This document shows, piece by piece, positions 1 to 51,478 of a DNA stretch of 51,478 nt. The translations under genes and the position numbers were made by a program. Numbering within the stretch: position 1 is the stretch's first letter; each line of letters begins with the position of its first letter. The notes under the pieces are model-generated. The model was not told where the DNA came from. It was given only the letters and a program-made list of their open reading frames with translations, and searched no databases. The stretch is from Candidatus Methanosuratincola sp. GTDB taxonomy: Archaea; Thermoproteota; Methanomethylicia; Methanomethylicales; Methanomethylicaceae. Where the stretch lies: contig JBBFLR010000010.1 in the NCBI GenBank assembly GCA_037478935.1, positions 1-51,478 of the forward strand. The letters run 5' to 3'.

Positions 1-922
1 GCACCAGGAAGTATTGGGAATCTTCGGACCCTATCGAATAGCATTGCCATGCGTCGTCGTCAAGCCAGACCTGCCTGTAATACTCATCGAAATAGTCCGT
101 GTGGACAGTGGTACCGGTTTCATCGATGACTTTAATGGTCACCGTTTCGTACGGATCTTCTTCCTCATACATCTCATCACAGAGGACCTTGTTCTTGAGA
201 TCAACTATGGGGAATGTGTACGAGAAGCCGGTCCATATCCATCCGGATTCGTTGTGGGTCTGTACTGAGACGTTCGCAACGAAATTGTCGTTCTGCGTTA
301 TGTTGTAGGTCATTGTAGCCGGAAGGGCATAGCCTGAGACGGTCACGGGGGTCGCTGGTGCTCCCTCGTCAGGCGTCACGTAGAAGTTAGGCGTGAAGTG
401 TATCCTGTTGGTCGAAACGCCCACGTCCGAGGAAGGTATCGATGGGGTAGTCTCTGGATTCACGTCGGTGACCTTCAGCCAGTAGTTGACGGTACCGCCC
501 TGAACCATGAACGGCACTGTACCGTTTATCCAGCCGTTGCCGACCGTGTAGGTGTAGTTCCTTCCTTCCTGGTCGAATGGAGCGGGCGGTGTAAACTCAT
601 AGTCTACCTCAGTCGGTCCAAGGACATCGCCAACGTAGAATGGACCTGCGTACCACCTGTCGCCCGCGTTAAGGTTTGCATCCGCGCTACCTGTGTTGGA
701 GAGCCAAAGCCAGACCTGACCTCCGGTGATTGTCATGTTGCCGAGCCAGATGCTGATATCGCTCCCTGCAGGCACGTCCAATGGATCTGTGATGGTCCCA
801 TCAGGCAGAAAGACCACCGGCCTCTCCGTGATAGTCGCAGCCACTAGAGGGAATGCAACGAAGATCGCTGGAAGCATCAGAATTGCCACAATAGATAGGC
901 TAAAAATCTTCTTACTGTCCAT
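1..922 (-). CDS. Secreted surface protein, N-terminal part (cut by window edge)
   Basis: The frame stays open from an ATG at 922 to the left edge, giving about 307 residues without a stop; the C-terminus lies outside the window. Residues 1-30 form a signal peptide: MDSKK, then a hydrophobic stretch ending near FPLVAA. The rest is rich in Asn, Thr, Gly, Tyr and acidic residues with many N-glycosylation sequons (NMT, NYT, NGT, NIT, NVS), as in archaeal S-layer or large beta-sandwich surface proteins. I see no named domain. A ribosome binding site AGGTGA lies about 9 bases before the start and a TATA box (TATATATA) lies at about 968-976. Secreted is well supported; S-layer or adhesin is only inference. 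Confidence 0.75.
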   Translation of the reverse strand, partial: MDSKKIFSLSIVAILMLPAIFVAFPLVAATITERPVVFLPDGTITDPLDVPAGSDISIWLGNMTITGGQVWLWLSNTGSADANLNAGDRWYAGPFYVGDVLGPTEVDYEFTPPAPFDQEGRNYTYTVGNGWINGTVPFMVQGGTVNYWLKVTDVNPETTPSIPSSDVGVSTNRIHFTPNFYVTPDEGAPATPVTVSGYALPATMTYNITQNDNFVANVSVQTHNESGWIWTGFSYTFPIVDLKNKVLCDEMYEEEDPYETVTIKVIDETGTTVHTDYFDEYYRQVWLDDDAWQCYSIGSEDSQYFLV

Positions 923-965
923 TTCTATTTCACCTATTATTTCGTGAAGAAGAGTATCCGTAGTT

Positions 966-1040
966 TAGTATATATACGTTATGTGTAAACGGAGGAGTAT
1001 ATACTGAATGTTGTGTACAATATATTATTAATATTGTAAA
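966..1040 (-). promoter_or_regulatory. Promoter of the surface protein, with AT-rich palindrome
   Basis: A TATATATA box at about 968-976 faces the surface-protein gene. Upstream of it, 1016-1038 is an inverted repeat: arms TACAATAT and ATATTGTA around a 7-base AT spacer, flanked by TGTGTAC and TGTGCAC. The position upstream of TATA suits an activator or repressor site; no protein is assigned. Confidence 0.45.
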
Positions 1041-1060
1041 TTGTGCACATTCCGCCCGCT

Positions 1061-1663
1061 TCAGGAGACCCTCTTCCTAAAGGACAGGAGCGCCAGGCCC
1101 TTCATCACTTCTCCGCCTTCCTTCTGATAGCCGATGCCGTCCATCGCGCCTTCGAGGAACCTGGCGAGCCACTCAGCACCGTCCTTTGAGAGCGACGTGG
1201 AGACGCACCTGAATACGACCCTCTCACCCTCTCTCCTCGCTTCGACCTCGTTCAGGTCCCAGCGCATGACCCTCAGCATCGTCTCGAGTATCTGTATCGG
1301 GTCGCCGTACTTGTCCCGTATGTAGATGCCGTACGTCTTGCCGCTGTCGTACCACTCCCTCAGCATGCCCTCGTCCCGACCGTTCCTCTCACAGATACTG
1401 TTCATCACGTCCAGGGGCACGAACGAACTCCCCAATACGCGCTGGACATGCACCATCTCGAGAAGGTCGGCGATCTCCCGGTAGGCAAAGCCGAGGCGGT
1501 CTATCCTGAGCGCCTGCGCGAGGAGGTCCTCAATGAACCTGACCGTCGACTCGCCCCTCTGCTTCGATATGAGGGCGACCTTATCGAGCAGGTCCTCGGA
1601 TATGTAGACCAGCTTCTTGCCCCTCTTCTCAGTCTCCTTCAACTCAAAGACCACCCGAGGCAC
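1061..1663 (-). CDS. Ribbon-helix-helix-like protein, downstream paralogue
   Basis: This 200-residue protein has an N-terminal segment (about residues 17-55) with a strand (KLVYIS), a helix (EDLLDKVALISKQRG) and a second helix (TVRFIEDLLAQAL). That is the MetJ/Arc ribbon-helix-helix layout. The remaining 145 residues form a separate domain ending GAEWLARFLEGAMDGIGY, which resembles the tail of small-molecule-binding V4R-like domains; that resemblance is weak. It is a diverged paralogue of the upstream gene, with matching order (RHH segment, EWY/AWY motif, a C-terminal FL-GA--GY element). The start overlaps the upstream gene's 3' end by 20 bases, so the two are surely co-transcribed. DNA binding is inferred from fold pattern, not from a recognised family. 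Confidence 0.6.
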   Translation of the reverse strand: MPRVVFELKETEKRGKKLVYISEDLLDKVALISKQRGESTVRFIEDLLAQALRIDRLGFAYREIADLLEMVHVQRVLGSSFVPLDVMNSICERNGRDEGMLREWYDSGKTYGIYIRDKYGDPIQILETMLRVMRWDLNEVEARREGERVVFRCVSTSLSKDGAEWLARFLEGAMDGIGYQKEGGEVMKGLALLSFRKRVS

Positions 1664-2303
1664 TCTTCCTGTACCGGTAGAGATGCCTTATGTTCCCTGT
1701 CCTTACGCTCTTCTCTACGGCTTCGTAACCAGACGCCTCGAAGGCGCCGCTCAGGAAGGTGGAGACGAGCTCGGATAGCTCCTTGGACATCCGAGGGCTG
1801 ATGAGGGTGACCCTCAATTCCTCCCCTTTCTCCTCCACTGAGAGCTCGGCGAGGTTCCAGATCGTTGAGGCGAGCTCTTCCCTCAGATCTTCAAGCTGCA
1901 ACCTGGCGGAACCAGACAAAGACCCGGAACCGGAAATCGAGTCGGGCGTGCTGCTCTTCAGCCGCATTGCCAGCCACCTTCCTGCTGCGTACCACGCCTC
2001 CATAGACTTCTCCTTGGAGTGCATGAATGCGATCGTGTTGATGTCGGACCAGAGGTTCTCGAGGCAGAGGACGTACCCGCGCTCCTGCAACGACTTCAGT
2101 TTTCCGCAGTCCTTGAGGGCGTCCTTCGGATTGAGGCCGAGGCTGTTGAAGGCGAGTGCAGACTCGAATGTCTCGTTCACCGTCTCGTAGAGTGTCTTGC
2201 CCTTGGACTTTGCCATAATGCTCATTTCCTCGAGCAGATCCTCCCTTGCAACGAAGGTCTTCCTCCTTTCCCCGCCCAACGAAAGCACCTCTCTCCAGCT
2301 CAC
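1644..2303 (-). CDS. Ribbon-helix-helix-like protein, upstream paralogue
   Basis: This 219-residue protein begins with a probable RHH segment (about residues 13-53): strand RKTFVA, helix EDLLEEMSIMAKSKG, helix YETVNETFESALAF. After that come a helical middle, a Ser/Gly-rich loop near residues 120-132 and a C-terminal domain ending ELVSTFLSGAFEASGYEAVEKS, matching the neighbouring paralogue. The ATG at 2303 lies about 20 bases from a TATA-like ATAAAATAAAAAAT tract (2317-2330), so the mRNA is probably leaderless or nearly so. Identical AGGTCGA repeats flank that tract, which suggests autoregulation. I do not recognise the family; ligand and targets are unknown. Confidence 0.6.
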   Translation of the reverse strand: MSWREVLSLGGERRKTFVAREDLLEEMSIMAKSKGKTLYETVNETFESALAFNSLGLNPKDALKDCGKLKSLQERGYVLCLENLWSDINTIAFMHSKEKSMEAWYAAGRWLAMRLKSSTPDSISGSGSLSGSARLQLEDLREELASTIWNLAELSVEEKGEELRVTLISPRMSKELSELVSTFLSGAFEASGYEAVEKSVRTGNIRHLYRYRKSASGGL

Positions 2304-2310
2304 GGACTAC

Positions 2311-2337
2311 AGGTCGATTTTTTATTTTATAGGTCGA
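2311..2337 (-). promoter_or_regulatory. Promoter flanked by direct repeats (candidate operator)
   Basis: AGGTCGA occurs at 2311-2317 and again at 2331-2337, exactly 20 bases apart (two helical turns). The AT-only tract between them is the only TATA candidate for the RHH gene pair. Two in-phase half-sites bracketing a TATA box fit a repressor that blocks TBP or TFB. Binding by the RHH proteins themselves is inference. Confidence 0.5.
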
Positions 2338-2471
2338 CTTAATTAACTCTTTAGGAGAGGCACCGCTGGAGACTGATTGTGGACCGAAAATCACGCTCGT
2401 GCCGATGGTCCCCAAGAATTCTTTCTGGAATTGAGTTGCCCTACTGACCCGGGGACGGGGGCGACAGAAGC

Positions 2472-3266
2472 TTACTTAACCGGGGGATAGATCTTCAGAG
2501 TGCTCCCGTAGTAAGGGTCCTTCTTAGCCCCGTCATCCAAAGCCGCGAGAGCCTCGCCCGGGGTGAGGCCCCCCTCAACGATGTTGGACAGCAGCTCAAG
2601 GATCGCCCTGTCGGTCTGATCGAGGCTCACAAGCCCGTCCCATGCTATCACGTGCAAGGCGCCTTTCTGTCTCAGGGCATCCGCGAGGATGGTGTTGTTC
2701 AGGCCGTAGCAGCTGCTCAGCACCAGCGTTGCCCCGTTGAAGTCCCCCCGCATGCTCCTCTTGACGAACTGGGGGCCCACCGTGAAGAGCATTCCCTCAG
2801 GATCCTCGGGGGATATCATCCCGGGGGCCAGCTGGGACGTGTTCACCTCGTAGACGTAGCGATACCGGGAGAAGGGCTCCGCTGTGAAGAGGAATACTGC
2901 CCCCCCTATCCCTTGGTTGATCCCGGCGTGTACCCTGAGGATGATGAGGTTGTAGCCGTAGGAGGGCAGGTTCCTGTAAAGGGAGACGTCCACATCTGAG
3001 TCGGTGTGCAAGCCGTAGCTCACGTTGTGTTTACTCAAAAGATCCACAGCCCGGTCGGTGAACTCCGGGCTTTTGCTGTAGAACTGGTCCACGATCCCGA
3101 CATACAGTGGAGGTGTGACTGCGTTTTTCGGCATCAGCAGGTACGCAGAGGCCGCCGCAACCGCCATGATGGCGATCACTGCGATGAGGAGCAGGGGGCC
3201 CCTGGACGGTCTCTTAACGGGCGTCTGGGGCTTTATGGTACTACGCTTCCGCTTCAAGGGCAACAA
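2472..3266 (-). CDS. Membrane-anchored caspase/CHAT-like putative peptidase
   Basis: This 264-residue protein has a basic N-terminus, one membrane helix (about residues 24-44) and an extracytoplasmic domain. The domain reads like a caspase-hemoglobinase fold: first strand PLYVGIVD at 53-60, a strand ending in RVHAG (His113) and a strand ending in VLSSCYG (Cys186). The segment after Cys186 (ADALRQKGALHVIAWDG, then a helix and GLTPGEALAAL) closely follows CHAT domains, where a similar run leads to the final helices. His113 and Cys186 would be the catalytic dyad. The start is TTG at 3266; no internal ATG precedes the membrane helix. Family assignment rests on motif order only. Substrate is unknown. 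Confidence 0.55.
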   Translation of the reverse strand: MLPLKRKRSTIKPQTPVKRPSRGPLLLIAVIAIMAVAAASAYLLMPKNAVTPPLYVGIVDQFYSKSPEFTDRAVDLLSKHNVSYGLHTDSDVDVSLYRNLPSYGYNLIILRVHAGINQGIGGAVFLFTAEPFSRYRYVYEVNTSQLAPGMISPEDPEGMLFTVGPQFVKRSMRGDFNGATLVLSSCYGLNNTILADALRQKGALHVIAWDGLVSLDQTDRAILELLSNIVEGGLTPGEALAALDDGAKKDPYYGSTLKIYPPVK

Positions 3267-3302
3267 CCCCGGTCGTTATATCCACAGTCAAGTCATAGGC
3301 GA

Positions 3303-3345
3303 AGATGTAACATCTGTTGGAGCCGCAAACACCTATATTTTTCTA
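3303..3345 (-). promoter_or_regulatory. Promoter of the caspase-like gene with palindrome at the expected start site
   Basis: A TATA-like AAAAATATA lies at about 3337-3345. The odd palindrome AGATGTAACATCT (3303-3315; 6+1+6, perfect arms) begins about 25 bases downstream, where transcription should start. This is a classic repressor position. The remainder of 3267-3438 holds no gene I can support. Confidence 0.4.
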
Positions 3346-3438
3346 TTGTTCGGTCATCCCATTTGCCAACGGGAGGGGTTTTTGGCGGGGCACTTGGAAA
3401 CAAAACATAATAAAACAAAATGAAGAGAGGTGATAAAA

Positions 3439-4224
3439 CTAAGGCCCGTCATCCGTCCTCGCTGGCAGGATGTACCGCATGCCAGAGTGCTCCACCATGT
3501 CTACAGGCAGACCGTAGACCTCCTCGATTGTCTTGCTGTCGACGACCTCGTCCGGGCGGCCCTCCATGTGGATCTTGCCTCCCTTCATCAGGGCTATCCG
3601 GTCTGAGAAGAGGAGCGCGTGGTTCGGGTCGTGGAGGCTCATCACCACCGCGATGTTGCGCTCCCTCGAGAGGCGCCTTATCGTCCTCAGCGTGGTCACC
3701 TGGTTCCGGAAGTCGAGGTGGGCAGTCGGCTCGTCCAGGAGCAGAAGGCGCGGCTCCTGGGCTATAGCCCTCGCTATTAATACGAGCTGTCGCTCGCCCC
3801 CGCTTATGTTCGTGTAGACCCGGTCCCGCATCCCCGAGATCCCTACGGTGGAGAGTGCCTCCTCCGCCTTTTTGTGGTCGGTCCCGGAGGGCTGCTGGAA
3901 GAGGCTGAGGTAAGAGATCCGCCCCATCAGGACCACGTCGAAGACCGTGAAGGGGAACGAGGGGGTGTGGGACTGGGGGACGTAGCCGACTGCCTTTGCG
4001 AGGTCGCTCCTCGTGTAGCTTCTGATGTCCCTGCCGCAGAGTAGGATCCTACCCGAGGTCGGCTGCAGGAGGGAATTGATGCACTTCAGGAGGGTGGTCT
4101 TGCCGGAGCCGTTCGGACCCAGGAGAGTGAGCACCTCGCCCTCCGAGACCCTCAGCGAATCCGCCCAGATCGAGAAACCGTCCCCATACGAGAAGCGGAG
4201 ACCTGACACCGAGACTACTTCCAA
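3439..4224 (-). CDS. ABC transporter ATPase (Fe-siderophore/cobalamin/heme type)
   Basis: This 261-residue cytoplasmic ATPase belongs to the FecE/BtuD family. Walker A GPNGSGKT is at residues 36-43, the Q-loop at YVPQS (81-85), signature SGGER at 141-145 and Walker B LLLLDEP at 160-166, followed by the switch His in SLHD. The start is TTG at 4224, preceded by GGTGG at a good distance, and overlaps the permease 3' end by 10 bases. It powers import with the permease (4215-5234) and the binding protein (5271-6317). The exact ligand (iron chelate, heme or corrinoid) cannot be told from the ATPase. Confidence 0.93.
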   Translation of the reverse strand: MEVVSVSGLRFSYGDGFSIWADSLRVSEGEVLTLLGPNGSGKTTLLKCINSLLQPTSGRILLCGRDIRSYTRSDLAKAVGYVPQSHTPSFPFTVFDVVLMGRISYLSLFQQPSGTDHKKAEEALSTVGISGMRDRVYTNISGGERQLVLIARAIAQEPRLLLLDEPTAHLDFRNQVTTLRTIRRLSRERNIAVVMSLHDPNHALLFSDRIALMKGGKIHMEGRPDEVVDSKTIEEVYGLPVDMVEHSGMRYILPARTDDGP

Positions 4225-5234
4225 GCAGAACCACCCCTTCGTTTCAGGAGATAGAGGAAGAACGGCGCCCCGACGAGCGTGGTGATGACCCCGACCGGCA
4301 GCTCGAAGGATGCCACGGATCTGGCGAGGTCGTCAGCGACCATGAGAAATATCGCCCCGAGGCTTGCAGATGCAGGAACGACGACCCTGTTGTCCGGTGT
4401 GCCGAGGAGCATCCTCACCGTGTGCGGGACGACGAGGCCTATCCAGCCGATGACCCCGGCTACCGAGACGAACGCAGAGACCATTAGGGTCGACGCCAGC
4501 AGCACCAGGAACCTGTCCCTCTCCACGTTTACCCCGAGCGCCTTCGCCTCCTCGTCCCCCATGGAGAGGACGTTTATCCTCCACCGCATAAAAAACACTA
4601 TCGCGAATCCTGCCAGGATCAGGGGGGCGATCTGGCTCAGCGGTCCCCAGCCGGTCACCGCTAGGCTCCCCATCATCCAGTACACGACCCCGGCAAGCTT
4701 CTCGGACTCTGTGAAGAACTTTATTATCGAGAGCAGCGCCGAGAAGAGCGCGGTCACTATGACGCCCGCGAGGACGAGGGATATCACGGGCGTATCGCCC
4801 TTGCTCTTCGCAACGGTGTAGGTCGTGAAGAATGCTGCAAACCCCATCGCGAAGGAGAGTGCCTGGACTGACCCCGGCAGGCCCGGGAAGTAGGCGATCC
4901 CGAGCGCTGCCCCGAGACCTGCGCCTGCAGAAACCCCCAGGATGTAAGTGTCGACGAGCGGGTTCTTGAAGATACCCTGGAGGGAGGCTCCTGAGACGGA
5001 GAGGGCAAGCCCACCGACGAGGGCCAGGAGCACCCTTGGCATGCGTATGTTGAAGACAATCGTCTCGTAGACCTCCGGCCAGGGTGCGCTTCCGGACGGA
5101 TCATAGAGGCGCTTGATGAGGATGCTGATCACGGTGGAGGGGTCTATCGAGTAGACGCCCACGAAGAGGGACGAGACTAGCACAGGGAAGGGGAGTAGGA
5201 GGAGCACGGAGACGAGGAGCTTCCTTTTTGTCAT
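4215..5234 (-). CDS. ABC transporter permease, FecCD/BtuC family
   Basis: This 339-residue protein is predicted to have about ten membrane helices and matches the length of FecD/BtuC permeases. Typical family segments are visible: RMPRVLLALVGGLALSVSGA (about residues 65-84) near the start of the core, and GVIGWIGLVVPHTVRMLLG toward the C-terminus, which in BtuC lies beside the coupling region. It should form a homodimer with two copies of the ATPase. It starts with ATG at 5234 behind an AGAGGT ribosome binding site, 36 bases after the binding-protein gene, and overlaps the ATPase gene by 10 bases, so the three form one operon. Confidence 0.93.
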   Translation of the reverse strand: MTKRKLLVSVLLLLPFPVLVSSLFVGVYSIDPSTVISILIKRLYDPSGSAPWPEVYETIVFNIRMPRVLLALVGGLALSVSGASLQGIFKNPLVDTYILGVSAGAGLGAALGIAYFPGLPGSVQALSFAMGFAAFFTTYTVAKSKGDTPVISLVLAGVIVTALFSALLSIIKFFTESEKLAGVVYWMMGSLAVTGWGPLSQIAPLILAGFAIVFFMRWRINVLSMGDEEAKALGVNVERDRFLVLLASTLMVSAFVSVAGVIGWIGLVVPHTVRMLLGTPDNRVVVPASASLGAIFLMVADDLARSVASFELPVGVITTLVGAPFFLYLLKRRGGSAWK

Positions 5235-5270
5235 CTCGAAACCTCTTTAAGAAAAGAAAAGGGGGATTTA

Positions 5271-6317
5271 TCAGCTTTTCAGGTACCCGTAGTACCCGTC
5301 CATGAGCTGGTCCCTGACCGATGTCCAGTTGAAGGAGGCGAAGTGCGAGGGCTGTATGCATGCGGCAAGCTGCAGCTCGCCGACGACCATCCTCGGGGTC
5401 CAGTCAAGGTAGCTGGAAAGGTCATAGGATCCGGTGAGGACAGGGTAGACCCGCCCCTCCCTCACCGCACGGAGGCTCAGCCAGTTGGTGTCGTTCATCG
5501 AGCTTATCTGGGAGGATAGGGTCGACTGAGTCCTCCCGACTATCACGATGATGTCGGGGTCCCAAAGGAGGACCTGCTCCATGTTCACCTTCACCCAAGA
5601 CTTGTCGCCGAATCCCTCGTGGGCGACGTTGATGCCGCCCACGTCGACGACGACATTCCCCCAGCTCGTGTTGGAGTAGGTGTATATCAGCCCGTCTTTC
5701 CAGACGTCGAGGTTGCAGATGAGGACGCGCGGCCGATCATCCGAGGGTATTCTGCTCGCATTGGTGATCAGCTGCGAGTGGAGGCCGTTTATGTAGCTCG
5801 CGATCGACTGCGCCCGCTCGGCCTTGCCCAGCGCCTGTCCTATGATCACCGTCGCTTTCGCGATGTCCTCGAAGTTCTTTGCGAAGAGGGTGATGACAGG
5901 GATCCCCGCACCCTCGAGGCTTTTTACGATATCCTCTGCCTTCCCGTATCCATAGTCCATTATAACGAGGTCGGGCTTAAGAGAGAGGACGGTCTCGATG
6001 TTTACGCCCGAGAAGATGTTGCCGACGACGGTCTTGTTCTTGACCGAGTCAGGTATGAAGACCGAGGACGTGACGTAGCTCCCGATTCCAACGATCTTGT
6101 CCTGTGCCCCGAGCACGCAGGCGATCTCGGTCCAGTAGGACTCTAAGATCACGACCCGGTTGGCTGTGTAGTTCATCCGTACGGTCCTGTTCGACATGTC
6201 GACTATCTTCACGCCGGAGCCGCCGTTCAGGTACCCCCCTGAGAGGAGGATAACGACCGAGGAGACCGCGATTATAGCTACTAATGCCACGGACAACGCT
6301 TTGACCGTTTCTTTCAT
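5271..6317 (-). CDS. ABC transporter substrate-binding protein (Fe-chelate/cobalamin/heme type)
   Basis: From the preferred ATG at 6317 this is 348 residues: a short basic start (MKETVK), a hydrophobic segment (about 7-26) that anchors it outside the membrane, then a two-lobed periplasmic-binding fold of the BtuF/FepB class. Family landmarks are visible, such as KIVGIGSYVTSS, SGVNIETVLSLKPDLVIMDY and VLLWDPDIIVIVG. An upstream in-frame ATG at 6347 would add ten residues without a better ribosome site. It is the first gene of the importer operon. A perfect palindrome (6364-6377) upstream of its TATA box points to metal- or ligand-responsive control. Confidence 0.9.
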   Translation of the reverse strand: MKETVKALSVALVAIIAVSSVVILLSGGYLNGGSGVKIVDMSNRTVRMNYTANRVVILESYWTEIACVLGAQDKIVGIGSYVTSSVFIPDSVKNKTVVGNIFSGVNIETVLSLKPDLVIMDYGYGKAEDIVKSLEGAGIPVITLFAKNFEDIAKATVIIGQALGKAERAQSIASYINGLHSQLITNASRIPSDDRPRVLICNLDVWKDGLIYTYSNTSWGNVVVDVGGINVAHEGFGDKSWVKVNMEQVLLWDPDIIVIVGRTQSTLSSQISSMNDTNWLSLRAVREGRVYPVLTGSYDLSSYLDWTPRMVVGELQLAACIQPSHFASFNWTSVRDQLMDGYYGYLKS

Positions 6318-6350
6318 CAAGAAGCACCAAGAAGGTGTCGGGGGCATGTG

Positions 6351-6377
6351 ATTTAAAATTTCCGTTTCATATGAAAC
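6351..6377 (-). promoter_or_regulatory. Promoter and perfect palindrome controlling the ABC importer
   Basis: GTTTCATATGAAAC (6364-6377) is a perfect 14-base palindrome, just upstream of the TATA-like AATTTTAAAT at 6351-6360. It overlaps the stop codon of the phosphomutase gene. Palindromes of this size serve as sites for dimeric metalloregulators (DtxR or Fur type); which protein binds here is unknown. Confidence 0.5.
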
Positions 6378-7785
6378 CTAGAACTAAGGACCTTCCGTAG
6401 GAGATCAGTGAGCCCGTCAGCGCGTCCGAGCTGGACTCTGCGTATATCCTCACGACGCTCTCTGTACCCGACCTTCTGAAGAGGAGCCAGGACCCGTCCA
6501 CGAGGATGATCTTTATGCCGTCCTTCCGGTTTACTTCGACCACCTTCCTGCCCAGGACCTCGCCCTTGGCTGCGACCTCGCCCTCGATGAGGCGGATGAT
6601 GTCGCCCCCGACAGAGGCACGCAGGTCCAGCCTAGCAGAGGAGAGGCGGCCGTACTCCGCGACCAGGTCTTGGTAAAGGCCGGCGAGTCCCTGTCCAGAC
6701 GTCTTGACCGCCTCCATAAGAAGTGCCGCGGAGGCGATGCCGTCCTTCTCTGGGATGTGGTTCACGAAGCTCATGCCGCCGCTCTCCTCCCCGCCGATGA
6801 CAACCTCGCGCTCCCTGAGGAGCACCCCGATGTACTTGAACCCGACAGGAACCTCAACCACCTTCTGCCCGTGGTCATCCGCGACCCTGTCCACGAGGTG
6901 GCTCGTGGCTACAGTCCTGGCGGCGTCCCCGATCATAGACCGCCTATCAATCAGGTGTAGGTAGACGAGGGGGAGCAGTTGGTTTACTGCCAAGAAGGTC
7001 CCGTCCCTAGTGACAGCGGTGAGGCGATCCCCGTCGCCGTCGAATGCTATCCCCAACTCGGACCCAGATGCGAGCACCCTCGACCTGAGCCCAGAGAGGT
7101 TCTCAGGGGTGGGATCAGGGATCGTCCCCCCGAAGTACGGATCTATCCTGTCCCTCACGGCATCGACGGTGGCCCCCATCTGGTTGAAGATCCTGCTCGC
7201 GAAGCCCGAGGTGGCACCGTGCATCGGATCCAGCACGATGCAGAGTCCTGAAAGGTCGCCCCTTATCAGCCCGCGGAGGTGCCTGAGGTAGTCCTCAAAG
7301 GGATCGAGCTCGGAGATGAGTCCTGTATCGATGGTGCCGTCGGTCTTGGGAGGTTCGGGGGGGATGTGGCGCTCTATCCTGCTCGTGACCTCGGGCATCG
7401 CAGGGCCACCGTAGTCGGGTATGAACTTTATCCCGTTGTACTCAGGTGGGTTGTGCGAGGCGGTTATCATTATCGAGCCCGCGAGCGAGTACCTGACCGC
7501 GGAAAAGGCTGCCACCGGAGTCGGCACCGGGCCTGGTGGGAGGTGGGAGGCAATCCCCTTGAAGGCGAGAACGCGGGCACACTCCCCGGCGAAATCCTTA
7601 GATTGTGCCCTGCCGTCGTATCCTATGAATACGCCCCTCTCGGGGGACCCGGATTCGAGTATGTGCTCCGCTATCGCAGAGGCGACCCGCCGGACGTTCT
7701 CGGTCGTGAAACCCGCGTCTAGCCTGGATCGCCACCCGTCAGTGCCGAATGATATACGCTCCCCCAAGCAAGCCCACCTCCCCAT
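6367..7785 (-). CDS. Phosphoglucomutase/phosphomannomutase family protein
   Basis: This protein (up to 472 residues) belongs to the alpha-D-phosphohexomutase family, which moves phosphate between C1 and C6 of hexoses. The four family landmarks are present: FGTDGWRS near the N-terminus, the phosphoserine loop TASHNPPEYNG, the Mg-binding loop DGDGDR, and the sugar-specificity loop GGEESGGM, with RRSGTESVVRIYAE as the phosphate-binding end. The ATG at 7785 gives the longest form. A strong GGAGGTG just inside it lies about 7 bases before a TTG at 7767, so translation may start there and lose six residues. With cupin PGI, GAPDH and PGK downstream of it on the same strand it fits gluconeogenesis and sugar-nucleotide supply. 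Confidence 0.92.
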   Translation of the reverse strand: MGRWACLGERISFGTDGWRSRLDAGFTTENVRRVASAIAEHILESGSPERGVFIGYDGRAQSKDFAGECARVLAFKGIASHLPPGPVPTPVAAFSAVRYSLAGSIMITASHNPPEYNGIKFIPDYGGPAMPEVTSRIERHIPPEPPKTDGTIDTGLISELDPFEDYLRHLRGLIRGDLSGLCIVLDPMHGATSGFASRIFNQMGATVDAVRDRIDPYFGGTIPDPTPENLSGLRSRVLASGSELGIAFDGDGDRLTAVTRDGTFLAVNQLLPLVYLHLIDRRSMIGDAARTVATSHLVDRVADDHGQKVVEVPVGFKYIGVLLREREVVIGGEESGGMSFVNHIPEKDGIASAALLMEAVKTSGQGLAGLYQDLVAEYGRLSSARLDLRASVGGDIIRLIEGEVAAKGEVLGRKVVEVNRKDGIKIILVDGSWLLFRRSGTESVVRIYAESSSDALTGSLISYGRSLVLGFI

Positions 7786-7819
7786 TCTGAATTATCTTGC
7801 ATTTACCAAGCCCGTGACG

Positions 7820-8242
7820 CTACCTGACTATTATGGTCGTGCACGGCAGGCTGAGCGCCACTGAGATCGCGACGCTCCCCATGAGGATCCCCATGCCACC
7901 TGAGTAGCCCCTTGACCCGATGATCACGCAGTCGTAGTTTCCGTCTACGGCCTCCCTGAAGATCTCGTATGCGGTCGAGGTCTGGTTGCTCTCGGCGACC
8001 TTGAGCAGCTTCTTTGCCGAGATCCCAAAGGCGTCGCACTTGGCCGAGGCAGCCTCCAGGACAGAGTTCCCGATGCTCCTCATCTCATCTATCATCGCGG
8101 GCTTGCTGCATATGGGAGTTGGGCTGACCACGTGGATCAGTGTCAACTTGGATCCGTCCTTCATGGCGAACTCGATCGCAAGCTCGAGGGCCCTGAGGGA
8201 TGCCGGGGACCCGTCTATGGGTACGAGTATCTTCTTGAACAA
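7820..8242 (-). CDS. Universal stress protein (UspA family)
   Basis: This 140-residue single-domain protein has the Usp fold: the first strand and loop KILVPIDGSPAS (residues 4-15) and the ATP-binding motif GSRGYSGGMGILMGSVA near the C-terminus (G-2x-G-9x-G-S), so it should bind ATP. The start is TTG at 8242 and the upstream GAPDH gene stops 4 bases away, so it is the third gene of a PGK-GAPDH-Usp operon. Its role is not known from sequence. Confidence 0.88.
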   Translation of the reverse strand: MFKKILVPIDGSPASLRALELAIEFAMKDGSKLTLIHVVSPTPICSKPAMIDEMRSIGNSVLEAASAKCDAFGISAKKLLKVAESNQTSTAYEIFREAVDGNYDCVIIGSRGYSGGMGILMGSVAISVALSLPCTTIIVR

Positions 8243-8246
8243 GGCT

Positions 8247-9269
8247 TCAGGTTCCCCCCAGCCCCAGGCTCTCGTCGGTCATCCTCATCGACTCCTCGGC
8301 GGTCCCGCAGAGGTTGGTCATCGCCCTTATCGCATCGATGTTCTCCGGGACGACTATCGACTCCTGGTGGACGGCCTGTGTCAGGTAAACCTCCTTTCCG
8401 AAGGACTTGATCGACTCCTTGAAGACAACGAGCTCGGGCATGTCGTACCTCCGCCTGCCGAGGTCCCTCGCGTACTCGATCACCTGTGCAGTCGAGTCGA
8501 TCCCCTCGGATGCGGAGACCACCCTTATCCTCGGATACTTGGAGAGGGCCGAGAGGATCCCCGCCTCGTTCGCCTCATTCTGCAGCTCTAAGTTAAGCCA
8601 GTGGACGTGCATCAGGGTGGTCGGGACGGCGAAAGCCGACGTCGTTATGTCGATCTTGGGGAGGACCTTCTGGACGTCCGGTCCGTGGTGCGATGGGATG
8701 CTCACGGGATCGGGAAGAATGCTGTTTATCGGACCCTTCTTGTCTTCCGAGGGGTCGGCACCCCTCCTGATGAGGACCACGCGCGCCTTTCTGATACCGA
8801 ATTCGGTGTCAATCGCATGTATGGACCTGCAAAGCCCGGTGGTGTTGCAGGAAACGACCCTGACCAGGTCCCTGCCTAAAGCCTCCTTGTAGTTGCAGGC
8901 AGCGTTGAACGAGAAGCCCGCTACCTCGTGCTTCTCGCCGCCCTGGAATATCGCCTTTACTTTGTGCTTCTCGTAAAGGGGCTTGTAGGTCGCCCCGATC
9001 TTCCCGGGCGTGCAGTCGACTATCACGTCGACCTCCCTCAGGAGGTCCTCCAGCGTCCCCTGGACCTCCGCCCCTGCATCCTTGAATGCCTGCAGCTTCT
9101 CAGCTGACGCGGCATAGACCTTTATCCCCTTCTGCCTTGCCATCCTTGCCTCGAAGTTGGGCTTGGTCTTGGTGACTCCAGCCAGAATCATGTCCCGCTG
9201 CATGAGTACTGCGTCAGCAACCCTCTTGCCTATTGTGCCGTATCCGTTTATGCCTACCCTAACCTTCAT
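8247..9269 (-). CDS. gap: Archaeal glyceraldehyde-3-phosphate dehydrogenase
   Basis: This 340-residue enzyme (ATG at 9269; a GTG one codon earlier is also possible) is the archaeal phosphorylating GAPDH, which interconverts glyceraldehyde-3-phosphate and 1,3-bisphosphoglycerate with NAD(P). The Rossmann motif GINGYGTIGKRVADA is at residues 6-20 and the catalytic Cys141 sits in SCNTTGLCR. HVHWLNLEL and the C-terminal VVPENIDAIRAM are typical of the archaeal clade. It follows phosphoglycerate kinase by 16 bases, so product is passed within one operon. In archaea this pair generally works in the gluconeogenic direction. Confidence 0.95.
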   Translation of the reverse strand: MKVRVGINGYGTIGKRVADAVLMQRDMILAGVTKTKPNFEARMARQKGIKVYAASAEKLQAFKDAGAEVQGTLEDLLREVDVIVDCTPGKIGATYKPLYEKHKVKAIFQGGEKHEVAGFSFNAACNYKEALGRDLVRVVSCNTTGLCRSIHAIDTEFGIRKARVVLIRRGADPSEDKKGPINSILPDPVSIPSHHGPDVQKVLPKIDITTSAFAVPTTLMHVHWLNLELQNEANEAGILSALSKYPRIRVVSASEGIDSTAQVIEYARDLGRRRYDMPELVVFKESIKSFGKEVYLTQAVHQESIVVPENIDAIRAMTNLCGTAEESMRMTDESLGLGGT

Positions 9270-9285
9270 CACATAGCCCCCAAAA

Positions 9286-10533
9286 TCACTTGTCTGAGTT
9301 AAACTTCTGCTTGGATGCTATTAAGACTTCCAATGCAGGGAGCTTCTCCCCCGAGAGGAAGGTGATGAAGGCGCCGCCGCCGGTGCTGAAGTAGCCAATC
9401 TTCTCTGCAATGCCGAGCCTCTCGGATATCGCCCTGAGGTGCCCGCCTCCGAGCAGGGAAACCGCCCTGCTGCTCACCAGCGCCTGGAGGAGGCCCTCTG
9501 ACCCGCGGGCAAACCGCTGGTCTTCGATGTAACCCGCGGGACCCCTCATGATGACGGTCTTTGCCTCCCTGATCAGCGCCGAATACTCGGAGATTGTGGA
9601 CTCGCCTATGTCGTAGATGGGCGAGTCGTCGGGAAGACCGTCGAGCTGCGCCTCCACCCGGGCGTCGCCCTTGAGGTATGCTACGTCCACCGGGGTCAGT
9701 ATCATGTCCCCATACTTCCCCAGAAGCGCCTCTGCGCGGGGGAGGAGCGCGTTCAGACCTTTCCCCTCCATTATCTTGGTCGTCGCCTTCCCGACCTGCT
9801 TTCCCTTGGCGATGAGGAAGAGGTGGGATATCAGCCCCGTCAGGAGGACCTTGTCAGCGAGCCCCTTGGGGAGGAGGGTCTCCATCAGCTGAACCGAGTC
9901 AGGGACTTTGCCACCGCCGAGCACGAATATGCATGGCTTCGAGGACGGCTCGAAGAGGCTGCTAAGTATCTCGACTTCCTTCTGGAGGAGCCGCCCGCCG
10001 GCGGATGGCATCACAAGGGGGAATCCCACAAGAGAAGGGTGGGAGCGGTGGGCTGTGGCGAACGCATCGTTGACGTAGAGGGAGAAGTAAGGGCTCAAGA
10101 TCCTAACCAGGAAGGTCTTGGACTGCGCCTCGGGGACCTTCTCTATGTTCTCCTCTGAGAGGAACCTCGTGTTTTCGAGCAGAATGATCTCGCCTTGCTT
10201 CATGGAGGCGATCTGCGACCTGGCGTACGGCCCGAGGAGGTCCTCCACATAGTTCACTTCCATCCCCAGGTGCCTCGAGAGGAGGACCGAGTGGGCCCGA
10301 AGGGTAGTGAAGTCGCTGTCTCCGGGCCTGCCCTGGTGGGCGAGTATGGCTACCGAGGCCCCTCGCCCGATCAGCTCCTTCACCGTCTGGGCGTGGCTCT
10401 TAATCCGCGTGTCGTCAAGGATCTTCCCTGTCTTAGGGTCGATCGGCGAATTGATGTCGACCCTGAGCAGGACTTTCTTGCCTTCGAAATTGAAGTCGTC
10501 CATCGTGTAGAACGGGAGGGAATGAAGTTGCAT
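9286..10533 (-). CDS. pgk: Phosphoglycerate kinase
   Basis: This protein of about 415 residues interconverts 3-phosphoglycerate plus ATP and 1,3-bisphosphoglycerate. Visible motifs include KKVLLRVDINSPID (substrate binding), LAHQGRP, LENTRF, VNDAFATAHRSHPSLVG, the hinge region FVLGGGK and the nucleotide-binding end SLLGGGHLRA and GYFSTGGGAFITFL. I prefer the ATG at 10533; a GAGGAG lies almost on top of it and a TATA box at about 10564-10574 supports a very short leader. A later ATG at 10503 is also plausible. It leads the pgk-gap-usp operon. Confidence 0.94.
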   Translation of the reverse strand: MQLHSLPFYTMDDFNFEGKKVLLRVDINSPIDPKTGKILDDTRIKSHAQTVKELIGRGASVAILAHQGRPGDSDFTTLRAHSVLLSRHLGMEVNYVEDLLGPYARSQIASMKQGEIILLENTRFLSEENIEKVPEAQSKTFLVRILSPYFSLYVNDAFATAHRSHPSLVGFPLVMPSAGGRLLQKEVEILSSLFEPSSKPCIFVLGGGKVPDSVQLMETLLPKGLADKVLLTGLISHLFLIAKGKQVGKATTKIMEGKGLNALLPRAEALLGKYGDMILTPVDVAYLKGDARVEAQLDGLPDDSPIYDIGESTISEYSALIREAKTVIMRGPAGYIEDQRFARGSEGLLQALVSSRAVSLLGGGHLRAISERLGIAEKIGYFSTGGGAFITFLSGEKLPALEVLIASKQKFNSDK

Positions 10534-10602
10534 ACTCCTCACTGACCACAAATGACCGCCGCGCATTTAAAAGATTTAAGGTCTGCACGGCCCTGGAGAG
10601 GT

Positions 10603-11364
10603 TCATTGCCTGTTGCAGTAGCGGACTCCTATCCTATCCGGATGGTTCAGGAAGGAGTAGCTCTTCGGGCAGCTCATGAAGTCGGTGTAGATGTCCTTGG
10701 AGACAGGGTACTTGGTGTCGGAACGGGCAGGCTTAGGCGGGTCCGGATATTTAGGGTTCGGCTCAAGGACGCCCCCTTCGAGGACATAGTATGATGCGCC
10801 CCGGAGCTCGATGTAGGGGCCGTAGTCGGAGGAGAAGCGTGTCGAGACCAAGTTCGCCATGACGAGCGGGGACTCCCCTGCGTTCACCGTCACGTGCCCG
10901 TAGTTCGGCGGTATGAGCACGGCGTCGCCTGGACCCGCCTCGACGACAAGGAAATCGGAGACGCCCCCTCCCCTGCCCTCGAGCCTCTGGAGCAGGTAGA
11001 GCGCCCTCCCATGGAGGACCTGGTACAGCTCCGGGTATGAAAGCCCCGGCATGGCCTCGGGGTGGACGTGCCCCACCGTCTTGTTGAGCTCCTTGTCCAG
11101 CAGGCATGAGTCCATTACAGTAATGTCAAAGCGCACGGAGTGCATCCCGAATGTCTTGGAATGCGTCTGATCGACCACCACGGAGCGGTACATCATGTAC
11201 AACACCTTATCCGAGTTGCGGTCGGTCACGAATTCCGGATTCCTGAGGACAGGCTTGAGGTCCCTGAGGAGCCTTGCCTCTCCCTTGAGCGGGTTTCCGT
11301 TCAGGACTAGAGTCAAATCCTCGCCCAACTCAAGCTTGCCGAATGGATAAACGATAGGCTTCAT
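10603..11364 (-). CDS. pgiA: Cupin-type (archaeal) glucose-6-phosphate isomerase
   Basis: This 253-residue protein matches the cupin phosphoglucose isomerase found in archaea, unrelated to the bacterial/eukaryotic enzyme. It interconverts glucose-6-P and fructose-6-P using a bound metal. The metal ligands are in the first cupin motif GHVHPEAMPGLSYPELYQVLHG (two His, one Glu) and the second motif with GHVTVNAG (His). The C-terminal VLEPNPKYPDPPKP is also family-like. The leader has a TATA-like TTTTTAA at about 11399-11406 and GGTG eight bases before ATG. It ends 69 bases before pgk, with its own promoter separating the two. Confidence 0.92.
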   Translation of the reverse strand: MKPIVYPFGKLELGEDLTLVLNGNPLKGEARLLRDLKPVLRNPEFVTDRNSDKVLYMMYRSVVVDQTHSKTFGMHSVRFDITVMDSCLLDKELNKTVGHVHPEAMPGLSYPELYQVLHGRALYLLQRLEGRGGGVSDFLVVEAGPGDAVLIPPNYGHVTVNAGESPLVMANLVSTRFSSDYGPYIELRGASYYVLEGGVLEPNPKYPDPPKPARSDTKYPVSKDIYTDFMSCPKSYSFLNHPDRIGVRYCNRQ

Positions 11365-11525
11365 GGGGCAACACCTGAAGATAAGAGGTCGATTGTGCGT
11401 TAAAAACCCGATCGCGGACCGCCGCCGTTTGTGTCGTGCAAGGGACTCGCAGGGCGGACTCCAGTCCGTCGGATTCGTCCCCGCGGCATGGTTGATGAAA
11501 ACGGGGGCTTTTTCAGACTATGACG

Positions 11526-11558
11526 AAAAGAAAAAAATGATTGCATTGAGTTGCAATC
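11526..11558 (-). terminator. Terminator after the TRAM gene
   Basis: Arms GATTGC (11539-11544) and GCAATC (11553-11558) form a hairpin that, on the minus strand, is followed by an almost uninterrupted T run at 11526-11537. It lies just after the TRAM gene's stop codon and separates it from the PGI gene. Confidence 0.6.
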
Positions 11559-11565
11559 AACTTGA

Positions 11566-11817
11566 TTACTGTACGACTTCTGCGGTTGCAAAACGGTTTG
11601 AGATCTTCGAGATCTTTATCTTGACATGGTCGCCTGCCTTGGTGTTCGGGACGAACACTACAAAGCCCTCGATGCGAGCTATGCCCTCGCCGCGCCTGCT
11701 GACTTCCTTGATGTCCACTTCGTACTCCTTGCCCTCTTCCACGGGCTTGGGGCCGAAGTTGGCTGGACCGCGTCTCGGACCTCCGAATCTCCGTGCGCCT
11801 TCACGGTAGTATCCCAC
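11566..11817 (-). CDS. Single TRAM-domain RNA-binding protein
   Basis: This 83-residue protein has a basic, Gly/Arg/Pro-rich N-terminus (residues 1-25) and a TRAM domain (about 28-83): YEVDIKEVSRRGEGIARIEGFVVFVPNTKAGD then VKIKISKISNRFATAEVV. Stand-alone TRAM proteins are abundant in archaea and act as RNA chaperones in methanogens, taking the place of bacterial cold-shock proteins. It starts with ATG behind GGAGGG. Its leader of about 80 bases contains two small hairpins, suggesting post-transcriptional control. Confidence 0.88.
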   Translation of the reverse strand: MGYYREGARRFGGPRRGPANFGPKPVEEGKEYEVDIKEVSRRGEGIARIEGFVVFVPNTKAGDHVKIKISKISNRFATAEVVQ

Positions 11818-11849
11818 ATGCTTCCCTCCTTTCTTTCCTTTCTTTACTT

Positions 11850-11935
11850 CTTTTGGGTGCGCAAAAGAAGCTGAAAAAATTCAGTTCCTTCGGCTATCCC
11901 TGTTCGAATGAAAACTCACCTTGTATATTAACTTA
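11850..11935 (-). promoter_or_regulatory. Promoter and structured 5' leader of the TRAM gene
   Basis: A TATA-like TTAATATAC lies near 11923-11933, about 110 bases upstream of the TRAM start. The presumed leader holds two hairpins: CTTTTG/CAAAAG (11850-11867) and CTGAA/TTCAG (11871-11884), then a long purine tract ending in GGAGGG. This resembles leaders of RNA-chaperone genes that regulate themselves; control is inferred. Confidence 0.35.
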
Positions 11936-11993
11936 TGCATTCCCTATCCAACCGGACTGGAATTCTCATCCGCCGTGGCGTCGAGACTTTGTG

Positions 11994-13784
11994 TCACTCC
12001 ACCCTCTTGAGCTGCCGCCGGTACATCTCGACTATCTCTTGGACTGTCGTAGCATCCTCGGGGGTCTTCTCGTCTCTCCACTTTCCGGTGAACCTCGGGA
12101 ACCTGATCGCGAGCCCCGATCCCTCCCGGATGGAGTTCATGCCGCAGGTGTGGATCGGGGAGAGCGTTATCTCGGCACCCCTGATCTCGAGGACCTTCGA
12201 GGGCGTGAGCCATATGTCTGGGGTCAGCTTTGAGTCCACCCTCGCGTGCCTGTGCGGTATTACGCTCTTCTCGAATACTGACCGCATCGCCTTTATCTCC
12301 TCATCGCTGAACCCTGTGCTGCACTTGCAGACAGTCCGGAACATGTCCTCCGACGGGTCGTAGGCGGCGAGCAGGAGTGTGCCGATGCTGCCGGCCCTCC
12401 TTCCGGTCCCCCAGTACGCCCCGACCGCGACCAGGTCCACAGAGTCCTGCATCTCGCTCCTATAGTCCCGTTTGTATTTTATCCAGAGCCAGCCCCTTGC
12501 GCCAGCTTTGTAGACGGAGGAGCTGTCAACGGACTTCGCTACGAGACCCTCGCACCCCTCGCTGATCGCCTCCTCGAAGAACTCCTCCAGGGCCCTCGGA
12601 CTTTCGACTACCCTCTGGGTCGCGAGTGAGATCCTCTCGCCCTCCCTGGTCATCTCGCTCAGCAAGCCGCGCCTCACAGGGTAGGGCTCGAGCGTCAGAT
12701 CCCTGCCATCGACGTAGAGGGCGTCGAAGAGCTTCAGCGCCGCAGGGTACGCCTCCATTGCCTCCTCGACGCCGTACTTCCTCCTCCGGTGCATCAGCTC
12801 TTGGAAAGGGAGCATCTCGCCCGTCGACTGATCCACCGCGACGATCTCCCCCTCGACTATGAATTTCTTGGAGGAGATGCTCCTCGAGGCGAGTTCTGCG
12901 ACATCAGGGTAGTGGCCGTTTATGTTCTCGAGCCGCCGCGAGAAGAGGTTTACCGTACCGTCATCACCGCGGTGTATCTGGACCCGCTCCCCGTCGTACT
13001 TGTACTCGACCGCGCACCTGCCCCCCATCTTCTCCAGTATCTCCTCGGGGGTTGAGAGGCGCTCGGCGAGCATGGGTCTTATAGGCCTCCCGGGCGATGG
13101 CTTCGTTTGTCCCAAGGCTGCCAGACCCCCAGTCGCGAGTGACTTGGCTATTGCGCCGAGGTCGCTGGTCAGGTTGTACGCCCGCTCTATCGCCTCCCTA
13201 GCCTCCTTTGAGCCTGTGAATGCGATCGAGAGGGCGTCCAGTATGGTCATGTCCGCAACGCCCAGGCGCATTGCCCCCGAGACGGTCCTCACGATGTATA
13301 GTGCCTCCCTCGGCGAGGCGTCCCTCAGCAGGTCGGAGAGGAGACGGAGCTTCTCCTCCTGGGACCCCTCGCCCTGGGATCTGGCTATCCGGTCCAGGAC
13401 GCTGTAGACGTGCTCGACGGTGACCCTCTCCTTCGATTGCCCTCCGGAGAAGAACTGGAGGGTGACCTGCTTCTTCCCCCTGGCGAGTAGGTTCTCGGCG
13501 ACCTTCCCCAGGTCGCCGAGCTTCTTGTACAGCGAAGTTACTTCTGACTCGGTCGCGGCCACTGCCTGCGATATGCTCCGGATTATCAGGCGGTCAGCCA
13601 CCCCCAGCTCGAGCGGGATGAACTCAGGGTAGAGCCTACCCTGCGTGAGGTAAACTGCCTTGTCGATCACGTCGCTCGGGCAGCGCCTGAAGAAGTCGAC
13701 TAGGATGTCCGTCATCTCCAACCGCTTTGTTGTGGAGCTGAGCCTGTCGTAGGCCTCCACCAGGTCGGCGTATAGCAATGGCAT
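11994..13784 (-). CDS. lig: ATP-dependent DNA ligase
   Basis: This 596-residue protein is a family-typical archaeal replicative DNA ligase. An N-terminal DNA-binding domain (about 1-215) precedes the adenylation domain, where the nucleotide attaches to Lys262 in EYKYDGERVQIH. Other nucleotidyltransferase motifs follow: FSRRLENI (III), VEGEIVAVD (IIIa/IV), EGLVAKS and WLWIKYKRDY (V). The OB-fold domain ends in GLAIRFPRFTGKWRDEKTPEDATT. It seals nicks between Okazaki fragments. A TATA at about 13812-13822 lies near the start, suggesting a short or absent leader. It is divergent from the HAD phosphatase gene. Confidence 0.96.
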   Translation of the reverse strand: MPLLYADLVEAYDRLSSTTKRLEMTDILVDFFRRCPSDVIDKAVYLTQGRLYPEFIPLELGVADRLIIRSISQAVAATESEVTSLYKKLGDLGKVAENLLARGKKQVTLQFFSGGQSKERVTVEHVYSVLDRIARSQGEGSQEEKLRLLSDLLRDASPREALYIVRTVSGAMRLGVADMTILDALSIAFTGSKEAREAIERAYNLTSDLGAIAKSLATGGLAALGQTKPSPGRPIRPMLAERLSTPEEILEKMGGRCAVEYKYDGERVQIHRGDDGTVNLFSRRLENINGHYPDVAELASRSISSKKFIVEGEIVAVDQSTGEMLPFQELMHRRRKYGVEEAMEAYPAALKLFDALYVDGRDLTLEPYPVRRGLLSEMTREGERISLATQRVVESPRALEEFFEEAISEGCEGLVAKSVDSSSVYKAGARGWLWIKYKRDYRSEMQDSVDLVAVGAYWGTGRRAGSIGTLLLAAYDPSEDMFRTVCKCSTGFSDEEIKAMRSVFEKSVIPHRHARVDSKLTPDIWLTPSKVLEIRGAEITLSPIHTCGMNSIREGSGLAIRFPRFTGKWRDEKTPEDATTVQEIVEMYRRQLKRVE

Positions 13785-13799
13785 ACCGGACGAGCACCT

Positions 13800-13882
13800 G
13801 CCAAGATCAGCATTAATTAATAACCCACAACTCTTTATGTACTTATTCAGTCAGTTGGTCCTTGCCCCAAGGTGGATTCGGA
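13800..13882. promoter_or_regulatory. Divergent promoters: DNA ligase and HAD phosphatase
   Basis: TTATTAATTAAT at about 13812-13822 faces the ligase gene. CTTTATGTAC at about 13831-13840 faces the phosphatase gene, which has AAGGTGG at 13869-13875 before its ATG at 13883. The two TATA boxes are close enough to compete. Confidence 0.45.
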
Positions 13883-14548
13883 ATGAAGGCGGTTGTCTTC
13901 GACATGGACGGCGTGCTCGTCAATTTCAACATCGACAGCAGGAGGATAAAGGCCGAGATCATAGCGTACTTCGAGGGTATGGGCTTCCCGCGGGGCATTC
14001 TCACACCAGCGCTACCCTTCTCCAAGATCAAGGACGAGGTTGAGAGGTACTTCTCCTCGAAGGGGATTAACCAAGACCAGATCCTCGAGATGCTCAGGAC
14101 GGCGGAGGGGATGGCAGTGGAGTACGAGGTTGAGGCTGCGAGGACGACAGAGCTCCTCCCGGGGGCGAGGGAGACAGTCTCTGCGCTGAAGGCGAGAGGG
14201 TTCAGGCTCGCGATCTTCACCTACAACAACTCCAGAGCAGTCAGGATTGCGCTGGAGAGGCTCGGGCTCGATGGATATTTCGACGCGGTTATTTCCAGGG
14301 ACCAGGTAGAGAACCCCAAGCCGAGCCCGTGCCACCTTAGGAGGGTGCTGGAGATCCTCGGCGTATCCGAGGGCGAAGCGCTGGTCGTGGGAGATAGCGA
14401 GATGGATATCAAGCCGGCCAAGGAGCTCGGCGTCAAGGTCGCTGCGATAACCACCGGAGTCAGGTCCGAGGAGGAGCTGAGGGCGTACGCCCCGGACTAC
14501 ATAGTGAACGGGCTGCCGGAGGTCGTAGAGATCGCAACGAAGGGCTGA
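13883..14548 (+). CDS. HAD-superfamily phosphatase (phosphoglycolate phosphatase-like)
   Basis: This 221-residue enzyme has all four HAD motifs: FDMDGVLV at residues 6-13 (nucleophile Asp7 and Asp9), FTYNN (motif II), the Lys in NPKPSP (motif III) and VVGDSEMDIKPAKELG (motif IV). The helical cap between motifs I and II is of the C1 type, as in phosphoglycolate phosphatase and beta-phosphoglucomutase. An ATG 21 bases upstream is in frame but AAGGTGG sits just before 13883, so that start is preferred. The substrate is some small phosphate ester and cannot be fixed from sequence. Confidence 0.85.
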   Translation: MKAVVFDMDGVLVNFNIDSRRIKAEIIAYFEGMGFPRGILTPALPFSKIKDEVERYFSSKGINQDQILEMLRTAEGMAVEYEVEAARTTELLPGARETVSALKARGFRLAIFTYNNSRAVRIALERLGLDGYFDAVISRDQVENPKPSPCHLRRVLEILGVSEGEALVVGDSEMDIKPAKELGVKVAAITTGVRSEEELRAYAPDYIVNGLPEVVEIATKG

Positions 14549-14557
14549 GCGCCCGAT

Positions 14558-15256
14558 TCACCCCTTCGTCTTCTCAAGCATACGCTCGAATGTCCACCTG
14601 ATAGAGCTCCTTATCTCCCGAAGGCGCGAGTCGTCGTCAAGGTTGTTGATCCTGATCTCCCTTAGCGTCTCGCCGTCGAGGACCAGGCTGTGTTCTATTA
14701 TCGACATCGGGTCCTTGGAGCCGGCATCGACCGCCATCTCGTCTTTCCTACGCATCTCACCCAGCACTCTGTCAATGAAGAAGGTCTGGAACGGAGGGGT
14801 CCTCACGTTAAGGTTGAGGCTCGGCGCAGGGACGATCCTCACCCAGGATCTGCCGACGAATATCGTGCCGAGATCCTCCCCCGTCTTGGACTTTATGGGG
14901 AACGGCTGCTCCTCCTCGGCCTCCTGGGCCGGCTCCTTGACCGGCTGCGGCCTGGCGGCACTGACAGCAGGCGGGGCTGGGGCGGCTTCCTGGGCTGGCG
15001 CGGATCCAGCCGCAGGGGGAGCCGGCACCTCATGGGCAATGGGGGGCTTCACAGCCACCGCTTGTGTCTGTGGGCGTTCCTCCTTCGGACCTGCTTCAAC
15101 AAGCCTGCTCGCTGGCTTGAAGCTCACCTTCGCGAGCGCCTCGTCGATCAGCTTGAGGTTAATCCTGCAGAGAGCAAGCTCCTTCTCGAGCCTGGAGGCC
15201 TTCTCCTCCAAGGACCGCTTGAGCTCCGCGAGTTCCTTTGTCTCACTTTCTGACAA
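14558..15256 (-). CDS. Coiled-coil protein with Pro/Ala linker and conserved C-terminal domain, unknown function
   Basis: I do not recognise the family. From the TTG at 15256 (AAAGGTGAT seven bases before it) the protein has 232 residues in three parts. Residues 1-45 form a strong coiled coil rich in Leu, Glu and Lys. A long linker rich in Pro, Ala, Glu and Gln follows. The C-terminal domain of about 110 residues includes FPIKSKTGEDLGTIFVG, SWVRIVPAP and DRVLGEMRRKDE, and ends in a basic helix. An upstream in-frame ATG at 15349 would add 31 Cys-containing residues that look non-coding. The architecture fits a scaffold or a nucleic-acid-linked protein; function is unknown. Confidence 0.65.
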   Translation of the reverse strand: MSESETKELAELKRSLEEKASRLEKELALCRINLKLIDEALAKVSFKPASRLVEAGPKEERPQTQAVAVKPPIAHEVPAPPAAGSAPAQEAAPAPPAVSAARPQPVKEPAQEAEEEQPFPIKSKTGEDLGTIFVGRSWVRIVPAPSLNLNVRTPPFQTFFIDRVLGEMRRKDEMAVDAGSKDPMSIIEHSLVLDGETLREIRINNLDDDSRLREIRSSIRWTFERMLEKTKG

Positions 15257-15345
15257 CTGGATCACCTTTCTATAAGCTATACAACAATCGCAGCCACAGA
15301 TAATTATAGTTTGAGGGGGAAAAATGCCTACCGCGTAGCCTTCCT

Positions 15346-15870
15346 TCATTTCATCACGGTGTAGAAACTTGAGCCGAGGTGGAGCAGCGGCGACTTGCCC
15401 TTCCAGACCTCACCGAACCCCTTCGCGTGGCAGGCAACTACATTCCCGAATAGGACCGAATGGTCCCCCACGTCGATCGCCTGGCTCAGCTCGCACTCGA
15501 TGGCACCTATGGCGCCATCAATCAAAGGCGTTTTTATTTTTGCTGCCGGGGTGAACTTGAAGAGGGACGACTTGTCAAAGTCCTTGCCGGACTTGGAGCC
15601 TGCAATCTCGACGGCGTCCTTCATCGAGAGGTCTGGTATGTTCACCGTGAACTCCCTGTTCTTGATGATCAGCGAGTGCGTATACCTTGCTGGGGAGATG
15701 CACACCGCCAATATGGGAGGCCTGACTGATACAGGGGAGTGCCAGGCGGCCGCCATCACATTCGGTCTGCCGTCGTCCCTGAGGGCGACCACGAGCGCGG
15801 CTACCCTCGGGCTGAGGAGGCGGTGGTAGAATTCGCAGTAGTCCTTGCTTTGGTCCCCAGCGGACTCCAT
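15346..15870 (-). CDS. Flavin reductase/flavoredoxin-like FMN-binding protein
   Basis: This 174-residue protein has the FMN-binding split barrel of the flavin reductase/flavoredoxin family. FMN-contact elements are visible: PNVMAAAWHSPVS, PPILAVCISPARYTHSLI, and NREFTVNIP, then GAIECEL and GDHSVLFGNVVACHAK. Such proteins carry flavin or pass electrons in anaerobes. The ATG at 15870 is preferred over an in-frame GTG at 15885. It ends just beyond the start zone of the coiled-coil gene, so both may share a transcript. Confidence 0.85.
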   Translation of the reverse strand: MESAGDQSKDYCEFYHRLLSPRVAALVVALRDDGRPNVMAAAWHSPVSVRPPILAVCISPARYTHSLIIKNREFTVNIPDLSMKDAVEIAGSKSGKDFDKSSLFKFTPAAKIKTPLIDGAIGAIECELSQAIDVGDHSVLFGNVVACHAKGFGEVWKGKSPLLHLGSSFYTVMK

Positions 15871-15913
15871 GCTTAACCATCTCACCCGAGGGTAGAAAAA
15901 GATTCCGTAGGCT

Positions 15914-17116
15914 CTAGACCGGTTGTTTGTTCAGGCTGACCCGCCCCCGTCCCCGCCGCCCCCTACGGAGCCACAGAGAGTATGCAAGCACCGCAGCTGA
16001 TGCCGCCGCCACGAGTAGGAGGGGCATAAATGGGGGTTGCAGATACGCGATGCCGCCTGCGGGGTACATTTCATGGGTCTCGATCCAAAGGCAGTCCGAG
16101 TTGATGATCGAGTCCCTCATGCGCTCGTACTCGGATATGTGGTCATAGTTTACGTATTCGATGAAGACAGCGGTGTCCTTCCAGTAGAGTGCCGCGCCGC
16201 GGATGTGCTGCCTCCAGTCCGTGCTCACGATGTGCCCGTCCCTGGGGATCCCCCCTTCGAAGTAGGTTAGGTCTACAGGCATCCAGACGCCCCCTCCCCC
16301 TCGCGTAGGCACATAGACCATCGCCCAGCCGTGCCACCCCACATTCGCGGTTTGGAAATGCAGGTTGTGGTCCGAGTCGGACCGCACCTGGCCGGGCATG
16401 AAGATCGGGCCGATCGCGGTGTAGGCGGGTATGCCGTAGATCCTGCAGAAGAGGACGAAGAGGTTTGCCTGGTCGTCGCAATCGCCGCTGAGACCAGCGT
16501 AGGTCTCCCAGACGGTCTGCGGGGTCGTGTTGTTGTACGAGTAGACCATATGCTCCTCGAACCAGAGTATCAGGTTGCGGAGAACCAGGAGCACATCATC
16601 CTCCCCCGCCCTGATCGATTCTGCGAGCCCGAAGACCTCAGCAGGGTCCTCAAGACCGGAGGGATCCCAGATGCCGGTGAGCGGGTACATCTCCTTCAGC
16701 TGCTGGGGGATATCAGCGATGGTCCCGTACATCGCCGGATCGACCTCGGGCGGACTGCGGTCTATAGCGATTTTGAAGCGCACCGTCACTGTGGCGTTCT
16801 GCATCGGCGCTATAGCACCGGCACCCGGGATCCTGACGAGGGGGTTGCCGTCAGGGTCTGATCGGAGTTCCCAAGGGACGTCGGCCCCATTGAGGGTCAC
16901 CGACTCGATCACGGCAGTCTGTCCCGAGCTGTTCTTGAAGACGTTCTGGTTGAGGAGGATTTGGCACGGGCTGTACTCCTCCATGCAGTCGGATGCCACC
17001 CCCCCATTCACGAGGGTGATCGATAGGCTATAGGTGTAGACGGAGGCTGTGCCCTGCACGAGTAGCAGCGAGATCAAGACCGCCACAAGGCTCATAGATG
17101 CGTAACCGGGTTTCAT
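15914..17116 (-). CDS. Secreted transglutaminase-like protein
   Basis: This 400-residue protein has an N-terminal signal peptide (about 1-26), an extracytoplasmic beta-rich region (about 27-150), a transglutaminase/protease-like core, and a C-terminal membrane helix (about 365-388) followed by a basic tail. The Cys-His-Asp triad is visible: LSGDCDDQANLF, GWHGWAMVYVP and MPVDLTYFEG. Archaeal members of this fold are thought to be peptidases or cross-linking enzymes at the cell surface. The C-terminal anchor places the catalytic part outside. It is divergent from the RAM-domain gene. The substrate is unknown. Confidence 0.82.
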   Translation of the reverse strand: MKPGYASMSLVAVLISLLLVQGTASVYTYSLSITLVNGGVASDCMEEYSPCQILLNQNVFKNSSGQTAVIESVTLNGADVPWELRSDPDGNPLVRIPGAGAIAPMQNATVTVRFKIAIDRSPPEVDPAMYGTIADIPQQLKEMYPLTGIWDPSGLEDPAEVFGLAESIRAGEDDVLLVLRNLILWFEEHMVYSYNNTTPQTVWETYAGLSGDCDDQANLFVLFCRIYGIPAYTAIGPIFMPGQVRSDSDHNLHFQTANVGWHGWAMVYVPTRGGGGVWMPVDLTYFEGGIPRDGHIVSTDWRQHIRGAALYWKDTAVFIEYVNYDHISEYERMRDSIINSDCLWIETHEMYPAGGIAYLQPPFMPLLLVAAASAAVLAYSLWLRRGRRGRGRVSLNKQPV

Positions 17117-17211
17117 TCAGATAAGCATTGTTGATAGATCGGCTATGCCGGATACTCAACCTTTATAAAAGGTAAAAAGCAGAATAAAAACTGCATATTG
17201 GAGGAATAATT
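17117..17211. promoter_or_regulatory. Divergent promoter region, transglutaminase and RAM-domain genes
   Basis: CTTTATAAAAGG at about 17160-17171 provides a TATA box readable in either direction. GGAGGA at about 17200-17205 serves the RAM-domain gene. No clear operator is seen. Confidence 0.4.
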
Positions 17212-17439
17212 TTGGTTTTCACAGCCTATGTTTTGGGGGTCTGTCAGATCGGCAAGGAGAGAGAGGTTCTCGAGAGGTGCCTCGAGGTCAAGAATGTCGT
17301 GGAAGGCACGGTCGTCTTCGGGGAATATGACATAATCGTCAAGATACAGACTCAGGATGTCAAGGAGCTCAGCAAGAGGGTCGAGGAGATTAGGAGGATC
17401 GAAGGGCTGCTCAGGAGCGCGACCCTCATATCCATATAG
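17212..17439 (+). CDS. Stand-alone Lrp/AsnC ligand-binding (RAM) domain
   Basis: This 75-residue protein is only the RAM half of an Lrp/AsnC regulator, with no helix-turn-helix. It starts with TTG behind GGAGGA and reads AYVLGVCQIGKEREVLERC through VEGTVVFGEYDIIVKIQ, the ferredoxin-like sandwich that binds amino acids. Stand-alone RAM proteins occur in archaea and may regulate by forming mixed oligomers with full-length Lrp; a full-length Lrp is encoded at 48756-49208. Effector and partner are not known. Confidence 0.8.
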   Translation: MVFTAYVLGVCQIGKEREVLERCLEVKNVVEGTVVFGEYDIIVKIQTQDVKELSKRVEEIRRIEGLLRSATLISI

Positions 17440-17543
17440 CAACCTTTCCTTTTTTGTCCAATTTGAATAGATTTTGTGCTGCGCCAGGCCAGAAATAAAA
17501 GGCCGTTGGAGATTACCGGGTGCGTCTGCGGCGGGGAGGGCTT

Positions 17544-18737
17544 TCACCCTTTTCCGACAACTTCCAGCGTGATCTTAGCAATCGAGTCGATCGCATTGAA
17601 GCGCCTTGCGAACCGCTGAGCCCCCCTGATGTTCTTCCAGTATGACTCTGACTGCATCACCTCCTCGACTGCGCGGTACAGCGTCTCCCTGCTAAGCTCA
17701 TACTGCTGGACCTTCTTCCCGATCCCCATCTTCTCTACCGATTCCGCTATCCCTTGGTGCTCGGAGTGCGCGACCGTAGGGATCACTACCATCGGCTTCC
17801 CGTAGTACACCGCCTCCCCTACGGTGTTGTGACCCCCCCTTGTGACGAGCAGGTCGCATGCCTTGAGGTACTTGTATCGGTCATCGACCCAGTTGTATAT
17901 CCGGAGGCGCCCCCCGTTCGACTTCGTCTCGGTGTTCGGGACGTCCGAAAGCCCCCTCGAGAGGACGATGTTGTAACGGTCCGGGAACTCCCGGAAGATC
18001 TCCGCGATCGTCCTAGTTATCATCAGCTTCTCGGCCTTTGTCCCGCTTATTGCAGCAAATATGAGGGGCCGGTCATCAAAGCCCAGGGAACGCTTCAGCA
18101 CATCCTGATCTGGGAGGTCCTCGGGCTGCCTCGGTATCACCGGGCCGACAAGCCGTAGTTTCTTTATGTACTGGTTTGAGGGGACCACATTGGTCTTCGC
18201 AATGGTGTAAGGAGGGGGGAAGTCGGGCACGACGATCACCCTGCTCATCTTCCAAAGACTACCCAAGATCTCGAGGCCGAGGCGTTCTACGTTTGCCTTC
18301 ACCTTCAGCTTTGACTTGCGCATGATTGGCTTCTTGTGGGGTATCATGATCCGGAGCTGGTGGAGGATCAGCACCGAGGCTATCCTCCTCATTCTGGACG
18401 CGACGACTGTGGAGAGGCGGCTGTCCGAGACCACCACGTCCGGCTTGAAGTGCTCTATCAGCGAGAGCTCTGCCCCCACCTGGAGGGCGAATGTGTACAG
18501 ATTTTTCGGCCCGATCGAGAGCGTCCTGCGGAAGTCGAATTCCCCGTCCTCCTTCTCGAAGACCCTGATCGGAGGGACCTCTCCGACCGGGAATGAGGCC
18601 TTCTTTATGAACTGGACTGCCTCGCCGTAGGTGGAGAAGAAGACGTCGTCCCCCCTAGACCTGAGCGCCTTTGCGACGGGGATGCACCTCCCGGCATGTC
18701 CCAGTGCGATGCCGCAAGGAGCGAGGTATACTCTCAT
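17544..18737 (-). CDS. Glycosyltransferase (UDP-glycosyltransferase/MurG-like, GT-B fold)
   Basis: This 397-residue protein starts at the ATG at 18737 (MRVYLAPCGIALGHAGRC); the longer frame upstream runs back over AMMECR1 and is not real. The GT-B fold is visible: an N-terminal acceptor half with GHAGRCIPVAKALRSRGDDVFFSTYG and a C-terminal donor half with DLLVTRGGHNTVGEAVYYGKPMVVIP and EHQGIAESVEKMGIG, the nucleotide-sugar binding region. COG1819-type archaeal members make glycolipids or glycosylate other small molecules. It follows AMMECR1 by 11 bases and closes a compact operon. Donor and acceptor are unknown. Confidence 0.85.
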   Translation of the reverse strand: MRVYLAPCGIALGHAGRCIPVAKALRSRGDDVFFSTYGEAVQFIKKASFPVGEVPPIRVFEKEDGEFDFRRTLSIGPKNLYTFALQVGAELSLIEHFKPDVVVSDSRLSTVVASRMRRIASVLILHQLRIMIPHKKPIMRKSKLKVKANVERLGLEILGSLWKMSRVIVVPDFPPPYTIAKTNVVPSNQYIKKLRLVGPVIPRQPEDLPDQDVLKRSLGFDDRPLIFAAISGTKAEKLMITRTIAEIFREFPDRYNIVLSRGLSDVPNTETKSNGGRLRIYNWVDDRYKYLKACDLLVTRGGHNTVGEAVYYGKPMVVIPTVAHSEHQGIAESVEKMGIGKKVQQYELSRETLYRAVEEVMQSESYWKNIRGAQRFARRFNAIDSIAKITLEVVGKG

Positions 18738-18748
18738 TTGCAGACGAC

Positions 18749-19366
18749 CTACAGGGACTTCTGGACGACTTCGCCCTTGGGCGACGACTCTGCGAAGATC
18801 TCGGCGCTGAACCTGTAAACGAGGGTCTTCCTCGAGAGCCAGGCGTCTGGAGGGAGCCCAGCCTTCATACAGCACTCGGCGAGGAATGTCTCCTCGTCCC
18901 ACCCGTATTCAACGGGGACCTGCGGCAGGAGCAGACCCCTGTAGTAGCCGCTCTCCACGATCAGCCCATCCCTCCCGACCTTTATGCTGGAGGGGAGATC
19001 CTTCGGAGACTCGACCTTGACTAGGACCGGGGGGGTCAGTATGCTGACCTCGAAGACTATCGAGTCGAGCTCGCGCCGCTCGACGGGAGGGAACCTCGGG
19101 TCGTTGAATGCTGCGCTGATCGCCGAGTCGACCGTTGCCTCTGCTAGCGGGAGGTGCGGGACGGGGTATCCTATGCAGCCCCTGAGCGTCAGCCCCCTCG
19201 GGGTAACCTTCTCTAGGGTGACGAACACGCCAGACTTCTCGAGCAGCCTTTGACCTGGCACGTCGGCGGGCATTATCTTAGTTCCGGTGGAGAGGTACTC
19301 TTCGACCGCACGCCTCGCCAGTCTTACAAGATACCTTCCTTCATCGATGGAGTACAACAGGTTCAC
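18749..19366 (-). CDS. AMMECR1-domain protein
   Basis: This 205-residue protein matches the AMMECR1 family, conserved in archaea and eukaryotes but without an agreed biochemical function. Family signatures are the LRGCIGYP motif, DPRFPPVERRELDSIVFEVSILT, GRDGLIVESGYYRGLLLPQVPVE and GWDEETFLAECCMKAGLP. It starts with GTG overlapping the Mut7-C stop codon (GTGA), so translation is coupled. A TTG nine bases downstream is an alternative start. Confidence 0.9.
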   Translation of the reverse strand: MNLLYSIDEGRYLVRLARRAVEEYLSTGTKIMPADVPGQRLLEKSGVFVTLEKVTPRGLTLRGCIGYPVPHLPLAEATVDSAISAAFNDPRFPPVERRELDSIVFEVSILTPPVLVKVESPKDLPSSIKVGRDGLIVESGYYRGLLLPQVPVEYGWDEETFLAECCMKAGLPPDAWLSRKTLVYRFSAEIFAESSPKGEVVQKSL

Positions 19367-19794
19367 CTTAGGCCAGAAGCTTCAAGTGTTTCGCTTATCT
19401 TCAACCAGTGGGTACCGTGCCAATAAAACTTTCTGCACCTGGGGCACTCCCAGACCCTGCCCCTCACCGGCAATCCTTCCCCTCCCCCGCCCTCGACTAG
19501 GAGCTCGTTGCAGAGGGGGCACCTGGTCTGGTCAGAGAGCTTCAGCCCGAGAGAGCGGGTGATCTCCGAGAGCTCCTCTGCTATTGTCGTGGACTTTATC
19601 AGGATGGCCGGGACCCCCCGCCTGACTGCCCGCCTGAAGAGCTCGCTGTCCCTCGTGAGGAGGAGGCGCCCGCCATCCTCGGCGGCGGATATCAGATCGT
19701 CGTCTCCCGCTGAGGGGAGGTACTCCGTATCGTAGCCGATGATCCTCAGCCACCTTGCAAGCTTGCCGAGCATCGCATCGGCAACGAACCGCAA
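19363..19794 (-). CDS. Mut7-C RNase-domain protein with zinc ribbon
   Basis: This 143-residue protein combines a PIN-like Mut7-C domain (FVADAMLGKLARWLRIIGYDTEY with the conserved early Asp, GRLLLTRD with the later acidic site) and a zinc ribbon (CPLCNELL ... WECPRCRKFYW, two CxxC pairs). It probably cuts RNA. The annotated longer reading frame overlaps CBS coding sequence in another frame and is rejected; TTG at 19794 with GAGGAG about 8 bases before it, right after the CBS stop, fits far better. Flanking operon members give no further clue. Confidence 0.85.
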   Translation of the reverse strand: MRFVADAMLGKLARWLRIIGYDTEYLPSAGDDDLISAAEDGGRLLLTRDSELFRRAVRRGVPAILIKSTTIAEELSEITRSLGLKLSDQTRCPLCNELLVEGGGGEGLPVRGRVWECPRCRKFYWHGTHWLKISETLEASGLR

Positions 19795-19796
19795 CC

Positions 19797-20600
19797 CTAC
19801 TGCTCCTCTGGGAACGTGTTGACGATGAAGGCGAGGATCTCGTCTGTCGAGATTATACCGATGGGCGTGAGGCCGTTCACCACGACCACGCCTGGGCACC
19901 GCTCGTCAAGGATCTTCCCCACCGCCTCCCCAAGGGTCGAATCCTCGCCGATCGACGGGTAGTCGACCTTCATCACGTTCGAGATCGAGAGCTGCCTTAT
20001 CCTTGCCTTCTGGTGCTTCTCGGGGACGTACATGTGGAAGTCCACCAGCGCCTTGAGGAGGGCCCCCCTTGTCACCGCGCCGAGGTACCGCCCGTCGTCG
20101 TTGAGCACCGGGATCAGTGTGGATCCGCTGTCGAGAAGGAGCTTCCTCGCGTGAATTGCGCGCTCGCTGGATCTCACAGACGGGAAGTTCCTCCGCATGA
20201 GCTGGGACGCACCCACCTCCCTATCCTGTACAGCCCTCACCAACCCCGATCTGTAGACGACGCCCAAGAACATCTCCCCATAGAACATCGGGAGAAGGTC
20301 TGCATTCAGCTCCAGCATCAGTTTCGCCGCCTTCCTCACCGAGGTGTCGTTCGAGACGGTGGCAGGGAAGCTGCTCATGAAACCGGAGATGTAGAGAGAC
20401 CCCGGGGATACTGCCCTCAGCCGCTGGGTGCCTATCTTCGTCAGTATGTCCGCGTAGGAGAGGGAGCCGACTATCTTGCCGTCGTCCGAGACGCATATGC
20501 TCTCTAGCCCTTGTTTCTCCATCAAGTTCAAGGCGTCCAACAGGGGCCGGTTCTTGTTCAGGGCCGGTGCGTCCCTGGTTACGATGTCGGTCAGTTTCAT
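19797..20600 (-). CDS. Protein with four CBS motifs
   Basis: This 267-residue protein has four consecutive CBS motifs (two Bateman modules) and no attached catalytic domain. Motif ends are visible at GKIVGSLSYADIL, MFLGVVYRSGLV, RYLGAVTRGALL and TPIGIISTDEIL. Such modules bind adenine nucleotides (AMP, ATP, SAM) and act as energy or metabolite sensors. Its ATG overlaps the upstream CBS gene's stop codon (ATGA), so the two products may assemble together. Target unknown. Confidence 0.88.
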   Translation of the reverse strand: MKLTDIVTRDAPALNKNRPLLDALNLMEKQGLESICVSDDGKIVGSLSYADILTKIGTQRLRAVSPGSLYISGFMSSFPATVSNDTSVRKAAKLMLELNADLLPMFYGEMFLGVVYRSGLVRAVQDREVGASQLMRRNFPSVRSSERAIHARKLLLDSGSTLIPVLNDDGRYLGAVTRGALLKALVDFHMYVPEKHQKARIRQLSISNVMKVDYPSIGEDSTLGEAVGKILDERCPGVVVVNGLTPIGIISTDEILAFIVNTFPEEQ

Positions 20601-21442
20601 GCAGATACCTCCTTTGCTATAGCCTTTACAAAGTCGAACTTCGTGATCATCCCGACCAGCTCGTATTCCTTGTTGACCACGGGCATCCCGCCTATTCCGT
20701 TCTCCAACAGCATTCTTGCGGCCTCTGCTGCGTCCTCGTCCGCTTCGACGGTTATAGGCTCGACCGTCATTAAGGACTCCGCTGTGGGTAGCTGGTATAG
20801 CCTTGTCGGCCAGGGCTCCTCGGACTTCACCCCAGTCCCCTTGATGAAGGGCTCGGACCCCCGGTAAGGTCTCAGGAAGGACAGGTCCGTCTCGGTTATG
20901 ATCCCTACAGGCCGCCTACCCTCCTCGACAATGACCCGGTCGGCAGAGTACTCCTCCATCATGTCGACCACGCGGTAGAAGGAGTGCGTCCTCTTCACGA
21001 CCGGGGTCTGATCCATCTTCCTCGCAATCTCCCCCACGGTATGCCTCCCCTTGTGCGACTGGGAATAGTATGAAGCCATATCTGTCTTGGTTATTATGCC
21101 AACCAGCCCGCCAGTTGAGTCGACCACCGGAATCCCCCTTACGTTAGCCTCGACCATCATCTTCGCTGCCTCCTCCACGGTGGCGCTCTCCCTGATCACC
21201 TTCACAGGGGCCCTCATTATTTCGAGGACCATTATTGAGTCCAATTCCCTGTTGCGCATCTTGTAGCTTGCGAGGTCCCTCACGAGGTCCTTCTTGGTCA
21301 GGATCCCCGTTGGGGAGTACCCTTCGACAACTACCAGCCTGCTCACCATTTCCCTAAGCATGAGGTTCCTTGCCCTCGCAACTGTGTCGTTTTTTGAGAC
21401 TGTGACAACAGGACTCTTCATCAGTTCAGCGACTTCTTTCAT
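20597..21442 (-). CDS. Protein with four CBS motifs (paralogue of the next gene)
   Basis: This 281-residue protein (ATG at 21442, GGAGGT about ten bases before it, TATA-like GTTATAGCC at 21466-21474) carries four CBS motifs: SPTGILTKKDLV, GLVGIITKTDMA, RPVGIITETDLS and ELVGMITKFDFV. The region between motifs two and three includes the CBS-flanking QTPVVKRTHSFYRVVDMM helix. It has no other domain. It opens the five-gene run of CBS, CBS, Mut7-C, AMMECR1 and glycosyltransferase. Confidence 0.88.
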   Translation of the reverse strand: MKEVAELMKSPVVTVSKNDTVARARNLMLREMVSRLVVVEGYSPTGILTKKDLVRDLASYKMRNRELDSIMVLEIMRAPVKVIRESATVEEAAKMMVEANVRGIPVVDSTGGLVGIITKTDMASYYSQSHKGRHTVGEIARKMDQTPVVKRTHSFYRVVDMMEEYSADRVIVEEGRRPVGIITETDLSFLRPYRGSEPFIKGTGVKSEEPWPTRLYQLPTAESLMTVEPITVEADEDAAEAARMLLENGIGGMPVVNKEYELVGMITKFDFVKAIAKEVSA

Positions 21443-21539
21443 ATTTTCAACTACCTCCACCAGCGGCTATAACGGCATCCTACATCTGAATGGCTTTCCG
21501 TTTATCGTTTCCCACGGCACACGCAGGCAGGACTGGAGA

Positions 21540-22094
21540 TCATGGTTCGGTCTCGTTCCTGCAGACCTCGCAGAGGAAGTGCCCGTTTACCTCCTCGAGG
21601 CTCTCGGACCATTCCTCGCACATGTCGCAGAAGCCGGCGAGGCTCTCCCCCCTCTTTGATGGCATGATCCTGTTCTTCGCAGCATCGGCAAGCACTTCCA
21701 TCAGCTCCGGCGCCGTTGAGAGGATGTCCCTCGAAGTCACAATTCCCACCATCATGCCCTTGTCGACGACAACGAGGCGCCGTATGCCAAGCTTAGCCAT
21801 CTTCCTCGCAGCCTCCATCGCATCCGCCCTTGGGTCGATGACTGACACAGGCGATGACATTATCTCCCTCGCAAGGGTACTTTCCGGGTCCCTCCCCCGG
21901 GCGATTACCCGCTCCACCAGGTCCTTCTCGGTGATTATGCCAGAAGGGTGTCCGTCCTTAGTGATCACCACTGAGCCGACAGCTTTTCCGCTCATGGCGG
22001 TAGCGACTTCCTTCGCAGTGGCGGTCTCTGAGAGCGTCACGAGGTCCCTTGTCATCACATCAGCGACTAGAACTCGAGCTCGGATGCCGACCAT
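21540..22094 (-). CDS. CBS-pair protein with C-terminal zinc ribbon
   Basis: This 184-residue protein has one Bateman module: LVTLSETATAKEVATAMSG ... PSGIITEKDLVERVI and PVSVIDPRADAMEAARKM ... MVGIVTSRDIL. A C-terminal zinc ribbon (CDMCEEWSESL ... GHFLCEVC, two CxxC pairs) follows. CBS-zinc ribbon fusions are common in archaea and probably regulate an unidentified partner according to nucleotide level. It faces the same way as the CBS operon with a gap of about 80 bases. Confidence 0.85.
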   Translation of the reverse strand: MVGIRARVLVADVMTRDLVTLSETATAKEVATAMSGKAVGSVVITKDGHPSGIITEKDLVERVIARGRDPESTLAREIMSSPVSVIDPRADAMEAARKMAKLGIRRLVVVDKGMMVGIVTSRDILSTAPELMEVLADAAKNRIMPSKRGESLAGFCDMCEEWSESLEEVNGHFLCEVCRNETEP

Positions 22095-22180
22095 TTATAG
22101 CCCCGTTCTTATCTTTGTTTTTCCTGATATTTATAGTATAGTAGGAGCGGCAGAACGGGCTTTTATCCACCATACCCATC

Positions 22181-24115
22181 TCAAATCAAGGCGCATCCGC
22201 CTGGGGGAAGCGCGTTCAGTATTTCGGATTCTGGGACTGCAGCGACCTTCTCCTTCAAGTCGCGGGCGGCCTGCCTCCCTAGGCGATCCTTGATGGCCAT
22301 GACCAGCCGCCTCCCCTCCAGTTCACCGGGCCTGAGACCCACCCAGAGGTCAGTTCTCGAACTGACAAAACTGCCTATGCCCGCGATCACCTTGTACTCA
22401 CCGTCTGAGAGGATTATGCCTATCTGTATCTCTAGGGGGATGTTCCTCACGTAATTCCTTTCCCCGTATATCATGAATGCGCCCTTTCCCAAGTATTCCC
22501 CTGAAGGAGGGGCCTTTGTGACCTGGTCCGGGCGCACCCAGTACCCGTCAGCGACGCCCACACCGGCTCTCCAGGCCCGGGAGTACACCACTGCGAACGC
22601 GACGGCCTCTGCCTTTGTCCTATCAGGGATCTCCCTCCCCTCGGACTTTACCACAACGACAGAGCCCCCCGGGAGGTCTGCGTGGACGAAGATGTCCATG
22701 GGTTCCAAGTGCTTCTTTACTAGCACCTCATTCTGGGTTGCGTCCTTGCCCCCTATCACCAGGAAGCCGTCTGAAGAGTACATCCAGCGGAACTTCTCGT
22801 ACCACTCCTTTTTCATCGCCCTCAGGAGAGTCGGTTTCGGGATCTCCAGGAGGCCCTTTCTCGCCTCTTCGATCTTCCTTTCCGTCTCCACGAGCGCCTT
22901 CCTGAGTCCCTCGAGCTTCCGGGCAGCTTCCTTTGACTCTGAGAAGTAGTACTCGGCGTTGTCCGCAGCCGATGCCTTGAAGTCGATCTCCACCTCCCTC
23001 CCTCCGAGGGAGTAGACGAGTGAGCCGGCCGCCCCGTCTATCTCCTTTATGTTGCCGTCGAGAGACCGTATGGACCCCCAGTCCTTCCCTGATCGCCTCT
23101 CCTGCAGCACGCGCTTGACTAGCGACTGGACGGCGGTCAGGTTTGCCATGATGAGCTTCCCCTTCTCGAGCGACTCGGCACGCCGCTGCTCGAGCTCGGT
23201 TATGTGGTCGAGCTGCCTTGACCTGATCGCCTCGAGGCCCCTTATCTCCTCCTCGACCCTCGCCTTCCGCCGGTCTCCCGCCTGCTCGAGGACCAGCCCC
23301 CCGAAGTAGACGTCGAGCGCCTCGTTGAATGTCTGGAAATTCCGCCGGTCTCCCGCTATCGACATGAACTCCACAGGCACCACAGTGACCGGCCTTCCGC
23401 CCTGATCGATTATCGCGGGCTTGAGCCTCCCAGATCGGACCTCCTCGAGCACAGAGAGGACGGAGGATCTGAAGGCTGCGACCTCAGCCTCTGTTATTCC
23501 CTCAGAGGGTCGATCGGCGGGTATGCCTGACCTGACGAGCCCCTCCTCGACGAGCTCGGAGGGGAGGTTGAAGACCCGGGTTAATGCCCTGGAGAGGGGG
23601 TGCTTGGAGGTCTTCAGCTCCCCGATGGGGACCTGGTCAGATGTGACCTCAATGCCCCGCTTCGGGGGCGGACTGTATCGCACTCCGACCTTAAGCACCC
23701 TGTCCTTCATCTCTTTCTGGTGGAGGGCAAACCTGATCACACCATCCTTGTCCGTGATTATGAGGTTCCCGTCTCCGAATACCTCAAAATACGCAGCATA
23801 CTCCTCACCGCCTCTCTCCAATACCATCACGGCGATCCTGTCAAAGTCGAGCTGTTCAAACCGGGATATCTTGGCATCCGCCAGGTATCTCCGGAGGTTC
23901 ATCGCGGCAGGGGTGGGCCGCTCAGGGACAGGGTACCTGAAGCGGGTGAGGTTGAGCCTCCGCTGTGGGTCGAAGACCAAGTCGTGGGCTGCTGAATGGG
24001 AATGGATGCGGAATACAAGCAGGGACCCTACGACCTGATAGACGTTCTCAACGCGAGCACTTATTAAGGTGGAGTTGAGTTCACTAACGGTAGCGAGGAT
24101 GTCCAAGGATGTCAT
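22181..24115 (-). CDS. rqcH: RqcH/NFACT ribosome quality-control factor
   Basis: This 644-residue protein is the archaeal NFACT (Rqc2/RqcH) protein that binds stalled large ribosomal subunits with tRNA. It has the NFACT-N domain (DILATVSELNSTLISARVENVYQV and LVFRIH), helical middle, coiled-coil (about 285-440: ERKIEEARKGL, ELEQRRAESLEKG) and NFACT-R domain with FRWMYSSDGFLVIGGKDATQNEVLVKKH and DIFVHADLPGGSVVVV. The C-terminal region ends GGCALI. The start is ATG at 24115; an in-frame ATG four codons upstream is possible. The neighbouring EMC6-like gene starts on the opposite strand at 24109, so their 5' ends overlap. Confidence 0.93.
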   Translation of the reverse strand: MTSLDILATVSELNSTLISARVENVYQVVGSLLVFRIHSHSAAHDLVFDPQRRLNLTRFRYPVPERPTPAAMNLRRYLADAKISRFEQLDFDRIAVMVLERGGEEYAAYFEVFGDGNLIITDKDGVIRFALHQKEMKDRVLKVGVRYSPPPKRGIEVTSDQVPIGELKTSKHPLSRALTRVFNLPSELVEEGLVRSGIPADRPSEGITEAEVAAFRSSVLSVLEEVRSGRLKPAIIDQGGRPVTVVPVEFMSIAGDRRNFQTFNEALDVYFGGLVLEQAGDRRKARVEEEIRGLEAIRSRQLDHITELEQRRAESLEKGKLIMANLTAVQSLVKRVLQERRSGKDWGSIRSLDGNIKEIDGAAGSLVYSLGGREVEIDFKASAADNAEYYFSESKEAARKLEGLRKALVETERKIEEARKGLLEIPKPTLLRAMKKEWYEKFRWMYSSDGFLVIGGKDATQNEVLVKKHLEPMDIFVHADLPGGSVVVVKSEGREIPDRTKAEAVAFAVVYSRAWRAGVGVADGYWVRPDQVTKAPPSGEYLGKGAFMIYGERNYVRNIPLEIQIGIILSDGEYKVIAGIGSFVSSRTDLWVGLRPGELEGRRLVMAIKDRLGRQAARDLKEKVAAVPESEILNALPPGGCALI

Positions 24116-24423
24116 CCCAGACTTCAAAACAATCAGCTCCCAAGCCGGAGGCCCTCTACAGAAGGATGTATTACATCAGGGTAATATTTGCAGTTATCGG
24201 CGGCTTGATCTCAGGCGGCCTGAACATCAAGGGGGAGCTCGGGATCGTGGTTGGGGCAGCGGTCTTCCTTGCCTCGTACGTATTCCTCAAGAGCTTCGGA
24301 CCTTTCAGGGAGATCCCTGACAAGAAAAAGTACTATATGACTGGGATCTTCTCTTACTTCCTGCTCTGGTTCACGATCTGGGTGATCTCGATCAACCTTC
24401 TCTACCCTGCCGCTGCGCCCTAG
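24109..24423 (+). CDS. Small membrane protein, EMC6/Rab5-interacting-like
   Basis: This 104-residue protein has three predicted membrane helices: about residues 24-40, 45-62 and 79-98, joined by KSFGPFREIPDKKKYY. Size and layout resemble the archaeal EMC6-like (Rab5IP) proteins; the family call is tentative. ATG at 24109 is preferred; ATG at 24166 would cut the short cytoplasmic N-terminus. A TATA-like CTTATTAAG at about 24059-24067 lies inside the divergent RqcH gene. The 3' end overlaps the gene on the other strand by about 30 bases. Confidence 0.6.
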   Translation: MSSQTSKQSAPKPEALYRRMYYIRVIFAVIGGLISGGLNIKGELGIVVGAAVFLASYVFLKSFGPFREIPDKKKYYMTGIFSYFLLWFTIWVISINLLYPAAAP

Positions 24424-24889
24424 CCTTCTCCTTCTTACGCGGGGCTACCTTGAATGCGTCTTCGCCGGTCTCCTGCTGCTTTTTCTTCTCCTGCGGCTCG
24501 TTATTGAGCGGGTAGTCAGGGTAGTTCTCCTTCAGAAACGCAAGCGTCTTTGCCGCTATCTCCCAGGCTATGAGAAAGCCCCTCTCGTAGTCGTCGATCG
24601 TCGGCCTGTATGCCTCGTTCCTGAACTTCTCTGAGAGGGCGCCTATCTCCTGCGCATTCCCCTTCCTGTAGAGCTTCATGTAGAGCGATGCCAGATCCCG
24701 CTCCCTGGCGCAGTTGTATATCCCCCTCACGGCGTCGTAGAACCCCTTCCCCAGTTCGCCTGTGCCGTTCAGCTTGTTCTTCAGAACCGAGAGGTCCTGC
24801 TCGGCCCTGGGGAGGCTCCTGAAGTAAACGTAACGGACTATCTGTGAGACCTCGGTCTCGAACTTGTGGAGGAGATCGTAAGTGGACAA
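24392..24889 (-). CDS. Conserved helical protein of unknown function
   Basis: I do not recognise this 165-residue protein. It begins with TTG at 24889 and reads as an all-alpha protein (STYDLLHKFETEVSQIVRYVYFRSL, then ENGKLN-type helices) with YERGFLIAWEIAAKTLAFLKENYPDYPL near residue 130. The last 35 residues are a highly basic Lys/Arg/Gln tail that probably contacts RNA. Its last bases overlap the EMC6-like gene. It is divergent from fumarase across about 50 bases. No domain is assigned. Confidence 0.55.
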   Translation of the reverse strand: MSTYDLLHKFETEVSQIVRYVYFRSLPRAEQDLSVLKNKLNGTGELGKGFYDAVRGIYNCARERDLASLYMKLYRKGNAQEIGALSEKFRNEAYRPTIDDYERGFLIAWEIAAKTLAFLKENYPDYPLNNEPQEKKKQQETGEDAFKVAPRKKEKARAQRQGREG

Positions 24890-24943
24890 TCAGACCACAT
24901 GGCTTTTTATAACCTGAGCGCTTATGAAATCTTCGATGTCCAG

Positions 24944-25786
24944 ATGAGGGCCGAGGACATAGTCGAGGCATTAAGGATCATGGAGACCGACCTGCCCCCT
25001 GACGTCGAGGCGGCGCTCGCCAGGTGCCGGGACGAGGAGGAAGGGATCAGCAGGGAGGTTCTGGGGACCATACTCGAGAACGTGAGGGTCGCGAGGGAGC
25101 TCGGGGTCCCGATCTGCCAGGATACAGGGAGCCTGGTCTTCTTTGTTGAGGCCAAGGGCTCTTGGAGTGCAATTTGCAGGGCCATCAGGGAGGGGGTTGC
25201 AATGGCGACCGAGTCTGTCCCCCTGAGGGCGAACATAGTCAACCCGTTCTCAAGGAGAAACACGGGTAACAACCTGGGGAGGGGCAACCCCATGATACAC
25301 ATTGAGGCCTGCACGGACCCGGAAATGGAGAGGGTGGGCATACTCGCAAAGGGGGCGGGGTCGGAGAACGTCAGCGCCGCTACGATGCTTGACCCAGACC
25401 AGTCGGTGGCAGGGATAAAGGAGTTCGTCGTCGAGGCAGTCAGGAAGGCGGGAGCGAAGCCCTGCCCTCCAATCATAGTGGGTGTCGGCGTAGGGGGAAG
25501 CCTCGATGAGGCAGCGCTGCTGAGCAAGCGTGCCCTGATGAGAAGGCTCGATGAGCCGCCGGAGGATCCCTTTGCAGGAGCCCTCGAGGCCGCGCTCCTG
25601 AAGGAGATCAACTCGCTCGGGATTGGCCCGATGGGTTTCGGCGGCAGGAACACGGCGCTCGGGGTCAGGCTGGAGACTGCGGACTGCCACACAGCAAGCC
25701 TCCCCGTCGCGGTGAGCATACAGTGCTGGGCGCTCAGGAGGATCTTTCTTGAGGCTGAAGGCGGGATGGTCAAGATAGCGAGGTGA
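24944..25786 (+). CDS. fumA: Fumarate hydratase class I, alpha subunit
   Basis: This 280-residue protein is the N-terminal half of the class I iron-sulfur fumarase, encoded separately in archaea. Cluster and substrate motifs include ICQDTGSLVFFVEAKG, the EACTDPEMERVGILAKGAGSENVS region, KPCPPIIVGVGVGGSLDEAALLSK and TADCHTASLPVAVSIQCWALRR, with three Cys positions expected to ligate a [4Fe-4S] cluster. ATG at 24944 follows a TATA (TTTTTATAACC, about 24903-24913), placing it with a short leader. It is four bases from the beta-subunit gene. Together they interconvert fumarate and malate; L-tartrate dehydratase is the close relative. Confidence 0.92.
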   Translation: MRAEDIVEALRIMETDLPPDVEAALARCRDEEEGISREVLGTILENVRVARELGVPICQDTGSLVFFVEAKGSWSAICRAIREGVAMATESVPLRANIVNPFSRRNTGNNLGRGNPMIHIEACTDPEMERVGILAKGAGSENVSAATMLDPDQSVAGIKEFVVEAVRKAGAKPCPPIIVGVGVGGSLDEAALLSKRALMRRLDEPPEDPFAGALEAALLKEINSLGIGPMGFGGRNTALGVRLETADCHTASLPVAVSIQCWALRRIFLEAEGGMVKIAR

Positions 25787-25790
25787 TCGT

Positions 25791-26345
25791 ATGGGAAATG
25801 CGTACACCCTGCGAGGAAGAATTGGGGAGGAGGAGGTAAAGCGGCTGAAGGTGGGGGACACAGTTTTCATCACGGGCGAGTTATTCACGATGAGGGACCA
25901 GGCACACCTGCGTGCGCTTGAGATACTCAGGGGGGGCGGGGCGCTGCCCTTCGATCTCCACGGGGGCGTGATATACCACTGCGGACCGCTTGTGAAGGGC
26001 GGTAAAGTCGTCTCGGCCGGTCCTACGACGAGCATGAGGATGGAGAAGAGCGAGGGGGAGATCATCGCAAGGACGGGTGTCAGGTGCATAATCGGAAAGG
26101 GCGGGATGGGCGCGAACACCCTGACCGCGCTCTCGAGGCACTGTGCGGTCTACGCGGAGTACCCCGGCGGCGCGGGTGCGCTTGCAGCCAAGTCGGTGGT
26201 CGGGATAAGGGGCACATACTGGCGGGACCTTGGGGATCCGGAGGCGGTCTGGGAGCTCGAGGTGGAGAACTTTGGGCCTTGCTTCGTGACGATGGACAGC
26301 CAAGGCATGGCCCTCAGGGAGTCCCTGAGGAAAGGCAAAATATGA
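25791..26345 (+). CDS. fumB: Fumarate hydratase class I, beta subunit
   Basis: This 184-residue protein is the C-terminal half of class I fumarase. Visible landmarks are GDTVFITGELFTMRDQAHLRAL, GGVIYHCGPLVKG, SAGPTTSMRMEKSEGEIIARTGVRCIIGKGGMG and GPCFVTMDSQGMAL. It pairs with the alpha subunit next door, the likely malate/fumarate step of a partial TCA or biosynthetic route. The gap to the next gene (26346-26477) holds nothing I can support. Confidence 0.92.
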   Translation: MGNAYTLRGRIGEEEVKRLKVGDTVFITGELFTMRDQAHLRALEILRGGGALPFDLHGGVIYHCGPLVKGGKVVSAGPTTSMRMEKSEGEIIARTGVRCIIGKGGMGANTLTALSRHCAVYAEYPGGAGALAAKSVVGIRGTYWRDLGDPEAVWELEVENFGPCFVTMDSQGMALRESLRKGKI

Positions 26346-26477
26346 TATGCCGTCACGCCGAAACGGGTATCAGAAACTGCAGCGCGACAGAATACGGGAA
26401 GAGGTGCGAATCGGCGCTTTTGATTTGAGGCTTGGGAGAGGTAAAAAATAGAGTTAAGGTTGCTCGGGAGGGGGAGT

Positions 26478-28961
26478 CTACTTCATCGCATCCCAAGTCG
26501 ACCTGATGGCCTCAACGAAGCGCTTCGTCGCCTCTTCGGGGTTCGCCGACTTTGTAATTGCCCCCCCGACGACCAGGACGCGCGCGCCTGCCTTGACCAT
26601 CTGGGGCACAACTTCGAGTTTTATGCCACCTGCAACCGAGACCGGGATCTTGAGGCTCCTGGCGAGGTTCTGAACGAGTGCGATCTTCTGGTCCACCTCC
26701 CGCTCCCTCGACTGCGCGCTTATGCCGACGTGCATGCAGACCATGTCAACGCCGAGCTTCTCTACCTCGAGCGCCCTTGAGAGAGGATCTTTGAGGTTCA
26801 TCAGATCGACCATCACCTTTACGTTGTACTTCCTTGCTGCGCCTACCGCGTCTGAGATCGTATAGTCGTCGGTTGCACCCATCACGGTGACGATGTCGGC
26901 CCCCGCTTCGACCGCTAGCTCGGTCTCTAGCCACCCGGTGTCGAAAGTCTTGAGGTCGGCCAGGATCGTCGCGTTGGGGCACGCCTTCCTGAGAGACCTC
27001 ACGGCGTTTAGCCCCTCCGACTTTATCAGCGGAGTCCCTGCCTCGATTATCTCTGCGCCCCCGCGATATGCCTTCTCGGCTATAGGTATGGCGTCCTTGA
27101 GGTAGCGCTCGTCTATCGCCACCTGGAGCTGAGGACCTTCGTATACCGGCTTCAGACCCAATTGGAGCACCTTCTTGCTGGACGGGATACCGTTGTAGTC
27201 CCAGCCTCTCACTGCATAGTACTCATTTAATAACCTATCCATGTCGACCGTCTCGCCCTTGGCAGGGCCGTCGGGCATAGGCACCTCGGTGAACCTCCTC
27301 GGGAGTACGTCGTCCTTTCTGCTAAAGCCCTCCCTCACGTTGAAGAGCCGCTCTATGTTGTAGATCCGCTCACCTATCCTGTAGAACTCCTCACGGTCCA
27401 CGTAGAAGCCTGTGGCGCAGGTGAGTAGCCGCGCGTAGAAGTCCGGTTCGAAGGCGAGTGTGCTGAAGAGCGCCATCGTCGTGTACTTGCAGAGGACGAG
27501 GGAGTCCAGCACCGCAAAGACGTCCTGCATCACCTTTGTGAGCACGGCCTTGTCATCGTATGTGTTCGGGTTCAGGTACCGCGGCATGCTCAGGATCTCC
27601 GGGACTATCATGAACGCCCTGAGGTGGCACCCTCCCCTGTTCGAGGTCGCGTACGAGAGGGCCATCCCCTTGACCCCCCTCGGGTCGTAGGCAGGGAGCT
27701 CGAGCCCCTTGACGTGGATCGCGAAATCCTCGGCCTCGAGCTTCTTTGCCGCGTCCCGGGTGCCCTCGGCCAGTAGGTCGCCGATGCCCTCTCGGTATGC
27801 CGTCATTCTGATTAGCTTGAGGAGCGCTTCAGCGTCCCCGAACTTTGCGTCCAAGCCTATGTCGGAGGGCTTTACCTTCCCCTTGTCGGCGCACGCCATG
27901 AGGAACCCCACGGCCTGGCCCATCGATATCGTGTCTACGCCGAGCTTGTTGCAGAGGTCGTTGGCGATCGCTATCGCATTCAGGTCGCTGATACCGCAGT
28001 TCGGGCCGAGCGCCCATACAGTCTCGTACTCCGGCCCTTCCGTCTCTATCGTCTCACCGCTCGGGAGGCGCGGCTGGGTAATCCTCCCGCACATGATCGG
28101 GCAGGCGAAGCAGCCCTTCTTTCCGCGGAGTATGGTCTTTGACATGTACTCACCGCTCACCTTCTCGGCGTCCTCGAAGACGCCTGTGCTGTAGTTCCTC
28201 ACGGGGAAGATCCCAGCCTTGTTTATGATGTGCACGAGGACGGAAGTCCCGTATCTGGCAAGGCCGTCACCCGTAATCGGGTGGCCCTTCAGTACCTGGA
28301 TTGTCCTCTTGACCTCCTTCATGAAGGCATAACGGTTCGCTAGAGGTATCTCGGCCTTTCCCCTGACCACGATTGCCTTTAGGTTCTTGGACCCCATCAC
28401 GGCGCCTACGCCGCCTCTTGCCGCGGTCCGGTGCTTCTCGTTCATTATCGCGGCGATTTTGACGAGCCTCTCCCCGGCCGGACCTATGCACGCAACCCTC
28501 GCGAAGGGATCCCCGACCATCTGCTTGAGCCGGTCCTCGGTCTGACCGGTTTCGAGCCCCCAGAGCGAGGATGCGTCGTTCAGGCGGGCCTCGCCGTTTA
28601 TTATGGACAGGTAGACCGGCTTGCTGCTCCTGCCTTCGAATATTATCCCGTCATAGCCCGCCCGCTTGAGCTCTACGCCGAAGTGCCCCCCGCTGTTGGC
28701 GTCGAAGATGGTCCCCGTGGCAGGCGATCTCGTGGAGACGGAAAACCTGCCTGAGGTGGGGGCCGCCGTCCCTGTGAGGGGCCCGGTCATGAAGACGAGC
28801 TTGTTCTCTGGACCGAGCGGGTCGGTCCCGGGCTTCAGCTCGTCGAAGAGTATCTTGGCGCCATAACCCCTGCCGCCTATGAAATCCGCGGCAATGTCCA
28901 AATCGAGTTCCTCTGAAGAGATCTCACCAGCCGTAAGATCAACGCGGAGTATTCTATTCAT
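26478..28961 (-). CDS. Fusion of tungsten aldehyde:ferredoxin oxidoreductase and 3-hexulose-6-phosphate synthase
   Basis: This 827-residue protein has two complete enzymes. Residues 1-611 are an AOR-family oxidoreductase: N-terminal MNRILRVDLTAGEISSE, pterin-binding GGHFGVELKRAGYDGIIFEG and NEKHRTAARGGVGAVMGSKNLK, and a [4Fe-4S] site at Cys284, Cys287, Cys291 (CFACPIMC) and Cys491, nearly the numbering of Pyrococcus AOR (288/291/295/494). The part ending RGWDYNGIPS is the family's usual tail. Residues 612-827 are HPS of the OMP-decarboxylase fold: ADLKTFDTG (catalytic D-x-K-x-x-D), VMVDLMNLKDPLSRA, CMHVGISAQSRE. ATG at 28961 is chosen because the family N-terminus starts there; the 62 upstream codons cross the promoter. 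It is divergent from a MoaD gene. Confidence 0.93.
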   Translation of the reverse strand: MNRILRVDLTAGEISSEELDLDIAADFIGGRGYGAKILFDELKPGTDPLGPENKLVFMTGPLTGTAAPTSGRFSVSTRSPATGTIFDANSGGHFGVELKRAGYDGIIFEGRSSKPVYLSIINGEARLNDASSLWGLETGQTEDRLKQMVGDPFARVACIGPAGERLVKIAAIMNEKHRTAARGGVGAVMGSKNLKAIVVRGKAEIPLANRYAFMKEVKRTIQVLKGHPITGDGLARYGTSVLVHIINKAGIFPVRNYSTGVFEDAEKVSGEYMSKTILRGKKGCFACPIMCGRITQPRLPSGETIETEGPEYETVWALGPNCGISDLNAIAIANDLCNKLGVDTISMGQAVGFLMACADKGKVKPSDIGLDAKFGDAEALLKLIRMTAYREGIGDLLAEGTRDAAKKLEAEDFAIHVKGLELPAYDPRGVKGMALSYATSNRGGCHLRAFMIVPEILSMPRYLNPNTYDDKAVLTKVMQDVFAVLDSLVLCKYTTMALFSTLAFEPDFYARLLTCATGFYVDREEFYRIGERIYNIERLFNVREGFSRKDDVLPRRFTEVPMPDGPAKGETVDMDRLLNEYYAVRGWDYNGIPSSKKVLQLGLKPVYEGPQLQVAIDERYLKDAIPIAEKAYRGGAEIIEAGTPLIKSEGLNAVRSLRKACPNATILADLKTFDTGWLETELAVEAGADIVTVMGATDDYTISDAVGAARKYNVKVMVDLMNLKDPLSRALEVEKLGVDMVCMHVGISAQSREREVDQKIALVQNLARSLKIPVSVAGGIKLEVVPQMVKAGARVLVVGGAITKSANPEEATKRFVEAIRSTWDAMK

Positions 28962-29088
28962 GTAACCGCCCAAGCGGTGGTCCTCCTGATGAATTAGGTG
29001 AGAGTCGGGGGCACACTTATATCTTTCCCGCTGCTGGTTATTTTTGCGGACGTGAAAACGGAGGATGATTCCCCAAGCGGTGGCCCAT
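28962..29088. promoter_or_regulatory. Divergent promoter region with 12-bp repeats between the AOR-HPS and MoaD genes
   Basis: CCCAAGCGGTGG occurs at 28969-28980 and again at 29072-29083. One copy lies over the translation-initiation region of the AOR-HPS gene and the other over the ribosome-binding GGTGG of the MoaD gene. CTTATATC at about 29014-29022 can serve as TATA in either direction. Paired repeats at both ends suggest joint control of pterin-sulfur carrier and enzyme. Confidence 0.45.
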
Positions 29089-29367
29089 ATGAGAGTGAAG
29101 GCGGAGTTCTTCGCCGACTTGAGGGAGAGGGTAGGCAGCCCGGCCATGGAGCTTCAGATTTCGGGCAGGACCGTGCTCGACCTGATAGAGGAGATCGACG
29201 CGCTCTCTGGCGGATCATTCATGATGCATGTTGTCGAGGGCGGCAGACTGAAGGACATGGTGAAGGTTTTGGTTAATGGCAGGGACGTGAGGGGGCTCAG
29301 GGAGCTGGACACCGAGCTCTCGGAGGGGGACGTCGTGTCATTCTTCCCTCCGGTAGCCGGCGGCTAG
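29089..29367 (+). CDS. MoaD/ThiS-like sulfur-carrier protein
   Basis: This 92-residue ubiquitin-fold protein ends in PPVAGG; the terminal Gly-Gly is the site activated with sulfur in MoaD. It has VKAEFFADLRERVG at the start, then TVLDLIEEIDAL, VKVLVNGRDVRGL and ELSEGDVVSFFPPVAGG, the MoaD pattern. Its job is to donate sulfur for the dithiolene of the pterin that binds tungsten in AOR enzymes, so its position next to an AOR gene is meaningful. Start ATG at 29089 with GGTGG six bases upstream; the longer frame is rejected. Confidence 0.88.
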   Translation: MRVKAEFFADLRERVGSPAMELQISGRTVLDLIEEIDALSGGSFMMHVVEGGRLKDMVKVLVNGRDVRGLRELDTELSEGDVVSFFPPVAGG

Positions 29368-30150
29368 CGCTGCCCGTCCTCGCCAGGGACTGAGATCCTG
29401 CCGAAGAACCTCCAGAAGAGGGCGATGGACACTATGTAAAGGGCCCCGGCTGCAAAGAACGGCATGGAGAGCAGCCCCAGCCCGAACATCCAGGCGCCGA
29501 CGACTGAACCGAAGGAGTCGGGGAGGCGCCAGAGTGCTGCGGTTATGCTTGAGGCCGCCCCCCCTCTCTTCGTTCGGGACGACCCCCATAAGCATCGACT
29601 GTGAGGGGGTGAAGACGTACACATCATGAAGCATCTTGTGGTATAGACAACGCATGCAATGGCGAAGCTTGGGGAGGGGGGTGCCAAACATGAAGATGGT
29701 GGAGAGCCCCTGGGTCAGCACGATCGCCTTCACGGTCCCGAACCCCCTAGCCGTCCGGGGCGCGGCAAGGGTCGCGATGCCGATTAGGATGTCCGAGACG
29801 CCTATGATGGGCCCGCTGAGCGAATCAGGGATACCGTACTGGAGGTAGAACCAGCGGGCCATAAGGGGGACCACTAAACCAGCGCCGAAGGCAATTATCG
29901 CCCCAGCCAGGGTATGCCTCGCAAGGATCCCCTTCGACTTCAAGGAGACCATCTCCCTGAGAGACCCCTTCTTTAGGCCGACCTTTGACTCCCTCACCTT
30001 GAGAAGGAATGCGGTCGATGACATGCTCAGGACGGAGAGCAGCACATAGAGTGCAGAGTGCGCCTCTGCGTCGCTAAGGCCGAGGCCCTCGAAAACGACC
30101 ACGAGAGTTATGGAAAAGCCGCCTATGCCCAGCGCGATGCGGTCGGGCCG
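29364..30150 (-). pseudogene. Degenerate MFS transporter (frameshifted, N-terminus missing)
   Basis: Family-like sequence is spread over two alternating frames. One frame reads IALGIGGFSITLVVVFEGLG, then STIFMFGTPLP; the second frame takes over for SPSFAIACVVYTTR; the first returns for VFTPSQSMLMGVVPNEERG; the second returns for AASSITAALWRLPDSFGSVV and the last helices. At least three frameshifts are needed, the last within a G7 tract at 29558-29564. The first five or so helices are absent. Upstream lies only an 11-bp tandem repeat. Sequencing error could explain one shift, not all plus the missing half. Confidence 0.7.
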
Positions 30151-30155
30151 TCTTT

Positions 30156-30199
30156 GGAAAAGGGCGGGAAAAGGGCAGGAATAGGGCAGGAAAAGGGCA
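30156..30199. repeat. Four tandem copies of an 11-bp unit
   Basis: The unit GGAAAAGGGCA is repeated at 30156-30166, 30167-30177, 30178-30188 and 30189-30199, with one changed base in copy 1 and one in copy 3. It lies between the MFS remnant and the methyltransferase gene. Confidence 0.85.
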
Positions 30200-30234
30200 A
30201 CAATTTATCAGACCAGTATTGAGTTTTTATCCGA

Positions 30235-30768
30235 GTGGTTTCGTTGAAGGGTAGGGTTGCGGAGGATTACAATGCAACTGCAGGCATCTACGACATGAGG
30301 TATAGGGATGAGCAGCAGCTCAAGATAGGCTTTCTCCTGAACAGGGTCAGGCTGAAGGAAGGCGACATTGTGGTAGACGCCGGGTGTGGCACGGGGCTGC
30401 TCCTCGAAGCGGTCTCAGCGAGGGAAAAGGCCTGGCTGGTCGGGCTGGACAGCTCGATAGGGATGCTCCGAGAGGCAAGGCGGAAAAATACAGGTGCAGA
30501 CCTGGTGCTGGGGGACATCGAAAACATGCCCTTCAGGGACTGCGTGGCAGATGCCGTCTTCTCTATCAGCGTGATCCAGCTCGCAGAGGACCCTACCCGC
30601 GCGGTCGATGAGATCAGGAGGGTCGCGAAGGCAGGGGGGGCGATAGCAATAAGCTACCTCAGCAAGGCAGGGCTGCCGCCCCCGGAGGTCAAGGGTTTGA
30701 CGGTGATGGTGCATTCATCGGAGACGATGAAAGACGTCTTCATCACGGGCTTCAGGGATTTTGATTGA
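30235..30768 (+). CDS. Class I SAM-dependent methyltransferase
   Basis: This 177-residue protein has the Rossmann methyltransferase core: motif I IVVDAGCGTGLLLEAV, motif II LVGLDSSIGMLREA, GADLVLGDIENMPFRD (motif post-II) and AVFSISVIQLAEDPTRAVDEIRRVAKAGG. It resembles the UbiE/Bud23-like Methyltransf_11 group. It is shorter than usual and the last 35 residues after YLSKAGLPPPEV are unlike the family, so the substrate domain may be reduced. GTG at 30235 is used; TTG at 30244 is possible given a TATA at about 30223-30229. Confidence 0.82.
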   Translation: MVSLKGRVAEDYNATAGIYDMRYRDEQQLKIGFLLNRVRLKEGDIVVDAGCGTGLLLEAVSAREKAWLVGLDSSIGMLREARRKNTGADLVLGDIENMPFRDCVADAVFSISVIQLAEDPTRAVDEIRRVAKAGGAIAISYLSKAGLPPPEVKGLTVMVHSSETMKDVFITGFRDFD

Positions 30769-30841
30769 CCGATCTTCTGCGGGGCACAGAAAAGGTTTTT
30801 ATAACGAGTCCTATTCACGGTAAGGATGGTGTATCGATAAA

Positions 30842-31078
30842 ATGCCTAGCGAGCCGATAAGACTACTCAACAAGTCCCTGCATAGCCAGATTCTTGTGAA
30901 GCTCAAGGACGGGCACGAGTACGTCGGGACCCTGGAGAAATATGACCCAACGATGAACCTGATAATGAGTGATGCTGTCGAGGCGTCTGACGATTCGAGC
31001 GAGCCGATAGCCAAGTATGGCAAGATCCTGGTAAGGGGAAACAACATACTGTACATAAAGACCTCGAGGCCGCAGTAG
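30842..31078 (+). CDS. Lsm/Sm-like archaeal protein
   Basis: This 78-residue protein has the Sm fold with Sm1 (LLNKSLHSQILVKLKDGHEYVGTLEKYDPTMNLIMSDA) and Sm2 (ILVRGNNILYI). It forms heptameric rings that bind U-rich RNA and take part in RNA metabolism. ATG at 30842 follows TATA (TTTTTATAACG, about 30795-30805) by roughly 40 bases. Confidence 0.94.
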   Translation: MPSEPIRLLNKSLHSQILVKLKDGHEYVGTLEKYDPTMNLIMSDAVEASDDSSEPIAKYGKILVRGNNILYIKTSRPQ

Positions 31079-31151
31079 CCTCAACTCGTCCCCTAACCCA
31101 GCCAGCAGTAACCTTACCTTCAGAGAGGGCGGATAGGGATTGTCATCGGTA

Positions 31152-31646
31152 ATGCTTTATGAAGAGACGATAACATGGAAGTTCATTATTGTGCTGGTCG
31201 TGGGGGTCCTAGGATTCGCAGTCGGAGCGATGATCTTTGCATACTCAAATGAACCTATTGATGACCCGGCTGTGCCGATTTCGATCCTCGCCGTGGTGGC
31301 AATCGGGATTGCAGTCACCCTGAACTTCAGCAGGCTGTCCATAAGGGCCACGCTTGAAGGCATCTCAATCGGGTTCGGCAGGATCAGGACATCGTTCAGA
31401 TGGGAGCAGATAGAGGACTGTTATATGGACAGGGCTTCCGCATTAAGGTACGGCGGATTCGGGATAAGGGGAGGCAGGTTCGAAGGGAAGAACAGAATTG
31501 TCTACAACATTACAAACGCCCCGAGACTCGTCCTCAGGGTAAAAGGTGCCAAGTATGATGAGTTCGTCTTTTCAACCAAGAAACCAGACGAGCTCATGAG
31601 GGTGATCAAGAGCCAGATCGCCAAGCCACCGCTTTCCAACTTCTAA
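31152..31646 (+). CDS. Membrane protein with PH-like domain
   Basis: This protein of about 164 residues has two membrane helices near the N-terminus (about residues 8-27 and 39-56), then a cytoplasmic domain starting LSIRATLEGISIGFGRIRTSFRWEQIEDC. That reads like a bacterial-type PH (bPH2) domain, usually anchored by helix pairs. I do not know its function. ATG at 31152 is preferred; TTG at 31140 is an alternative. Confidence 0.6.
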   Translation: MLYEETITWKFIIVLVVGVLGFAVGAMIFAYSNEPIDDPAVPISILAVVAIGIAVTLNFSRLSIRATLEGISIGFGRIRTSFRWEQIEDCYMDRASALRYGGFGIRGGRFEGKNRIVYNITNAPRLVLRVKGAKYDEFVFSTKKPDELMRVIKSQIAKPPLSNF

Positions 31647-31771
31647 GGAACCTGCTGCGCCTGAAGGGCAAAAAATTATTCTGGGTTATTGAAAGTGTGG
31701 CAAGGCTTACCAGAAAGCAATATTAGTAAGTAGATCGTGCTAACCTTTAAAGTGATGATGGAGGGCTATGT

Positions 31772-32989
31772 TTGAGTCCAAGAAACATTGTGATAGAAGC
31801 GCTCCAGCAGCAGCCTGTAGAGTCGCACAGCGTCGAGTTCGTCGAGAGGAAAGGCCTCGGGCACCCGGACTACATCGCAGACAGCCTGTCTGAGGAGTTT
31901 AGCCTCGAGCTCTGCAGGGAGTACCAGAAGAGGTTCGGCGCAATACTGCACCACAACGTCGACAAGGTGCTCCTCGTCGGCGGGCAGTCGAACCCCAAGT
32001 TCGGCGGAGGCGAGGTGATCACGCCGATTTTCATAATGATGTCGGGAAGGGCGACCAGCGAGGTGAACACCAATGGCGGGGTGGAGTACATCCCGGTAGG
32101 GAGGATAGCCCTCCAGGCAGCCAAGAGCTGGATAAGGAACAACCTCCCCCACCTCGACGTGGATCATCACGTTATAATCGACCACAAGATAGGAAAGGGG
32201 TCTGCCGACCTCGTATGCACGTTCAACACGAGGTACGGCAAGATATGCTCGAACGACACCTCCTTCGGAGTCGGGTACGCGCCCTTCGACACGCTCGAGA
32301 GGCTTGTCTTCGACACCGAGAGGTTCATCAACAGCCCGGCTACGAAGAAGAGGTTCCCCGAAGTCGGGGAGGACGTCAAGGTAATGGGCCTGAGGACCGG
32401 CAGTGAGATCAAGATAACCATTGCAGCGGCAACGATCTCCAAGAATGTCCCTGACCTCTCCCACTACATCTCGGTGAAGGAGGAGCTCAAGTCGGCGATA
32501 GAGGACTTCATCGCTAGGAAGTGCGACACGCCTGTCGAGGTCTACCTTAACAACGCCGATATGGCTGAGAAGGGGATAGTCTACCTTACAGTGACCGGTA
32601 CCAGCGCCGAGATGGGTGACGACGGCGAGACTGGGAGGGGGAACAGGGCAAACGGGCTGATCACGCCTCAGAGGCCGATGTCGCTAGAGGCCGCAGCCGG
32701 CAAGAACCCGGTGAGCCACGTCGGCAAGATCTACAATGTGCTGGCGGGGAGGATAGCCGAGAGGATAGCCGAGATCAAGGGAGTTGACGAGGCATACGTC
32801 AAGATAGTCAGCCAGATCGGCAGGGCAATAGACGACCCTCACATGGCAAATGTCCAGCTGGTGATGGAGAGGGGATGCCCGGTGACGAGCAACATACAGG
32901 GCGAGATCATGGGGATCGTTGAGAGCTCCCTTGACTCGATAGGCGAGATCACAGAGGCGATACTTGAGAAGAGAGTGACCCTCTTCTGA
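31772..32989 (+). CDS. mat: Archaeal S-adenosylmethionine synthetase
   Basis: This 405-residue enzyme makes SAM from methionine and ATP and is of the archaeal type, which diverges strongly from the bacterial one. Landmarks include FVERKGLGHPDYIADSLSEE, VLLVGGQSNPKFGGGEVITPI, TRYGKICSNDTSFGVGYAP and DDGETGRGNRANGLITPQRPMSLEAAAGKNPVSHVGKIYN. The start is TTG behind GGAGGG. Its 3' end overlaps the opposite-strand DUF460 gene by 41 bases, an unusual convergent overlap. Confidence 0.95.
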   Translation: MSPRNIVIEALQQQPVESHSVEFVERKGLGHPDYIADSLSEEFSLELCREYQKRFGAILHHNVDKVLLVGGQSNPKFGGGEVITPIFIMMSGRATSEVNTNGGVEYIPVGRIALQAAKSWIRNNLPHLDVDHHVIIDHKIGKGSADLVCTFNTRYGKICSNDTSFGVGYAPFDTLERLVFDTERFINSPATKKRFPEVGEDVKVMGLRTGSEIKITIAAATISKNVPDLSHYISVKEELKSAIEDFIARKCDTPVEVYLNNADMAEKGIVYLTVTGTSAEMGDDGETGRGNRANGLITPQRPMSLEAAAGKNPVSHVGKIYNVLAGRIAERIAEIKGVDEAYVKIVSQIGRAIDDPHMANVQLVMERGCPVTSNIQGEIMGIVESSLDSIGEITEAILEKRVTLF

Positions 32990-34937
32990 GGGTTTCCTTC
33001 ATCCTTTCTTTCTTGTACTCCTCGAACAGGGCCCTGATCCTGTCCGGGCGAGACTTCATCCCCTTTTCCATCGCAGAGGTCGCAGCCCGGATCATATTTT
33101 CGAGTGATTCCTTATCGATAACCAGCGTGTCGTCCACGATGAAGCCGTCACCGCTCCCCCTCACCACGAAGGGCACCCCGATCTCCCACAGCTTGGACTG
33201 ATGACCTGCGCCCGGTGGCTCGTCGAGTATCAGGACCAAGTTGCCGAGAGGCCTGATTGCGGATTCGAGCTCGCTGTCCACCGCAGGCATCGACTCCAAG
33301 TAGACCAGAGACCTCCCGCCGACCTGCACCTTCGGGGGTACTGCCTCTGCAATCTTCCTAACTCGCTTTATCGGGACGGAAGTGCCCTCGGCCATCATTC
33401 GAACCGCGGATTTCAGCCTCTGGCGCTCGGACTTGAGCGAGTCCACCTCTGCCCTGAGTCGGGTCGTCTCGTCGAGCAGTGACTTTATCCTCCGCTCAAG
33501 CTCATAGCTCTCCAAGGTCCGGGGCTGCCTGTACTCAAGGCGCGTAAGCCTCAGCTCGTCCTCGAGGTCCTCTACCCTGGATGAAAGCCTCCGGATCTTT
33601 TCGATCAGCGCGTCCCTCTCGGTGCGGATGTCCTCAAACTTGGACTCGAGCACCTTTATCCGCTCGCGCTCGCCTCCAGCCCTCGCCTTCTTGGCCACAG
33701 GCTGCGGAGGCGTAGGCGACTTGCTCCTGGAGATGGCATCGCTTATGCTGAACCCCCTTACGACAAGCGCCTTCACCTCTTCAAGGTCCACCTGATCGCC
33801 ACTGAGTCTGACGTGTGACGTGCACTGCTCGAGCTTGTTCCTGAAGGAGGAGTAGGCCTTGAAAGCCGCAGCGAGTGAGTCTCTCTGGTGCGCGTCTTCG
33901 ACGGCTACCCCCTGCTCGTCGGAAATAGCCCCTGCAATCTCGGACTTCTCATAAGTCCGCATCGGTCGCTCGGGGTAGAAGACCATCGCGTTGTGCATTG
34001 CGGCGAGTTTTGTGACCATGTCCGGAGGGGGAGAAACATCGCTCGCAAAGACCAGGGCCCTTCCCAGCGAGGCGAGGCTCCTTGCTATCTGACCCCGCGT
34101 CATGCCCCTCCCGCTCATGAGGCTGAGTACCCGGCCGTTCAGATCCATCACAGCGACGCCAGTGACCATCCCTGGGTCCACGCCGACGATGAGGTACCTT
34201 TTGACAGACTCTTTCCTGCTCTCCTGAAGCAAGGGCATATACTCAAATGACTTTGTGTAGAGCGGGGTTATTTTAACGTTCACGCTCGAGGTCCTGATCT
34301 GGCGGACTGCGCCGAAAAGCCGGTTCCTCAGCGAATAGACTGTGAATGAGGCGCCCACGATCCCGTGGGATCCCTTTTTGACTGCTAGGTCGAACTCCAT
34401 ACCCTTCGACTCCAGAGCGGACTTGATCCCATCCACCAGGCTTCGGACTGCCCCCTCGACGCTCCGCCTGTACCTCTCCGAGCTCATCCCGCCAGGCCCG
34501 TACCGCCGTTTCCTCGTTATGGTCACCCTGGTCTCCGGGCCGTAAACCTTTACGGCATAGCCTATCCCCGCGGCGGCAGCCCGGGCGCAGACCTCGGCAG
34601 ACCTGACGGGATCGAGCTTCTCTCCCTCCGAGAAGCCTATCCGCTTGCCAATAACCGAGAGCGGAAGGAAGCCGTCCCTCGGGGATCCGGTCACTTGGAC
34701 GAGCTCTGCTCTCAGCAACCTACCGGCAAAGTGCCTGATGTTGCCCTCGTCTCCGAGCTCGTAGATGTTGTCAACCGCCACTGCCTCTACATCGAAATCA
34801 AGGGCTACCTTGGCCACCTCATCCGCGCTCATCAACTCGCGCCTGAGCGAGACCTCCCCGCCGCGAAGGACCACTGCTGAGAATCCCTTCCCGGAGGGGT
34901 GCCGGTCGATGCCCATGACTCTTGAGTATTTAATCAT
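32949..34937 (-). CDS. DUF460 protein (RNase H-fold with long coiled coil)
   Basis: This 662-residue protein matches archaeal DUF460. It has an N-terminal part (MGIDRHPSGKGFSAVV), a central RNase H-like region with the catalytic-looking Asp in YLIVGVDPGMVTGVAVMDLNGR and a later acidic site, a coiled coil (about residues 430-525; repeated Leu/Arg/Glu heptads) and a C-terminal NYN-like end. Function is unknown; a role in nucleic-acid handling is inferred. The start ATG at 34937 is probably leaderless since TATATATTAC at about 34954-34965 lies about 25 bases upstream. Confidence 0.85.
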   Translation of the reverse strand: MIKYSRVMGIDRHPSGKGFSAVVLRGGEVSLRRELMSADEVAKVALDFDVEAVAVDNIYELGDEGNIRHFAGRLLRAELVQVTGSPRDGFLPLSVIGKRIGFSEGEKLDPVRSAEVCARAAAAGIGYAVKVYGPETRVTITRKRRYGPGGMSSERYRRSVEGAVRSLVDGIKSALESKGMEFDLAVKKGSHGIVGASFTVYSLRNRLFGAVRQIRTSSVNVKITPLYTKSFEYMPLLQESRKESVKRYLIVGVDPGMVTGVAVMDLNGRVLSLMSGRGMTRGQIARSLASLGRALVFASDVSPPPDMVTKLAAMHNAMVFYPERPMRTYEKSEIAGAISDEQGVAVEDAHQRDSLAAAFKAYSSFRNKLEQCTSHVRLSGDQVDLEEVKALVVRGFSISDAISRSKSPTPPQPVAKKARAGGERERIKVLESKFEDIRTERDALIEKIRRLSSRVEDLEDELRLTRLEYRQPRTLESYELERRIKSLLDETTRLRAEVDSLKSERQRLKSAVRMMAEGTSVPIKRVRKIAEAVPPKVQVGGRSLVYLESMPAVDSELESAIRPLGNLVLILDEPPGAGHQSKLWEIGVPFVVRGSGDGFIVDDTLVIDKESLENMIRAATSAMEKGMKSRPDRIRALFEEYKKERMKETLRRGSLSSQVSPL

Positions 34938-35116
34938 AATGGGTCAACTAAAAGCATATATATTACAATATAACCGAATGAATACCATATCCTGACGCTT
35001 ATTAAAATTTGTCGTTGTGGTTTTTCATATTTTCTAATCCCTTGTGTTCACTATAACGAAACATTTAAAAGAGGGACTATTTCGCATATTATTTGAGAAT
35101 AAAAAGGGTGTTAAGC
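34938..35116. promoter_or_regulatory. Divergent promoter region, DUF460 and ArsR-type regulator
   Basis: This AT-rich gap holds TATA for DUF460 (about 34954-34965) and CATTTAAAAGAG at about 35063-35073 for the regulator, with GGGTGTT shortly before the ATG at 35117. I see no convincing operator repeat. Confidence 0.4.
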
Positions 35117-35422
35117 ATGAGTGAAGTAATTGAAAAAACAGAAAACGAAGGTAACATACTGACAGTAGAAGGGGAAAAAGTCGCCAAGGTCGCAATGGCC
35201 CTCTCATCTCCCACGAGGATACAGATACTCAACTTCATAAAGTCAAGGGAGGTGGACATGCAGGAGATCGCAGAGCTGATAAAGCAGAGCAAGGCGAATG
35301 CCAGTGCGCAGATGAGGATACTCGAGGAAGTCGGTCTCGTGAGGACCTCCTACAAGCCCGGAATAAGAGGGGTCAAGAAGGTCTGCAGCACGGACATCAA
35401 GGAAATTAGGTTTAAGTTCTAA
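35117..35422 (+). CDS. ArsR-family winged-helix regulator
   Basis: This 101-residue protein has a winged helix-turn-helix: ALSSPTRIQILNFIKSREVDMQEIAELIKQSKANASAQMRILEEVGLV, the ArsR layout in which the helix-turn-helix ends in a recognition helix (SKANASAQMRILEE). No metal-binding Cys cluster like CxC is seen in it, so it may not sense metal. The family N-terminus starts at ATG 35117; a TTG at 35093 adds eight residues. Confidence 0.85.
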   Translation: MSEVIEKTENEGNILTVEGEKVAKVAMALSSPTRIQILNFIKSREVDMQEIAELIKQSKANASAQMRILEEVGLVRTSYKPGIRGVKKVCSTDIKEIRFKF

Positions 35423-35455
35423 ACTTGCATCTGATTTCCTTACACCAGTTCATCA

Positions 35456-35475
35456 CTGCCTATTCGGATAGGCAG
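35456..35475. promoter_or_regulatory. Perfect 8-bp hairpin with TCGG loop between regulator and pyrG
   Basis: CTGCCTAT and ATAGGCAG pair perfectly around a 4-base loop. It lies after the ArsR-type gene's stop and beyond the 3' end of pyrG on the other strand. On the plus strand AAAATTTT follows it but there is no T run, so it may be a weak terminator or mRNA-stabilising structure. Confidence 0.45.
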
Positions 35476-35570
35476 AAAATTTCACCAACTTTTAATCTAC
35501 AATTTTAACTGATTCGGCGGGAAGTGCCCATGCGGAGCGTGGGGCAGTTCACCTCATGAGATCCTGGAGC

Positions 35571-37187
35571 TCATTCAGGTCTGGGGATGGGCCTTCCAGC
35601 GGCAGCGCTCACAAACCCAAGGTATGGCATGGATGGCCGCCCGGGTCTGGACCTGAACTCCGGGTGGGACTGCGTTCCCAGGAAGAACGGGTGACCGGGC
35701 AGCTCGAGGAACTCTACCCTCTTCCTGTCCTCGGACCAGCCACTAAAGACCATGCCATTCTCCCTGAGCGGCGCCCAGTACTTCGGGTTGACCTCGTACC
35801 TGTGGCGGTGCCTCTCCACGACAACATCACAATTATAGAGGCGGTGCACCATGGTACCAGGTTCAACGATTATCCTGTAGGAACCCAGCCGCATTGTGCC
35901 CCCAAGCGACTCTAGCTGCTTCTGCTCGGGGAGGAGGTCGATCACTGGGTGAGGAGTCTTCGGATCGACCTCGGTCGTGTTTGCGCCGTCGAGCCCGAGC
36001 ACGTTCCTGGCGTACTCGACGACTGCGAGCTGGAAGCCGTAGCAGATCCCGAGGAGCGGCTTCTTGTTGACACGGGCGTAGTGGACGGCGCTTATCTTCC
36101 CTTCAGTCCCCCTCGATCCAAAGCCAGGCAGTATCATGATGCCATCGTACCCGGCAAGCTGCTCTAATTTAGAGGGATCCTTCTCGAACTGGGTCGTTTC
36201 GATCCAATCTGCCGATACGCGGCAGCCTGCTTTGGCGCCGGCGTGCTTCAGGGCTTCGGTTATACTCACGTATGAGTCGGAAAGCTTCGTGTACTTCCCG
36301 CACATCGCAATCCTCAAGGGGCGGGATGCTTTCATGAACTCATCTACCACAGACATCCAAGGCGCCCAGTCAGGATCCCTGCCGTCGAGCATCAGTTTCT
36401 TTACGATGTACTCGCCCATGCCCTGCTCGTCAAGGTTCATCGGGATCTGGTAGAGGCATTCCGCGTCGTATGACGTGAAGACAGCCTCGACCGGGACGCT
36501 GCCGAATAGCGCTATCTTGCGCCTGACATCCTTGTCCAGGGGAACCCTGCACCTCGCTACGATGATGTCAGGCTGTATGCCTATCCTCCTCATCTCCTGT
36601 ACGCTGTGCTGGCAGGGCTTACTCTTCTGCTCGTTCGTGGAGTTGAGGATCGGCACGAGCGCCACGTGGACGAAGAGTGTGTCGTGCAGGTCCTCCTCGA
36701 GCTGCATCTGCCTGACTGCCTCCAGGAACGGGAGGCCCTCGATATCGCCAATCGTCCCGCCAATCTCAACAAGGAAGACGTCTGCCCCGGAGGATTTGGC
36801 GGCTAACCTGATGGCGCTCTTGATCTCGTCGGTCACGTGGGGGATGATCTGGACGCACTGCCCGAGGTACTCGCCCTTCCGCTCCTTCTCTATCACCTTT
36901 GCGTAGACCTTGCCTGTAGTGATGTTGCTCAGCTTTGAGAGGTTTATGTCGAGGAACCTCTCGTAGTGGCCAAGGTCAAGGTCGGTCTCCCCGCCGTCCT
37001 CGGTCACGAATACCTCCCCGTGCATGAAAGGGTTCATGGTCCCAGCGTCTACGTTGACGTACGGGTCGATCTTCATCGCCGAGACCGAATAGCCCCTTGC
37101 CTGTAGCATCTTGCCTATGGACGAGGTGGTTATGCCCTTCCCGACACTGCTTAAGACGCCGCCAGTAATGAAGACGAACTTGACCAT
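35571..37187 (-). CDS. pyrG: CTP synthase
   Basis: This 538-residue enzyme aminates UTP to CTP using glutamine and ATP. The synthetase domain has KFVFITGGVLSSVGKGITTSSIG (P-loop), DPYVNVDAGTM and VEIGGTIGDIEGLPFLEA; the glutaminase domain has Cys in LLGICYGFQLAVVEYARNVLG and the His/Glu pair in GTQSHPEFRSRP. Length is close to normal. The start is ATG at 37187. Confidence 0.97.
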   Translation of the reverse strand: MVKFVFITGGVLSSVGKGITTSSIGKMLQARGYSVSAMKIDPYVNVDAGTMNPFMHGEVFVTEDGGETDLDLGHYERFLDINLSKLSNITTGKVYAKVIEKERKGEYLGQCVQIIPHVTDEIKSAIRLAAKSSGADVFLVEIGGTIGDIEGLPFLEAVRQMQLEEDLHDTLFVHVALVPILNSTNEQKSKPCQHSVQEMRRIGIQPDIIVARCRVPLDKDVRRKIALFGSVPVEAVFTSYDAECLYQIPMNLDEQGMGEYIVKKLMLDGRDPDWAPWMSVVDEFMKASRPLRIAMCGKYTKLSDSYVSITEALKHAGAKAGCRVSADWIETTQFEKDPSKLEQLAGYDGIMILPGFGSRGTEGKISAVHYARVNKKPLLGICYGFQLAVVEYARNVLGLDGANTTEVDPKTPHPVIDLLPEQKQLESLGGTMRLGSYRIIVEPGTMVHRLYNCDVVVERHRHRYEVNPKYWAPLRENGMVFSGWSEDRKRVEFLELPGHPFFLGTQSHPEFRSRPGRPSMPYLGFVSAAAGRPIPRPE

Positions 37188-37254
37188 ACAAGCGCCTCAA
37201 CAAACACCAACTATCTCCGCCAAGTCTATTTAAAAAGGTATTTCTTTCCCGGTG

Positions 37255-37941
37255 CTACGGCTTCGGGACCAACTCGAGACCGGTTATCTCCAGAGATCCA
37301 CAGGTCCTTTGCCACGACCTATTGGCAGAGGTGATCTTTATCCTTTTCCTGAAGAGGGGCATGTCGCAGACGAATGTCTCGTACTCCCCGCCCTCCCCAG
37401 ATATGTTTATCCCGAGCCTAGAACGCAGCCTGATGAGGTCGCCGAGCGCAGCAAGGTCCAGCCTCCGCCCCAGCCAGTCTGAGCCGAGGCCCTCTGCTGA
37501 GACCGAGGTGAAGTAGGCCTCGAAGCCAAGCCCGATCATCTCCCTGATCAGGGACTCCTCGTCCTGATGCCACAGGGGGTGGAGGTGCCGCAGCCCTGCC
37601 TTCTCGCAGACTTGGTCGATCCTCTCCTTCTGGTACCTGCTGGCTATCGCGCCTGTCACGACCGCGTCGATCCGGTGGGCTTCGGCTATAGCAGGCAGCG
37701 CCCCTGAGAGCTCGGAGACCTCCTGCTCCTTTATGCCCGAGACCTGTACCTCGACCCATGGAACGCCGATGCACTCTGCCTGGTAGCGTACCAGCTTGAC
37801 GTTCGGGACGTGAAACATGTAAGAGTCCGCCCGGACCGGGGAGGCGGAGACGAGGCAGGCCACCTCGTGCCCCTCCGACTTTGCCCTCCAGGCTGCGAGG
37901 TTACTGTCCTTGCCACCGGAGTAGAGGATGCATACCCTCAT
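37255..37941 (-). CDS. dph6: Diphthine-ammonia ligase (Dph6-type ATP pyrophosphatase)
   Basis: This 228-residue protein performs the last step of diphthamide synthesis on elongation factor 2, adding ammonia to diphthine using ATP. The PP-loop SGGKDS is at residues 8-13 and the family motifs GAIASRYQKERI (after VVTG), LHPLWHQDEESLIREM and GEGGEYETFVCDMPLF are present. ATG at 37941 with GAGGTC before it gives the family N-terminus. It lies 10 bases after DUF1614, so the two are co-transcribed. Confidence 0.9.
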   Translation of the reverse strand: MRVCILYSGGKDSNLAAWRAKSEGHEVACLVSASPVRADSYMFHVPNVKLVRYQAECIGVPWVEVQVSGIKEQEVSELSGALPAIAEAHRIDAVVTGAIASRYQKERIDQVCEKAGLRHLHPLWHQDEESLIREMIGLGFEAYFTSVSAEGLGSDWLGRRLDLAALGDLIRLRSRLGINISGEGGEYETFVCDMPLFRKRIKITSANRSWQRTCGSLEITGLELVPKP

Positions 37942-37951
37942 CTCGAAGACC

Positions 37952-38644
37952 TCAGAATGCAAGGATCACCGCCAGGAGCCCGGTGAGGAAGATCCCGTCG
38001 AAGGTACCCGCGCCCCCTATGCTCATATTCCCTGCGCCCATGGACCTTATGTCCTTCAGGTGCAACAGGTCCGCCCCGATAAGGGTCCCCATCGTCCCCC
38101 CAGCGTACGCCACCACGACTGAGTACTGCCCCCCAAATGCCAAGGCGGAGACTGCGGCTACCAGAGGGGGTATGAACATCGGCGTGACTATCCCGACTCC
38201 GCCTACCGGCTTTGCAATGAAGTAGACCACCGAGGAGACGACAGCGGTTGATGCGATGGCGGGGAGGGCAGCCCCGGGGTTTGCAAGGAGGAGGTAGGCT
38301 GATAGGAGGACAGGCATCACAGCCCCCCCGAGGTTTATAGAGAGGACGCTCTCGAGGATCCTCCTCTCGACAGAGGGGACGGGGTACGGTATCCCGAAGA
38401 AGTAGACGTACCTCACTGATGGCGCGGCGAATGCGACCCTGCTCCGCCAGACGGGGATATTTACCGAGCTGCCTATGAGGCTGAGGAGGAGGAAGATCAG
38501 GAAGGAGCCCCAGCTCAGACCGTAGTTCTTCAAGGCCTGCCCGACCAGGCCCAGGATCATCAGGGGCGCAAGGAGCATTATCAAGAAGAAGAATGCTACG
38601 AGCACAATCCCGATGGTGGGTAGAACGAAAGCCTCCCTGCTCAT
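37952..38644 (-). CDS. DUF1614-family membrane protein
   Basis: This 230-residue protein is predicted to have about six membrane helices and ends with the conserved DUF1614 signature AGGTMGTLIGADLLHL through NMSIGGAGTFDGIFLTGLLA, where the small-residue loops probably form a conserved site. Its function is unknown. ATG at 38644 is used because AAGGTAG lies before it; upstream residues in the longer frame are out of place in the promoter. It is divergent from the Suf operon. Confidence 0.8.
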   Translation of the reverse strand: MSREAFVLPTIGIVLVAFFFLIMLLAPLMILGLVGQALKNYGLSWGSFLIFLLLSLIGSSVNIPVWRSRVAFAAPSVRYVYFFGIPYPVPSVERRILESVLSINLGGAVMPVLLSAYLLLANPGAALPAIASTAVVSSVVYFIAKPVGGVGIVTPMFIPPLVAAVSALAFGGQYSVVVAYAGGTMGTLIGADLLHLKDIRSMGAGNMSIGGAGTFDGIFLTGLLAVILAF

Positions 38645-38702
38645 CAAAACTACCTTGAGCAAATACCAGGCAAAAACATATAACTTTTTGGATAGTCTTA
38701 TC
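38645..38702. promoter_or_regulatory. Shared divergent TATA region for DUF1614 and the Suf operon
   Basis: AAACATATAACTTTTT at about 38670-38685 contains a near-symmetrical TATA readable both ways. In the plus direction it is about 25-30 bases before ATG 38703, so the Suf operon transcript is probably leaderless. Minus-strand initiation would fall near 38650. Confidence 0.45.
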
Positions 38703-39524
38703 ATGATCATGAGAGACCGGAGGCTTCTTGCCACACTCACTCCGCCTGAGTCGAAGAGGCTCATAGGCAGGGGTGTATCCTCGTTGCCGCAGGTGAGGGC
38801 GGCGTTGAGCGAGGGGACGGTTGTGATCGCCCCCGGGACGACCAACGCCTACGTGTATGAAGAGATTACGGGCGAAAGGATAGACAGGGGGCGCTTTGCG
38901 ATAGGGATCGTGACCCGCTGGGGGACATGCGTCTCGAAGGCCTCGGTGCGGATGCCCGAGGTAGTGCTCTCCCGCGGCGAGAGGACGGGGCAGAGGATCA
39001 AGGACGTGCTAGATTCGCTGGGCCCCGACGACGTCTTCATAAAGGGGGCTAACGCGGTGGACCCGTGGGGCAATGCCGGGGTCTATCTCGGATCTCCGAC
39101 CGGCGGGACCATAGGGATGAGCATAGGGACGCTTTTAGCAAGGGGCGTCCAAATCGTGGTGCCGGTTAGCCTGGAGAAGCTTGTCCCGTTCTCAATATCC
39201 GAGATCGTCCCGGAGATGGGGAACAGGAGGTTCTCCGCTGCGATGCAGATGCCAGTCGGCATGATGCACGTACCGGGAAAGGTAGTGACCGAGATGGAGG
39301 CCGTGAGGATACTCTTCGGGTGTAGGTGCATACCGGTCGGCGGGGGCGGCGTCAACGGGGCTGAGGGGGGCAGGTGCTACGTGCTTGAGGGCGACGAAAT
39401 GCAGCTCGGCGAGGCCTGGGCGTACCTCAGTTCAATAAAGGGCGAGCCCGCCATAACCGTAGAGGAGGAGAGCTGCTACGAGTGCAAGATGAGTTGTTTT
39501 GGAGGGATGAGGAGTGTTGCTTAG
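38703..39524 (+). CDS. Conserved protein with CxxC-x3-C tail, first gene of the Suf operon (unknown function)
   Basis: I do not recognise this 273-residue protein by name. It is clearly conserved: VVIAPGTTNAYVYEEITGERIDRGRF, DDVFIKGANAVDPWGNAGVYLGSPTGGTIG, QIVVPVSLEKLVPFSISEIV and VPVGGGGVNGAEGGRCYVL are all motif-like. It ends CYECKMSCFGG, three Cys in CxxCxxxC spacing that could hold or transfer an Fe-S cluster. Its stop overlaps the SufC start by 11 bases, so it is translated with SufC and SufB. Role in cluster handling is inference from operon and Cys tail. Confidence 0.7.
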   Translation: MIMRDRRLLATLTPPESKRLIGRGVSSLPQVRAALSEGTVVIAPGTTNAYVYEEITGERIDRGRFAIGIVTRWGTCVSKASVRMPEVVLSRGERTGQRIKDVLDSLGPDDVFIKGANAVDPWGNAGVYLGSPTGGTIGMSIGTLLARGVQIVVPVSLEKLVPFSISEIVPEMGNRRFSAAMQMPVGMMHVPGKVVTEMEAVRILFGCRCIPVGGGGVNGAEGGRCYVLEGDEMQLGEAWAYLSSIKGEPAITVEEESCYECKMSCFGGMRSVA

Positions 39525-40266
39525 TGTGGAGGATCTCCACGTGAGCGTGGAGGGGAAAGAGCTGCTGAAAGGCATAAACCTGAGCATGGAGTACGGGGAG
39601 ATCGTGGCGATAATGGGGCACAACGCCTCCGGGAAGACCACGCTCGCCCTGACGCTTGCGGGCTTCCCGCAGTACCAGGTGAGCAGGGGGAGGATCCTCT
39701 TCGAGGGGGAGGACGTAACATCGAAGAGCATCGACGAGCGGGCAAGGATGGGGATGGCCCTCGCGTTCCAGGCCCCGCCGGCCATCAGGGGCATAAAGCT
39801 CGGGCACATGATCTCACTGTCCGCAGGTATGAACCCGTGGCAGCCTAAGCCCGGGGACGACCCTGACCTGCCCAAGAAGATCCTCAGGAAGGTGAACCTC
39901 GAGCCCGAGAAGTACCTCGATAGGGAGGTCAATGTCGGTTTCTCCGGGGGGGAGAGGAAGAGGTCAGAGCTCGCGCAGATATTCGCAATGAGGCCGAAAC
40001 TGATGATACTGGACGAGCCTGACAGCGGCGTGGACATAGACTCGCTGAAGGTGCTGGGCAACAGCCTGCAGGAGTACTTCCGCGCAGAGAGGTGCAGCAT
40101 GATGATAATCACGCACCACCGCCACATCCTGCAGTACCTGAGGCCTAGCAGGATGCACATCCTCTCAGGCGGAAAGATCGCAATAACGGGCAGCTACGAG
40201 GAGCTGATGCCGAAGATAGAGGAGCTGGGCTATGAGAGGCTGATAAAGGAGGCTGCAAAAGCATGA
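39514..40266 (+). CDS. sufC: SufC-like ATPase of minimal Fe-S assembly (SMS) system
   Basis: This 250-residue soluble ABC ATPase has Walker A GHNASGKT (35-42), signature FSGGERKRSELAQI and Walker B LMILDEPDSGVDIDSL, all typical of SufC; the Ala in the P-loop where SufC usually has Gly is a modest variant. It provides ATP-driven movement for cluster assembly on SufB. GTG at 39514 is preceded by GGAGGG, and its stop overlaps SufB's ATG (ATGA). Confidence 0.95.
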   Translation: MLLSVEDLHVSVEGKELLKGINLSMEYGEIVAIMGHNASGKTTLALTLAGFPQYQVSRGRILFEGEDVTSKSIDERARMGMALAFQAPPAIRGIKLGHMISLSAGMNPWQPKPGDDPDLPKKILRKVNLEPEKYLDREVNVGFSGGERKRSELAQIFAMRPKLMILDEPDSGVDIDSLKVLGNSLQEYFRAERCSMMIITHHRHILQYLRPSRMHILSGGKIAITGSYEELMPKIEELGYERLIKEAAKA

Positions 40267-41495
40267 CCGACGAATGGAGGAAGAAGTACAGGCTTGAGGC
40301 GCTCCAGGCTGTGACGAAGCGCTCGGCTTTCGGGAACGACATAGACCTCAGCGACTTCGTCACGGTCCCGAGGGGCGAGAGGGGGCTGGACGAGGACGTG
40401 AAGAGGAAGAGCCTAGAGGTCGGCGTCGACGTGGAGGGGAGGAAAGGCGGCACCTACTTCCAGGTCGACCACTCCGTGCTCCTCAGCCAGCTCGCATCGA
40501 GGATAAAGGGGGTCGAGATGATGCCGACTGACGAGGCCCTCAACAAGTACGAATGGCTGAGGGCCTACTACTGGAAGGCGCTATCGGTCTCCCAGGACAA
40601 GTACACGGCGATCGCCGAGCTGAGGCAGACAAAGGGGTACTTCATCAGGTCTGCACCGAATGAAAAGGTCGAGCAGCCGATCCAGGCATGCCTGTACATC
40701 GGGACGGAGGGGGTCCTGCAGGCGCCGCACAACATAATAATCGCCGAGGAAGGCTCCGAGCTCAACATCATCACGGGCTGCACCGCGGACAGCAGGGCGA
40801 AGACCGTCGCCCACGTGGGCGTGAGCGAGTTCTACGTAAAGAAGAACGCCACGCTCGTCTTCACAATGATACACAGCTGGTCCGATGAGGCTTACGTGAG
40901 GCCCAGGACGGGAGTGATAGTCGAGGAGGGCGGGACATTCATCACCAACTACGTCACGATAAAGCCGGTGAGGGACATCCAGAGCTACCCGACAGCGCAC
41001 CTGACGGGGAAGGGAGCCAAGGCAAAGTTCAACTCGATAATCTACGCGAGCAAGGACTCGATCATAGATCTTGGGAACAGGATCTACCTGATGGCCGAGG
41101 GGACCTCCGGGGAGTCGGTGTTCAAGGTGGTCTCGACGGGCACCTCGAAGGTCTACAACAGGGGCCAGATCATCGGCCAGAACAGGAACACCAAGGGGCA
41201 CCTGGAGTGCAGGGGGATGATACTCTGCCCGACTTCGTCGATAACCGCAATACCCGAGCTCATAGCGGAGCACTCGGACACAGAGCTCTCGCATGAGGCG
41301 GCGATCGGCAGGCTCCAGGAGGAACAGCTCCACTACCTCATGGCCAGGGGCATCCAGCCGGAGCAGGCGATCGGCGTACTCGTCAAGGGCTTCCTCGATC
41401 CCGGCCTCCCAGGGCTTCCGGAGCGCCTCCAGGAAGAGATAAGGTCGAAGCTGGCGTTGCTGGAGAGGAAGAGCAGCCCCGAGGAGCCCTGCTGA
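40263..41495 (+). CDS. sufB: SufB-like scaffold (SmsB)
   Basis: This 410-residue SufB/SufD-family protein follows SufC. It has the right-handed beta-helix core with C-terminal assembly motif RNTKGHLECRGMILCPTSSITAIPEL, the acidic-His region AEHSDTELSHEAAIGR and the FLMARG-type end, with Cys and His as candidate cluster ligands. With only one SufB-type gene and no SufD, SufS or SufU nearby, the layout is the minimal SufBC (SMS) type. Confidence 0.9.
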   Translation: MTDEWRKKYRLEALQAVTKRSAFGNDIDLSDFVTVPRGERGLDEDVKRKSLEVGVDVEGRKGGTYFQVDHSVLLSQLASRIKGVEMMPTDEALNKYEWLRAYYWKALSVSQDKYTAIAELRQTKGYFIRSAPNEKVEQPIQACLYIGTEGVLQAPHNIIIAEEGSELNIITGCTADSRAKTVAHVGVSEFYVKKNATLVFTMIHSWSDEAYVRPRTGVIVEEGGTFITNYVTIKPVRDIQSYPTAHLTGKGAKAKFNSIIYASKDSIIDLGNRIYLMAEGTSGESVFKVVSTGTSKVYNRGQIIGQNRNTKGHLECRGMILCPTSSITAIPELIAEHSDTELSHEAAIGRLQEEQLHYLMARGIQPEQAIGVLVKGFLDPGLPGLPERLQEEIRSKLALLERKSSPEEPC

Positions 41496-41574
41496 GACTC
41501 CACGATAGCCCGCCACCTTTTATTTCCAATTTTCGTACATCTCGTACACATTTCAACAGCCGGATGTGGAATAA

Positions 41575-42528
41575 TCAGGTTTCTTTGACGGTCACATCGC
41601 CAGAATAGACCCTCTCGACCCCGCCCTCCGTCTCGACGAGGAGCGCCCCGTCCTCGGCTATGTCAAGGGCCCTGCCTTCGACGACCCTACCGTAGGAGCT
41701 TATCTTCACGGGCGACCCCAGCGTGGATGAGAAGAGGCGCCAGCCCTCCAGTATCTCCCCTATCGAGGAAGGGAGCCTCTCGTACATCGCCTCAGCGTTC
41801 ATCAGTATTGTCGATAGGAGCTCTGCCCGGTCAAGCCGCCTCCCAAGGATGTCGAGGGTTGAGACGGCGCTCTCCCTTACCCCCTCCGGAAGATCTGCCG
41901 TGGAGAAGTTGACGTTGAGACCTATGCCTGCAATGACGTACTCCACTTTTTCAGGATCGGATGATGCCTCGAGGAGTATCCCGCATATCTTCCTTCCCCT
42001 CACGAGCACGTCATTCGGCCACTTCAGGGACGCGGGAATGCCCTGCAGCATCAGCGACCTTGCTACTGCGACGCCGAACATGAGCGTGAGTAGGGAGACC
42101 TGGCGCATTGGTAGGGACGGGCGGAGCAGCAGGCTGAACCAGAGACCTCCGGGCGGAGACGACCAATGCCTGGACGCCCTGCCTTTCCCGGACCGCTGCT
42201 CGAGGGCAACGACGAGCGTGCCCTCCGCCGCCCCCTTCTCAGCCAACCCTCTAAGGAAGTTCTGCGTCGAGTCGACGGCGTCGAGAAGTACCGGGTTCCT
42301 GCCGAGTGTCCTGGTCCTTAGCCTTGCGAGAATCTCAAGGGGGAGCAGCCCGTCGAACCTTGGCACGAGGAGGTACCCCCTTCCCCTCACAGATTCTATG
42401 TTGTACCCCTTGGCCCTCAGGCGTGCGATCTGCTTCGAGACCGCCGCCCTCGAGACCCCCGTCTGGGAAGCGGCTGCCGATCCCGAGAAGAACTTGCCTT
42501 CTGCCAAAAGTCGCTCCAGTGGGCGCAA
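41575..42528 (-). CDS. birA: Biotin-protein ligase with N-terminal regulator domain (BirA)
   Basis: This 317-residue protein has an N-terminal winged helix (about residues 5-56, ending GYNIESVRGRGYLLVPR) and a ligase domain with the biotinyl-AMP loop SGKGRASRHWSSPPGGLWFSLLL and the LKWPNDVLVRGRKICGILLEA nucleotide part. It attaches biotin to the carrier at 45545-45955, and the helix-turn-helix could repress biotin genes as in E. coli. TTG at 42528 is the start. It is in the same neighbourhood as its likely substrate. Confidence 0.93.
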   Translation of the reverse strand: MRPLERLLAEGKFFSGSAAASQTGVSRAAVSKQIARLRAKGYNIESVRGRGYLLVPRFDGLLPLEILARLRTRTLGRNPVLLDAVDSTQNFLRGLAEKGAAEGTLVVALEQRSGKGRASRHWSSPPGGLWFSLLLRPSLPMRQVSLLTLMFGVAVARSLMLQGIPASLKWPNDVLVRGRKICGILLEASSDPEKVEYVIAGIGLNVNFSTADLPEGVRESAVSTLDILGRRLDRAELLSTILMNAEAMYERLPSSIGEILEGWRLFSSTLGSPVKISSYGRVVEGRALDIAEDGALLVETEGGVERVYSGDVTVKET

Positions 42529-42562
42529 GATGCTTCGCCGATGAAAAAAATAGGGAAACGTG

Positions 42563-43762
42563 TTAGATAATCCCTTTCTTCTTGAACTCCTCTATCTCAG
42601 CCTCAGAGTACCCGAGCGAGGTGAGTATCTCCTTGTTGTGCTGGCCCAGCAGCGGCGCAGGGTCGAACCTCTTTATCGGGGACTCGGAGAACTTTATCGG
42701 GCAGCCGGCCACCCTTACCTTCCCGTACTGTGGCTGGTCCAGCTCGATTATCATCTCCCTCGCATTCACATGCGGGTCCTCAACAGCCTCGCCCACGTTG
42801 TAGACCGGCGCAGAAGGCACATCGTTCTCGAGCAGGAGCCTCGCTACCTCCCACCTCGTCTTGTTCCTGGTGTACTCCTCGATCATCTGCTTGAGCACCT
42901 GCTCGTTCGCGCACCTGTGGGGGTTAGTGTCGAAGCGCGGGTCGGTCACCCACTCGGGCTTGCCGATAGCTGCACAGAACCTCTTGAATATCGCATCATT
43001 GCCGGCAGCGATCACCACATAGCCGTCCTTTGCCTGGAAGATGTCGAACGGAGTGATTGTCGGGTGCTTCGAACCTATCCTGGTCGGTATCTTGCCCTCG
43101 AGGGTGTACCTGACCACGGCGTTCTCGAGGACTGCGACCATGGAGTCCACCTGGGCAACGTCCACCTTCTGGCCCTTGCCCGTGCACTCGCGGTACCTAA
43201 GGGCCGCCAGCACGCCGATCGCTAGGAACATCCCGGAGACGATGTCGCCTATCGACGATCCCGCGCGCGCCGGGGGCTTGTCTGGCCAGCCGTTCATGTC
43301 CATGAATCCGCCCATCGCCTGGCCGATGATGTCGTAGCTGGGCCACTTGCTGTACGGCCCTGTGTGGCCGAACCCGGAGCCGCAGGCGTATATGAGCTTG
43401 GGGTTCACTTTCCTCAGATCCTCATAGCCAAGGCCCCACTCGTCGAGTGTCCCTGGCTTGAAGTTCTCGATCAGGACGTCGCTCCTCTTGACGAGCTCCT
43501 TCAGTATCTCCCTACCCTTTGGGTCTTTCAGGTTGAGGGTTATCCCCTTGTGGTTCCTGTGGATGCTCACGTAGTAAGCGCTCTTATCAGGACCCTGGAC
43601 GTTGGGGAAGAACGGCCCCCACTCCCTGTTCATGTCGCCGTATACCGGCCTCTCCACTTTGATGACTTCAGCCCCTAGATCTGCGAGGACCATACCGCAG
43701 TATGGACCGAATAGGGCTCCTGTCAGACTAAGCACTCTAATACCTTCTAGCGGTCTCTTCAC
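42563..43762 (-). CDS. CaiB/BaiF-family CoA-transferase
   Basis: This 399-residue family III CoA-transferase has LSGALFGPYCGMVLADLGAEVIKVERP-type N-terminus and the catalytic Asp region, plus AQVDSMVAVLENAVV and the C-terminal LLGQHNKEILTSLGYSEAEIEEF. Members move CoA between acids such as formate/oxalate, or carnitine, succinate and mesaconate. GTG start with AGGAGG before it. Between the carboxylase operon and the biotin ligase it may feed or drain an acyl-CoA pool; the acids are unknown. Confidence 0.9.
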   Translation of the reverse strand: MKRPLEGIRVLSLTGALFGPYCGMVLADLGAEVIKVERPVYGDMNREWGPFFPNVQGPDKSAYYVSIHRNHKGITLNLKDPKGREILKELVKRSDVLIENFKPGTLDEWGLGYEDLRKVNPKLIYACGSGFGHTGPYSKWPSYDIIGQAMGGFMDMNGWPDKPPARAGSSIGDIVSGMFLAIGVLAALRYRECTGKGQKVDVAQVDSMVAVLENAVVRYTLEGKIPTRIGSKHPTITPFDIFQAKDGYVVIAAGNDAIFKRFCAAIGKPEWVTDPRFDTNPHRCANEQVLKQMIEEYTRNKTRWEVARLLLENDVPSAPVYNVGEAVEDPHVNAREMIIELDQPQYGKVRVAGCPIKFSESPIKRFDPAPLLGQHNKEILTSLGYSEAEIEEFKKKGII

Positions 43763-43923
43763 GATGGTTCCTCCTTTTGTTCTAGGGAAACAGCACCAAG
43801 TAGATAAAAATTGCGGATTTCAGTTCTATGCAGATGCACAGGCTGAGGAATGGTGCTGGAGCCATACCATAAAAATCGTGGTGCTTACAGAAAGTCCCGG
43901 GTTGATTCCAAGGATTGAAGAAT

Positions 43924-43956
43924 GTAAAAAGAAAGAAAGGAAAAAAAGAAAGAATT
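43924..43956 (-). terminator. Pyrimidine-tract terminator after the carboxylase operon
   Basis: On the minus strand, directly after the stop of the carboxyltransferase gene, a run of T with only C interruptions (TTCTTTCTTTTTTTCC..., 43924-43956) fits an archaeal oligo-T terminator. A TATA at about 43805-43812 further on serves the CoA-transferase gene. Confidence 0.55.
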
Positions 43957-45530
43957 TAGACCGGGATGTTCCCGTGTCTCTTTGGAGGCCTCGCCTGGAG
44001 GTCCCTCTTGGTTGAGAGTGCCTCGAGTGCCTTGATGAGCATTGGGCGGGTCTCCTTCGGTAGGATCACAGCGTCCACGTATCCCATGTTCGCTGCGATG
44101 TACGGGTTCGCGAACTTGTTCCTGTACTCTGCTGCCAGCCTGTTCGTGATCTCCTTGACCTCTTCCGGAGTCTTGGCCTTCATGAGTTCGTTCCTGTGTA
44201 TGATCTCCACCGCACCCTCAGGGCCCATCACCGCGATCTCTGCAGTGGGCCACGCGAAGACGACGTCAGCGCCCAGGTGCCTGCTGCACATGGCGATGTA
44301 GCCTCCGCCGTAGCTCTTTCGCATGATCACGGTCAGCTTCGGCACCGTCGCCTCAGAGTATGCATAGATTACCTTCGCGCCATGCCTGATGACTCCGCCG
44401 TGCTCCTGCTTCGTACCCGGCAAATATCCGGGGACGTCCACGAATGTTATCAGCGGTATGTTGAACGCGTCGCATGTCCTGACGAACCTTGCTATCTTGT
44501 CAGAGGAGTCGATGTCCAGGCACCCCGCATAGACCATGGGCTGGTTCGCTATTACGCCGACGCTCTTGCCGTTCAGCCTTGCGAAGCCTATGACCGCGTT
44601 GGGGGCGTACATCGGCTGTAGCTCATAGAATGAGCCCTTGTCGAAGACATAGTTGATCACGTCGTGGACATCGTATGGCTTCTTCGGATCCGCGGGGACG
44701 ACCTCGTTCAGCGCCTCGTCCATCCTGTCCGGCGGGTCTCCGCACTCGACTATCGGGGCGTCGTCCATGTTGTTCGAGGGCAGGTAGCTGAGGAGCGTCT
44801 TTATGTGCTTTATGCAGTCTTCGTCGTTCTCGCATGCCATCGTTGCGACTCCGCTCAGCTTGGCGTGCGCCTCCGCGCCTCCGAGGGCCTCGAAGGTAAC
44901 GTCCTCCCCGATCGCAGCCTTAACGACCTTGGGCCCCGTAATGAACATGTAGCTCGTCTTCTTCACCATGTAGATGAAGTCTGCGAGCGCAGGGGAATAG
45001 ACCGCACCGCCCGCGCACGGACCCATGATTGCTATGATCTGGGGGATCACGCCGGATGCCATCACGTTCCTGTAGAAGATCTCGCCGTAACCCGCGAGGG
45101 AGTTTATGCCTTCCTGGATCCTGGCACCGCCCGAGTCATTCAGACCTATTACCGGGCAGCCAGACTTCAGCGCCATGTCCTGGATCTTTGTGATCTTTTT
45201 GGCCTGCATCTCGCTGAGCGAGCCGCCTACGAAAGTGAAGTCCTGGGAATAGACGAAGACGGTCCTGCCGTTGATTGTACCGTAACCGGTGACCACAGCG
45301 TCGCCGAGGGCCTTCTTCTTCTCCATGCCGAAGTCGAAGCACCTGTGGACTACGAACTCGTCAACTTCGACGAAGCTGCCCGGGTCGAGGAGCTTCTCGA
45401 TCCGCTCCCTGGCGGTCAGCTTCCCGGCTGTGTGTTGCTTGTCGATTGCCTCCTTTCCTCCGCCCAGCTTCTTCTTCTCCTTGAGGTCTTCCAGTTCCTT
45501 GAACTTTTCAGCCAATGTTTGGAATGCCAT
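43956..45530 (-). CDS. Acyl-CoA carboxylase carboxyltransferase subunit
   Basis: This 524-residue protein belongs to the PccB/MmdA/AccD5 carboxyltransferase family that moves CO2 from carboxybiotin to an acyl-CoA (or back). Features: [31 protein letters not shown] at the start, [24 protein letters not shown] for CoA binding, [20 protein letters not shown] (first oxyanion hole) and [35 protein letters not shown] (second). ATG at 45530 follows GGAGGTAA. It is part of BC-BCCP-CT; acyl substrate could be acetyl-, propionyl- or methylmalonyl-CoA. Confidence 0.95.
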
Positions 45531-45544
45531 TTCTCTTACCTCCA

Positions 45545-45955
45545 TCACTCAAAAACTATCAAGGTATCCCCGACGTTGACGAACTTGCCAGGGGCCACCT
45601 TGATCTCCTTCACCTTACCTTCCCTGTTCGACTTTATAGGGTTCTCCATCTTCATGGTCTCGAGCGTCAGCAGGACGTCCCCGGGCTTGACCGCGTCGCC
45701 AGCCTTGCACTTTACGGTCATTACTGTGCCGGGCATCGCAGCGCAGAGGTTGCCGGCTGCCGGAGCCCCACCCGCGCCGCCTGCCCCGCCAGCTGCGCCC
45801 GCAGCCTGGAGGGAGGGGGACAGCAGGTCGGCGATGTTTATCTTGAAGGTCTCGTCGTTGACCTTGACGTCGTAAAGCCCGTATGCGCGCTCAGTGATGT
45901 CCACGCTGTACTGCACATTTCCCATACTAAGCTGGAACTTGCTTGTCTTTGCCAT
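45545..45955 (-). CDS. Biotin carboxyl carrier protein
   Basis: This 136-residue protein has an N-terminal segment (about 8-45) typical of PycB/OadA-type carriers, a Ala/Gly/Pro linker (about 50-68) and the biotinyl domain with ETMKMEN, where Lys102 would carry biotin. BirA at 41575-42528 is the candidate loader. It lies between the carboxylase and transferase genes in one operon. Confidence 0.95.
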
Positions 45956-45972
45956 TTATGACACACCCCAAA

Positions 45973-47559
45973 TCAGCGGGCAGACTTCACCCTGCCGGAG
46001 ATCACCCAACCGCTGCTGACCGGCTGCCTCTGCGGCTTGCTGTTTATGTACGAAGCTATTGCGGCTGCGAGCGCTACGGTCTTCTTGTCGGTCACAGGTG
46101 CCCCTGCCGCGGCGGGCGCCTCAGCCGGCTTCGCGGCGAGCTTCGCCAGCACGCTCTCCTTGCTCTTCTTCCAGGCATTGTCCGCGTCGACCTGGGTCTT
46201 GACCTTGTCGAGTATGTTCCTCTCGGCGATCAGCTCGGTGTGCAGGTGTCCGGCTATGAACTCCTCGTCCCTCATCATCACCTTGTGGAACGGGATGACG
46301 GTCTGGATGCCCTCAATCACGAACTCGTCGAGGGCGCGGCGCATCCTCATGATTGCCTCCATCCTGTCCCTGCCCCAGGTGAGCAGCTTCACGGCGAGCG
46401 AGTCGTAGAACGGCGGGATGGTGTAGCCCGCGTATATTCCACCGTCCACCCTGATACCAGGGCCGCCCGGCTCGATGTAGTTGGTTATGAGCCCGATCGA
46501 GGGAACGAAGTTGTTCATCGGATCCTCTGCGTTGATCCGGCACTCGATTGCATGCCCGGTTATCTTGACGTCGTTCTGGCCGTAGGTCAGCGGCTCGCCG
46601 GACGCCACCTTGAGCTGCTCCTTGACGATGTCGATCCCGGTCACGAGCTCGGTCACAGGGTGCTCGACCTGGAGCCTGCTGTTTACCTCGAGGAAGTAAA
46701 AGTCCTTTGTCACGTCGGAGTAGAGGAACTCGCATGTGCCTGCGTTCTCGTACCCTGCTACCTTCGCGACCTTGACTGCGGTCTCGCCCATTCTTCTCCT
46801 CAGGTCAGGGTCAAGGTACATTACCGGTGAGGGGGCCTCCTCGATGAGCTTCTGATGCCTCCTCTGGATCGAGCACTCCCTCTCGCCCAGGTAGATGCAG
46901 TTGCCCTTCTTGTCAGCGAGTATCTGTATCTCGATGTGCCTCGGCCTCTCGATGTACTTCTCGATGTAGACCTCGGGCCTTGAGAATGCGGACGCGGCCA
47001 GGCGCTGCGCCTTCTTGATCGCTTCGATGAGGTCGTCCTTAGACCTGCAGACCTGCATCCCGATGCCGCCGCCACCGCCCGCGGGCTTGACCATGACAGG
47101 GTACCCTGCCTTCTCGGCGGTCTCAAGCGCATCCTTGTCGTCCTGGACTGCGTCGAGCGCGCCCGGGACGATCGGGATGCCCGCCTTCTCCATGCTCCTC
47201 CTGGCGCCCAGCTTGTCGCCGAGTAGCTCCTGCGCCTTTGCCTTGGGCCCTATGAACTCGATGCCCGCCTCCTCGCACATCCTGACGAACTTTGCATTCT
47301 GGGCGAGGAAGCCGTATCCGGGGTGGATCCCCTCAGCCCCTGTCTGCTTGGCGACCTCGATGATCTTCTCCATCTTGAGGTAGCTCTGGGCTGCAGGACC
47401 TGGACCTATAGGCACAGCCTCGTCTGCGTAGTATACGAACTTGGCGTTTGCATCCGCGTCGGAATAAACCGCCACTGTCTTGACTTCCATCTCTTTGCAC
47501 GCCCTTATGACACGAAGGGCGATCTCCCCTCTGTTGGCTACAAGGACCTTCTTCAACAA
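45973..47559 (-). CDS. Biotin carboxylase with C-terminal extension
   Basis: This 528-residue ATP-grasp protein carboxylates biotin with bicarbonate and ATP. Landmarks are LKKVLVANRGEIALRVIRACKEM, GIHPGYGFLAQNA, the Gly-rich KPAGGGGGIGMQVC loop, EVNSRLQVEHPVTELVTG and AIECRINAEDP. After the usual end, about 65 extra residues hold an Ala/Pro linker and TDKKTVALAAAIASYINSK ... WVISGRVKS, which resembles the C-terminal tail of the small OadG/MmdD subunits. TTG start behind GGGAGGAG, TATA near 47605. Confidence 0.93.
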   Translation of the reverse strand: MLKKVLVANRGEIALRVIRACKEMEVKTVAVYSDADANAKFVYYADEAVPIGPGPAAQSYLKMEKIIEVAKQTGAEGIHPGYGFLAQNAKFVRMCEEAGIEFIGPKAKAQELLGDKLGARRSMEKAGIPIVPGALDAVQDDKDALETAEKAGYPVMVKPAGGGGGIGMQVCRSKDDLIEAIKKAQRLAASAFSRPEVYIEKYIERPRHIEIQILADKKGNCIYLGERECSIQRRHQKLIEEAPSPVMYLDPDLRRRMGETAVKVAKVAGYENAGTCEFLYSDVTKDFYFLEVNSRLQVEHPVTELVTGIDIVKEQLKVASGEPLTYGQNDVKITGHAIECRINAEDPMNNFVPSIGLITNYIEPGGPGIRVDGGIYAGYTIPPFYDSLAVKLLTWGRDRMEAIMRMRRALDEFVIEGIQTVIPFHKVMMRDEEFIAGHLHTELIAERNILDKVKTQVDADNAWKKSKESVLAKLAAKPAEAPAAAGAPVTDKKTVALAAAIASYINSKPQRQPVSSGWVISGRVKSAR

Positions 47560-47765
47560 GTGTTTCTCCTCCCGATGTAGGATGCCTTAAAATTCTGCGT
47601 CAAGTATTTATCTCTTATGTGGACCTACCCCGCCGTGGCTATTCGGGGGTTCCCAAAGCTCAGGCGTCAGTTCGCCCATCAGCCTCTCACAGCGGGTGCT
47701 CAAGAGACCATCGTCACTTCATCCGCCAGAGTATAGATCGATCCGTCGGCTAAAAAAGGTGCCGT
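47560..47765. other. Promoter gap ahead of the carboxylase operon
   Basis: A GGGAGGAG site and a TATA-like GATAAATAC at about 47604-47613 serve the carboxylase operon. The rest, about 130 bases up to the HypB stop, holds no gene, RNA or repeat that I can support. Confidence 0.4.
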
Positions 47766-48455
47766 TCAGAGCCCGAGGGCCCTTGCCAGCTCCTCTATCC
47801 CCTCGCCGGTCCGGGCGCTGGTGACGGCAACCTTTATCTTCGGATTCGCGTCCAGGGCGTCTTTCACGAGCATGTTTACGTCAATGCCCATCGGACCGGA
47901 CATGTCCTTCTTGTTTATGACCGCGACCTCAGCAGCCCTGAATATGTCTGCCTTCTTCTTTATCATGTACTCGCCCTCGGTCACGCTCACGACCACGGCC
48001 CTCAGGTGCGAGCCGAGCGGGAACTCGGCCGGGCAGATCAGGTTCCCGACGTTCTCTATGAGGATGAGGTTGGCGCCCTCCCGGATCAGCTTCTTCGCAG
48101 CCTTCCTCACTATCGGGGCGTCGAGGTGGCACTCCCTCCCCGTGTTTATCTGGATCGAGGGGACGCCGTGCCTCGAGATCCTCTCGGCGTCTATGTCGGT
48201 CGCGGTGTCGCCGGCGATGACACCGACGCGGTACTTCTCCTTGAGGCGCTCGACGAGCCTCTCGATTATCGAGGTCTTCCCGGACCCGATGGACCCCATG
48301 AAGTCGACGACGCGTACCCCCGCCCGGTCGAAGGTCCTTCGGTTGAGGGCGGCCATCCGCTCGTTTGCCTTTATAAAGTCCTCCTCGAGCTCGACGTCGA
48401 GCACTTCATCGTCGTCAGCCTTGATCACTAGGGGCTTGGGCAAGCAGCTCACCAT
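47766..48455 (-). CDS. hypB: HypB-like nickel-insertion GTPase
   Basis: This 229-residue GTPase delivers nickel during [NiFe]-hydrogenase maturation (or to another nickel enzyme). It has GSIGSGKTS (54-62; P-loop), AGDTATDIDAERIS, the GRECHLDAPIV metal site with Cys and His, LILIENVGNLICPAEF (G3/G4 region) and INKKDMSG. ATG at 48455 falls where a leaderless transcript from the shared TATA box would start and is preferred; a TTG six codons upstream is less likely. No hydrogenase gene lies in the window. Confidence 0.92.
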   Translation of the reverse strand: MVSCLPKPLVIKADDDEVLDVELEEDFIKANERMAALNRRTFDRAGVRVVDFMGSIGSGKTSIIERLVERLKEKYRVGVIAGDTATDIDAERISRHGVPSIQINTGRECHLDAPIVRKAAKKLIREGANLILIENVGNLICPAEFPLGSHLRAVVVSVTEGEYMIKKKADIFRAAEVAVINKKDMSGPMGIDVNMLVKDALDANPKIKVAVTSARTGEGIEELARALGL

Positions 48456-48518
48456 AAGAGCTATAGCAGTCAAGTTTATAATGTCTTCCTTCCTTCAGAT
48501 TCAACCCGAAGTGTCTCT
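48456..48518. promoter_or_regulatory. Bidirectional TATA region, hypB and zinc-ribbon gene
   Basis: GTTTATAATG at about 48474-48483 contains a TATA that is almost symmetrical. It would give leaderless hypB from 48455 in one direction and a start near 48505 for the small zinc-ribbon gene in the other. Confidence 0.45.
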
Positions 48519-48671
48519 ATGGGCGATGTCCTCGTGTGTCCGAACTGCGGGAGCAGGTTCAGCCTGATGTACTCAAGGACTTTTGCATGCTCCGGGTGCA
48601 GCGAGGTCACGTTCGGAAGGTGCGGCTACGCAAAGTGCCCCAAGTGCGGAAAGGAATTCAAACTCCAGTGA
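48519..48671 (+). CDS. Tiny zinc-ribbon protein
   Basis: A 50-residue open reading frame, below usual gene-caller limits, with three Cys pairs: CPNC, CSGC and a final CGYAKCPKCGKEF. The two terminal CxxC pairs can hold one zinc and the middle another site. Codon choice and Cys spacing are what a real zinc ribbon shows. It is divergent from hypB; a link to nickel or iron-sulfur assembly is only positional. It is followed by the Lrp regulator on the other strand after about 80 bases. Confidence 0.7.
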   Translation: MGDVLVCPNCGSRFSLMYSRTFACSGCSEVTFGRCGYAKCPKCGKEFKLQ

Positions 48672-48755
48672 TTTCGGAGAGGGCACGGCATGAAGGATAA
48701 GGCGAAGGAGGCGCATGAACGCAGCAGAAACACGGCATAATTGAAGATGGCGAGC

Positions 48756-49208
48756 TCAGACGCTCAGCCCGACGTTCTCCTTTATCTCCTTGAGGACGAT
48801 GGCAGTCTCGGTGCTGAGAACCCCCTCCACCTTGCCCATCTTGTCGATCACCTCGGAGAGCGCCTCCTTCCCGGGGACGTCGACCCTGCAGATGAGGTAG
48901 TAGGGGCCGGTGACGTCAAATGCCTCGGTGACCTCCGGCAGGTCCCTGATCAGGCTGGCGACCTCGACGTACTTCTTAGGGTCCGCCTTAACGAGTATGA
49001 ATGCCGAAAGGGCCTTTCCGATCTTCTGCGGGTCTACGATCGCCCTGAATGACTTGATTACGCCGCTCTGCTGGAGCCCCTTTACCCTGAGGAATACGGT
49101 AGCCTCGCTGACACCCGCCTCCTTTGCAATCTTCGAGAAGGGGGTCCGCGCGTTTGACTGGAGGGTCTTTATTATGAGCCTGTCAAGGGCGTCGAGTTCT
49201 GAGGACAT
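48756..49208 (-). CDS. Lrp/AsnC family transcriptional regulator
   Basis: This 150-residue protein has a winged helix-turn-helix (DALDRLIIKTLQSNARTPFSKIAKEAGVSEATVFLRVKGLQQSGVI) and a C-terminal RAM domain (ALSAFILVKADPKKYVEVASLI through GPYYLICRVDVPGKEALSEVI). It is the full-length counterpart to the RAM-only protein at 17212-17439. The ATG at 49208 has no strong ribosome site. Target genes are unknown. Confidence 0.9.
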   Translation of the reverse strand: MSSELDALDRLIIKTLQSNARTPFSKIAKEAGVSEATVFLRVKGLQQSGVIKSFRAIVDPQKIGKALSAFILVKADPKKYVEVASLIRDLPEVTEAFDVTGPYYLICRVDVPGKEALSEVIDKMGKVEGVLSTETAIVLKEIKENVGLSV

Positions 49209-49350
49209 GGGTGGATCATCCCTTTGATTACTTTAAGCCTTTTTAGGAGATATTAAGGCTTTGGTGTGAAAATTTTAAAAACGTGCCGGCAGATGCGAAG
49301 AGTCCCCGGTACCTCCGCCAGCTGGTTCCAGCCCGGGCATGGAGCACGGC

Positions 49351-50121
49351 TCATCCGGGATCCCTGCCACTGCACGAGAGGAGGTGCATTATGAGGCACT
49401 GGTCCGGCGGTATGTATGCCTCGCCGATGTCGTACCCGCTGCCGTACGTGACCGGGGCGCCCCTGATAAGCGCGACGGGCCTCGACTCGTCCGTCTCGCC
49501 CATGACCAGCTGCGCCGCGGAGGCAAGGTTGTCGGCTACCATGAATCTCTTGAGGCGCATCGGCCTCCCGTAGAGGTCGGGCTTTCCCCTCAGGTCCTCG
49601 ACCGCCCTGAAGCCGGCGATGCCTATCGCCACGCCGCTGTTCCCCATCCTAAGCGGGAGCGTCCTGCTGTCGATTATGAGGACGCCGACGTCCAGCCCCC
49701 TACTGGCGAATTCCCCCTTCAGCCCCTCGGCCGCAGCCTGCGGATCCCCGGGCCATAAAGCGACGCATCCCGGAGGCGAGTTCGACTGATCGACGCCGGC
49801 GTTCGCCACCAGTATCCCCTTCTTGATCGTGGCCAGGGCGTGCTCGACGCCGCCAAGGACCTGGTCAGCCTCCCGGATCACGACCTCTACGAAGGCGGGA
49901 TCCATCGAGTGTCGAGCGGCGAGTTCGATCGCGACAGGGGAGGGGCGGACCTCAGATAGGCGCACCAGCCTGCCCATTGCGGTCGCGACTGCCTTGGCTG
50001 AGAATGCGAGTATATCGCCTTTCCTTAACTCGAACCCAGAGGACTCCAGTCCCTCGAGCGCCAGATCGACGAGGTCGTCGCCCGGTCTGACCAGCCGTGT
50101 CTTTATGCCGTGGATCTCCAA
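49351..50121 (-). CDS. cofE: Coenzyme F420-0:L-glutamate ligase
   Basis: This 256-residue enzyme adds glutamates to F420-0, the last step of F420 synthesis, using GTP. Landmarks: DILAFSAKAVATAMGRLVRL, GILVANAGVDQSNSPPGCVALWP, VLIIDSRTLPLRMGNSGVAIGIAGF and DNLASAAQLVMGETDESRPVALIRG. TTG start at 50121 with a GGAGGG-type site upstream. Its presence means the cell uses the deazaflavin F420, as many archaea do. Confidence 0.93.
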   Translation of the reverse strand: MEIHGIKTRLVRPGDDLVDLALEGLESSGFELRKGDILAFSAKAVATAMGRLVRLSEVRPSPVAIELAARHSMDPAFVEVVIREADQVLGGVEHALATIKKGILVANAGVDQSNSPPGCVALWPGDPQAAAEGLKGEFASRGLDVGVLIIDSRTLPLRMGNSGVAIGIAGFRAVEDLRGKPDLYGRPMRLKRFMVADNLASAAQLVMGETDESRPVALIRGAPVTYGSGYDIGEAYIPPDQCLIMHLLSCSGRDPG

Positions 50122-50327
50122 CCCGATGACCCTCCCTTCCTGTGCCCGGCTCCCCCTCGCTCGCCTTCGGATCGGCCGCCGGTCCCTGCGGGTTTACGCA
50201 GGAGGGGCAGGCGTGAAGGCAGGCAGCAGGTAGAGAGAAGGGCACTCAGCAGAGACAGAGACTGTATCCACCCGGGGGGCATATAATCTTTTTATACGGA
50301 CCCGCACTGTATTCGACTGGTGGTAAA
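50122..50327. other. Gap between cofE and purA with purA promoter
   Basis: A TATA (TTTTTATAC, about 50288-50296) precedes purA, with GGTGG just before its ATG. The remainder is GC-rich with no gene I can support. Confidence 0.4.
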
Positions 50328-51357
50328 ATGACAGTTACTGTGGTCGTCGGCGGCTTTTACGGAGACGAGGGGAAAGGGTCCCCGCTGCGGGGATCCCCCC
50401 AGAGGTAAGATAGCCGCCTATATGGGCTTCAAGGACAACTACGCCCTGGCAGTCAGGACTGGATCGATAAACGCAGGGCACACGATAGTCGAGGGCGGCA
50501 AGGAGGTCAAGCTCAGGATCATACCTTGCGCCTACGTGAACAGGAAGACCAGGCTGCTGATAGCCTCAGGGGCGCTGTACAGCATCGAGACTCTTAAGAG
50601 GGAGATCGGGATCACGGCGGCGGAGGGCAGGCTCGGGGTTGACCGGAACAGCGGTGTGATACTCCCGGAGCACATCGAGAGGGAGAGGAAGGACGAGTTC
50701 CTGATGAAAAAGGTCGGTTCGACCGGCTCGGGCGTCGGGGCTGCGATGGTCGACAGGGTCCTCCGCACCATGAGGCTCGCCCGCGACTTCGACGAGCTCA
50801 AGCCCTACCTCACCGAAGTGGAGAGGGAGGTCCACGACTGCGCAAAGTCGGGCGGGAAGGTCCTGCTCGAGGGGACTCAGGGGCTGTACCTCTCGCTCTT
50901 CCACGGGGACCCGCCGTACGTCACGAGCAGGGACGTCTCGGCCTCGGCGGTCTGCAGCGAGGTCGGGGTCGGTCCCAAGGACGTCGACGACGTCGTGGTG
51001 GTCTTCAAGTCCTACGTGACAAGGGTCGGGGGAGGGCCGCTGGAGGGGGAGCTCCCCGAGGACGAGGCCGCCAGGAGGGGGTGGCTCGAGGTGGCGACCG
51101 TGACGGGAAGGAAGAGGAGGGCCGCGCCGTTCAACTACGCGCTCGCGGAGAGGTCTCTCAGGATAAACGGGGGGACGCAGATAGCGCTCACGAAGCTCGA
51201 CGCGATATTCCCGGAGTGCAGGGGGGCGCGCAGCTACGAGGGGCTCCCGGACAGGGCCAAGGCATTCGTAAAGGAGATCGAGGAGAACTTGGGCGTCCCC
51301 GTTGCGATCATAGGGACCGGGCCGGGGACCGAGGACATCGTCGACCGGCGGGGATAG
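50328..51357 (+). pseudogene. purA: Adenylosuccinate synthetase, interrupted at the P-loop
   Basis: The start gives MTVTVVVGGFYGDEGKG, the expected GTP/IMP-binding N-terminus, then shifts frame and stops at TAA (50406). The expected continuation KIAAYMGFKDNYALAVRTGSINAGH resumes at 50407 in another frame, and the rest to 51357 is an intact short archaeal PurA (GTQGLYLSLFHGDPPYVTSRDVSASA, RVGGGPLEGELPED). A 28-base insert at about 50376-50405 accounts for the shift. The enzyme converts IMP and aspartate to adenylosuccinate and is normally essential, so assembly error or special decoding must be considered. Confidence 0.75.
50376..50405 (+). other. 28-base GC hairpin insertion in purA
   Basis: The extra sequence lies between GGGAAAGG and TAAGATAGCC and is bounded by GG on both sides. 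It folds as TCCCCG/CGGGGA around CTG, extended by GGG/CCC with one bulged base. Its length is not a multiple of three. Confidence 0.7.
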
Positions 51358-51478
51358 GGGAACTCCCCCCGTCGTCCCACACCAACCCCCGGCTTCGAGC
51401 GCACTACGGCGCATCCTACACCCATTACCTCAACTATGGATTCCCTCTGCGACGCGAGCTCAGAGTGCGCAGCTTGAG

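Follow-up and report, generated by a model that had tools for sequence, protein, structure and literature searches.

Archaea that make ribose by running 3-hexulose-6-phosphate synthase (HPS) in reverse release formaldehyde, the fate of which is not settled where Fae is missing. This question is raised by a gene in the window, the whole 51,478-nucleotide stretch of Candidatus Methanosuratincola DNA analysed here, in which an aldehyde:ferredoxin oxidoreductase (AOR) and an HPS are encoded as one protein. Because the protein pairs HPS with a candidate formaldehyde oxidase, and both sites are intact across several families, the question becomes testable on one purified protein.

The two domains lie in a single uninterrupted open frame on the minus strand (26478-28961, or to 28973 with a TTG start). 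The earlier note had proposed one reading frame for AOR and HPS together, and this was borne out: no interruption was found, and the same junction recurs in about 30 genomes. The proposed start was not retained; in place of ATG 28961, TTG 28973, located 12 nt upstream, is most likely the start codon, judging from the Shine-Dalgarno motif and from matching start codons in relatives. The motif AGGAGG was found at 28982-28987, 8 nt ahead of the TTG, and an ATG or TTG occupies the equivalent position in 16 of the 18 relatives compared, reading M-x-Gly-Tyr. Upstream of the fusion, the TATA-like element listed in Table 1 is kept in the closest relatives. Furthermore, a MoaD-family gene is the divergent neighbour of the fusion in every locus compared from families f1 (the family that includes Methanosuratincola, taken to be Methanomethyliaceae), f7 and f9 (Nezhaarchaeota). 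Its position is consistent with a pterin cofactor, and a role as helper for the tungstopterin cofactor of the fusion is plausible, if only suggestive.

Table 1. Coordinates of the AOR-HPS gene, its domains and adjoining features in the window
Feature	Position	Strand	Basis or remark
AOR-HPS fusion gene, complete	26478..28973	minus	831 aa with TTG 28973 as start; 827 aa with ATG 28961
AOR domain (AFOR_N + AFOR_C, residues 1-604)	27150..28961	minus	Pfam; PDB matches; residue mapping
HPS domain (residues 610-827)	26478..27134	minus	TIGR03128; PDB HPS 9lj9, 3ajx; model
Promoter-like TATA element AAAGATATAAG	29016..29026	minus	Upstream of fusion; read from sequence
MoaD/ThiS-family sulfur-carrier gene	29065..29367	plus	TIGR01687 moaD_arch, 73.4 bits (cut-off 49.5)

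The AOR half is complete, as had been claimed from the ligands Cys284/287/291/491. AFOR_N (residues 3-201, 281 bits) and AFOR_C (residues 217-603, 488 bits) were both matched at full length in Pfam, and residue mapping placed the 4Fe-4S ligands C284, C287, C291 and C491 on C288, C291, C295 and C494 of Pyrococcus furiosus AOR. Active-site residues E313 and H446 were also found, corresponding to the AOR test positions E313/H448 in P. furiosus numbering. The match to 1AOR extended over the whole length of the half at 606 bits, compared with 375 bits for FOR (1B25), which places it nearer the AOR than the FOR subfamily, a placement that does not by itself settle the substrate. The metal in this half would be tungsten. 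Within residues 497-511, which follow the C491 ligand, F499, E505, Y509 and R511 are conserved among the fused AORs but seldom present in unfused ones.

In the HPS half, the OMPdecase/HUMPS fold was detected at residues 610-815 (Pfam, 117 bits), the HPS structures 9lj9 and 3ajx were matched in PDB, and the fusion scored 208.5 bits with TIGR03128 (HPS), above the curated cut-off of 200. The D-x-K-x-x-D site, on which the claim of a full HPS domain had been based, was recovered as D669-x-K671-x-x-D674, and the remaining catalytic residues are D617, E640, D719, H744 and A777. In the alignment, D719 and A777 occupy the positions of KGPDC E112 and T169 and are the Asp and Ala typical of HPS; both positions are among the sites altered in the KGPDC E112D/R139V/T169A mutants named in PDB titles. 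AlphaFold modelled the HPS barrel at about 90 pLDDT, matching 3ajx at a TM of 0.92 of the target. Much of the AOR half was modelled too poorly for its geometry to be used, with many blocks at pLDDT 30-50 (mean 69, pTM 0.61), probably because just 25 sequences were supplied. Foldseek searches with the fusion model returned both AOR and HPS structures.

Comparison with known systems sets this architecture apart. The fusion shares all domains, the cluster cysteines and the active-site E and H with the AORs of P. furiosus (1AOR) and Clostridium autoethanogenum (9G7J) and with 9MQX, but known AORs stop where its HPS domain starts. FOR, a tungsten enzyme of a more distant subfamily, converts formaldehyde to formate, as proposed for the fusion. 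HPS-PHI runs in the reverse direction in archaea without a pentose phosphate pathway. Like the fusion, HPS-PHI (NF041755; 9LJ9) joins HPS to a pathway partner; however, that partner, PHI, acts upstream in the pentose-forming direction, whereas the partner in the fusion is an oxidoreductase able to act on the released formaldehyde. Fae-HPS (PRK13307/NF009833), which occurs in sister families (G001, G033 and a G008 copy cut at the contig end), joins HPS to a formaldehyde-capturing enzyme, but Fae passes formaldehyde to H4MPT without redox chemistry, while the AOR of the fusion would oxidise it to formate. HPS-RraA (PRK07028/NF005442) is also a two-domain HPS protein, although its partner is an RraA-like domain. 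The fusion fell below the cut-off of all of these models, scoring 200.1 bits with NF041755 (HPS part only, cut-off 500), 154.5 bits with PRK13307 (no Fae domain, cut-off 274) and 239.5 bits with PRK07028 (HPS part only, cut-off 593). HPS-RraA fusions were also observed in the same genomes as AOR-HPS (L122:4711-6009 and f7 and f9 relatives; L150). Hps-Phi is the one fusion that a survey of archaeal fusions lists for the fructose-to-ribose route. For Brockarchaeota, a formaldehyde route via separate AFOR and HPS was proposed (PMC8065059); there, the same cell also contains HPS, but as a protein of its own that is assumed to fix formaldehyde, in contrast to the one protein and reverse HPS proposed here. 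Within the open-licence literature, no paper combining AOR, HPS and fusion was found, in agreement with the earlier statement that no described AOR-HPS fusion was known.

The fusion is widespread among the relatives of the window's genome (G000; 1.52 Mb, 96.5% complete). The copy in the window shares 92-96% identity with the fusions of named Candidatus Methanosuratincola genomes, and the search of archaeal genomes suggested earlier recovered the architecture in about 30 of them, mostly at full length and on contigs of up to 1.3 Mb. All named genomes with the fusion are metagenome bins. In a contig scan, 17 fusions were full-length and two more were truncated by contig ends; they were distributed over Methanosuratincola, other Methanomethylicota, Nezhaarchaeota and one 'Thermoprotei' bin. 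Class-wide, the fusion was present in 26 of 40 genomes, three of these copies being split or cut at contig ends (G021, G031, G038); by family, it was found in f1 (17/22), f2 (G009), f7 (2/2) and f9 (6/6). Of the five f1 genomes lacking it, three have a completeness of 59-77%. Among 398 genomes of the phylum Thermoproteota, which was surveyed in greater depth than other phyla, four further families outside the class carry the fusion (G043, G045, G070, G156), with an HPS half 51-57% identical and the AOR half present; the G043 copy lacks its first residues, since its contig begins there.

Both active sites have been maintained throughout. The four cluster cysteines, E313, H446 and D486 of the AOR half, and D617, E640, D669, K671, D674, D719, H744 and A777 of the HPS half, are invariant in all 27 aligned fusions. 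The HPS domain starts where AORs normally finish, at a tight junction without a long linker. In 25 of the 27, 28 residues separate the RGW motif of the AOR from the start of HPS; L147 has 27 and L055 has 39. Against four close relatives, dN/dS was 0.024-0.047 for the AOR half and 0.010-0.032 for the HPS half; overall, these values of 0.01-0.05 indicate strong purifying selection on either half. In phylogenies, the fused AOR halves formed one clade against 29 unfused AORs (SH-aLRT 100), and the fused HPS halves likewise formed one clade (support 98), apart from the long-branched HPS half of G009. Because the latter falls near Fae-HPS proteins, a separate fusion event in G009 was weighed as a possibility, but a single HPS clade was not rejected by the AU test (p 0.49), and the G009 AOR half sits inside the fused clade. 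A single origin is therefore retained as the reading of these trees, G009 having perhaps evolved fast or undergone a domain swap. The G009 protein itself (L055:250-2715) is a divergent AOR-HPS in which the HPS half, at 108 bits under the family cut-off, best matches the Fae-HPS model, and a domain swap is possible; all catalytic residues and the fumarase neighbours are retained.

The gene content of the fused genomes bears on the metabolite that may connect the two domains. In the window's genome the fusion is the sole HPS, and PHI is encoded separately, away from it. The Fae/Mch route is the usual formaldehyde sink. Neither Fae (TIGR03126) nor Mch (PF02289) occurs in any of the 22 f1 genomes, the window's included, or in f2, and Fae is also missing from all four fused genomes outside the class. 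A strict mutual exclusion of fusion and Fae was considered and fails, because in f9 Fae coexists with the fusion in five of six genomes and Mch is present in four of six; the fusion is thus not a strict replacement for Fae, and both sinks can coexist. Nor does a lack of Fae mark genomes with the fusion, since several Thermoproteota outside the class have an unfused HPS and no Fae, which makes the fusion one solution and not a required one. Families f3, f6 and f8 have Fae-HPS proteins in place of AOR-HPS. As to pentose supply, the transketolase N-half is missing from several near-complete fused genomes (G009, G012, G028, G029, G030), in which reverse HPS would be the sole nameable pentose route. 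A second pentose route is possible in the window's genome and 12 further f1 genomes, each of which gave a strong match to the transketolase N-half. On the formate side, formate dehydrogenase scored above the cut-off only in G017, with weaker, functionally uncertain matches in G000 and several others. PurP (PF06973) occurs twice in each of the 22 f1 genomes; the two PurP-type genes are mostly in tandem, and in the window's genome they lie at G000:C13:9003-10602. Other, unfused AORs are also present in fused genomes.

The reading favoured here, to which we assign a probability of roughly 0.66, is that of a bifunctional enzyme making pentose phosphate with little free formaldehyde, the AOR domain oxidising formaldehyde to formate. 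Fructose-6-phosphate would be converted by the separate PHI to 3-hexulose-6-phosphate. The HPS domain, acting in reverse, would split this into ribulose-5-phosphate and formaldehyde, and the latter would be oxidised to formate by the tungsten AOR domain of the same chain, ferredoxin being the acceptor. This step would clear a toxic product and pull an unfavourable cleavage forward in cells without the Fae/H4MPT sink, and the formate would probably feed the formate-dependent PurP step of purine synthesis. We infer formaldehyde as the AOR substrate, the direction of HPS, the handover between sites and the use of formate. At equilibrium, HPS lies on the side of formaldehyde fixation; making pentose therefore requires a sink for formaldehyde, and its oxidation by ferredoxin is favourable. 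The context fits formaldehyde as the linked metabolite, given that the fusion is the sole HPS of the window's genome, PHI is separate, Fae and Mch are absent from the whole family and AORs are known to oxidise formaldehyde. A related X514 AOR oxidises formaldehyde with a Km of 93 uM and a Vmax of 25 U/mg, its Km for acetaldehyde being lower (PMC10816221), and a P. furiosus-type AOR was reported to yield formate from formaldehyde in vitro (PMC2718504). A more far-reaching version is advanced tentatively, as a possibility with the odds against it: formaldehyde would pass directly to the tungsten site of a pentose-and-formate synthase, giving one formate for the purine ring per nucleotide ribose. 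In methanogens lacking the C1 branch, it would thereby take the place of the Fae/H4MPT sink as well as of other sources of formate. A bifunctional enzyme would link pentose synthesis, formaldehyde removal, low-potential electrons and purine formate in archaea without the H4MPT C1 branch, and it would offer a design from nature for keeping formaldehyde in check in engineered RuMP pathways.

Several alternatives have to be weighed against this reading. The AOR half might act on other aldehydes, such as acetaldehyde or amino-acid-derived ones, with the fusion merely co-expressing two independent enzymes. Its place in the AOR and not the FOR part of the family and the lower Km of the X514 enzyme for acetaldehyde agree with this, but the product of HPS is itself an aldehyde, the separate unfused AORs of fused genomes are available for other aldehydes, and the fusion is old, with a near-fixed linker length and both halves intact in 27 sequences; this explanation is considered unlikely. 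The pair could also operate in the opposite direction, assimilating formate, in which case the AOR half would reduce formate with ferredoxin and HPS would fix the resulting formaldehyde onto ribulose-5-phosphate. Reducing formate to formaldehyde needs a potential below that of typical ferredoxin, and in the several fused genomes without a transketolase to regenerate ribulose-5-phosphate, pentoses need reverse HPS. Hence, even with fixation being the direction thermodynamically favoured by HPS and AORs being able to reduce acids with low-potential donors, formate assimilation is very unlikely.

Nor is it probable that one half is catalytically dead and serves as a scaffold or sensor. Nothing in the window sequence points that way and, whereas the divergent HPS half of G009 does, the listed catalytic residues are invariant there as well and both halves show very low dN/dS, making this very unlikely. 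An artefact of gene prediction or assembly could be suspected from the metagenomic origin of the named genomes, but it is refuted by the same junction being intact in about 30 independent genomes, also on long contigs.

One exception to the distribution within f1 bears on the formate part of the bifunctional reading. The near-complete genomes G013 and G014 lack the fusion, although they belong to the same genus as the fused G015, and carry instead one operon in which the genes for pyruvate formate-lyase and its activase come after that for an unfused HPS (L117:2153-5821 in G013, L116:5875-9549 in G014). The G014 lyase scored 1150.7 with TIGR01255 (cut-off 994.2), its activase likewise exceeded the curated cut-off, and the G013 lyase is 90% identical to that of G014. 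A pyruvate formate-lyase of this type was found in none of the fused f1 genomes. Pyruvate formate-lyase is another source of formate, and its exchange for the fusion fits the idea of the fusion as a formate supplier, as one event in one genus. The HPS-lyase locus of G014 also carries a MAT gene, which elsewhere is found near the fusion. In addition, a third, divergent type of unfused HPS on a long branch was observed in G014 (L115:7458-8120) and G010 (L119:5817-6482).
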